Under the pieces are notes generated by a model. It was not told where the DNA came from and did not search any database. It saw only the letters and a program-made list of their open reading frames with translations. A program made the position numbers and the translations under genes. Shown piece after piece: positions 1 to 43,670 of a stretch of DNA of 43,670 nt. The stretch's first letter is position 1, and each line of letters begins with the position of its first letter. The DNA lies in assembly GCA_903896745.1 (NCBI GenBank), contig CAITZA010000001.1, positions 1 to 43,670 on the forward strand. The letters are read 5' to 3'. The DNA comes from an uncultured Desulfomonile sp. (GTDB lineage: Bacteria > Desulfobacterota > Desulfomonilia > Desulfomonilales > Desulfomonilaceae).

Positions 1-1815
1 GTTGGACATGTTTACACAGGTCAAATGTTCTATGACGATGAAGAAATTGATGTCGCGCAATTCGAGGAGCAGGCTGAAAGATTTGGTTTTAACCAAAAAG
101 ATTATCTTGAGGCGGTAAATCGGACTCCACGCGTCAGTCGTGAAAAAATCGACGTCACGATGGATTTCCTGAGCAGGTTCACCACCCTCATTGCAAAATT
201 AAGTTTTTCCAACATAAAACTCGCCAGATCAGTCTCAAGACTGAAACAGATCGAAAACCAGTTGCGGGAGAGCCAGGAGGACCTAAAACTCATAGTGGAT
301 AAATCGCCGATTATTCTTTTGACATCAATCGGCGCTGAGCAGGTTACGACATACGTCAACCCGAAATTTTACGAATTCCTGGGCTACAGTGAGGACGAAG
401 CCTCTGACATTGACACTTGGTGGCGCCTGGGGTATCCGGATGAAAAATACAGGGAACAGGTAAAGCGGGAATGGACATCCAGAGTCGAAAGGGCTGTCGC
501 AGACAAAACCGCAATAGAACCCATGGAGGTTGTTGTTACATGTAAGGATGGCTCAAAAAAAACCATCGAGTGGGGTTTTGTTTCCACCGGAAAGAAAAAT
601 ATTGTATTCGGAATGGATCTGACGCAGCGTAAAATGGCTGAACAGGAAAAAGACAGCCTTCAGGAGAGACTCCTTCATGCCCAGAAAATGGAGGCCATAG
701 GGACTCTGGCCGGTGGGATAGCGCACGATTTTAACAACCTCTTGCAGATAGTCATCGGATATTCCCAGTTGATGCTGGATGATGACGACTTTCCCTCCTC
801 ATATAAGCCGGATTTGGTAAAAGTGGCCAAGGCATCCATGGATGGCGCCGAACTCGTAAAAGGGTTACTCATGTTCGGCAGGAAAGCTGAACTGAAGATG
901 GGCCCCATAAACCTTAACCAGCAGATCAGGAATTTCAAGAAACTGCTCAATCGCACCATTCCAAAAATGATCGAGATTGAGCTGAAATTGCTGAATGATC
1001 TGCCGGTTATAAGAGCCGATAAGACCCGAATAGAACAGGTTCTGATGAATCTTGCGGTTAACGCAAGAGACGCTATGCCAGATGGAGGGAAGCTCACCTT
1101 CCAGACTTCTAAAACTTTCCTGGATGACGGACTTCTGCCTGTCGATTGTTTGTCCAAACCCGGGAATTACGTTCACCTAAGGGTTTCCGACACGGGGACA
1201 GGAATAAAAAAGGAAGCTCTCAGCCGAATATTCGACCCATTTTTCACCACAAAAGATGTGGGAAAGGGAACAGGACTCGGCCTAGCCGTGGTTTACGGGA
1301 TCGTGAATCAGCATGGCGGTTTCATGAGATGCTCCAGCGAACTATCAAAGGGGACTGTTTTCGACATTTTTCTTCCCGCCCTGGAAGAGGCTGGCCAACA
1401 GGATGATGCTACTCCGGAAAAGCGTAGGGCTTTGCCCCGAGGGGTTGAAACGGTCCTCATCGTGGATGACGATGAAACAGTTAGAACATTGGCCGCAGAA
1501 CACCTCCAGAAAGTTGGTTACAGGATCATGGAGGCCTCAGACGGCATTGAGGCGCTTGAGGTCTATGAAGAGTTTCAGAATGAAATCAGGATTGTGGTCC
1601 TCGACCTCATAATGCCAAGAATGGCCGGGGTTGAGTGCCTTTCCAGACTTCTGGAAATCAACCCGGAAATTAGGGTTATAATGGCCTCCGGCTATTCGGA
1701 GGAGGGATCAGAAAAACATTTCAATGACCTAGGCGCCAGGCTGTTCATAACCAAACCTTATTCCCAAAGGACATTACTCGAAGCGGTACGCTCGGTAATC
1801 GACCGGAAAACTTGA
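1..1815 (+). CDS. Hybrid sensor histidine kinase/response regulator (PocR-like C-terminal segment, PAS, HisKA, HATPase, REC); 5' truncated by window edge
   Basis: Frame is open from base 1 (VGHVYTGQMFYDDEE...), upstream of the track ATG at 25. H-box 'GGIAHDFNNLLQ', 'DTGTGI', 'GKGTGLGLAVVYGIV', and a C-terminal REC with 'DDDETVR', 'LDLIMPRMAG', 'TKPY'. Confidence 0.9.
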   Translation, partial: VGHVYTGQMFYDDEEIDVAQFEEQAERFGFNQKDYLEAVNRTPRVSREKIDVTMDFLSRFTTLIAKLSFSNIKLARSVSRLKQIENQLRESQEDLKLIVDKSPIILLTSIGAEQVTTYVNPKFYEFLGYSEDEASDIDTWWRLGYPDEKYREQVKREWTSRVERAVADKTAIEPMEVVVTCKDGSKKTIEWGFVSTGKKNIVFGMDLTQRKMAEQEKDSLQERLLHAQKMEAIGTLAGGIAHDFNNLLQIVIGYSQLMLDDDDFPSSYKPDLVKVAKASMDGAELVKGLLMFGRKAELKMGPINLNQQIRNFKKLLNRTIPKMIEIELKLLNDLPVIRADKTRIEQVLMNLAVNARDAMPDGGKLTFQTSKTFLDDGLLPVDCLSKPGNYVHLRVSDTGTGIKKEALSRIFDPFFTTKDVGKGTGLGLAVVYGIVNQHGGFMRCSSELSKGTVFDIFLPALEEAGQQDDATPEKRRALPRGVETVLIVDDDETVRTLAAEHLQKVGYRIMEASDGIEALEVYEEFQNEIRIVVLDLIMPRMAGVECLSRLLEINPEIRVIMASGYSEEGSEKHFNDLGARLFITKPYSQRTLLEAVRSVIDRKT

Positions 1816-1892
1816 TCCGCCCGACGTCCACGATTCCTGGATTCAGGCTTTCGCGGGAATACCACAGAGCCACACAATGCCACGCGCCTTTT

Positions 1893-1925
1893 CCTGTCAT
1901 CCCCGACTCCATCAGGGATGACAGG
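1893..1925. repeat. Perfect 11-bp inverted repeat (CCTGTCATCCC-N11-GGGATGACAGG) between convergent genes
   Basis: Read directly. Related to the GTCATTCCC-type dispersed repeats elsewhere in the window; may act as a bidirectional terminator. Confidence 0.7.
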
Positions 1926-1975
1926 CCAAAACATGCACACAATTAGCGTTTATTCCTGAAAATAACTTCAACTCG

Positions 1976-2503
1976 TCAGTCCTTACCAACCTTGAAGGTG
2001 TCGAATATTATGTTGGTTCCAACAGCTCTCGCTCCATGAGCCACACCCTCAAAAATGTCCTTCTCCGTCCATCCGAGGTTCTTGAGTTTGTCCATGTCGG
2101 CTCCAGTGACAGAATGCGGATTGTCACAGGCCTTCAACACAAAAAGCAGCAACGTCTTCTCCTTTTCGGCCAGCGGCGCCTTTTCGGGGTCAGCCAGCGC
2201 CGCCTCTATCTGTTCCTTTGTCAGTCCTGCCCCCTGAAGTAACCCGCTGTTCATATTCATGCAGTAGGCCGATTTGCAGGCGTTGGCCACCATCATGCGG
2301 ATCATCGCCAGAAGCGGTGTGGTCAGAGTCGGGTGTCCGTGATAATGTCCCATGATCTGAATCTGATTGTCCAGTATTCCGGGACTTACACCCAGAAGTC
2401 TGACGCCGTCCGGAACAACCCCAAACATTTGTTCAACTTCTGCGTAAAGCTCAGCAAGCCTGCCCTGGGCCTTTTCCGGTGGTGTAGTCTGAATTAACGC
2501 CAT
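1976..2503 (-). CDS. Carboxymuconolactone decarboxylase / AhpD-like family protein
   Basis: 'LLAMIRMMVANACKSAYCMNMNSGLLQGAGLTKEQIEAAL' resembles the AhpD/CMD family helix; the second Cys of the usual motif is absent. Confidence 0.8.
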   Translation of the reverse strand: MALIQTTPPEKAQGRLAELYAEVEQMFGVVPDGVRLLGVSPGILDNQIQIMGHYHGHPTLTTPLLAMIRMMVANACKSAYCMNMNSGLLQGAGLTKEQIEAALADPEKAPLAEKEKTLLLFVLKACDNPHSVTGADMDKLKNLGWTEKDIFEGVAHGARAVGTNIIFDTFKVGKD

Positions 2504-2596
2504 TTTCTCTTCTCCTTTTCCATGTTGTGTTTTGTTCGTGAGGGAATAGACCCTCAGACCTCAATCGGTAATAATGAGACGTGGCCGTAACTATAC

Positions 2597-2608
2597 TAGA
2601 CCGGTCTA
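2597..2608. promoter_or_regulatory. Putative TetR operator, perfect palindrome TAGACCGGTCTA upstream of the AhpD-like gene
   Basis: Perfect 12-bp palindrome; a near match lies upstream of the adjacent tetR-family gene. Confidence 0.65.
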
Positions 2609-2629
2609 TTATGATACGGCCAAAAAAAA

Positions 2630-3214
2630 TCACTTAGCCAGGATGCCTCCAAAGACAATTTTTTCAAAAAGAACCAGCGGGCCAGAGTTACCTTCGGCCT
2701 TCATCCTCAGCACAGCCCCCTCCCAACCGTTTAGAATGAACTCGGCCATTTCATCGACATTCAGCGAGGGATACAGTTCACCTCGCGACCGGGCCTCCTC
2801 AAGGCAATCCCTGATACTGGTCTGCATGATTCTGAACACAGCCTGAAGCCTCACCCGAAACGCATCGCTAAGGGATCCCATTTCCTGAGCCAGGTTCCCG
2901 ATCGGGCAACCACCCTTCCATTCATCCTGTTCGAAAAGCATGCGCATTCCCTCAAAGAAACCACGAAGCCTCTCCAGTGGTGAACCATCCGCCACTCCAA
3001 GCGACGAAGCGCATACCGACGCGAGATATTCTGCATAATAATCTATCAGGGCTAGCCCCAGGTCGTCCTTGCTCCTGAAATAGAAGTAGAATGAACCCTT
3101 CGGCACACCAGCGCTGTCCAGAATTTCCTGGATGCCGGTATTGTTGAAGCCATTCATACGTATCAACCTTCCGGCGTGTTCGAGTATCCTGTTTTTTGTG
3201 GATAGTTTTGCCAT
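2630..3214 (-). CDS. TetR/AcrR family transcriptional regulator
   Basis: N-terminal HTH 'NRILEHAGRLIRMNGFNNTGIQEILDSAGVPKGSFYFYFRSKDDL'. Confidence 0.93.
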   Translation of the reverse strand: MAKLSTKNRILEHAGRLIRMNGFNNTGIQEILDSAGVPKGSFYFYFRSKDDLGLALIDYYAEYLASVCASSLGVADGSPLERLRGFFEGMRMLFEQDEWKGGCPIGNLAQEMGSLSDAFRVRLQAVFRIMQTSIRDCLEEARSRGELYPSLNVDEMAEFILNGWEGAVLRMKAEGNSGPLVLFEKIVFGGILAK

Positions 3215-3245
3215 GCTTCCTTCGGTTCACTACCTTGTTTAAGAT

Positions 3246-3260
3246 TAGACCGGTCGTCTA
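3246..3260. promoter_or_regulatory. Putative TetR autoregulatory operator TAGACCGGTCGTCTA
   Basis: Contains TAGACCGGTC plus GTCTA arm; located just upstream of the TetR start codon. Confidence 0.6.
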
Positions 3261-3479
3261 TGAATGTCAAGATTTTTTCTTGTAAATGTTCAAAAGAAAA
3301 TGCAGATTGCCCCACCCGTGTGAAGGCGCAAGGCCCCGAATAAAAACAATGACATTAATTATTCCAGGGAGTTGGGCTTGTATGCTAATGTAAGGGTTGG
3401 GGGCGTCGGATGGATGCCAGGATCATGAAACTGGTCTGACGCTCAAACTGATGTCCATGTGCGCCCCCGAATTTTCTGC

Positions 3480-3920
3480 CTACCTGATTACAGTTACATC
3501 TGCCCCTGTCAGTTTTTTCAATTCTTCGATATGGTCTTCCACGCTTCCCTTAAATAATAGCTTATCGAAGAATGATCGTTCTTCATGGCCCAATACCAAC
3601 ACGTCGGCATTTTCTTCCAGAACAATCTGTTTTAGGACCTCCAGCACGGGGCCGGTTCTTACGATCGTACCGGGAATGATTTGATACGATTGAGCAAGCT
3701 TTTCAGCGAATTCGAGTATCTGCTGACCCAGACGCTCCAATCCCTCCTGAGCTATACTCATCGACATTCCTCCCACGCTTCCTTTAAGAAAACCTGCGTC
3801 TACTACGTAGACATAGGTCAGTCTGGCGTTATTCCGCTTTGCAAGCGCAGCGGCCTCGAGCGCTGCCTTCTGGGCATGTGCCGATCCGGTAACCCCACAG
3901 ACTATGCTTTTTATTGCCAT
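3480..3920 (-). CDS. Universal stress protein (UspA family)
   Basis: 'IVCGVTGSAHAQKAALEAAALAKRNNARLTYVYVVDAGFL' and C-terminal 'ADVLVLGHEERSFFDKLLFKGSVEDHI'; strong SD (aggagaaattATG). Confidence 0.85.
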   Translation of the reverse strand: MAIKSIVCGVTGSAHAQKAALEAAALAKRNNARLTYVYVVDAGFLKGSVGGMSMSIAQEGLERLGQQILEFAEKLAQSYQIIPGTIVRTGPVLEVLKQIVLEENADVLVLGHEERSFFDKLLFKGSVEDHIEELKKLTGADVTVIR

Positions 3921-4065
3921 AATTTCTCCTGCGACAGAGAGTTAATCTCGTGTTATTATTCCCCGGAATGATCCTATCCGGAGTGTCATGGCGCCAGGCC
4001 CGGACTCTCGTCTGCATGGGCTGACGGGAGTCACGGGTGTGATTGTTTGCCAAATCCGTCATTTC

Positions 4066-5793
4066 CTAGTATGCGATGAGCAGGTAAACCATGCACATTG
4101 TCACGGTTATTATCATGGGCCACCAGCACATTTTCATGTACTCAACAAAAGAGATCTTGTATCCGGCCTTCTCGGCCATGCCGACCGTGACCACGTTAGC
4201 GCTTGCGCCGATCATGGTGCCGTTGCCTCCGAGACATGCGCCCAGAGATAGTGACCACCACAGCACGTTGTCCCTTGGTAAACCGAAGCTCTCACTCAGA
4301 AACAGCACTATGGGAAGCATGGTAGCGGTAAAAGGTATATTGTCGATAAACGCTGAAGCGATTGCTGAAACCCAGAGTATCATTATCACTGCGATGGTCA
4401 GGTTACCCTGGGACGCCTGAAGGACTACATTTGCGATCTGCTGGATTAGGCCGGTGGATTCCGCTGCGGCTATTACTACAAACAGGCCAATGAAGAACAT
4501 CAGGGAAGGCCATTCCACTTCTCGCTCTAGCATTTCCACGATGTCCACCCTGGAGATCGCCAATAGCAACAAAGATCCTATGAGAGCCGCCACAGCCACC
4601 TGCATGTGCAGGAAGCCGTGCAAGGCGAACAGCAGAATGGTAAATCCCAGAATAACAAGCCCCTGAATCATCAACTTCCTGTCGGTGATCTTGTACTGTT
4701 CCCTCAGGAGAGCTATGGTTTTCTCAACATCCCCCACATCAGCCTTCATGTATTCTTTTTTGTGCCACCACAGGAAGTAGAAGCAGGATACGATAAGGCT
4801 CAACAGACAGATTAGGGTAAGGTTTGAGACAAATTGACCGAAGGTGAGGCCAGTGTAAGAGCCGATGAGAATGTTGGGGGGATCACCGATCAAGGTTGCC
4901 GTACCTCCCACGTTGGATGCAAAGGCCTGAGGGATGAGGAAGGTTAACGGGTGAACCTTCAGGGTCAGCGCAATCTCTATGGTCACTGGAATTACCAGCA
5001 GCATGGTGGTGACATTGTCAAGGAAAGCTGAGATAACCGCTGTCAGGAACTGCAGCACGAACGACAGTATGAATACGTTGCCCCTGGCCCAGGCATAGGC
5101 TTTGTACGCCAGGAACTGGAACATACCGGTCCGTTTGAGCACCCCAACAAAAATCATCATTCCAAGGAGCAGAAAGATGACGTTCAGGTCCACCGCAGCC
5201 ATGGCGTCCTCAAAAGACAGGATGTAATAGGACTTGTCATAGCTGCCCAGGGTGTAGGTGATGAACAGGATGAGGGCCGCGGCAAGCAAGGCGGCCAGAG
5301 TGCGGTGCATCCATTCAAAGCTTATGACCACGTATACGCCCACGAGAATGATCGTGGCAAACCAGAATGCCGGCGAAACCGCACGTTTGAGGGAAACAAT
5401 TTGGGAAATATTGAAAAGGCGATCGCCCTTGGCATCGGTTCCTGCATCTATGATTTTCAGGGTGGTAGGGGCGATTGGTTCCCAAGATGGTTTTTGACCC
5501 TTCAATTCTACCTTGGCTGATGGAAGAGTTCCGGCTGAAAGACTGAACTGCGCCGAAAAAGCGCCATTGGAACCAGACTTAATGGATTCGTCCTTGCCTA
5601 ACGGGGTGACAGTTTTTCCATTTACAAGAACTTCTATATCCACTTCCTTTACCGGTTTCCCCTGAGCATTGTAAACAGCTCCCGAAAGGATCAGGCGATC
5701 CGCCTGTGAAGCCAGTGCCTGTGAAGGCAGGCAGCATCCCATAAAAATTACTGTTATTGATAAAAGGAGTAAAAAAAGTTTCAAACGAGTCAT
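4066..5793 (-). CDS. SLC13 / ArsB-NhaD-type anion permease with an exported N-terminal Ig-like extension
   Basis: Signal peptide, about 120-residue beta-rich segment, then multi-TM with 'LDNVTTMLLVIPVTIEIA', 'GGTATLIGDPPNILIGS', 'DNIPFTATMLPIV', 'GGNGTMIGASANVVTVG'. Confidence 0.87.
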   Translation of the reverse strand: MTRLKLFLLLLSITVIFMGCCLPSQALASQADRLILSGAVYNAQGKPVKEVDIEVLVNGKTVTPLGKDESIKSGSNGAFSAQFSLSAGTLPSAKVELKGQKPSWEPIAPTTLKIIDAGTDAKGDRLFNISQIVSLKRAVSPAFWFATIILVGVYVVISFEWMHRTLAALLAAALILFITYTLGSYDKSYYILSFEDAMAAVDLNVIFLLLGMMIFVGVLKRTGMFQFLAYKAYAWARGNVFILSFVLQFLTAVISAFLDNVTTMLLVIPVTIEIALTLKVHPLTFLIPQAFASNVGGTATLIGDPPNILIGSYTGLTFGQFVSNLTLICLLSLIVSCFYFLWWHKKEYMKADVGDVEKTIALLREQYKITDRKLMIQGLVILGFTILLFALHGFLHMQVAVAALIGSLLLLAISRVDIVEMLEREVEWPSLMFFIGLFVVIAAAESTGLIQQIANVVLQASQGNLTIAVIMILWVSAIASAFIDNIPFTATMLPIVLFLSESFGLPRDNVLWWSLSLGACLGGNGTMIGASANVVTVGMAEKAGYKISFVEYMKMCWWPMIITVTMCMVYLLIAY

Positions 5794-5937
5794 AGAACGT
5801 GTCCTTCTGTTTTCAAAATGAATTTATTTAAGATTCTGGAGAAGTTTTCCCATTCAGTTCTTATTTACGATCGTGGAGGCGTGTTCACATCTTGTAACTA
5901 GCTTCCAGCGCATGTCAGGAAAAATCTTCCTATGACG

Positions 5938-6372
5938 TCAATCACCCCTTCTAAGGGCAATATGCATCGCTCTAGCCTCGTTAATTCTCTCTTCCTGTTT
6001 GAGTTTCTTCATTTTTGCTTCCTGAACCTTTGTCATGAGTAGTTCCAGGTCACAGGGTTTCATGAGGTAGTCCAGAGCCCCCTGTTTCATCCCGTCAATA
6101 GCTGAGCCAACAGTGGCATGCCCGGTAAGCATGATCACCTCAAGGAGCGGATTCATATTCTTGATGGCCTTGAGGGTTTCTATGCCATCCATGCCGGGCA
6201 TCTTCACATCCAGTACTATGACGTCAAGGGGTTCGCCCCGACCTATTATTTCAAGGGCCTCCGGGCCACTATTTGCGATGGAAACTATAAGACCACGCTT
6301 CACCAGGCGTTTGGACAATGTATCAATGAAGGGGGCCTCATCATCTATCAAAAGAACTCTCGCTGTTGTCAT
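5938..6372 (-). CDS. Stand-alone response regulator receiver (REC) protein
   Basis: 'RVLLIDDEAPFIDTLSKRL', 'VIVLDVKMPGMDGIETL', 'VIMLTGHATVGSAIDGMKQGALDYLMKPCD'. Confidence 0.92.
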   Translation of the reverse strand: MTTARVLLIDDEAPFIDTLSKRLVKRGLIVSIANSGPEALEIIGRGEPLDVIVLDVKMPGMDGIETLKAIKNMNPLLEVIMLTGHATVGSAIDGMKQGALDYLMKPCDLELLMTKVQEAKMKKLKQEERINEARAMHIALRRGD

Positions 6373-6438
6373 ATCGTATACTCCTGAAGTAGGGGTTTAT
6401 ATTCTTGTTTTGTGGCCATGAGCAGTCACGGGCTTATC

Positions 6439-6747
6439 TCAAATTCTCATGACTATGTATTTGTGAACCAGTCTGGTGTTAATTAGAATTCTTGTTAATT
6501 CGATGTTGACTCGATTAAATCCGGTCTCGCCTGCCCGAGCCTGGCATGAGTGCTTACAATGCTCAAGTGGTAGTGAATTGTCATCCTGGAATGGATGAAG
6601 GTTCTCTTCCATGGCCCTGCCTTGCATGGCAGGAGTGTTGTGATTTTGAAGAGAAATATCTGGGCAGCAAGTCTCGTTAACCACGAGGAACAACATCAGA
6701 AAGACTGACATGATTCGGATAAGACGCTGCAGAGATCTGTTCTCCAT
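6439..6747 (-). CDS. Small putative exported Cys-containing protein, unknown function
   Basis: 102 aa, hydrophobic N-terminus, 'ETCCPD' and 'CKHSC'; SD-like AGGAG before the ATG; fits the gap between same-strand genes. Confidence 0.45.
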   Translation of the reverse strand: MENRSLQRLIRIMSVFLMLFLVVNETCCPDISLQNHNTPAMQGRAMEENLHPFQDDNSLPLEHCKHSCQARAGETGFNRVNIELTRILINTRLVHKYIVMRI

Positions 6748-6774
6748 GAACCGCTCCTGTGTCCTTAACGGTTG

Positions 6775-8244
6775 CTACATTGTTCTTGGAACCGTGATCG
6801 GCATTCCGAGCAACGGCCAGATGACTAGAACAGCCAGGGCTACAACCAACATGAGTATCAGGCTCGCCGGGATTCCATACATAAAGAATTCACCACTGGT
6901 GAATTGTTTCGAGTCGTAGGCGATTGCGTTTGGAGCCGCCCCGACCAGTAGTATGAAAGGCATTCCCGCTGTAACAAGCGCAGCATACATGACCACATAG
7001 GACGAAACACCCAAGTAGCCGGCTATAACCAGGGCAACCGGAAGAGAAATGGCTATGGCGGCCACGTTCATGATGAAGTTGGTCAGAATCATGACGAAGA
7101 ATGCGATGCTTAGAACGAACACAAGCCAGTGGGACTTCTGGAACAGAGCAAGCCAGTTTACCGCCATCCACTTGGCGGCTTCAGTTTCCCAGAGGCAGTA
7201 TCCTATGCTCATAGCGCCTGAGAAAAGTAATACTATGTTCCAGGGGATAAGTTCCAGGTCTTCTATATCCAAAATGTTGAAAACAAAAAACAGGATGGTC
7301 GATACGAGTATGATAGCCGTCTTGTCCAGCGATTGTAATTTGGGTACCATTACTTGCAAGGACATCGTCACGATGGCGCCGAATATGATCACCAGGGAGA
7401 TAATCTCTTTTCTGGTAATTGGACCAAGGTTCTGACTAAGCTCGGCCACACGCTCCCGCAATCCCGGAATAACTTTCTTCTCTGGTTTCAGGAATAACAT
7501 GAAAAAAAACCACAGAAGCACGACCATAATCACTCCCACAGGAAGCATGTAGAGGGTGAGTTCATAGAAGGGCGTATCCACACCGGCCATCTCCTTGAAA
7601 AATCCCAGCGCCACTATCGCTCTGGCAGACCCAAGAAGTGTAATGATACTTCCAGCCCCACAAACATAAGCCATCCCTATGAACAAGCCTTTCCCAAATT
7701 TGGTCGGCTTGTCGCCTTCACCATAAAGGCTGTAAATAGCCAGCAACAGTGGATACATCGTGGCGGCTACCGCTGTATGCGCCATTATCAGAGTCAGAAC
7801 CGTAATAAGAAGGAAGACTCCCAGATAAATTGACCCGGTATTTTCACCGATTACATTGAGCATCTTGTAAGCCATTCTCTTGGTGAGGCCTGTCTTTGTG
7901 AAAACCATGCCAATAACCAAAGAGGCAAAAATGAAAAGAACCGAAGGGTCCATGAAATCCTTGAAGGCCACCTTAGCGGGTCTGATCATGAACAACGCCT
8001 GCATAACACCGATGACCAGGCTGGTTACACCGATCGGAACGACTTCAAAAACCCACCATATCCCTGCCATCAGGAATAGGGCCACAGCCCCCTTACCCTC
8101 AGGGGTCAACGCGAAATGTTTGCCAACCGGGTCTATGGCATCTGGCCAGGGGGGTGAGAAGTATACAAGGAAAAATAGGCCGACTCCCGTAAGCATTGCT
8201 ATCAATCTTGTCCAATTTATCTGGACTCCCTGTGCTGCTGTCAT
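6775..8244 (-). CDS. DASS/SLC13 family divalent anion:Na+ symporter
   Basis: Multi-TM; 'LTLIMAHTAVAATMYPLLLAI', 'NFIMNVAAIAISLPVALVI', 'LVGAAPNAIAYDSKQFTSGEFFMYGIPASL'. AGGAGG SD before ATG at 8244. Confidence 0.88.
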   Translation of the reverse strand: MTAAQGVQINWTRLIAMLTGVGLFFLVYFSPPWPDAIDPVGKHFALTPEGKGAVALFLMAGIWWVFEVVPIGVTSLVIGVMQALFMIRPAKVAFKDFMDPSVLFIFASLVIGMVFTKTGLTKRMAYKMLNVIGENTGSIYLGVFLLITVLTLIMAHTAVAATMYPLLLAIYSLYGEGDKPTKFGKGLFIGMAYVCGAGSIITLLGSARAIVALGFFKEMAGVDTPFYELTLYMLPVGVIMVVLLWFFFMLFLKPEKKVIPGLRERVAELSQNLGPITRKEIISLVIIFGAIVTMSLQVMVPKLQSLDKTAIILVSTILFFVFNILDIEDLELIPWNIVLLFSGAMSIGYCLWETEAAKWMAVNWLALFQKSHWLVFVLSIAFFVMILTNFIMNVAAIAISLPVALVIAGYLGVSSYVVMYAALVTAGMPFILLVGAAPNAIAYDSKQFTSGEFFMYGIPASLILMLVVALAVLVIWPLLGMPITVPRTM

Positions 8245-8287
8245 CACTGGATTCCTCCTAATGTTTCAGATAATAATGTCTGTGAGA

Positions 8288-8842
8288 TTAAATCTGGCAG
8301 GCTCTCATAAGAGTCACCACCTGGTCAAAAACATCCACAAGTCGTAGCAAGCCCGACACTTCACCATCAGATAGCACCAGTAGAGCCTGACTGCGGCTCA
8401 TGATCAACTGGTGTATGGCCTGGCTCAACGTGGCGTTAGCATCGATGAATACATCAGACGGTTGCTTTGGAATAAAATCGCTGACCCTTCTGTCGAAGCT
8501 TTTCCGGCAAATGTCCGTCAGTGGGGATTTCCACAAATCGTAGCTTTCCAGCATCGAGTGCAGAAATTCAGGCGTAAGACCAAATCTCGATACTTTTTTA
8601 AGTTCCTCGTTGTTCAGATATTCCGGCTCCAGACAAGTTAGAATGTCCATGCGGTTTATTTTCCCGATGACTTTTCCATACTTGTCAAACACAAGGACCG
8701 CCATGAAACGATGGCCCCTGGCGTCCAGCCGCTGCCCCCCCTCGACAAGGGCCTGGGCCGCATCGAATAGGGAGGCGTCTTCTGAAACCCTTGGGTAACC
8801 CCCAAACGACGTCATGTGATCCCTAACAAAAGTTGTTCCCAT
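8288..8842 (-). CDS. CBS domain-containing protein
   Basis: 'MAVLVFDKYGKVIGKINRMDIL' and 'FIDANATLSQAIHQLIMSRSQALLVLSDGEVSGLLRLVDVFDQV' form two CBS-like motifs. Confidence 0.82.
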   Translation of the reverse strand: MGTTFVRDHMTSFGGYPRVSEDASLFDAAQALVEGGQRLDARGHRFMAVLVFDKYGKVIGKINRMDILTCLEPEYLNNEELKKVSRFGLTPEFLHSMLESYDLWKSPLTDICRKSFDRRVSDFIPKQPSDVFIDANATLSQAIHQLIMSRSQALLVLSDGEVSGLLRLVDVFDQVVTLMRACQI

Positions 8843-8906
8843 GAAATTCTCTCCTTCAAGAATGTTCTTTCAATAACATCCCAGCAACTTACATGCCGCT
8901 GGTTGA

Positions 8907-9335
8907 TCAGTAGCCCTTGGTCTTGACGATTCTCTCAACCTCGGCGTTCCTGATCCTGTCCTCATGCTCCTTTTTCCGCTGGCTCGCGCTGGTCAGCTTG
9001 TCGATAAGAATACTCATGTCTACCGGTTTTAAGAGATAATCAAATGCCCCCAGTTTCATGCCGGATATCGCTGTTTCAACCGTCGTGTTGCCCGTCAACA
9101 TGATAACTTCGGTCAGGGGCCTTGTACGTTTGAATTCCTGAAGCATCGACAGGCCGTCTCGCCCGGGCATCATAACGTCCAGAACCGCTACGTCGATATC
9201 AACCTTGTCAAGAACACTTAGGCCCTCATCTCCACCCAGAGCAGTCAAAACCTCAAAATTCCTCGCCTTCAGACGTTGGGAAAGGAGGTCTACAAACTGT
9301 TCCTCGTCATCAACCAACAGAACTCGGATTCTCAT
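8907..9335 (-). CDS. Stand-alone response regulator receiver (REC) protein
   Basis: 'MRIRVLLVDDEEQFVDLLSQRLKAR', 'VAVLDVMMPGRDGLSML', 'VIMLTGNTTVETAISGMKLGAFDYLLKPVD'. Track start at 9545 is probably too long. Confidence 0.9.
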   Translation of the reverse strand: MRIRVLLVDDEEQFVDLLSQRLKARNFEVLTALGGDEGLSVLDKVDIDVAVLDVMMPGRDGLSMLQEFKRTRPLTEVIMLTGNTTVETAISGMKLGAFDYLLKPVDMSILIDKLTSASQRKKEHEDRIRNAEVERIVKTKGY

Positions 9336-9985
9336 TAGCGCTCTCCACTTTCTAACGAATACCTTTGGCCTCAGCTTCTTTTCTTGAAGACTGATCGGCC
9401 ACATAAGACTGCCATGTAGCATATATCGTGCCATTTCATTAAAGCGTTTATTATTAGCATTTCCTGATAAGGCCCGGCTGAGGCATGAGTCAAAACGAAA
9501 CACTGTGACACGCCACAAAACATTGCGGGAAACAATTTGAAACAACTCAGGCCCACCCAGAATCGCCTTTGGTTTGACGTTCCCAGAAAATAGTCTTTAT
9601 GCGCTTTTTTGGGTTATCACGTATAAGGCGCGGAGGGAATGATCCGATGACTGAACGAACAAAACTGTTGAGAAATGAACGATACGGAGAACCCGCCTGT
9701 TAGGGCCCAAGATGGTGACTGATTGAAGAGAGGGATGTAGCGGGATTATTGACAGCAAGTTGGTAGACAAAGTCTTAAGGGTTTTAAGGACAAACGCAAG
9801 ACGAAAAGATTAACGTGACAGTCACGCGAGCCCATCAACCTGACGGAGGAGACGCAACCAATGGTAGTCTGGGCATATCTCCAGACTTTTAGAACACACT
9901 TGCCAGTCAATTCTCTCCTGCATTCGGGTATCATAGATGTGACGAATGTGGAGGACAGGAAATACTCTCGTCACACATAGGGCAT

Positions 9986-10122
9986 TTAGGCATCTGGATT
10001 TGACGCGTGGGTGACAATCTCTAAATTGAGGGAATGTTTTGCGCTAAACCTGAGCGCTATCTCCAGAAAATTCTTCAGGCCTTGCCATTAGAGTGGTTAA
10101 CAAACAGTCTCAGAACCAACAT
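9986..10122 (-). pseudogene. Decayed paralog of the 12943..13203 candidate selenoprotein gene
   Basis: MLVLRLFVNHSNGKA-UGA, then a 1-nt frame change before NFLEIALRFSAKHSLNLEIVTHA, aligned to MQVLRLFINDPNGKA-UGA-SNFLEIAPRLSAKYSFNVEIISHT; ends early at TAA. Confidence 0.7.
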
Positions 10123-10193
10123 TAAGTATTACTTCTTTTATAAAGCAATACTTTTTAGAAACGCTATAATGCTCAGGCTGCAGTAATATTTTT

Positions 10194-10224
10194 ATAACGC
10201 CGGCGCGGAGGCCGGCGCTACTAT
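10194..10224. repeat. Dispersed GC-rich repeat with hairpin CGCCGGC-GCGGAG-GCCGGCG
   Basis: ATAACGCCGGCGCGGAGGCCGGCGCTACTAT; a diverged copy is at 18062-18091. Confidence 0.6.
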
Positions 10225-10255
10225 GGAGACCGTGGCTATCGTTATAGTTGAGACG

Positions 10256-12022
10256 CTAGGCGGTTTTTGTTTCGGAGGCCTGCTGGAGCCCCAACTCCCG
10301 TATAGACTCTTCGCGCATCAGGTATTTCTGTATTTTTCCGCTGATGGTCATGGGAAAATCATCGACCAGTTTGAGGTAGCGCGGTATTTTATAGTGAGCG
10401 ATCTTTCCCTGGCAAAAATCGCGCACATCCGTGATGGTAACGCTTGAGCCCGGCTTTAGCCTGGCCCAGACCATTATCTCCTCGCCGTATTTCAGATCCG
10501 GCACTCCGATAACCTGCACGTCGGAAATTTCCGGGTGGTGATGTAGGAATTCCTCTATTTCCCGTGGATAAATGTTTTCACCCCCGCGAATGATCATGTC
10601 CTTGATACGGCCCACTATCTTGACGTAGCCTTCTTCGTCCATCTCGGCGAGGTCTCCCGTATGCATCCATCCGGCATGATCAATGGCCTCGTGGGTAGCT
10701 TTTTCGTTGTTCCAGTATCCCGACATTACGCTGTAACCCCTAGTGCAAAGCTCTCCGGATTCCCCTATCGGGACGATAAGACTCGTCACGGGATTGACTA
10801 TCTTGATTTCAACATGCGGATGAGCGACCCCTACTGTGCTGACCCGCTTGTCCAGGGATGCCCCGGCCCTTGTTTGGGCGCTTACGGGGCTCGTTTCTGT
10901 CATCCCGTAACATATAGTGACCTCACGCATGTTCATCAGGGTGTTAACTTTTTTCATAACCTCGATGGGACAGGGTGAACCCGCCATGACACCGGTGCGC
11001 AGGCTGGAGAGGTCGAATTTTCCAAAATCAGGGTGTTCCAGTTCGGCGATGAACATCGTAGGAACTCCGTAGAGCGCCGTGCATTTCTCGTTCTGAACCG
11101 CCTGAAGCGTCCTGAGCGGGTCAAAGGAATCCCACGGATAAACCATCGTTGCGCCGTGAGTTATGCATCCGAGGTTTCCCATTACCATCCCGAAGCAATG
11201 ATAGAGAGGAACAGGGATGCACATCCTGTCTTTTTCCGTTATTCCCTGCAGGTCTGCCACAAAGTAACCGTTATTCAGGATGTTGTGATGAGTCAGGGCG
11301 GCGCCCTTTGGGAAGCCTGTGGTGCCGCTGGTGTACTGGATATTTATAACTTCGTCGAACTGGACATTGCCTTGCAAACTAGCCAGTTCGGAGTCCGAAA
11401 CCTGAGAGGCCAGTCCGAGGAAGTCATCCCAGGCAAACATTCCCGGCGCGCCCTCATCTCCAATCCGGATGATGGCCCTCAGATCAGGGAGTTTTTCCGA
11501 CTTCAGCCGCCCCGGCTCACAGTCGCGTATCTCCGGGCACAAATCATACATCATCCGCGTATAATCCGAAGTCTTGAATTCGGGCATGATTACCATGACC
11601 TGACATCCGGACTGCCGAAGGGCATATTCCAGTTCGTGCAATCGATAGGCCGGGTTTATGTTTACCAGGATGACCCCTATTTTAGAGGTGGCCAGTTGGA
11701 TCGCCAGCCATTCGTAATTGTTAGGCGACCATATTCCGACCCGATCGCCCTTCCTTAGCCCCAGTCCGGTCAGACCCTTGGCAACCTGATTTACCCGGGC
11801 CTGTAATTCAGCGTAAGTTAGTCTTATGTTCTGATGAACCACAATCAACGCATCGTTATCTGGAAATCTTTCTACCGTTTCATCGAATTTATCACCTATG
11901 GTCATCCCGATTAGTGGTTTCCCGCTAATCCCGCTTGCATAGCTGAACCGTCGGGAACGGCCATTGGTTACCTTGTCGGCGGCAATAGCGCCGAGACCTG
12001 ACGCCTGAGATTGCTCATGCAT
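10256..12022 (-). CDS. AMP-binding fatty-acid/acyl-CoA synthetase
   Basis: 'YTSGTTGFPKGAALTHHNILNN', 'YGMTETSP', 'GWMHTGDLAEMDEEGYVKIVGRIKDMIIRGGENIYPREIEEF', 'SGKIQKYLMRE'. ATG at 12022 follows AAGGGGG. Confidence 0.92.
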   Translation of the reverse strand: MHEQSQASGLGAIAADKVTNGRSRRFSYASGISGKPLIGMTIGDKFDETVERFPDNDALIVVHQNIRLTYAELQARVNQVAKGLTGLGLRKGDRVGIWSPNNYEWLAIQLATSKIGVILVNINPAYRLHELEYALRQSGCQVMVIMPEFKTSDYTRMMYDLCPEIRDCEPGRLKSEKLPDLRAIIRIGDEGAPGMFAWDDFLGLASQVSDSELASLQGNVQFDEVINIQYTSGTTGFPKGAALTHHNILNNGYFVADLQGITEKDRMCIPVPLYHCFGMVMGNLGCITHGATMVYPWDSFDPLRTLQAVQNEKCTALYGVPTMFIAELEHPDFGKFDLSSLRTGVMAGSPCPIEVMKKVNTLMNMREVTICYGMTETSPVSAQTRAGASLDKRVSTVGVAHPHVEIKIVNPVTSLIVPIGESGELCTRGYSVMSGYWNNEKATHEAIDHAGWMHTGDLAEMDEEGYVKIVGRIKDMIIRGGENIYPREIEEFLHHHPEISDVQVIGVPDLKYGEEIMVWARLKPGSSVTITDVRDFCQGKIAHYKIPRYLKLVDDFPMTISGKIQKYLMREESIRELGLQQASETKTA

Positions 12023-12397
12023 CTGAGACCCCCTTTTCATCAATAATATTTATTCGCCCACGCAATCACCAAGGCCTGTTGGGCGTGTCACACCGCAGCA
12101 ATGACTACTTTTCGCTCAAGAGGCCAAGGCTAGCCCTCAACATAGCCAATCCTGATAAACGGAGCGCCTTCTGTTGAGAAAGAGCAAATTCTCACAAAGC
12201 GAGCAGGATATGTATTCGTTCGTAGTGTGTCAAGATGGTCGAACAGCAGGAATCTGTCACGAGCGACAGAAACTCGGCACGCGAATTCCGGAAGACCCCA
12301 ATTGTCGGGGGTACAAGAGTCATGCTGGAACCGGCCTTCGCGTTGACTAAGTTGCGCATTGTCATCTCCGACTTGAGCGGGGATCCATTCTTACTGG

Positions 12398-12420
12398 ATT
12401 CCCGTTTACAAGGGAATGAC
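12398..12420. repeat. Dispersed repeat copy (ATTCCCGTTTACAAGGGAATGAC)
   Basis: Reverse complement shares GTCATTCCCTTGTAAACGGGAAT with 17989-18011. Confidence 0.7.
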
Positions 12421-12642
12421 AAATAAAATCTTCATTCAATTCGCTTTTATTTGCGAGAACGGTTATAGATAGCAAAAATTGTGGCTACGATTCTTTTTTA
12501 TTGCCAAGATCACTGGGAATCATCTATTGGGCGAAAACAAATGAAATGACTCTCCGAAATTGCGAACTTTCAATCAATTTCCCTTGTGGCAAAATCTCAG
12601 CCATGAGGTTCGGCAAACATCGTGTTAGAAACATTGAGAATA

Positions 12643-12903
12643 TTAAGATACTCTCCTTGTATTTCGTTCTACCATGTCCTGCTCTATCTCCCTTTCAAAC
12701 TTCGGGACGCTTTTTTTGTCAAAAGCGTTTAAATGAACTACCATGGATCTATACCGTCTCCCATAGAGATCAACCTCGGTTTCAAATCCATGATAGTAAG
12801 AGAGTTTACGTTTTCCTGTAGATCGTTGAGCCGAGATTATGCCGATGCCATCCCATGCGTTGTTTCGATAAATGGAGTCGAGGCGCGAGGCAATTATTTT
12901 TCT
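12643..12903 (-). pseudogene. Transposase remnant (IS1634/IS4-like fragment)
   Basis: Open minus-strand frame without start: '...IIASRLDSIYRNNAWDGIGIISAQRSTGKRKLSYYHGFETEVDLYGRRYRSMVVHLNAFDKKSVPKFEREIEQDMVERNTRRVS*'; the 'YHGFETEV-LYG-RYR-VVH---DK' pattern is typical of this transposase group. Confidence 0.55.
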
Positions 12904-12942
12904 TTACCGTCAGATTTCTAGGGATCGAGCCTCGATTCATGA

Positions 12943-13203
12943 TCAAAGCCTTTGCCTGATTTCGGATTCGAGATTTTCCTCACTGATGTTGTCCCCTTCA
13001 ACTATTACATCATCATCTATCATGATAGCCGGGGCACACGGAAGGTCCGTATCCGACCACTCATCAGATCGGTAATAGTCCCTTGTGTGTGAGATAATCT
13101 CGACATTGAAGGAATATTTTGCGCTCAACCTGGGCGCTATCTCAAGGAAATTCGATCAGGCTTTTCCATTGGGATCGTTGATGAACAGTCTTAAAACCTG
13201 CAT
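12943..13203 (-). CDS. Candidate selenoprotein: 86-aa thioredoxin-fold-like protein with in-frame UGA (Sec16)
   Basis: GGAAGGAG SD then ATG at 13203; MQVLRLFINDPNGKA-U-SNFLEIAPRLSAKYSFNVEIISHTRDYYRSDEWSDTDLPCAPAIMIDDDVIVEGDNISEENLESEIRQRL*. UGA at 13158-13156. The track shows only the downstream part from a TTG (12943..13128). Confidence 0.62.
13121..13137 (-). promoter_or_regulatory. Putative bacterial SECIS-like stem-loop (GCGCCCAGGTTGAGCGC)
   Basis: GCGC/GCGC stem with AGGTT in the loop; first loop G is about 25 nt after the UGA. The decayed copy has GCGCTCAGGTTTAGCGC at 10041-10057. Confidence 0.5.
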
Positions 13204-13517
13204 AAAGTATCACTCCTTCCGTAAGGTATTTTACATGCGGTATCGTGATAATATAATACAAGTTCAGTAGACAACAGTCAATGAATTGATACGAAATGGC
13301 TATTTGCATGCGATTCCACAAATTGCGATATATTGCGTGGTTCACATATAGCGGCATGGAGACGCCCATGTCGAAAAGGGTTTATGGCCATAGGTCGGAG
13401 GTTTGTGCTGGTAAACCGGATCCCCGATCAGGTCGGGTGTAACGTCTTAGAACTCACTCGCATGAGGGAATCCAACCGTTGACCTCGTGTCATAGTTCCT
13501 GGGGCTATTCCAGGTGG

Positions 13518-16118
13518 TCAGGTTCCGATAGCAGCTTTGACGGCCTGAACCAGTTCAGTCATTTTGCAGGGCTTTTGGAGGAAGCCTTTTATGTGGGGGC
13601 CAATATCCTTTGCCAGCTCGCTTTCAGGATTGTAGCCGCTCAACACCAGAACACTCAAGGAGGGATCGATTTTCAGGAGTTCGTTCAGGCACTCCTTGCC
13701 CGACATCTGGGGCATTATCAGGTCCAGAATGACTAAGGATATTTCATCTTTCCTTTCCCTGAAGATTTTTATTGCGTCCAGTCCGTTTGGGGCCAGAATA
13801 ACCCTGTAACCTGCCGACTCCAGAACTGTCTGTTCCATTTCGGCGACGATAACACTGTCTTCGACGACCATGATGGTTCCGTGACCTTCTGTCTCAATGA
13901 CAGGGTGTACGATTTGTGGGGGCGATGGCGCAGCCGGTATTTCAGGGAGCCAGATTCTGAATTTCGTCCCCTCGCCGGGCTCACTCTCACAGTTGATAAT
14001 GCCACCATGCTGTTGAACAATTCCTCGAACTACGGACAGACCGAGACCGGTTCCCCTGATAGTCCCTCTCTGTTTGGTGCTGAAAAAGGGGTCAAAGATG
14101 TTTTTCAGAACTGCGGTATCCATGCCCCTGCCATTATCTTCGACCGTCATCTTCACGAACGGACCCGGCTTTACTCCCGGATAGGCCCCGCAATTATCAT
14201 CGGTCAATGCCACCCTGCGTGTTGAAATCTTCAGTATTCCCCCCTCCAGGAAGGCCTCTGAAGCATTTATGGCAAGATTCATGACAAGCTGACGTAACTG
14301 GTTTGGGTCTGACTTTATGGTAATGTCCCCGTCAGCCAGACTTAACTCGAGCTGTTCAATGTTTGGGAGTGTGCGAGTGATCAATGACCCGATTTCGCGC
14401 AATTGATGGTTCAGATCCAGAGGTTTTGAAATGACCTGAGCCTGCTGTCCAAACGCGAGTAGTTTTCTTATAAGCTCGGCCCCTTCCATGGACGTTTGCA
14501 CAATAGTACTAAGGCTGGAATACTGCTTGGAGGTCTTTTCAAATCCATCCATAACATTTTCGGTATAGGCCGTTATTATCTGGAGCATGTTGTTGAAATC
14601 ATGAGCGAGGCCACCGACGAGGGTTCCGAGCGCCTGAAGTTTCTGAGACTGGAATAGCTGGGTCTGAAGCGCCTGGTTTTCCTGTTCGGCCAGGACCCGG
14701 CTCGTGACATCACGATTCCCCGCCCTTCTTCCGAGCCACTTTCCCTCATCTCCGTAGACAGCCTGACACACGTGTTCTATCCAACGCTCTTCTCCGGAGC
14801 GTGTTATGATCCTGTATTGAACGGTGTGAGGTGGGCTGTCGTCTATTTTGTCGAAGTGATCATCAACAAGTTCTCGGTCTTCCGGATGTATGATCTGGCC
14901 AATCAGACCAGGGTTCTTGATAAATTCATCCGGAGAGTATCCTGTGATTTTTTCACATGACGGTGAGACGTGAATCAGCCTGCCGTCGGGCGCCACCCAG
15001 ATTTCCCAGTCAAGGTTATGGTTGGCGACAGTCCGGAATTTCTCCTCGCTTTCCCGCAACCGGTCCTGGGTAATTACCATCTGCCGGTAGCTATGCGCAT
15101 TCTCTATTGCCAGTCCAAAAATACCCATGATCTGAAGGGCAAGATTGACATACCGCTGTCTGTCTACCGGGAATGTCAGATCATCAACCACTATTATGCC
15201 TACAGCTGAGTCCCTGCCCTTTATAGGCATGGAAAAACCGTTTTTCGAGAGCGTCCACGAAAAATCATTCCTTTCAGCGGAATTATTATCGATAGCTTCG
15301 GGGTGGTTGAGTTCCAGGAAGGATTTCCACTCCGCCCCCTGCTGTCCATCAAGGGGGAGGTACTGAACCTTGCGGGCCCCGAAAATGGTTTCCATCAAAT
15401 CGATCAATTCCCGAACGACGTCGATTTCATCCATATTGGCGGTCAGGCTGCTGACAACATTCAGGGCCATGGCGTAGCCAGCCTTTTCAGAGTAAGCCGT
15501 TTTCAGGAGGCTTTCTGAATTTCGCCTTTGAGACTCCATGGCGGATTCCATGGCTATCCTGTTGATGAATGACCGAAACAGGTCCATCCCCCAGGGAACA
15601 ACTTCAAAGGGGAGTTGGAGAAAATCGGCAAGCTGGCGGAGCTGATCGTCCGCCAGGTCGCTAATGCCTGTATCGAGGAGAACAATGGAGGAAACGGATT
15701 CGCCAAAAAGGCTCCGGGCCGTTTCTTTATCCAGCCCCATGCCGTCGAGCCATTGGCGCCATCGCAACACCTGCCCGGAGGTCAGGATGCAGCAACCACG
15801 TTTCAGACAAGCTTGCGTAAAAGCCTTGGATGCAAGCATGTCAAAACACTGTTCAAACCGGTGTAAGACCGCTTTGTGGGCTAGGTTCGAAGGTGGGTCA
15901 CCCATTTCGCCAAGACAGCAGCAACCCAGGATGTGGATTCCGGTAAACTCGCCGGGATCGCCGATGATCCCGAGAATGTTATCCCATGTTAGCGGCGGAC
16001 GACCGCAGCTAACAGGGAAACATGCGGCTATGACCTCCTCAAATGCGGGATCTTCCAGAACCGAGCGCAGTTCCGGATTAAAATTCTCGCAAGTGAGAAC
16101 ACACAGCCTATCCTTCAT
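13518..16118 (-). CDS. Hybrid sensor histidine kinase with DUF1638-like N-terminus, GAF-like, PAS, HisKA, HATPase and REC domains
   Basis: 'GGLAHDFNNMLQIITAYTENV', 'DNGRGMD', 'GTGLGLSVVRGIVQQHGG', REC 'LDLIMPQMSGKE'. N-terminus '...GCCILTSGQVLRWRQWLDGMG...SSIVLLDTGISDLADDQLRQLADFLQLPFEVVPWGMDLF' resembles DUF1638. Confidence 0.88.
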   Translation of the reverse strand: MKDRLCVLTCENFNPELRSVLEDPAFEEVIAACFPVSCGRPPLTWDNILGIIGDPGEFTGIHILGCCCLGEMGDPPSNLAHKAVLHRFEQCFDMLASKAFTQACLKRGCCILTSGQVLRWRQWLDGMGLDKETARSLFGESVSSIVLLDTGISDLADDQLRQLADFLQLPFEVVPWGMDLFRSFINRIAMESAMESQRRNSESLLKTAYSEKAGYAMALNVVSSLTANMDEIDVVRELIDLMETIFGARKVQYLPLDGQQGAEWKSFLELNHPEAIDNNSAERNDFSWTLSKNGFSMPIKGRDSAVGIIVVDDLTFPVDRQRYVNLALQIMGIFGLAIENAHSYRQMVITQDRLRESEEKFRTVANHNLDWEIWVAPDGRLIHVSPSCEKITGYSPDEFIKNPGLIGQIIHPEDRELVDDHFDKIDDSPPHTVQYRIITRSGEERWIEHVCQAVYGDEGKWLGRRAGNRDVTSRVLAEQENQALQTQLFQSQKLQALGTLVGGLAHDFNNMLQIITAYTENVMDGFEKTSKQYSSLSTIVQTSMEGAELIRKLLAFGQQAQVISKPLDLNHQLREIGSLITRTLPNIEQLELSLADGDITIKSDPNQLRQLVMNLAINASEAFLEGGILKISTRRVALTDDNCGAYPGVKPGPFVKMTVEDNGRGMDTAVLKNIFDPFFSTKQRGTIRGTGLGLSVVRGIVQQHGGIINCESEPGEGTKFRIWLPEIPAAPSPPQIVHPVIETEGHGTIMVVEDSVIVAEMEQTVLESAGYRVILAPNGLDAIKIFRERKDEISLVILDLIMPQMSGKECLNELLKIDPSLSVLVLSGYNPESELAKDIGPHIKGFLQKPCKMTELVQAVKAAIGT

Positions 16119-17166
16119 AATCCCTGACCCAGGTTAGAGGATATTGTCCCCACTTGAAAACAGCATCGGATATTGCCATCAGGACTTCATCGGGGACCTG
16201 CCATGGAATTTCGCCGAAATTGTCGGCCAGTACGTATCCACCACCAGCGCCCGCGCTTGCAATAGCCTTTTTCACCTCCTGTTCAGCCTGTTCAGCCGAC
16301 CAGTTACGCATCTCTATGTTGTTGAGATTACCAAGGATAGTCACTTTCCCACGACAAGAATCCTTTATCACCCCGAGGTCATCAAGAGAACTTACGCCTA
16401 GACCGGCGGCCCCCGTGCTGAGTATATCCCCAACAATCTGACCACATGCGCCCGCGCCCATGTGCATGACTGTTGGCCCACTGATACGTCCTATGACGCG
16501 TTTGGCTACCTGCAATCCGGTTTCAAGAAACATCTGCCTGCTTGTAATGGTAGTTGATGAAACTGGGTCAAAACAGCAGATGGCCGTTGCGCCTGCCGCC
16601 AGTTGTGCATCCGCCCATGACACACAAAATTCTTCATTGACTTTCATCAACTGCTCAAAGAGTGGGCGTTCCTCATACATCAAACGTATGTATCTGCCAA
16701 AACCCATCTGCATGACAGGGACTGAAAATGGCGATACTACAACCCCTACCACAGGCGCCTCGTCCCCTACCCGCTCTTTCATCAGGGAAATCGTTTTCAG
16801 AATCCTCTGTGCAAGGTTGGAGTTTTCAATCCGCGGGGGAGTCAGACCCGTTATCATGGATGATTTGGTTATAAACGGTTCACCCGCATTGGGAGCGCCA
16901 TCGTCGAAAAAAATCACCTCGCCGCCCCAGGTCTCTATTTCATTGGCCGCAAAATACATCCCAGACATGAAATCATGGCGATACTTCCGGAGAAGCCGCA
17001 TCTGACCCTCAACAACATTCTCCGGTTTAGAGAAATATTCCCTGATAGACAGCCCAAGTTCCTTCGCTCCATGCATGGTCGCTGAAAGCAGGAATGGAAC
17101 GCGATCCGCTTCCTTATGACCCATGGCTGTTAATACACGCTCCGAACATGACATGGATGGTCCCAT
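16108..17166 (-). CDS. Uroporphyrinogen decarboxylase family protein (MtaA/CmuA-like)
   Basis: 'RVLTAMGHKEADRVPFLL', 'MQMGFGRYIRLMYEERPLFEQLM', 'FDPVSSTTITSRQMF', 'VMHMGAGACGQIVGDILSTGAAGLGV'. Confidence 0.85.
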   Translation of the reverse strand: MGPSMSCSERVLTAMGHKEADRVPFLLSATMHGAKELGLSIREYFSKPENVVEGQMRLLRKYRHDFMSGMYFAANEIETWGGEVIFFDDGAPNAGEPFITKSSMITGLTPPRIENSNLAQRILKTISLMKERVGDEAPVVGVVVSPFSVPVMQMGFGRYIRLMYEERPLFEQLMKVNEEFCVSWADAQLAAGATAICCFDPVSSTTITSRQMFLETGLQVAKRVIGRISGPTVMHMGAGACGQIVGDILSTGAAGLGVSSLDDLGVIKDSCRGKVTILGNLNNIEMRNWSAEQAEQEVKKAIASAGAGGGYVLADNFGEIPWQVPDEVLMAISDAVFKWGQYPLTWVRDYEG

Positions 17167-17798
17167 TATGAAGCTCCTCCTTCAATTCCTGCAAAAACTG
17201 ATACGGCGTCAAAAGCCGTGCGCCCCATCGCATAGGCGCCCACTTCCTTCCACAGCGTTTCGTCAAACCTGAATGGAGCTCCACCCACAACGATCTTGAC
17301 ATCTGCATCACGAGCGTCGAATTGCCTCCGCAGATCCTTCACACGAAGGGCCGACGGCAACATAAGCGTTGACACCAACAACACCTCGATTTTATCATCT
17401 ATTGCCCGTTTCACCGTATCATCCACGCCGAGACATCCATAATCGAGGAGACTAAAACCACACGACCTCAGGAATGAATACACTATCGTCTTGCCCAAGA
17501 TATGTCTGTCCTCCAGAACCACTATGGCAATCCTGGGATGAGACCTGACAGGCATCGGGTCTCGCAGAATCATGGCGTCCACAAGCTTTTCACAAATACG
17601 ACCACTCATGTAAACCTGAGCAAGCGACACACTCCCCTCGGCCCAGCCATCCCCGATTTTGTCCAAAACCGGCACTATTATCTGATCAAGAAATTCCGAC
17701 CTGACATTCTCCGCGCCCCATCTGTCAAAAACCTCACGTGCAGCGACTGCGTCAACCGCCAGAAGCGCCTGTTCAAAGTCATTCAGCAATTCATTCAC
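17166..17798 (-). CDS. Corrinoid (B12)-binding protein, MtaC/MtbC-like
   Basis: N-terminal helical cap followed by a B12-binding domain with D-x-H-x-x-G ('EDRHILGKTIV'), 'DYGCLG' and 'KIVVGGAPF'. GTG start at 17798 is preceded by GGAGG; the track start is 17828. Confidence 0.85.
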   Translation of the reverse strand: MNELLNDFEQALLAVDAVAAREVFDRWGAENVRSEFLDQIIVPVLDKIGDGWAEGSVSLAQVYMSGRICEKLVDAMILRDPMPVRSHPRIAIVVLEDRHILGKTIVYSFLRSCGFSLLDYGCLGVDDTVKRAIDDKIEVLLVSTLMLPSALRVKDLRRQFDARDADVKIVVGGAPFRFDETLWKEVGAYAMGRTAFDAVSVFAGIEGGAS

Positions 17799-17987
17799 AA
17801 TACGCCCTCCATAATTGTCGATCACCAATTGGTTGATACGTGGACAATCTTTTATACTACAACAATTATATGGCGCTTATCTATGGATTTGCCGGCATGA
17901 AACCGAAATTGAAGATCGTGTATTTTAGATGCGCTCGTTAAAAACGGGAGGGGTCTGATGGCCAGAAATAGTCTCTAACCCTAGTAG

Positions 17988-18015
17988 TGTCATTCCCTTG
18001 TAAACGGGAATGACA
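17988..18015. repeat. Dispersed inverted repeat TGTCATTCCC-N8-GGGAATGACA
   Basis: Perfect hairpin arms; shares a 23-nt stretch with 12398-12420 (opposite orientation). Confidence 0.75.
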
Positions 18016-18061
18016 GCGTGAATTGAACGCTAGTGGTTTATGTACCCGACAAGGGTTATGA

Positions 18062-18091
18062 ATACGCCGGCACGGAGGGCGACGCTACTAT
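18062..18091. repeat. Second, degraded copy of the CGCCGGC-type dispersed repeat
   Basis: ATACGCCGGCACGGAGGGCGACGCTACTAT versus 10194-10224. Confidence 0.55.
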
Positions 18092-18153
18092 ATTGTTGCA
18101 GCGATTTGCTTAAAAACTACACCAAAGGGAGACAAGAAAGGGAGCCGAGCGCG

Positions 18154-18438
18154 TCACTGGATTCGACGAAGCTCGATTGTAACGAGGTTGTGTTTGTCCA
18201 TGCAATCCATCTCTATAACGTTCGGATCGCCCCATTCCGGAGGGAATCCGCCTCCGAACTGCAGCATGATAATGTATGGAAATATCTGGTGATAGAGGAA
18301 CCCGCAGAGACCTCCTGTGTCATGCCCGCTCAGAGGTATGGAATGTCCGACGGCGTGGCCTGCGCTACATTTCCCTTTGACACGTTTTATGATTCCGATA
18401 ACCTTGTGGCCCACTTGGGGCTGTTCATCAGATGACAT
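18154..18438 (-). CDS. TIGR04076 family protein
   Basis: 'HKVIGIIKRVKGKCSAGHAVGHSIPLS...GLCGFLYHQIFPYIIMLQFGGGFPPEWGDPNVIEMDCMDKHNLVTIELRRI' has the family layout as I remember it. Confidence 0.65.
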   Translation of the reverse strand: MSSDEQPQVGHKVIGIIKRVKGKCSAGHAVGHSIPLSGHDTGGLCGFLYHQIFPYIIMLQFGGGFPPEWGDPNVIEMDCMDKHNLVTIELRRIQ

Positions 18439-18485
18439 GGGGCAGGCTCCTTTCCGGAAAAAGTGAAAAAGTTAATTCGTAACGT

Positions 18486-18971
18486 CTAGTAAATATAGGG
18501 TGGATTGCGGGGCTTGCCTATCTTTTCCCAAGTCAGGCCGAGGGTATCCCTAAAAAATGGGCCAAGCCGATCAAAAAGCCTCCTCCAGTGACTCCTTCCC
18601 TGATCCAGACCTTCAAATATTTCAATGACGTGTTCGCGAATATTTGCCAACTCCTGCTTCGGTAGAAAAGACACCGCCCCCAGTTCCAGAGCCCTGTTGA
18701 CACTATCAACAGTGATGCTGTGGGCTGTCAGCATTGCGGCTGGAACACCTTTTTCCCTGCACAGTCCAAGGAGCGCAAACCCGTTTACACCCATTATGTC
18801 CAGTAGCGCCAAATCAAAAGGCTTCTCTGTCAAAAGCCTCTCAGCGTCCTCGTAGCTGTTTGCCGTGACAATTTCAAAGGGGTCGAACTGCTCCTGCAAT
18901 ATGTCAAGAACATCCATCTCATCATCAACAGCGAGAATCTTTCTATTTTTTAGAAGGTCGTTGTTCATCAT
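18486..18971 (-). CDS. Response regulator receiver protein with divergent REC and short C-terminal extension
   Basis: 'KILAVDDEMDVLDILQEQF', 'FDLALLDIMGVNGFALL', 'AAMLTAHSITVDSVNRALELGAVSFLPK'. Confidence 0.85.
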   Translation of the reverse strand: MMNNDLLKNRKILAVDDEMDVLDILQEQFDPFEIVTANSYEDAERLLTEKPFDLALLDIMGVNGFALLGLCREKGVPAAMLTAHSITVDSVNRALELGAVSFLPKQELANIREHVIEIFEGLDQGRSHWRRLFDRLGPFFRDTLGLTWEKIGKPRNPPYIY

Positions 18972-19002
18972 AACCTGTTTCTCTCATGAGTTTGATATTT
19001 TT

Positions 19003-19752
19003 TCACGCATTTTCATCACCACAAATATCCAGACCGACTTCCTTCCGATAGGCTTCTTCCATGGCCATCATGATCTCGCCAAATTCCAGGGCGTGAATTC
19101 GCATGGCCTGCGCCGCCTCGACCGGCTTCCCGTTTATAACCGCCTGGACAACCGGACGATGCATACCCGCCGGATGCATGGACAGCGTGTTGGGATTAAC
19201 CTCCTCTATCACCTTGCGGGTAACCCTCATCAGTGACTTCACAAGCGCTTCCAGAAAGCGGTTTCCGCAAATTTCGGCAAGGACCCCATGCGCCATGGTC
19301 TTGGTTTCGATGTCATCAGCCAGCGACTTTACCGGCAGATCTTCGAGTTCAAGGATATGAGCAAGTTTCTTCCTGTATTCATCAGTTATGTTAATGGCCG
19401 CGAGCCGGGCGACTTCGGGTTCTATGAGCGTGCGGACATTGCATAACTCGGGAATCGATATCTTGTCAGCCAGAAACAGATCAAGAAAAGCGTTGGCGAG
19501 ATTTTCGAAAGTGAGCTCAATTATGTAGGCGCCACCACTAGCCCCCTGCCGCGTTTCAACAAAACCCGCGTTTTCCAGAGATCGAAGAGCTTCCCTGACC
19601 GCAACGCGGCTGACCTGGAACTCTTCCATCAACTCCCGTTCGGAGGGCAGCTTGTCACCCGCCCTGAATTCTCCAACGAGTATGGACTGCTTGAGTTGCT
19701 CGGCAACCTCTTCTGAAACTCTGGTCTGTTTGATAGGTCTGAATTTTGGCAT
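19003..19752 (-). CDS. FadR/GntR-family transcriptional regulator (wHTH + FCD)
   Basis: 'VAEQLKQSILVGEFRAGDKLPSERELMEEFQVSRVAVREALRSLENAGFVETRQGASGGAYI'. Confidence 0.93.
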   Translation of the reverse strand: MPKFRPIKQTRVSEEVAEQLKQSILVGEFRAGDKLPSERELMEEFQVSRVAVREALRSLENAGFVETRQGASGGAYIIELTFENLANAFLDLFLADKISIPELCNVRTLIEPEVARLAAINITDEYRKKLAHILELEDLPVKSLADDIETKTMAHGVLAEICGNRFLEALVKSLMRVTRKVIEEVNPNTLSMHPAGMHRPVVQAVINGKPVEAAQAMRIHALEFGEIMMAMEEAYRKEVGLDICGDENA

Positions 19753-19817
19753 GACAACTCCAGGTCAGATATTAGCCAAAACGTTTGAATTTTGAAACAC
19801 CTAATTTTTTTAATAGC

Positions 19818-19842
19818 TAATATTTCTTGACTGTGAATATTA
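19818..19842. promoter_or_regulatory. Putative operator in divergent promoter: TAATATT-N11-AATATTA
   Basis: Perfect 7-bp inverted repeat; spacer includes TTGACT; lies between the FadR-type regulator and the acyl-CoA ligase. Confidence 0.4.
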
Positions 19843-19918
19843 ATATAGTTAAACATTATACCATTAGACCTTTCTAAGAAGCCCGCAAAAAAGAACAGGA
19901 AATGTCGAGAAAAATCCG

Positions 19919-21424
19919 ATGAATGTAGCAAGTTCACTGGCCATGGCGGCCCGGTTCTTCCCTGATCGCCCGGCGGCGCGAGCGGAGGACGAGGAAATCA
20001 CTTACCTGCAACTGGAATCGATGGCAAACCGTGTCGCGACGGGTCTTATGGCGTTTGGAGTCCGGCCTGGCGACTACATCGGGCTTTGCGCTCCGAATTC
20101 CATCGAATGGCTCATCATCTATTTCGGTATACTGAAAACGGGCGCTGTAGCAACAACCTTTTCCTACGGGTTGCAGCGTGAAGAGCTTGCGTTGCTTGTT
20201 AGCCATGCAAGGCCTCGAATCTTGTTTTGCCACGAAACCAGGCTGGAGCATTTCGAAGGGCTCAGGGAAGCTTGCGGGATTAAAAGACTGATAGCGACGG
20301 GGGCGGAACTGTCACTGAGCTGCCTCATGGAAAAGGGTTGCAATGGTTTCACTGCCATTGAGAGAGAGCGTGGAGACACTGCGGCTGTTCTTTACACTGG
20401 AGGCACGAGCGGCATCCCGAAGGGTGTGATGCTTTCTCATGAGAATATTCTTACCAGCAGCCATAATGTGGCTTATTCGGAGAGGTCCTGCGAGACGGAC
20501 CGGGCTTTGTGTTTTTTGCCGTTGAATCATGTGTTCGGGCAGATACACATCATGAACGCGACGATATTCAGTTGCGGATGTGTTGAACTGCTGGGGGCGT
20601 ATGACCTTGAGAAAGTTTTGTCACTTGCTTCGTCGGGTCGGATAACGCGTTTTTATGCGGTCCCGACGATTTACAGCCGGCTTTTGACGGTTCCGGACCT
20701 AAGGGGCCAGTTAGGCGCGTTGAAGTATTGCTTTTCAGCGGCAGCGAGCATGGCGTCGGAGATCGTGCGCCAATGGAAAGACCAGACGGGTCTGACCATA
20801 TATGAAGGTTACGGGATGACGGAATCCGCTTCTGCGGTGACGTACAATCATTACTTCGAGCACCGGGTAGGATCTGTTGGCGCTCCTGTTCCGGGCGTGG
20901 AGGTTGAGATACGCAATTCCTCGGGTTTGAGGGTTTCTCCGGAGGTTGAGGGAGAAATATGCATTCGGGGTCGAAACATAATGAACGGGTACCTGAACAA
21001 TCCCGAGGCCACACATGGGGCTTTTTGGGAGGGGGCCTGGTTCAGGTCCGGGGATGTGGGAGTCCTGGATGACCGAGGTTATCTGTATATAGTTGACCGC
21101 TTAAAAGACATGATTATAACCGGCGGGGAAAATGTTTACCCGCGCGAGGTTGAAGAAATCCTTTTTACCATACCAGAGGTTCGGGAGTGCGCTGTGGTTG
21201 GGCTTCCCGACAGGGAATGGGGAGAAAAGGTAACAGCCTTCATTGTTCCACATGACGGCAAAAGCATAAATCCCACTGAACTCAAGTCCTACCTGAGACA
21301 GCGTATTTCCGCGTTCAAGGTTCCGAAGGAGTTCCTTGTTGTTGATGAGTTACCGAAGAACGCGACGGGAAAAATACTGAAAAGGGAAATCAGGAAGCAG
21401 TTCATTGAAACCGGCGTCCTGTAG
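19919..21424 (+). CDS. Acyl-CoA synthetase / acid-CoA ligase (class I adenylate-forming)
   Basis: 'YTGGTSGIPKGVMLSHENIL', 'YEGYGMTESASAVTYN', 'GDVGVLDDRGYLYIVDRLKDMIITGGENVYPREVEEIL', 'NATGKILKREIRKQ'. Confidence 0.92.
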   Translation: MNVASSLAMAARFFPDRPAARAEDEEITYLQLESMANRVATGLMAFGVRPGDYIGLCAPNSIEWLIIYFGILKTGAVATTFSYGLQREELALLVSHARPRILFCHETRLEHFEGLREACGIKRLIATGAELSLSCLMEKGCNGFTAIERERGDTAAVLYTGGTSGIPKGVMLSHENILTSSHNVAYSERSCETDRALCFLPLNHVFGQIHIMNATIFSCGCVELLGAYDLEKVLSLASSGRITRFYAVPTIYSRLLTVPDLRGQLGALKYCFSAAASMASEIVRQWKDQTGLTIYEGYGMTESASAVTYNHYFEHRVGSVGAPVPGVEVEIRNSSGLRVSPEVEGEICIRGRNIMNGYLNNPEATHGAFWEGAWFRSGDVGVLDDRGYLYIVDRLKDMIITGGENVYPREVEEILFTIPEVRECAVVGLPDREWGEKVTAFIVPHDGKSINPTELKSYLRQRISAFKVPKEFLVVDELPKNATGKILKREIRKQFIETGVL

Positions 21425-21463
21425 CTTTCGTTTACTGCAACACAGGAATTCAAGGAGTATAAG

Positions 21464-22483
21464 ATGAAGAAGTTTATGGTAATTTTTGGTTTGTTCATAG
21501 CGCTGACGCTCATGATCGCCCTGCCCTCCTTAACCCAGGCGGATGAAAAGGTGATAAAACTCAAGTATTCCAACTTTTTCCCTCCTTCCCATAAAAACAG
21601 CATTCTTTCCGAGCAATGGGGGAAGGAGATTGAAAAGCGCACGAATGGGCGTGTAAAGGTCACCTATTTTCCGGGCTCAACTCTTACTCCTCCGACACAG
21701 ACCTATGACAGCGTGGTCAAGGGTATTGCCGACATAGGACAGAGTCTTGTGGGATATTCACCCGGGCGTTTTCCCCTGACCGAGGTTCTTGCTCTTCCAC
21801 TCGGCTACTCCAGTGGAATTCAGGCCACCAATCTTACCAATGAATTCTACCGCAAGTTCAAGCCGAAAGAATTTGACGACACACAGGTGATGTACTTTCA
21901 CGGGCATGGTCCGGGATTTTTCCATACAAAGAAAGTCATTTCGTCCATTGATGACATAAAGGGGCTGCGGATAAAGGCGAACGCCGAGAACGCCGCCATC
22001 GTGACGGCTGTGGGAGGCGCTCCGGTCAGCCTGCCCATTACGGAAACCTATGACGGATTGCAAAAGGGTCTTATTGACGGGGTACTGCTTCCCATCGAAC
22101 CGATAAAGGGTTGGAAGTTCTTTGAAATGATCAGGACCACCGTTGAGAATTACGCGATGGCATACACAGCCCCTATCTTCGTGGTTATGAACAAGGACAA
22201 ATGGAACTCACTGCCTAAAGACATCCAGGAAATAATTGTCCAGATAAACTCAGAATGGATAGTAAAACAGGGGCAGCAATGGACGGATCTGGACAGGGAG
22301 TCAAAGGATTTCTGTGTCCAGAAGGGAATAAGGATGGCTGTGGCAACTCCGGAACAGGAGGCTCAGACGGCGGATCGGATGAAGCCAATTCTCGCGGAAT
22401 ACGTTTCGGGTATGAAGTCAAAGGGATTGCCTGGTGACGAAGCGCTCCAGTTCTGTCGGGAATACATCAGGAACAACAGGTAG
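21464..22483 (+). CDS. dctP: TRAP transporter substrate-binding protein (DctP family)
   Basis: Signal peptide; 'LKYSNFFPPSHKNSILSEQWGKEIEKRTNGRVKVTYFPGSTLTPPTQTYDSVVKGIADIG', 'GLRIKANAEN...GGAPVSLPITETYDGLQKGLIDGV'. Confidence 0.93.
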   Translation: MKKFMVIFGLFIALTLMIALPSLTQADEKVIKLKYSNFFPPSHKNSILSEQWGKEIEKRTNGRVKVTYFPGSTLTPPTQTYDSVVKGIADIGQSLVGYSPGRFPLTEVLALPLGYSSGIQATNLTNEFYRKFKPKEFDDTQVMYFHGHGPGFFHTKKVISSIDDIKGLRIKANAENAAIVTAVGGAPVSLPITETYDGLQKGLIDGVLLPIEPIKGWKFFEMIRTTVENYAMAYTAPIFVVMNKDKWNSLPKDIQEIIVQINSEWIVKQGQQWTDLDRESKDFCVQKGIRMAVATPEQEAQTADRMKPILAEYVSGMKSKGLPGDEALQFCREYIRNNR

Positions 22484-22552
22484 GCTTTCACTCCGGGTAT
22501 GTATGAATGTTGACCGCTCATGCGGGATGCGTTCCGGATAAGGAACTACATC

Positions 22553-23038
22553 ATGAATAAATTCATGTCCACAATCCTGAAGCTGGATTTCAGCCTGTTC
22601 GTGGTTGCCGGGTTTGCGCTTGTGATAATGATGCTGGTTACGGTAGTGGACGTAACTATGCGTTCGTTTGGCAGCCCGATTGTAGGAAGCGTTGAACTGA
22701 TTTCTTTTTTTGGGGCATTGTCTATCGGGCTGGCTATTCCTTACACCACATGGACAAAAGGCCACATACTGGTTGATTTCGTACTGGAAAAAATGGGGCG
22801 GCGGTTGAAAAAATTTACGCTGTCGGTGACGAGGCTTTCCGGGATTGTCCTTTTTCTTGTATGCGCAATCAATTTCATACTTTTTGGATTGGACATGATG
22901 AAATCCAACCAGGTGAGCGGGGCGTTCAAGCTGCCATTATATCCTATAGCTTTCGGGTTGGCTGTCAGTTGTTTTCTTCAGACGGCCACCCTTTTTTGTG
23001 ATCTTGTGAAGGTGGTTCGGGGAGACTCGCATGAGTGA
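22553..23038 (+). CDS. dctQ: TRAP transporter small permease (DctQ family)
   Basis: Four-TM profile, 'VVDVTMRSFGSPIVGSVELISFFGALSIGLAIPYTTWTKGHILVDFV'. Confidence 0.88.
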   Translation: MNKFMSTILKLDFSLFVVAGFALVIMMLVTVVDVTMRSFGSPIVGSVELISFFGALSIGLAIPYTTWTKGHILVDFVLEKMGRRLKKFTLSVTRLSGIVLFLVCAINFILFGLDMMKSNQVSGAFKLPLYPIAFGLAVSCFLQTATLFCDLVKVVRGDSHE

Positions 23039-24335
23039 GATTGAAATAGGAATACTGGCTCTTTTTGTTCTGATTTTCATGTTCTTGACTGGTTTCGAGC
23101 TTGCGTTTGCGATGGCTCTTCTGGGTTTTGCGGGTTTTGGATACCTGGTTTCGTTCAGCGCCGCTTCAAACCTTTTGGTCAAGGATTTTTACGATACTTT
23201 TTCGTCCTACGGTTTTACGGTAATTCCGCTGTTCGTTCTAATGGGTCAGGTGGCGTCCAATTCCAACATAGCCAAGAGGCTCTACGTTGCGACTCACAAG
23301 TTTGTGGGACATATCCCCGGTGGCATTGCGATGACCACGGTAGCTGGGGCCACGCTTTTCAAGGCGATGTGTGGATCTACCCTGGCGACAGCCGCAACAT
23401 TTGCGGGAATTGCGATACCTGAAATGGACAGGTATGGGTACGACAAGAAGCTTTCGACGGGTGTTGTGGCCTCGGTAGGGACTCTGGGCATGTTAATCCC
23501 TCCCAGCATCGTGCTCATCATTTATTCCATAATAGTTGAGGAATCCATAGGGAAGATGTTTTTGGCCGGCATCGTTCCAGGTCTTATGATTTCGGCTTTT
23601 TTCATGCTGGTAATTTACGGATGGGTCAGGATAAGTCCCCAGATAGCGCCCCGGGCGGAGAGGACGCCTTGGCCAGAGCGTTTAAAAACGTTACCGGAGT
23701 TTGTGTGGGTAGCGCTAATTTTCATTGCGGTTGTGGGTGGTCTGATGTGGGGAGTTTTTTCACCGACCGAGGCGGGTAGCATGGGCACGCTGGCGGTGCT
23801 CGGCCTGGCTGCGGTGCGGAGAGAACTGACGCTACGCGGTTTTATGAAATCTCTGGATGAGTCTTTACGCACAGCGTGTATGGTCCTTCTGCTGATTGGC
23901 GGTTCAACTGTCTTGGGACATTTTCTGGCTGTCACGGAGATTCCCTTTGTGGCCGCTGACTGGATCACCAGCCTGCCGCTGCATCCCTCATTAATCATGG
24001 CCCTAATCATTGCGGTCTACCTTATCGGAGGCTCATTCATCGATGATCTGGCTTTCATGATACTGGCCACCCCGATTTTTTATCCGGCGGTAATCAAGCT
24101 GGGGTATGATCCGATATGGTTTGGGATCATGATTGCGATAACCGTGATGATTGGTGTCATAATCCCACCCGTTGCTATTTGTGTATTCGTTGTGAAAAGC
24201 ATTACAGGCGTGCCGATGAACATCATATACAAGGGTTGTTTGCCTTTCCTGCTCAGTCTGTTTGGTTGCGCTATCATATTGTTCCTGTTTCCGAAACTAG
24301 TGGTGTTTCTACCAAACTTCTTTATGGGTGGCTGA
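23031..24335 (+). CDS. dctM: TRAP transporter large permease (DctM family)
   Basis: 'FTVIPLFVLMGQVASNSNIAKRLY', 'GATLFKAMCGSTLATAATFAGIAIPEM', 'GTLGMLIPPSIVLIIYSIIVEESIGKMFLAGIVPGL', 'FSPTEAGSMG'; overlaps DctQ end. Confidence 0.95.
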   Translation: MSEIEIGILALFVLIFMFLTGFELAFAMALLGFAGFGYLVSFSAASNLLVKDFYDTFSSYGFTVIPLFVLMGQVASNSNIAKRLYVATHKFVGHIPGGIAMTTVAGATLFKAMCGSTLATAATFAGIAIPEMDRYGYDKKLSTGVVASVGTLGMLIPPSIVLIIYSIIVEESIGKMFLAGIVPGLMISAFFMLVIYGWVRISPQIAPRAERTPWPERLKTLPEFVWVALIFIAVVGGLMWGVFSPTEAGSMGTLAVLGLAAVRRELTLRGFMKSLDESLRTACMVLLLIGGSTVLGHFLAVTEIPFVAADWITSLPLHPSLIMALIIAVYLIGGSFIDDLAFMILATPIFYPAVIKLGYDPIWFGIMIAITVMIGVIIPPVAICVFVVKSITGVPMNIIYKGCLPFLLSLFGCAIILFLFPKLVVFLPNFFMGG

Positions 24336-24394
24336 CGGATTGAGCTATCATGGACTTGACCGACATGGTTCAGAAATCGAAGTGAGAGGATAGA

Positions 24395-25567
24395 ATGGAG
24401 ACACAGGAACGTTTCGGATTCACCGATGAGGAAAAACTGCTTCAACAGATGGCAAGGCGACTTGCTCGCGAGAAGGTGGCGCCCGGCGCGGCCCAGCGTG
24501 ACATCGACGGCGAATTCGCCTATGACATGGTCGAAATCATGCGTGAAAACGGTTTGATGGGTATAGACTTTCCGACTGAATATGGAGGTATGGAAGCCGG
24601 ACTGATAGCGTTATGCATAGTGATAGAGGAACTTGCCAAGGTCGATGCGGCGACCTCAATGATACCTTCTACGCAGGAGCTCGGAAGCTTACCGATGATT
24701 CTGGCGGGTAACCATGAACAGAAACAGCGTTTTCTGGAGCCACTCGCTTCTGGGGAGAAATTATCGGCCTTTGCGTTGACCGAGTCGCGTGGCGGTTCTG
24801 ATGTAGCGGCCCTGAGAACGAGGGCCCGGCTGGAAGGTAATAAATATGTTCTTAACGGGACAAAGACGTTCATCACAAATGGTGGGGTTGCCGATCTTGT
24901 TTCAGTCTATGCGATAACCAATCCGGACGCTCCCTCACACAAGGCCGCCAGCGTATTCGTTCTCGAAAAGGGGACACCGGGCTTTCAGGTTGGCAAGAAA
25001 GAGAGCAAGATGGGGATCAGATCCTCGGAAACACGCGAGCTCATATTTGACAATGTTGAGATTCCGTTAGAGAACAGGCTTGGGAACGAGGGTGACGGCT
25101 TCCATATCATGATGAAAACGCTGGATTTTACGCGTCCTGCTGTTGCGGCGCAGGCCGTAGGAATCGCCCAGGGGGCGTTCGAATATGCTCTTCAATACGC
25201 CAAGGAAAGGGAGTCTTTCGGTAAACCTATCATTAAACATCAGGCCGTCGGATCTAAGCTGGCCGACATGTCCATGAGGATATCCGCGGCCAGGCAATTG
25301 CTTTACAAGACATGCGACCTTTTGCAGGCCCATGCGAAAAAGGACTTGTCAAGACTTTCCCCCGAGATAATAAGATATTCCTCAATGTCAAAGGCGTTCT
25401 GCTCGGATGTCGCAATGTGGACGACAACTGAAGCGGTTCAAATCCTGGGCGGATATGGTTATTGTACCGAATATCCTGTGGAGCGCTTCATGCGAGACGC
25501 CAAGATCACTCAAATTTACGAAGGAACCAATGAAATCCAGCGTGTTGTAATAACATCCACACTCTGA
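24395..25567 (+). CDS. Acyl-CoA dehydrogenase
   Basis: 'FALTESRGGSDVAALRTRARLEGNKYVLNGTKTFITNGGVADL', 'GIAQGAFEYALQYAKERESFGKPI', 'QILGGYGYCTEYPVERFMRDAKITQIYEGTNEIQRVVI'. Confidence 0.95.
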   Translation: METQERFGFTDEEKLLQQMARRLAREKVAPGAAQRDIDGEFAYDMVEIMRENGLMGIDFPTEYGGMEAGLIALCIVIEELAKVDAATSMIPSTQELGSLPMILAGNHEQKQRFLEPLASGEKLSAFALTESRGGSDVAALRTRARLEGNKYVLNGTKTFITNGGVADLVSVYAITNPDAPSHKAASVFVLEKGTPGFQVGKKESKMGIRSSETRELIFDNVEIPLENRLGNEGDGFHIMMKTLDFTRPAVAAQAVGIAQGAFEYALQYAKERESFGKPIIKHQAVGSKLADMSMRISAARQLLYKTCDLLQAHAKKDLSRLSPEIIRYSSMSKAFCSDVAMWTTTEAVQILGGYGYCTEYPVERFMRDAKITQIYEGTNEIQRVVITSTL

Positions 25568-25713
25568 TGGAACTGACGTCATGGATGTGCGCCGCCGGAT
25601 CACTTGACATGCGTCTTCATAGCTGCAACAAAATGAATAATATTTTTGTTAGGGTTGAATGAGGGTTGAACTATTTCCGCCCCACCCGGGTAATTGTCTT
25701 GAGGTGAAATGTA

Positions 25714-26211
25714 ATGAAACACAACATCAAAATTGTGGTTAACGGTGATGAATATTCTCTGGCCGTCGATCCCTGGAGAACGCTGAATGAGGCGCTCCGG
25801 GAGGATCTGAACCTGACGGGCACAAAACTGGGATGCGGCACAGGCGACTGTGGGGCTTGCACTGTAATCGTTGATGGCAGGGCGGTAAGCTCGTGTTTGA
25901 CCCTGGCGGTGAGCGTGGATGGTAAATCCGTGACAACCGTGGAGGGACTTGCGCCTTCGGGAGATGAGCTTCATCCGATACAGGAGGCGTTCATAAAAAC
26001 GGGCGCGATCCAGTGCGGTTTTTGTACTTCAGGGATGGAAATTGCGGCTCTTCATCTGTTGAGTAACAATCCTTCCCCGACCGAACTTGAAATACGCAAG
26101 GGTCTCTCCGGGCATCTGTGCAGATGCACTGGGTACAATCAAATAGTCGAGGCCATTTCCGTGGCTGGCGAAAAGATGAAAAAATGCTGCCATGAAGAGG
26201 AAAGATCATGA
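25714..26211 (+). CDS. Molybdenum hydroxylase (xanthine oxidase family) [2Fe-2S] small subunit
   Basis: 'GTKLGCGTGDCGACTVIVDGRAVSSCLTLAV' and 'AIQCGFCTSGMEIAA...GLSGHLCRCTGYNQIVEAI'. Confidence 0.95.
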   Translation: MKHNIKIVVNGDEYSLAVDPWRTLNEALREDLNLTGTKLGCGTGDCGACTVIVDGRAVSSCLTLAVSVDGKSVTTVEGLAPSGDELHPIQEAFIKTGAIQCGFCTSGMEIAALHLLSNNPSPTELEIRKGLSGHLCRCTGYNQIVEAISVAGEKMKKCCHEEERS

Positions 26212-27089
26212 GGCTCCCCAGATTCGAATATTATGCCCCCGAAACATTGGAGGCCGCTTTGTCCTTACTCGAGGACAGGGGTGAAGGCGCTTTTGTCATG
26301 GCTGGTGGGACCGACATGATGGTCAAGATGAGTCATGGCCGCCTGAAGCCTAAAACAATAATTAGCCTGAAGTCCATACCGGGCATGGATATGATATCTT
26401 TCGACCCGGCAAACGGGATGATGATCGGAGCAACTACCCGCCTTGCGGACATACTGACTGACCTTCGCATAGAGACTCATTACCCGGCCCTTATTCAGGC
26501 CGTGCAGACCATGGCGAACGTAGAAGTAAGAAACATGGCCACGCTTGCGGGTAACATCTGCAACGCCGCTCCCTCGGCTGACAGCGCTCCGCCGCTGATG
26601 GTTATGAATGCCGAGGTAAGCCTTGCAAGCGTCAGGGGTGAGAGACGTCTGCCGCTTTCCGACTTTTTCAGAGGCCCGGGACTTACTTTGATGCAAGCGG
26701 GCGAGATCATGACATCCATTCATCTTCCTGCGCCCCAGGTCGGTCGCGGGGCATCCTACATGCGAATATCGGCAAGGTGTGGTGTTGATATTGCGGCAGT
26801 GGGTGTTGGTGTTGAAGTCCGGGTCCAGTCTGGAGTTTTCTCCGAGGCCAGAATAGTGCTCGGGGCGGTGGCGCCGGTTCCTTTAAGGGCGTCAGGGTCT
26901 GAGGCTTCTTTGATCGGCAAACCTTTGAATGACGAAACTCTTGAACTTGTTTCTGACATGGCCGCACATGAATCAAAACCGATTTCGGATGTCAGGGCAA
27001 GCGCTGACTATAGAAAACGTATGGTTGCCGTGTTAACCAGAAGAGCAATCACACAAGCCTATGAACGCTCCACGGCGCGTCATTCCTAG
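26208..27089 (+). CDS. Molybdenum hydroxylase FAD-binding medium subunit
   Basis: 'GAFVMAGGTDMMVKM', 'VEVRNMATLAGNICNAAPSADSAPPLMVM', 'YMRISARCGVDIAAVGVGVEV'. Confidence 0.93.
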   Translation: MRLPRFEYYAPETLEAALSLLEDRGEGAFVMAGGTDMMVKMSHGRLKPKTIISLKSIPGMDMISFDPANGMMIGATTRLADILTDLRIETHYPALIQAVQTMANVEVRNMATLAGNICNAAPSADSAPPLMVMNAEVSLASVRGERRLPLSDFFRGPGLTLMQAGEIMTSIHLPAPQVGRGASYMRISARCGVDIAAVGVGVEVRVQSGVFSEARIVLGAVAPVPLRASGSEASLIGKPLNDETLELVSDMAAHESKPISDVRASADYRKRMVAVLTRRAITQAYERSTARHS

Positions 27090-27104
27090 TTGAAAGGTAA
27101 CAAC

Positions 27105-29366
27105 ATGAAAGAATACAGCATAATTGGAAAAGACGTGCCGAGGACAGACGCTGAGGCCAAGGCAAGAGGCTCAGCCCTATATACCGACGATATACGACTT
27201 CCGGGTATGCTCCATGGACGAATCTTGCGAAGCCCGATAGCGCACGGAATTATCAGGAGCATCGACACCAGCAAAGCCTCAAGGCTTCCCGGGGTCAAAT
27301 GCGTAATCACATCTGACGATACGCCAAAAATCAAATATGGTAACTGGAGACTTTTCCCCGAAACACAGGATGAATATCCGCTTGCGGTTGACAAGGTTCG
27401 TTTCATAGGGGATGAGGTGGCCGCAGTGGCGGCAATTGACCGTGACACAGCAGAAGAGGCGCTCGAACTCATTGAGGTGGAATACGAAGAACTTCCGGGA
27501 ACTTTCGATGTGGAATCCTCCCGCGCTGAGGGAGCTCCGGTAATTCATGATTACTGTCCGTCAAATGTGAGTGTTAACAGGAAGATAAAGTACGGGGACA
27601 TAGAGAAGGGTTTCTCTGAATCAGACTACATCAGGGAAGATACCTTCAGTTTTCAGGCGATAAGCCACGCTTACCTGGAACCTTGCGCGTCCCTTGCGCA
27701 GGTCGATCTTGATGGGCGAATAACGCTGTGGACATCTACGCAAACTCCATACATAGTCCAGTGCCTTCTGGCCTCGACACTGGGCATGCGCGAAAACGAC
27801 ATCAGGATTATCAAGCCTTATGTCGGCGGAGGTTTCGGCGGCAAGATGGAATTGAGGCCCTGGGAATTCTGCGCCGCCCTTATGGCCAAAAAGACGGGAC
27901 GACCCGTGAAATTCACCCTTGGCCGGGAGGAAGAATTTCTCGCTGGAAGACGCAGACATCCCATGAAGATTCATTCCAGGGTTGGTTTCAAAAAGGATGG
28001 GACCCTGGTGGCCAAGGATCTGCGTATTCAACTCGATGGAGGGGCCTACAATGCCATGGGACCTACCGCCACGTTCCTGTGCGGTAACTTTGGCGCCATG
28101 CTTTATCGTTATCCAAATTACAGGTTCCTTGGGGAGCATGTCTACACAAACAAGCCGCCTGCCAGCGCCATGCGCGGTTTTGGGGCCCCTCAATCCCTTT
28201 ACGCTTCTGAAGTTCAGATGAACATAGCGGCTGAGGAGCTTGGTATCGACCCGGTGGACATTCGTTTAAAAAACGCTCAGGTGAGTGGAGACCAGATTCC
28301 TGATGTCGCTACAATATCCAGCTGCGGTTTTTCGGAATCCATAAGGGCAGTTGCGGAAATGAGTGGCTGGTATGAAAAGCGCAAGAGCCTGAAACCCGGA
28401 CAGGGAATCGGTATTGGTTGTTACAGTTTCATTTCCGGTGGGGTGTTCAACTGGTTTAACACCCAGTATCCCTTTTCAGCGGCTGAGGTTCGGGTTTTTT
28501 CGGATGGTACCGCCCACCTCCTTACAATGGCCTCAGACATTGGGCAGGGCTCAGATACTGTGCTAAAGCAGATTCTTGCTGAAGAGCTCGGATTACGGAT
28601 GGAGGATATTCGTATGACTTCAGCCGATACAGCTATGACTCCTCAGGGGGACCTCGGCACATGGGGTAGCAGGGTAACGCTAATGGCCGGGAACGCGGTC
28701 ATCGATGCAGCCAGGAAGATCAAGGAGCAATTGTTCGGCGCCATTTCCGCGAGATTCAACCTGAATGTCATACATCACGTCGAGTGCAAGAACGGCAGGG
28801 TTCAGGCTACGGCTCGACCGGATTACGGCATGAGTTTTGGCGAGGCGGTGGCCATGGTTCAGAAGGCGAACAGGGGAGAGCCACTTTTCGCTCGTGGTTC
28901 CTATACCCCAAGAGGTAAAGGTCTGGTTACACCTGCTTTCGGTTTTGGCGCTCAAATCGCTGAAGTCGAAGTTGACAGGGAGACCGGGCTCGTCAAGGTA
29001 AAGAACATGTGGACAGCGCATGATTGCGGAACGGTTATTAACCCCCGAAGCGTAGAGGGACAGTTGGCCGGGTCAATACAGATGGGACTCGGTTACGCGC
29101 TGTCGGAACAGATGGTCATGGACGGCGGCCGAACGGTTAATGTTGATTTTGCGGACTACAAGATGCCTACGGCCATGGACATGCCCCCAAGTGAGGTTGT
29201 CCACGTTGACACCTATGAACCGGAAGGCCCGATGGGCGCCAAGGAAACCGGCGAAGGGCTGGCGTCACCTACTGCCCCCGCCATCTCCGAGGCCGTCTAT
29301 CACGCAACCGGTTTCAGATGTAAGGATCTGCCAATCACCCCGGAAAAGATTCTGAAGGCAATCTGA
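27105..29366 (+). CDS. Molybdenum hydroxylase molybdopterin-binding large subunit
   Basis: 'GKDVPRTDAEAKARGSALYTDDI', 'KPYVGGGFGGKMELRPWEFCAALMAKKTGRPVKF', 'PPASAMRGFGAPQ', 'SDIGQGSDTVL', 'GPMGAKETGEG'. Confidence 0.95.
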   Translation: MKEYSIIGKDVPRTDAEAKARGSALYTDDIRLPGMLHGRILRSPIAHGIIRSIDTSKASRLPGVKCVITSDDTPKIKYGNWRLFPETQDEYPLAVDKVRFIGDEVAAVAAIDRDTAEEALELIEVEYEELPGTFDVESSRAEGAPVIHDYCPSNVSVNRKIKYGDIEKGFSESDYIREDTFSFQAISHAYLEPCASLAQVDLDGRITLWTSTQTPYIVQCLLASTLGMRENDIRIIKPYVGGGFGGKMELRPWEFCAALMAKKTGRPVKFTLGREEEFLAGRRRHPMKIHSRVGFKKDGTLVAKDLRIQLDGGAYNAMGPTATFLCGNFGAMLYRYPNYRFLGEHVYTNKPPASAMRGFGAPQSLYASEVQMNIAAEELGIDPVDIRLKNAQVSGDQIPDVATISSCGFSESIRAVAEMSGWYEKRKSLKPGQGIGIGCYSFISGGVFNWFNTQYPFSAAEVRVFSDGTAHLLTMASDIGQGSDTVLKQILAEELGLRMEDIRMTSADTAMTPQGDLGTWGSRVTLMAGNAVIDAARKIKEQLFGAISARFNLNVIHHVECKNGRVQATARPDYGMSFGEAVAMVQKANRGEPLFARGSYTPRGKGLVTPAFGFGAQIAEVEVDRETGLVKVKNMWTAHDCGTVINPRSVEGQLAGSIQMGLGYALSEQMVMDGGRTVNVDFADYKMPTAMDMPPSEVVHVDTYEPEGPMGAKETGEGLASPTAPAISEAVYHATGFRCKDLPITPEKILKAI

Positions 29367-29428
29367 AGGAACGGCCGGATTTGTGTCCATTCTCGAAAAC
29401 AGCCACGAAATGTTTAAATGATTTGGCC

Positions 29429-29480
29429 TGTCATTCCGGTGAAAGCGGGAATCCGGAGAATCGCCGGATTCCCTGCCGTG
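29429..29480. repeat. Dispersed repeat copy (TGTCATTCCGGTGAAAGCGGGAATCCGG... type)
   Basis: Related to the GTCATTCCC...GGGAAT repeats at 12.4 and 18.0 kb. Confidence 0.6.
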
Positions 29481-29586
29481 CCCGGAATGAGAACTTAAGG
29501 CCGGGGGCTTACTCGATCCTCTGATAAGATGGAATACTGGATGAAAGATCAGGCGACGTCGCTATAATACAGGCCGTTGTCTTTTT

Positions 29587-30777
29587 TTATGCGTTTACTA
29601 TCTGAATCCGGTCGTCGAAGTTTGTGAGTCTTTCGAGATTATTTTTTCTCACGACAAAACTGTTTTCTATGCCCGCCAATCCTTTTTCCGGAAAGATGAA
29701 TTTGGGTTCGAGGGCTATGACCATGCCTTCTTCGAGAATCTGGGAAGACTTCCTGCCTAGAATCGGGAGTTCGTCGAGTTCAAGCCCTATCCCATGCCCG
29801 ACGAAAGGAACCGGTTGCGGATAACCCATGAAGCCTTCGAGATATCCGGCTTTTTCAGCCATGGCCATGGCCATGTCAAACAGGGATTCGCAAACCACTC
29901 CCGCTTTGCCGTTCTCGATAATGGCCCGCTGAATATCCAGGGCCAGCGAGTGAACCTTCAGGAACTCTTCCGGCGCTTCACCGATAAAAAAGGTGCGAGC
30001 CTGATCAACTATGTAACCTTTGTATGATCCGACGTAATCTATTTGAACCGGTTCGTTTCGTTGCATGATCCTGGTTCCCACACCTTGCGGCATTGAGGCG
30101 TTTGTTCCTGGACCTCCGGTTGGCCCGACGGAGCAACTCGGGACGGCAAGATTCACTCCGGACATGATATGACCATAGAACACCTCATTGTTGAAGCTGC
30201 GAACCCGAACCAGCCCCTGGTGTTCATGTTTTCTCAGAAACGCTTCTACAAGACCGGCAAACTCTATTTCCGACGTTCCGGGTCTCAGGATTTCTCGGGC
30301 GTAAGCAAACATCGAGTCATTGATTTCGGCTGCCTTACGAAGCAGGTCTATCTCGTAGGCTGACTTGACCGCCCGAATATTGCGAATGATGTGCGAAACA
30401 TCCGTCAGATTGGCTTCAGGAAACATTTTTTCATACATCCTGAAGTTATTGACGGGCAGGACATCGAGTTCGAGGCCTATATTTTTCAGTCCGGCGCTTT
30501 TGAACGAACTGACTGTTTCCTTGATGTCGTTAAGGCTTTTGATACCTTGTATGTGTTTGAGTGGTGAATCTTCGACTGCCCGTTCGATACTTTTCCTGAC
30601 CAGAAGACGTGGTTCGTCATCGACGGGGACAAGTAAATGCGCATCTTGGGATGTTCCTGAAAAATAGAACAGATCAGTTTTCTGGATAATGATGGCCATG
30701 TCTATCCGCTGTGAGGACATGGCCAGTTTAAGCGCCGTTAGTCTGGCTTGAATTTCAGATGATGGCGTAGATGTCAT
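29587..30777 (-). CDS. M24 family metallopeptidase / creatinase-fold hydrolase
   Basis: 'VQIDYVGSYKGYIVDQARTFFIG', 'VPFVGHGIGLELDELPIL', 'EEGMVIALEPKFIFPEKGLAGIENSFVV' keep the expected metal-ligand Asp, His and Glu positions. Confidence 0.88.
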   Translation of the reverse strand: MTSTPSSEIQARLTALKLAMSSQRIDMAIIIQKTDLFYFSGTSQDAHLLVPVDDEPRLLVRKSIERAVEDSPLKHIQGIKSLNDIKETVSSFKSAGLKNIGLELDVLPVNNFRMYEKMFPEANLTDVSHIIRNIRAVKSAYEIDLLRKAAEINDSMFAYAREILRPGTSEIEFAGLVEAFLRKHEHQGLVRVRSFNNEVFYGHIMSGVNLAVPSCSVGPTGGPGTNASMPQGVGTRIMQRNEPVQIDYVGSYKGYIVDQARTFFIGEAPEEFLKVHSLALDIQRAIIENGKAGVVCESLFDMAMAMAEKAGYLEGFMGYPQPVPFVGHGIGLELDELPILGRKSSQILEEGMVIALEPKFIFPEKGLAGIENSFVVRKNNLERLTNFDDRIQIVNA

Positions 30778-30854
30778 GTTGAATATTTTCCCGTTATGTG
30801 AGCGGGCCACAGAGTTTGCCAAAATTGGATCAACAGGACCTTGTTTATAAGAAC

Positions 30855-31880
30855 CTAGCTTTGTGGCTCCACTACAACCTTTATGGAAGCCCCTGCCTCC
30901 GCTACCAGTCCAAACCCCTGCTGGGTCTTTTCCAGGGGAAGACGATGGGTGATCATTTCTTCCACATTCATTTTACTGGAAGAAATCAGCTCGATGGCGG
31001 CGAGGATATCCCTGGGGCTGCCAGCGTAAGAGGAGGTCATGGTAATTTCTTTTCTCCACAGGTCGTTAAATGGCATGTTGACATTGATTCCGGGGTCTGT
31101 GGGAGCAAAAAAGAGTATGGCCCCTCCCCTGTCTACGGCCTGAAAAGCCTGCTCAATGGCGGACTTGGCGCCTGTCGCCACTACAACTATTTCGGCCAGC
31201 CTTCCGTCATTGATGTCCTTGAACCTCTCAATCATGTCATTGCCCGCAATGAGTGTATGATCCGCTCCAAAGCGAGAGGCCATTTCGAGACGGCTCTGGT
31301 TGATATCCACAGCCACGACTTTTGCGGCGCCGGCTTGAGCGGCCAGGCGGACATGTAACAATCCCGCCATGCCGGCGCCTACAACCAGAACGCGTCGTCC
31401 AGGCTTCCAGCCTACATGCTGCTGCCCACGATATACACAGGCCAAAGGCTCCACAAATACGGCCTGCTCATAAGTCATTTCAGAAGGAAGCTCATACATG
31501 CCGTTTCTGACATTGATCGACGGAACTCTCAGATATTCCGAGAACCCCCCTGGATCGAAATTTGTCCTTGCAAGGGTATCGCATACCGAGTGATGATCAG
31601 ACAGGCAATACCTGCACATGTTGCATGGCACGTGGTGTGAAACGAAAACACGACTCCCGACCACCCAGTTGTTAACATCTTTGCCCACTTTAACTATTTC
31701 GCCGGCAATCTCATGGCCAAGAACCAGAGGAGCTTTCGGAAGCCGATACCACTCCAGGACATCGCTCCCGCAAATACCGCTGGCCCACACTTTTACCAGA
31801 ACCTCATCAGGCCCTATGATTGGAACCGGTCGCTCTTCGAGCCTGACGTCATGGTTATTGTAATAAACTGCCACTCGCAT
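30855..31880 (-). CDS. Zinc-dependent medium-chain alcohol/polyol dehydrogenase
   Basis: 'VWASGICGSDVLEWYRLPKAPLVLGHEIAGEIVKVG', 'HHVPCNMCRYCLSDHHSVCDTL', 'RVLVVGAGMAGLLHVRLA'. Confidence 0.93.
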   Translation of the reverse strand: MRVAVYYNNHDVRLEERPVPIIGPDEVLVKVWASGICGSDVLEWYRLPKAPLVLGHEIAGEIVKVGKDVNNWVVGSRVFVSHHVPCNMCRYCLSDHHSVCDTLARTNFDPGGFSEYLRVPSINVRNGMYELPSEMTYEQAVFVEPLACVYRGQQHVGWKPGRRVLVVGAGMAGLLHVRLAAQAGAAKVVAVDINQSRLEMASRFGADHTLIAGNDMIERFKDINDGRLAEIVVVATGAKSAIEQAFQAVDRGGAILFFAPTDPGINVNMPFNDLWRKEITMTSSYAGSPRDILAAIELISSSKMNVEEMITHRLPLEKTQQGFGLVAEAGASIKVVVEPQS

Positions 31881-31946
31881 GATCTGTATCACCTGAATAT
31901 AATATGATTAACTGATTGCGTTCCAGCCGTGACATGTCTCAGGCCG

Positions 31947-32828
31947 TTATTTGGAACGCTTCTTTTCATCCTCGTATATTTTGATGGCTTTTTCGGGTTT
32001 TTCATTGAAATGAACAACGGCCTTGACAGCCTTGATCATTCCTACTGGGCAATCTGACTGAAAGATGTTTCTTCCCATATCTACACCGACCGCGCCCTGG
32101 GTCACTGCATTATGCGCCATAATCAAGGCTTCCAATTCGGGCAATTTCTTTCCACCCGCCATGACGATCGGAACCGGGCAGGTTGAGGTTACTCTTTCAA
32201 AATTCTCGCAAAAATAGGTCTTGACTATATTCGCTCCCATTTCAGCGGCTATTCGGGAAGACAGTGAGAGATACCTCGCGTCGCGCGCCATGTCCCTACC
32301 GACCGCAGTCACGGCCAGAACCGGAATTCCTGCGGAGTAACCGGCGTCAATTAGGTCGGCGAAGGCCGAAAGGGTCTGATGCTCATACGGAGCGCCCACA
32401 TATATTGAAAGCGCCATTCCGGAAACATTCAGCCTTATACAGTCATCAATCGCCACATTCCACGTCTCGTTGGACAATTCGCTGAGAACGCTCTGCCCCC
32501 CCGAAACCCGCAATACGATGGGGGCCTGAACGGATGGAGATACGGAAGTCCTTAGAACACCTCTTGTCAACATAAGGCAGTCAGCGTATTGGGCCAAAGG
32601 CGCCAGAGTGTCTTCCATGATTTCCAGACCGGATGTCGGCCCCTGAAAATAACCGTGATCTACAGCCAGCATGACTGTGCGACCGGTTTCGGGCTTTATG
32701 ATCCTGGCCATCCGGTTCTTCATTCCCCAGCCAAGGTGTTCACAACCTTTTAAGTAAAAACGGTCCATCCCTGAGGAAGCGCCTGCGCTTACATTCCGGG
32801 CTTCGATAATTCCGTCGGTATCCGCCAT
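31947..32828 (-). CDS. Class I aldolase of the DhnA/LsrF type
   Basis: 'GRTVMLAVDHGYFQGPTSGLE', 'ADCLMLTRGVLR', 'GANIVKTYFCENFERVTSTCPVPIVMAGGKK', 'GAVGVDMGRNIFQSDCPVGMIKAVKAVVH'. Confidence 0.85.
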   Translation of the reverse strand: MADTDGIIEARNVSAGASSGMDRFYLKGCEHLGWGMKNRMARIIKPETGRTVMLAVDHGYFQGPTSGLEIMEDTLAPLAQYADCLMLTRGVLRTSVSPSVQAPIVLRVSGGQSVLSELSNETWNVAIDDCIRLNVSGMALSIYVGAPYEHQTLSAFADLIDAGYSAGIPVLAVTAVGRDMARDARYLSLSSRIAAEMGANIVKTYFCENFERVTSTCPVPIVMAGGKKLPELEALIMAHNAVTQGAVGVDMGRNIFQSDCPVGMIKAVKAVVHFNEKPEKAIKIYEDEKKRSK

Positions 32829-33217
32829 GGCATTCGTCCTTTTCTTTTTATTAATGCTTAATCTATATCAGTTAGCAGAGCAGGGTGAACATGTCAATCA
32901 GTGCTTGAAGGAAGATTTCGGACGCGGGCTTTTTCCAGGGGGCTAGACCCTTGTTAATTTCCGAACAATAGGGCGTTAATTTGTCTTGACAATTGTAGCG
33001 CCTTGGATTTAGATTTCTGTTAGATTTGACTTGTCTTTCCCTCCCGGCCGATCAGGTTAACGGGCGTGAAGCAAGATATGGATTTTCATGGTATCAACGC
33101 TCGTGCCTCGATTCTTTGCCTCTGCAAACACAATCCGTCCAGGACAACGGGCGAGTTCGCCTTCCAACATGCTCTTGAAATACTATTGAGGGCTATTTCA
33201 TCAAAGGAGTAGAAAAA

Positions 33218-33547
33218 GTGGCCGCTATCAACATTTATGTCGGCAACCTGTCTTTCGACACGAACGAGGATCAACTCAAGGAATTGTTTGAAACTTATGG
33301 ACAGGTGGAATCTGCAACAATCATATCCGACAAGTTCACAGGTCGACCGCGAGGATTTGGTTTTGTGAAAATGCCCGAACGTGAGGACGGTTTACGCGCC
33401 ATTCAGGAACTGGACGCTAGGGATTTCATGGGACGCAGCATAAAGGTGAACGAGGCTCGTCCCCGAACAGATAGGGACAGGGGAGACAGACAGGGTGGCG
33501 GCGGTGGTCGCGGTAAAGGCGGCGGCGGTGGCGGCGGCTGGAGATAG
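33218..33547 (+). CDS. RRM-type RNA-binding protein with Gly-rich C-terminus
   Basis: GTG start after AGGAG; 'NIYVGNLSFDTNEDQLKELFETYG' (RNP2), 'GRPRGFGFVKM' (RNP1), tail 'GDRQGGGGGRGKGGGGGGGWR'. Confidence 0.95.
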   Translation: MAAINIYVGNLSFDTNEDQLKELFETYGQVESATIISDKFTGRPRGFGFVKMPEREDGLRAIQELDARDFMGRSIKVNEARPRTDRDRGDRQGGGGGRGKGGGGGGGWR

Positions 33548-33607
33548 ATCGATAATACGGCGACGGACCTTATTTCGATCGTATTGACACTATACATGAT
33601 TTTAATG

Positions 33608-33641
33608 AAAGGACGCTTGACACGGTTAGGCGTCCTTTTTG
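33608..33641 (+). terminator. Rho-independent terminator downstream of the RRM gene
   Basis: AAAGGACGC-TTGACACGGTTAG-GCGTCCTTTTT stem followed by T-run. Confidence 0.85.
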
Positions 33642-33871
33642 TTTCAGATCTGAAGATAACTCTTTTTCGTAAGGGATTGTATTTTTTAGCTGGTGTAAAC
33701 AAATACAGTACATGATATAAGAAACTGACAATTCTGTTTGCGCCGCTTCCCGGACTCTATGGCGACAAACCGGCTGTGTTTGTGATTATCAGCGGGCCCT
33801 GGCGTTCATTCCTGGCGACTGTTGGTTTTGAACACTTTGATGACAAAAACCTTTTGTGAGGAGAACATATA

Positions 33872-34444
33872 ATGAATGACAGACTTCTCGGCGCGGCTAC
33901 GACTGGAAACATTAGTGAATTGGAGGAACTTATTGCATTGGGCGCTGATGTTAATACTCGGGACGCTTTTGGATGGACACCGCTTATGTGGGCTGCCTCC
34001 ATGGGTTTTCCGGAAGCTGTGGAGATATTGCTCAAGAACGGCGCCACTCCTGACTCTGTGGACCAATATGGGGCCACTGCCCTCATGAAAGCTTCACGGA
34101 GAGGTTTTCATCTTGTAGTGCGAACCCTCCTGAGCAATAACGCTGACCCCAACGCGGAGGACGAATTTGGTTGGACCGCTCTTATGAGAGCTTCCAGGCG
34201 TGGTTACGCTGAGGTGGTGAAGGAACTGGTGGTTAAAGGGGCCAATCTTGAGGAATCCGACCAGTATGGCGCCACGGCGCTTATCATGGCAGCGGCTGAA
34301 GGCCATCTCGATGTTGTCAGGTTACTTATTGAAAGTGGAGCAAACCCTGAGGCTAGGGACCGAAATAGCTGGACAGCCCGCATGTGGGCTGAATCCATGC
34401 GTCATGTGGATGTCATAAAAGCGCTAAAGGATGCCGAAAAATAG
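33872..34444 (+). CDS. Ankyrin repeat protein
   Basis: Repeated 'xxGxTALMxAxxxGxxxVVxxLLxxGAxxxxxD' units. Confidence 0.92.
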   Translation: MNDRLLGAATTGNISELEELIALGADVNTRDAFGWTPLMWAASMGFPEAVEILLKNGATPDSVDQYGATALMKASRRGFHLVVRTLLSNNADPNAEDEFGWTALMRASRRGYAEVVKELVVKGANLEESDQYGATALIMAAAEGHLDVVRLLIESGANPEARDRNSWTARMWAESMRHVDVIKALKDAEK

Positions 34445-34521
34445 GACTATGTTCGGAACCTTGCGCTCGGCAACCTCTCAAATCCTGCTTGTTCCAATTT
34501 GTACGCTACGGAGAGACTATC

Positions 34522-35199
34522 ATGGACGACAAATTGCTTCGGGCTACCAGTGATGGCGATCTGGAGAAGGTCAGGGGCCTTCTTAACAAGGGGGCTGATC
34601 CGAATTCCTCTGACGAATACGGTTATACGCCGCTCATTCTTGCAGCTTCTGAAGGAAGGATAGAGTTCGTATCCGAATTGCTGAGGCGGGGCGCTGATGT
34701 GAACGCCCAAACCCCTTCCCGGTGGACGGCGCTGCTGTGGGCGTCGTCGATGGGGCATCCGGAACTGGTGGATCTTTTACTGGCAAATGGCGCCAATACA
34801 GAGGCCGCCGACCAATACGGCGCGACACCACTCATGAAAGCCTGCCGGCGCGGACATACCGCGGTGGCCAGGCTATTGATGGATCACAAGGCTAATCTCA
34901 ACGCTACGGACGATTATGGATGGACTCCGTTGATGAGGGCTAGCCGGCGCGGTTATGTGGAACTTGCCCGTGAGTTGATAGATCGAGGCGCCAACCTTGA
35001 GGCAAAGGATCAGTATGGGGCTACCGCTTTGATAATCGCCGTTTCAGAGTCTCATCATGAACTGAGTCGATTGTTGATTGAAAAAGGCGCCCTGGTAAAC
35101 GCGGTTGACCGGAATGGCTGGACAGCTCTAAAATGGGCGCTCTCAATGGGTAATAGACAAATGGCCAGGCTACTGGAATCGCATGGCGCAACCCAGTAG
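34522..35199 (+). CDS. Ankyrin repeat protein (paralog of the upstream gene)
   Basis: Same repeat arrangement ('DQYGATPLMKACRRGH', 'DDYGWTPLMRASRRGY') with one additional repeat; ATG at 34522. Confidence 0.92.
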   Translation: MDDKLLRATSDGDLEKVRGLLNKGADPNSSDEYGYTPLILAASEGRIEFVSELLRRGADVNAQTPSRWTALLWASSMGHPELVDLLLANGANTEAADQYGATPLMKACRRGHTAVARLLMDHKANLNATDDYGWTPLMRASRRGYVELARELIDRGANLEAKDQYGATALIIAVSESHHELSRLLIEKGALVNAVDRNGWTALKWALSMGNRQMARLLESHGATQ

Positions 35200-35374
35200 G
35201 CGAGATAGGGCTTCATTTCATCATGGCGCCCTCGCCTTCATGATTGGAACATCGAATTCGATCTGGGCCACTGAGACCGGATTTCCCTATCCAGCCGGAT
35301 GTGGCCCGTATAACAATTGCTGACAAACTGCGCGTCAAGACGCTTTTACCATGACTCTCGTCCCCTTGTGTCCG

Positions 35375-36682
35375 CTATTTGGTCCCGCGTTCATCCAGCA
35401 CACGTTTCGCCTTCCCACTACTCCTTGGAATAGTGTTGTGCGGAAGAATAACGACCGGAGCCTTGATTCCTACTATTTGCCTGATTTTCTCAGATATCTT
35501 CCTTGATAGTTCTTCATGCGGTTCACTCTGTGACTCTTCACAACCGGATTTTAGCTCCGTCTCGACGATGATGGAATCCGAATAACCTTTCTTGCGTAAC
35601 CGAATCTGATAAATCGGCTCAACGCATTCAAAGGTAACCAACGCTGATTCTATTTGTGAGGGAAACACGTTGACTCCACTAATTATCATTACATCGTCAG
35701 TCCGGCCCATGACCTTGTCCATTGTGATCAATGTTCTGCCGCATTCGCATTTCTGTCGGTATATTCGTCCGATGTCACGAGTGCGGTATCTGATTAGTGG
35801 CATGGCCTGTCTCTGGAGAGCGGTCAGGACAAGTTCACCTCTTTCACCTTCGGACAATGGTTCCAGGGTTTCGGGGTCCACTATTTCGGGAAAAACATGA
35901 TCTTCATTAATATGAAGCGCGTAGTTTTCGCAGTTGAAAGCAACCCCTGGCCCCATCATTTCGGTGAGTCCATAGTGCTCGTACGCGCGAAAGCCTCCTC
36001 TGGCCTCTATTTCCGAGCGCATCTCCTCAGTCCAGGGCTCAGCCCCAAAATGCCCGGATTTAAGGGGTAGCTCCCTAAGATCTACACCCATGTTTTGAGC
36101 ACGTTCAAAAATGGTCTGAATGTAAGACGCAGTACAGGTAATCGCTGTTACCCCAAGATCCCTCATGAGGGTTATTTGCCTTTCGGTCATGCCGGTTCCC
36201 GAAGGAACTATCGAACAGCCAATTCTTGTAGCCCCCTGGAGAAAACCCATGCCTCCAGTAAAGAGCCCCATTCCATTAGCGTTCTGAAAGACACTTTCCG
36301 GACGAACCTCCTGCGCCCACAGGGCTCTCGCCATACATTCGGTCCACTGGTTCAGATCGGCTTGTGTGTAAAGGCCAAGAGCGGGCTTGCCCGTAGTTCC
36401 TGATGACGCGTGTATTCTGGCAAGTTCCTTGCGATCCACGCAACTCATACCGTAGGGGTATGTTTCTGTGAGATCCTTTTTTACCGTAAACGGAAATTTC
36501 CCGAGATCGGAAAGGCTTCCCAAGTCATCGGGTCTAATGCCTTGTCTCTCAAATTCGGCCCTGTAAAGCTGGTTCGTGTCATACACATACTGTAACTGGC
36601 TCTTTAGCTTTTGGAGCTGAAAATCTCTCATTCGATTTTCAGGCATCGTCTCAAATCTTTCATCCCAGTATTTTTGGGACAT
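35375..36682 (-). CDS. paaK: Phenylacetate-CoA ligase-like adenylate-forming enzyme
   Basis: 'FPFTVKKDLTETYPYGMSCVDRKELARIHASSGTTGKPALGLYTQADL', 'YEHYGLTEMMGPGVAFNCE', 'RYRTRDIGRIYRQKCECGRTLITMDKVMGRTDDVMIISGVNVFPSQIE'. Confidence 0.9.
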   Translation of the reverse strand: MSQKYWDERFETMPENRMRDFQLQKLKSQLQYVYDTNQLYRAEFERQGIRPDDLGSLSDLGKFPFTVKKDLTETYPYGMSCVDRKELARIHASSGTTGKPALGLYTQADLNQWTECMARALWAQEVRPESVFQNANGMGLFTGGMGFLQGATRIGCSIVPSGTGMTERQITLMRDLGVTAITCTASYIQTIFERAQNMGVDLRELPLKSGHFGAEPWTEEMRSEIEARGGFRAYEHYGLTEMMGPGVAFNCENYALHINEDHVFPEIVDPETLEPLSEGERGELVLTALQRQAMPLIRYRTRDIGRIYRQKCECGRTLITMDKVMGRTDDVMIISGVNVFPSQIESALVTFECVEPIYQIRLRKKGYSDSIIVETELKSGCEESQSEPHEELSRKISEKIRQIVGIKAPVVILPHNTIPRSSGKAKRVLDERGTK

Positions 36683-36900
36683 TACTCCTCCTGAAAGGGC
36701 AATCCGGCCCTGTCTCGTTGATTCAAAAGTCAATATCGTATTTCACTTGGGATGTTATAGTCAACCTGGAAACATCACAGAAGCTGGTGATTGGATGAGG
36801 TGAACACAGGCCGGACTTGATATATGTTGAGCCGCATGGCTCCCGTGGGCGAAAAACCATGCGGCGGTTATCAAATCAATGTTATGCTATGCATGGGACA

Positions 36901-37449
36901 TTATTTCCTGTCCTTTTCACTGACCGAGGATTGCAAGCCTTTCAGACCATCCGTGAACTTCTTGTAGCCATCTGTGACCAGTTTGGCCCCCTGATCCGTG
37001 TCTTTGTCACTCTTCAGAAGAGTGTAGCCCTTCATCATCAATCCGTGACCTTCGGTAACAGCCTTTTGCGCAGGTGACAAATCCTTGTTAGCTTTTGTCC
37101 ACGCTGTTTCCGTCTCGGCCATCATCTTGTGACCATCAAGCATCAGTTTTTCGGCCGCAGCCTTGTCCTTTTTGCTCTTGATCATTTCAGCCCCTTCCAT
37201 AAAAGTCTTGGAGCCTTTGGCCAGGAGTTCCGTGGGGTCACTTACATTTCCCGTTTTATCTGTCTGTTTGATTGCATTGTTTTCAGAAGCCTTGGCGTTT
37301 TTATCCGCAATGGCGCCCGCCGTCGCCAGCTTGTCCTTCGGGGCATCTGCAGAGTAGGCCACATTTACCCCACTCTCTAAACCCGCCAACAGCAGCAACA
37401 TGATTGCAACCTTTGCGAAAGTTTGTCCAAAACCACTTTTCTTTTCCAT
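36901..37449 (-). CDS. Exported helical protein of unknown function
   Basis: Hydrophobic N-terminus and recurring 'LxxGxKxMxEGxxM' helices; start reassigned from 37593. Confidence 0.6.
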   Translation of the reverse strand: MEKKSGFGQTFAKVAIMLLLLAGLESGVNVAYSADAPKDKLATAGAIADKNAKASENNAIKQTDKTGNVSDPTELLAKGSKTFMEGAEMIKSKKDKAAAEKLMLDGHKMMAETETAWTKANKDLSPAQKAVTEGHGLMMKGYTLLKSDKDTDQGAKLVTDGYKKFTDGLKGLQSSVSEKDRK

Positions 37450-37840
37450 CTTCGACATCCTCTTTGTGTCAGCCTGTTGGATTACAGGAGGCCCCACGGG
37501 ATAGGAAAAAACTCTAAACATTCCCGCTGCAACGGGCTCTACCTTCTTGATCCAACTGACGATGGTGACAACGTTGTTCAAGCTTTGTTTCAATCTGGGT
37601 TCCAGATTATTTTAGTTTTTCCTGAGCCCGTCTCAGGCCATTCATACCCAAATGTTCTGCTCCACGCCCTGACGCTCTTTTGATCGTTTCATAAATAACC
37701 TGTGTTATTATGAATATATATGCGCGTTAGGTTAGCTCGTGAATTAAGTGTTAGGCATTTACTGAAAAGGGTCTTTTGTGCTATCATGGTGTCATATTGT
37801 TCTGATCAATTTACCCGAACCGGGCTGTGAGCGCGCTACT

Positions 37841-38323
37841 ATGAAAAATTACGGTAAGTTAACCCTATTAATGGCCAGCCTTGCGCTTTTTACCGGGATA
37901 TCCAACGCGTCCAACTCCATCGATTTTTTTACGCAAGGCTGTGTCGCTTCCATGTCACGGCAATGGGAATCCTCGATTGAATCATTTACCAGAGCCATTG
38001 AATCCAACCCCGAAAATGCTGCGGCTTACGTGCAACGCGCTACATCCTATCAGATGGTTGACCGGTTGGACGATGCCATCAGGGACTATGAAAGCGCTCT
38101 GAGACTCAAGCCGGATTACTATCTGGCAATGGAATATCTTGCAAATCTGTATGAAATCACCAATGAACCATCCAAGGCGGTGGAAACCTATAGCAAAGCC
38201 CTTCCTCTGGTTAAGGACCCCAAATGGCGCTCCATAATTACCTGGAAGATATCAGAGGCCAGAAAAAAAATCCCGCCTCAACGCGTAGGCGGAGACCGGT
38301 CGGTCAGCGGAATGAATCGATAA
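37841..38323 (+). CDS. Exported tetratricopeptide repeat (TPR) protein
   Basis: Signal peptide 'MKNYGKLTLLMASLALFTGISNAS'; TPR units 'WESSIESFTRAIESNPENAAAYVQRATSYQMVDRLDDAIRDYESALRLKPDYYLAM'. Confidence 0.85.
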   Translation: MKNYGKLTLLMASLALFTGISNASNSIDFFTQGCVASMSRQWESSIESFTRAIESNPENAAAYVQRATSYQMVDRLDDAIRDYESALRLKPDYYLAMEYLANLYEITNEPSKAVETYSKALPLVKDPKWRSIITWKISEARKKIPPQRVGGDRSVSGMNR

Positions 38324-38706
38324 CCCACTAATTCTTTATACTACCGTTCCACTCAATTCCTCCCGCCAATACAGGGTCATGTCCTATCTCCCTGCGTCGC
38401 AACGACCTTCGCGCCGCGCCGTGATGCGTCATATCTGCGCAAGATATCTTCCTGTTGTGTTAGAAGTGGGAAAAAAACCATTGACTGATCTAATATATAG
38501 TGATATTCAATTTACAGAATATACACACTTACCCAAAACTGCTCTTCTTCTTTTTTGAGCTGGGGTCGTAAATAGTGACTTCGAGTTTATGGCCCCCGCC
38601 CCTGTCTTTATTGACTCGTCACTCTAGTTGGCTTCATGTGATCGATTGGTCTTCAGTGATTGGCGGAAATTCCGAATCAATTGATTCCTGGTTTCCGGTA
38701 GGGCCA

Positions 38707-39873
38707 TCAGGTGGCTCGCAGGGCGTCCACTATTTTCAGTCTTGACGCTCTCCAGGCTGGCAACAAACCGCCTGCGAGTCCCATGATTAGAGCGAATATC
38801 ATGGTATCCAGGGCAATTTCTCGGGTCAGGATGAATCCGAACGCGAGTTCGGAGAAGGTTTCCCAATTCATTGTAGATATGGTTATGAACTGCAGGATAG
38901 AGCTTGCGGCGAGTCCGGCCAGTCCGCCGACAAGTCCAAGAGTCATTGACTCGGTTAGAAATGCTGCGAGGATGCTTGCCCGGGAGAAGCCGAGGGCTCG
39001 CATGGCCCCAATTTCGCGTGTTCTGTTGGCGACAGCTGTGAACATTGTCACCATGGCCCCCAATGTTGCTCCAACGCTGAAGAAAACCGTCATGGCCAAT
39101 CCCAGAATGCGGATGAATTTGGACATTATTTCTGACTGATCACGATAAAAGTCTATTTCCCTTTTTACCTGAACGCTAAGTCTGGGGTCTGACAGCAGTC
39201 TTTTTTTCAGGGCGTCGAAATTGTCAGCTCCGTCAACCTTCATTATCACGGCGGAGTAGCTGTTTCGCCTGAAAGCGGACATTATCTGGTCGTTATCCGC
39301 CCAAATTTCCGAACTGAACGCGGTTTTTCCAGCGTCAAAGATACCGACCACATTCCAGTCGATCATGGCAAAATGCATTTTTCCGCCGAGTCCGGCGCCA
39401 TCTATTCTTTCGGAGATGTTTCTGCCTGTCATTACTTCGTGTGAACCTGGTCTTGGGACTCTACCCGAGACCATTTTGACTTGAGAGCGTAATTCCGTGG
39501 AGTGAGGCCCAACTCCCCTGACGATTACATTAGTAGGCGAGTTAGTGACCAGCTTGGGGAGTGTGACGAGGACGAGAGTTTCTTTGGAGGCAATCGAATC
39601 TCCGAGGGGGTTGTTTGCAACCTCAGGTTGCGAGACTACTATGGATGCGGCGTCTCTCTCGATTGAGCTGGACACCTCTGTTTCCGCAGCTCCCCGCAAT
39701 ACCACAACATTGTCTGGAGAACCGGTATCGACCAGTGTTTGTTCCAGACCCGCCGCCAGCATTAGCACAGCGGCAAAGACAAATGATACCAGAGACATTC
39801 CCCCGGCTGTCAGGGCAGTCGTGAATTTGCGCGTCAGAAGGTTGCGATAGCTGTAACTTATAGGAATAGGCAC
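38707..39873 (-). CDS. ABC transporter permease (MacB/FtsX-like); start uncertain
   Basis: 'SYSYRNLLTRKFTTALTAGGMSLVSFVFAAVLML', C-terminal 'AVANRTREIGAMRALGFSRASILAAFLTESMTLGLVGGLAG', 'GLLPAWRASRLKIVDALRAT'. Track start is 39969; GTG 39873 fits the family N-terminus. Confidence 0.85.
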   Translation of the reverse strand: MPIPISYSYRNLLTRKFTTALTAGGMSLVSFVFAAVLMLAAGLEQTLVDTGSPDNVVVLRGAAETEVSSSIERDAASIVVSQPEVANNPLGDSIASKETLVLVTLPKLVTNSPTNVIVRGVGPHSTELRSQVKMVSGRVPRPGSHEVMTGRNISERIDGAGLGGKMHFAMIDWNVVGIFDAGKTAFSSEIWADNDQIMSAFRRNSYSAVIMKVDGADNFDALKKRLLSDPRLSVQVKREIDFYRDQSEIMSKFIRILGLAMTVFFSVGATLGAMVTMFTAVANRTREIGAMRALGFSRASILAAFLTESMTLGLVGGLAGLAASSILQFITISTMNWETFSELAFGFILTREIALDTMIFALIMGLAGGLLPAWRASRLKIVDALRAT

Positions 39874-40056
39874 ATTGTTCCAATGTCTATGTGGTAGGAG
39901 ACTACCGGGCTGTAGGACCTTTGGTACAGGGTTGTGGGGCAGTCTGGTAACGCCGGACTGCCCTGTCAAATTATCATCTGCGAAGGGCGCTGTCTGGAAA
40001 AACGCGTTCGGGGCACATCCCCGGACAGCATGTCCCGTAAAAACCCATTAGAAGTG

Positions 40057-41241
40057 TCAGACTTTTTCGACTATCAGGGCGGCGCCCATGCCACCACCAA
40101 CACACAGCGTAGCCAGGCCTCTCCGAACCTCTGGACGCTTTTTCATTTCGTGGATAAGGGTAGTAAGAATTCTTGCGCCGGATGCGCCAATCGGATGCCC
40201 CAAGGCAATGGCGCCTCCGTTCAGATTGACCTTGCTCATATCCAGTTTGAGGTCTTTTGCGCATGCCAGAGCCTGCGCTGCAAAGGCTTCGTTCGCCTCG
40301 ATGAGATCTATGTCATCAATTGTCAGACCTGCCTTTTCGAGGGCTTTTCTGGTCGCTGGAATGGGACCAAGCCCCATCACCTTTGGGTCCACACCGGCCG
40401 ACGCATACGAAAGCACTTTTACCATAGGTTTCATGTTCATTTGTGAGGCTGCTCCCGCTGATGTGACGAGTAGGGCTGCAGCCCCATCGTTGATGCCGGA
40501 AGCGTTGCCTGCTGTCACGGTTCCATCCTTCCTGAATGCGGGTTTGAGCTTTGAGAGGGCCTCGATCTTTGTTCCGGCACGTGGGTGTTCGTCCGTATCG
40601 AATACCTTTGGATCGCCTTTACGTTGCGGAATAACCACTGGTACGATTTCATCCCTGAAACGCCCCTGTTCGATCGCGTTCACGGCATTAACCTGGCTCC
40701 TCAAGCCAAATTCGTCCTGTTCCTGTCTCGAAAGATTGAATTGGGCCGCGACATTTTCAGCTGTTACGCCCATGTGATAGTTATTGAATATTTCCCATAG
40801 TCCGTCGTGAATCATGAGATCGACCATTGTGTTATCATTCATCCTGGCTCCCCACCTAGCGGCCTTTACCGCATAGGGAGCGGCGGACATGTTTTCACAT
40901 CCTCCGGCTATGATGACATCGGCGTCACCAGCCTTAATGCATTGAGCCGCCAGAGATACCGATCTCAGCCCTGAGGCGCATACCTTGTTTATGGTCATGG
41001 CCGGAATGTCCTGCGGTATTCCGGACTTGATAAGGACTTGTCTCGCGATGTTCTGCCCAAGACCGGCCTGCAAAACGCAGCCAAAGATTAGTTCATCCAC
41101 CTTGGCGGGGTCCAGACCTGTTCGTTTGATAAGTTCCGACACGACGAGTGACCCTAGATCGACAACCGGCACGTTGGCCAGAGACCCGCCAAACGAACCG
41201 ACTGGAGTTCTCACGGCATCAACGATTACTACATCCTTCAT
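40057..41241 (-). CDS. Acetyl-CoA C-acyltransferase (thiolase)
   Basis: '[22 protein letters not shown]', '[18 protein letters not shown]', '[28 protein letters not shown]', '[18 protein letters not shown]'. Confidence 0.96.
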
Positions 41242-41361
41242 TCTTTCCTCCTGTTTTATTTTTATGAGTCGTTTCATAGAGACTATGTTAAGTTCTGTAT
41301 CATGAATGTTATCATATGGGCGCCAATCTAACAACAACGGCCGCATGGCTAATTATACTGA

Positions 41362-42408
41362 TCAATCGATGGACAGCTCTTCAGGAATGGCCATTTTTTT
41401 TTCACGATAGTATTGAATAGCGCCCGGGTGAAGTGGAATTTTCAGACCTGTTAGGGCTTTTTCAATGGAAATGTTTGAACAGACCGGGTGTATTCTAACC
41501 AAATACTCGATATTTTCAAAGATAGTCCTGGTCAATTCGTAAACAATCTGTCTGTCGAGCAAGGCGCTGGTCGCAAGCATGTTGTGCTGCCCAACGGTAT
41601 TAACATCTTTGTCCTGCCCCGAATAGAGCCCCGCTGGAATTTTTGCCCCAAATACGTTTGGCATTGCTTCACTGCGTAAATTGGCTATTTCCGAGTTTGA
41701 CACCTCAAGAAACCCGAATAGCCCGATATTCTGCTGCGTGAAAAAATTCACTGTCGGAATAGGCAGGCCGCCTGAGAAGCTCATCGCCTGCACTGCGCCT
41801 GTTTTCCATGCTTCTAGTGCGGCTATGTTGGAAAGTGGTTTTAGTTTTACGTCTTTTTTGGTGACGGTATTCTCTCTCAGCAGGTGTTCCATCAGGCGCC
41901 TGCATGCGCTATCAGGTAACCCGGTGGCCACGGTAAGCCCTTCCAGATCCTGGAGGGAACTGGTAGGGGCTTTTTCCGATTTTACCAGTATATGCAGCAG
42001 GTCTGGCCACAATATAGCAATTGATCTTATTTGATTCTGGGGCTTGTCTTTATACGGCCCTTTGCCAAAGAAGGCGCTGTAACAGAAATATTCGTCGGTC
42101 ATGATCAGATCAGCGTCGCCAATTTTTACGGCTTCGATATTTTCCCCGGAGCCTTCGGAAATGGCGGCGGAAACCCTTATGCCCATATTTCTCAGGCTGC
42201 TTGTCCATAGTGACGCTAGCCCCAGGCCTACTTGGTAGTCAACGCTGCCAGGTGGGCCGGTCGCAATCAACAGACTTATTCTGGATGGTTTGGATTGACG
42301 CGCCGACAGACCTTCCATGGGATGTATCGGAAACAAAAGTAACGTTGTAATGACAACGGCCAGGATTTTTTTTTGCATCCTTTTATTCTGTTCTGCGTCA
42401 TTATTCAT
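41362..42408 (-). CDS. TAXI-type TRAP transporter solute-binding protein
   Basis: Signal peptide; 'ISLLIATGPPGSVDYQVGLGLASLW', 'GDADLIMTDEYFCYSAFFGKGPYK', 'IRSIAILWPDLLHILVKSE', 'LTGLKIPLHPGAIQYYRE'. Confidence 0.85.
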   Translation of the reverse strand: MNNDAEQNKRMQKKILAVVITTLLLFPIHPMEGLSARQSKPSRISLLIATGPPGSVDYQVGLGLASLWTSSLRNMGIRVSAAISEGSGENIEAVKIGDADLIMTDEYFCYSAFFGKGPYKDKPQNQIRSIAILWPDLLHILVKSEKAPTSSLQDLEGLTVATGLPDSACRRLMEHLLRENTVTKKDVKLKPLSNIAALEAWKTGAVQAMSFSGGLPIPTVNFFTQQNIGLFGFLEVSNSEIANLRSEAMPNVFGAKIPAGLYSGQDKDVNTVGQHNMLATSALLDRQIVYELTRTIFENIEYLVRIHPVCSNISIEKALTGLKIPLHPGAIQYYREKKMAIPEELSID

Positions 42409-42609
42409 GGTTTGAGCGTATTGTGCGCCTTTCGACATATTTGCGCTTTATATTCTTTTTGTAACTTATTTCTTGAACACATTAAAAGCATTAAGTAAAC
42501 TCGAATACTAGCTGTAGGCGGAAATGTAAACATTATTTTCGCCTCGTAATCGGTACCTTTTAAGTTTTTTATTTTCGGTGAATCCGATTTGTTTAGGCAG
42601 GTTTTTTTC

Positions 42610-43269
42610 ATGCCATATAAATTGTTCATAGGTCCTCGATATTTTTTTCTGGCTCGCCTTTTTTATTTTCTATCGTTTTTTTTTGCTGCGACATTGGCTC
42701 CGGCCGAACTTACTGCCTCCGCATTCTACAACGATGACAGATTGTATCATGGCATGCGCTCGTTCATAAATGACTCAGTTTTGGACGTCGATCTCATGTA
42801 TACTCAGTTTAAATACGATCCGGGGTTTTCTAGTTCCGCCCAGGCTGCTGCTTCCAACGTCTCGTTGGAACGGTTCCTCCTGGATGTTACTAATTCGGAG
42901 CGGTCAAAAAACGGTCTTAAGGCGCTTAAGTCTCTGAAGAAAATGGACGAACTCGCTTTCACTCACAGTTCTGACATGTGCAGGTCTGGTGTTCTGGCGC
43001 ATGAATCCGAACGTTTCCCCTCTGGTCGTCAGAAGTTTCAGGACAGGATGAAAAGCATAGGGTTGTCATCCGGGGCTGAAAACATCGCTTTTCATAGCGA
43101 TATGAACGACAGAAAAATTCTTGCTAGAAAGATAGTCGAGGGCTGGATGAAGAGTCCTGAACACAGAACCAACATCTTAAGCGCAAAATTCGTTTTTGTC
43201 GGTTTTGGTGTTAAGAATTGCAAGGATGGGCTTATTTATGTGACGCAGCTATTTACCGACCGGCATTAG
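42610..43269 (+). CDS. CAP/SCP-domain exported protein
   Basis: 'LLDVTNSERSKNGLKALKSLKKMDELAFTHSSDMCRSGVLAHES', 'SGAENIAFHSD', 'VEGWMKSPEHRTNILSAKFVFVGFGV'. Confidence 0.9.
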   Translation: MPYKLFIGPRYFFLARLFYFLSFFFAATLAPAELTASAFYNDDRLYHGMRSFINDSVLDVDLMYTQFKYDPGFSSSAQAAASNVSLERFLLDVTNSERSKNGLKALKSLKKMDELAFTHSSDMCRSGVLAHESERFPSGRQKFQDRMKSIGLSSGAENIAFHSDMNDRKILARKIVEGWMKSPEHRTNILSAKFVFVGFGVKNCKDGLIYVTQLFTDRH

Positions 43270-43373
43270 GACCCGCAAACACAGGCGTGTTTTCAGACCC
43301 GCCGGAGGCTGGCTCAGGCCTATTTCGGGCCCTGGTAATAGTGGCCATAACCGGGGAATGGGGAATATTGGCG

Positions 43374-43664
43374 ATGTCCGTCAAGCTTGTTTTTTGTGTA
43401 ATCTTGTCGCTTTTGGTTTCTATCGGTTGCTCATCAAGCATGGTAGCGGAGAAGGTTGATTCCGAGACGAAGCGACCTAGAATTCTGGAGGAAGACATTA
43501 CTGACAGTGCGAAGGTTCCTGTCCCGGAACCGGCAAACGCTCCAGCCGCTGGTCCCGGCCTCGTCCTTCCGGGCGCTTCCCCGGGAAGTTCGTCCCTTCC
43601 TCCAGCAGACCCCTCTGCGTCTCCTAGGGCCCCTAGAAGATTTCAATGGAAAGATAGTCGTTGA
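43374..43664 (+). CDS. Putative Pro-rich lipoprotein
   Basis: Lipobox-like 'FCVILSLLVSIGCSSS' from ATG at 43374, followed by Pro/Ala/Ser-rich tail. Confidence 0.6.
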   Translation: MSVKLVFCVILSLLVSIGCSSSMVAEKVDSETKRPRILEEDITDSAKVPVPEPANAPAAGPGLVLPGASPGSSSLPPADPSASPRAPRRFQWKDSR

Positions 43665-43670
43665 TTCACA

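Follow-up and report, generated by a model that had tools for sequence, protein, structure and literature searches.

Within the window, a 43,670-nt stretch of DNA from an uncultured Desulfomonile sp., three consecutive minus-strand genes encode a corrinoid (B12-binding) protein, a protein of the URO-D superfamily, and a hybrid histidine kinase; all coordinates given for these genes and their domains refer to that strand. The corrinoid gene (17166..17798; GTG start, 210 aa) and the URO-D gene (16108..17166; 352 aa) overlap by 1 nt in the sequence TAATG, and the kinase gene (13518..16118; 866 aa) overlaps the URO-D gene by 11 nt. ORF coordinates and strand agree with an earlier note on this DNA, which had described three minus-strand genes with overlaps of 1 and 11 nt. 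Most of 80 related loci repeat this gene order, so the arrangement goes beyond chance. An 86-codon ORF with an in-frame TGA (13203-12943) starts 315 nt past the kinase stop, where the earlier note had placed a candidate selenoprotein; its position stands, but its link to the trio is unsupported, a tblastn search of all other cassette loci having returned nothing convincing for this ORF as a fourth member. Also rejected as members were an upstream receiver (18486-18971) and a GntR regulator (19003-19752), neither of which has a homologue at 1e-8 in the remaining loci.

The corrinoid protein consists of a helical cap (B12-binding_2, PF02607, 6e-10) and a Rossmann B12-binding domain (PF02310, 1.5e-13). 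The DRHILG stretch from which it had originally been recognized as B12-binding is a standard DxHxxG motif of base-off/His-on cobalamin (D97-R-H99-I-L-G102, 17493..17510), accompanied by the cobalamin partners S143 and G172-G173; alignment revealed that the DxHxxG/S/GG set is shared without change by all 77 near relatives. By its cap and its DxHxxG...S...GG signature the protein is of the MtaC/MtbC type, and its closest PDB entries are the methylamine corrinoid proteins 7xcn and 3ezx.

The URO-D protein is identified by its match to PF01208 (6e-48), and its nearest solved structure is MtaA (4ay7). Its earlier description as MtaA/CmuA-like applies to the fold and no further, since the protein lacks the cysteines that serve as zinc ligands: when it is aligned with 4ay7, H235 of the HxC...C ligands is kept and both cysteines are replaced, and none of 82 relatives has a cysteine at these positions. 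A true MtaA identity was rejected on the basis of these missing cysteines and of a TIGR01463 (MtaA/CmuA) score of 91.9 bits, as compared with the NCBIfam cut-off of 235.4. HemE identity was likewise rejected, with TIGR01464 scoring 50.3 bits against a cut-off of 303 and the catalytic aspartate position of HemE occupied by F in the window protein and by Y, F, or H in relatives. A near-invariant polar set, comprising H32, N177, Q188, D200, H235, and D315-N316-H317-G-E319, characterizes the 82 sequences and suggests specific binding or catalysis; a DNHGEIP motif takes the place of the PGC of MtaA/MtbA/CmuA in the relatives. The window protein is a divergent member of this subfamily, located on a long branch (0.94) and changed at several near-invariant positions: F317 (His in 81 of 82 relatives), C198, T79, and A91. 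Given the long branch and these changes, this particular copy may be altered or degenerating.

The kinase has the domain order DUF1638-GAF-PAS-HisKA-HATPase-REC. The resemblance of its N-terminus to DUF1638, proposed earlier, is borne out by a Pfam match to PF07796 (6e-10; 39.7 bits, cut-off 27) over residues 67-184, and the domain scored 42.8 bits in a profile search of its own genome. It extends over residues 1-189 (15552..16118) and is modelled as a Rossmann-like alpha/beta fold with a pLDDT of 96. Three of its cysteines, C10, C68, and C91, are conserved at no less than 90% (alignment A6), are shared with standalone members, and lie where strands 1, 3, and 4 end; such near-invariance suggests a metal or redox site. 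Structure comparison of the model uncovered no strong solved relative, the best neighbour being the N-terminal sensor domain of PrpR (2pju, E 2.7e-3, TM 0.43), a match that is only suggestive. Residues about 190-345 (15084..15551) form a GAF domain that the earlier note had overlooked; its AlphaFold2 model (pLDDT 89) matches the GAF domains of KdpD, DosS, and PDE in Foldseek, and it belongs to the input region and stays where DUF1638 has been lost. A PAS_3 domain (14703..14999, 5.9e-18), the HisKA-HATPase_c core (13941..14630), and a receiver domain (REC; 13536..13874, 1.9e-20) follow. HATPase_c (5e-23) and REC are significant; HisKA (8.7e-4, 19.7 bits) falls below its curated cut-off of 26.9, but the H-box LAHDFNN is still readable in the translation, as are NLAINASEA, DNGRGMD, and GTGLGL of the N and G boxes.

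The earlier suggestion that the co-occurrence of the trio be surveyed across genomes was followed by searching for this URO-D subfamily in 85,462 species genomes, which yielded 145 loci, and all ORFs in each locus were then scanned for cassette genes. The 80 loci that were kept cover 16 phylum-level groups, with two archaeal bins, and include the cultured or isolate-genome carriers Geomonas sp. Red32, Geomesophilobacter sediminis, Desulfocicer vacuolatum, and Heliophilum fasciatum. The corrinoid gene lies upstream of the URO-D gene in 76 of 78 cases and a gene for a DUF1638/GAF sensor protein downstream of it in 74 of 76. The output of this third protein varies: among 62 scanned, 39 carry HATPase_c and 12 GGDEF, and one distant relative (L021) has HD-GYP. 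DUF1638 resides on a separate gene between the URO-D and kinase genes in four further distant relatives (L043, L041, L033, and L038), a Rosetta-stone form of the fused sensor. No DUF1638 was seen before the GAF domain in 14 of 76 loci (about a fifth), implying that it is not always required. Genes downstream of the cassettes are enriched in receivers (24/105) and kinases (19/105), and the 25 commonest flanking-gene families include no corrinoid methyltransferase. No description of the cassette was found in the literature, our coverage of subscription journals and preprints being thin.

DUF1638 is tied to corrinoid handling outside the cassette as well. In other settings it is found with ATPases of the ASKHA type, among them the corrinoid reactivase RACo, beside which it lies in one locus (L035); in two others (L027 and L028) it is fused to a hydantoinase/ASKHA ATPase. 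A DUF1638 protein of Phaeobacter has been found to be co-fit with a split methionine synthase and a RamA-like protein, genetics that linked the family to B12 reactivation and left its function open (PMC5764234).

The gene content could be read as that of an ordinary catabolic operon resembling the mec cassette, with the URO-D protein serving as substrate:corrinoid methyltransferase, the kinase regulating expression, and an MTII located elsewhere. Proteins of the URO-D superfamily do act as MT1 in CmuA and have been proposed to do so in MecE, and the mec locus brings together a histidine kinase of the PocR kind, a receiver protein, a corrinoid protein, and three members of the URO-D superfamily (PMC9768040); RACo_C_ter, moreover, is present in most genomes tested. 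However, interchangeability with GGDEF and HD-GYP proteins would be unusual for a regulator of catabolism, the kinase is fused to DUF1638, and the cassette has no MTII gene and is flanked by signalling genes. MttB occurs within 8 kb in only two of the 80 loci, MtaB and RACo in none, and profile searches of two sets of cassette-bearing genomes found MttB missing genome-wide in 8 of 8 and 14 of 23, with MtaB present in one of the eight. The window genome, 95% complete, has a single URO-D protein, a single DUF1638, and one other cap-domain protein, and searches for MttB and MtaB found an MT1 of this type in neither locus nor genome. The trio is not always accompanied by such genes. The catabolic operon, for which the window genome offers no MttB/MtaB context, was set aside as improbable.

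A role of the corrinoid protein as a light sensor of the CarH/photocobilin type, using adenosylcobalamin and turning the cassette into a photoreceptor, appears more improbable still. The protein weakly matches PDB entries for CarH (5c8a, 8c35) and for a B12 GGDEF protein (8j2y), which would fit, as would the phototrophs among the hosts (Heliophilum, Chloroflexaceae, and Oscillochloris) and W52, which is kept in 77 of 77 corrinoid proteins and belongs to the GxxW element in the light signature of B12 photoreceptors (Wx9EH / GxxW-EH-GxxH-GxxxP; PMC9304148, PMC11796333). The EH half, however, is missing in all 80 corrinoid proteins, which carry an aromatic residue (Y or F) there, in nearly all of them as V/I/L-Y; anaerobes from groundwater or sediment are numerous among the hosts, and the near-obligate URO-D partner would be left unexplained. 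Somewhat less unlikely is a sensor without chemistry, in which URO-D and corrinoid proteins merely bind, and corrinoid availability or the redox state of cobalt (an oxygen or redox signal) is relayed to DUF1638-GAF. The lack of both the MtaA zinc cysteines and the HemE aspartate is consistent with this, as are the three DUF1638 cysteines and the association of DUF1638 with corrinoid reactivation. RACo_C_ter was not found in one cassette-bearing genome (G067, 99% complete), whose corrinoid protein may therefore lack reductive reactivation. The polar set of the URO-D proteins, which suggests specific binding or catalysis, argues against this reading.

That the trio is a dedicated signalling module is very probable, and comparative genomics gives good support to a role in signalling. 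The earlier note had tentatively suggested that a signal passes from the corrinoid/URO-D pair to the kinase, in place of or alongside catabolic methyl transfer; the DUF1638 N-terminus and the scarcity of MtaB/MttB support this, and the swapping of output domains lends it stronger support than it had then. In the mechanism that we propose, the URO-D-fold protein would bind a small, probably methylated, compound and exchange a group, most likely methyl, with the cobalt of its corrinoid partner. Since no second methyltransferase next door could unload the corrinoid protein, the state of the latter would itself be the signal, either as Co(I)/Co(II) versus alkyl-Co(III) or as free versus docked. 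The DUF1638-GAF region would dock the corrinoid or URO-D protein and convert that state into autophosphorylation, followed by phosphotransfer through the receiver domain; the same input would drive a diguanylate cyclase (GGDEF) or HD-GYP protein in relatives. The ligand and its methyl chemistry, the contacts between the proteins, and the direction in which the signal travels are parts that we infer, and methyl transfer by URO-D may not occur, given that the protein lacks the zinc cysteines of MtaA. The full mechanism, with methyl transfer to cobalt read by DUF1638-GAF, has about an even chance of being correct.

The cassette shares features with several known systems. The mec cassette, which serves Ca. 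Formimonas warabiya and Dehalobacterium in the anaerobic catabolism of dichloromethane, also unites histidine kinase, receiver, corrinoid, and URO-D-superfamily proteins in one locus; it encodes several methyltransferases including MTII, a transporter, and a PocR-domain kinase, whereas the trio has none of these and instead features a DUF1638-GAF sensor with swappable outputs. Cobalamin-binding domains serve signalling in CarH and photocobilins, the latter also with diguanylate cyclase output, but are fused to the output and bear the EH signature, in contrast to the separate, EH-less protein with its URO-D partner described here. MtaA, MtbA, and CmuA likewise pair a URO-D fold with a corrinoid protein, and differ by their zinc-ligand cysteines, the PGC motif, and catabolic partner genes. 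The Phaeobacter DUF1638 protein (split methionine synthase/RamA group) has family, corrinoid-protein neighbour, and a B12-reactivation tie by mutant fitness in common with the window domain, but stands alone rather than being fused to a kinase. PrpR offers a structural neighbour that senses for a regulator, albeit by a weak match without demonstrated sequence relation.

It is possible, at somewhat less than even odds, that the cassette represents a new class of signal input in bacteria and some archaea, with URO-D-to-cobalt methyl transfer as detection step, DUF1638-GAF as adaptor, and kinases, diguanylate cyclases, or HD-GYP proteins as outputs. If so, machinery of corrinoid methyltransferases would have been recruited for sensing across phyla, and two-component and c-di-GMP signalling would gain an input chemistry of which we found no description. 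A specific role is thereby offered for DUF1638, whose function earlier genetics had left open (PMC5764234), and annotations such as URO-D or 'methylcobamide methyltransferase' in anaerobes may mark sensors rather than methylotrophy.

The operon occupies the minus strand of the window and encodes a corrinoid protein (17166-17798; GTG start, Pfam B12-binding_2 and B12-binding), a URO-D protein (16108-17166; Pfam URO-D, 6e-48) and a hybrid kinase (13518-16118) with the Pfam architecture DUF1638-PAS-HATPase-REC; in its predicted structure a GAF domain also separates DUF1638 from PAS. These positions, and the overlaps of 1 nt between corrinoid and URO-D genes (TAATG) and of 11 nt between URO-D and kinase genes, reproduce those of the earlier note; the DUF1638-like N-terminus that it saw in the kinase scores 39.7 bits against a Pfam cut-off of 27. 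HisKA falls under its curated Pfam cut-off, with a readable H-box. An 86-codon ORF downstream (12943-13203, minus strand) with an in-frame TGA (NGKA-TGA-SNF) is a candidate small selenoprotein; in other cassette loci neither a counterpart of this ORF nor conservation of the window's upstream receiver and GntR genes was found. The window copy is a divergent member of the cassette family (URO-D branch length 0.94), with F at URO-D position 317, a His in 81 of 82 relatives.

The window genome (4.07 Mb, 497 contigs), whose 94.7% completeness limits calls of absence, contains one DUF1638, one URO-D protein, one RACo_C_ter protein and two B12-binding_2 proteins, the second on a small contig. The sole URO-D and sole DUF1638 thus both belong to this operon, and no substrate:corrinoid methyltransferase was recognised alongside them, as neither MttB nor MtaB was found in the assembly. 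Nor was a HemE-type URO-D, which suggests either a different haem pathway or no haem synthesis.

Within the phylum, searched with kinase residues 1-193 and a DUF1638 profile, the profile matched in 95 of 396 genomes. The order corrinoid-URO-D-[DUF1638-GAF-PAS-kinase] recurs in G126 (locus L015), flanked by a DNA ligase gene on one side and a PGI gene downstream, while G067 (L021) carries corrinoid-URO-D-[DUF1638-GAF-PAS-PAS-HD-GYP]. In G330, of the same family as the window, the sensor protein (L030:5901-7589, minus strand) is DUF1638-GAF-PAS with a C-terminal SHGICPDC motif and lacks a kinase domain; it may have an unrecognised output or be truncated. A separate DUF1638 gene lies between URO-D and kinase genes in G153 (L043), G027 (L041), G042 (L033) and G363 (L038); taken together, the fused and split forms are Rosetta-stone evidence for a functional link of DUF1638 to both the kinase and the corrinoid/URO-D pair. 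Among these seven genomes and the window's, MttB is found in none of the eight and MtaB in one (G330).

A scan of 85,462 genomes, one per species, with a three-sequence URO-D alignment yielded 145 loci, a lower bound for the subfamily since two strict peptide patterns were used. The survey of co-occurrence that the earlier note had called for was made on the best 80 of the 145, those closest to the query (L082 and L030, both included, are one locus): a corrinoid gene lies upstream of URO-D in 76 of 78 loci with enough sequence and a DUF1638/GAF protein downstream in 74 of 76, with DUF1638 itself detected in 62 of the latter 76. Sensor proteins that begin directly with GAF, DUF1638 being undetected, occur in L080, L083, L084, L092 and L100 (Nitrospirota, mostly magnetotactic), among others. 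By their record titles, the 80 loci fall into 16 phylum-level groups, two of the hosts being archaeal bins. Nearly all hosts are metagenome bins, so that single placements may be contamination; isolate hosts include Geomonas sp. Red32, Geomesophilobacter sediminis, Desulfocicer vacuolatum and Heliophilum fasciatum. The URO-D tree, many of whose branches are weakly supported, mixes phyla (35 label changes; minimum 15, shuffled mean 52.4), which is compatible with transfer, though not proof of it. Geomonas sp. Red32 carries two cassettes in tandem (L095:501-10275), one of four genes with the kinase separate from DUF1638, the other fused and without a recognised output domain.

The output varies: 62 third-gene proteins contain DUF1638 (50), HATPase_c (39), HisKA (33), GGDEF (12) and receiver domains (8). 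Genes beyond the cassette are variable, but receivers and kinases are frequent among them (24 and 19 of 105 downstream, 10 each of 98 upstream), and the 25 commonest flank families include no corrinoid methyltransferase. Catabolism is less likely: profiles made from relatives of MttB, MtaB and RACo (corrinoid reactivase) detected MttB in the flanks of only L071 and L111 among the 80 loci, and MtaB and RACo in none, and 14 of 23 further cassette genomes lack MttB altogether. The genomes of L111 (G416) and L114 (G399) have 20 and 23 MttB matches, several with an in-frame TAG as in pyrrolysine-containing MttB.

The DxHxxG, S and GG motifs of the corrinoid protein, kept in 77 of 77 near relatives, predict that it should bind its corrinoid base-off/His-on. 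Light sensing by this protein is less likely, as the EH of the B12-photoreceptor signature (PMC9304148, PMC11796333) is absent from all 80 corrinoid proteins aligned. The closest solved structure to the URO-D protein is MtaA. It is not a canonical MtaA, whose zinc-ligand cysteines are replaced (the stretches read H-[LFM]-A-S-G and D-N-H-G-E-I-P in 82 relatives), nor a HemE, whose catalytic Asp gives way to an aromatic residue or His; it has a near-invariant polar set of its own.

DUF1638 is modelled as a Rossmann-like domain (pLDDT 96) with a weak best fold match to the PrpR sensor domain. C10, C68 and C91, at the ends of predicted strands and near-invariant also in standalone members, suggest a metal or redox site. 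At L035, a second locus of G330, a DUF1638 gene follows corrinoid and URO-D genes and stands immediately before RACo. Fusions of DUF1638 to a hydantoinase/oxoprolinase-type (ASKHA) ATPase, possibly an alternative corrinoid reactivase, occur in L027:6740-9676 (G077), there between URO-D and corrinoid protein genes, and in L028:6671-9526 (G161). A Phaeobacter DUF1638 gene is co-fit with a split methionine synthase and a RamA-like protein, no mechanism being proposed (PMC5764234). By these contexts, DUF1638 in the cassette family is a corrinoid-associated domain attached to signalling outputs.

Anatomy, conservation, association and output swapping are established here; we infer methyl transfer, contact between the partners, a direction of signalling and a ligand. 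Most likely, a small-molecule donor would be used by the URO-D protein to load the corrinoid protein, and the corrinoid state would be read by DUF1638-GAF. The main rival, in which corrinoid state is sensed by binding only or through redox, is unlikely but carries some weight, more than light sensing or catabolism. We found no description of the cassette in the open-access full-text literature, on which its novelty rests; among described loci the mec cassette (PMC9768040) comes closest. Since the three-part input is kept while the kinase is exchanged for a c-di-GMP enzyme, and since signalling genes surround it, the cassette is best read as a sensor.
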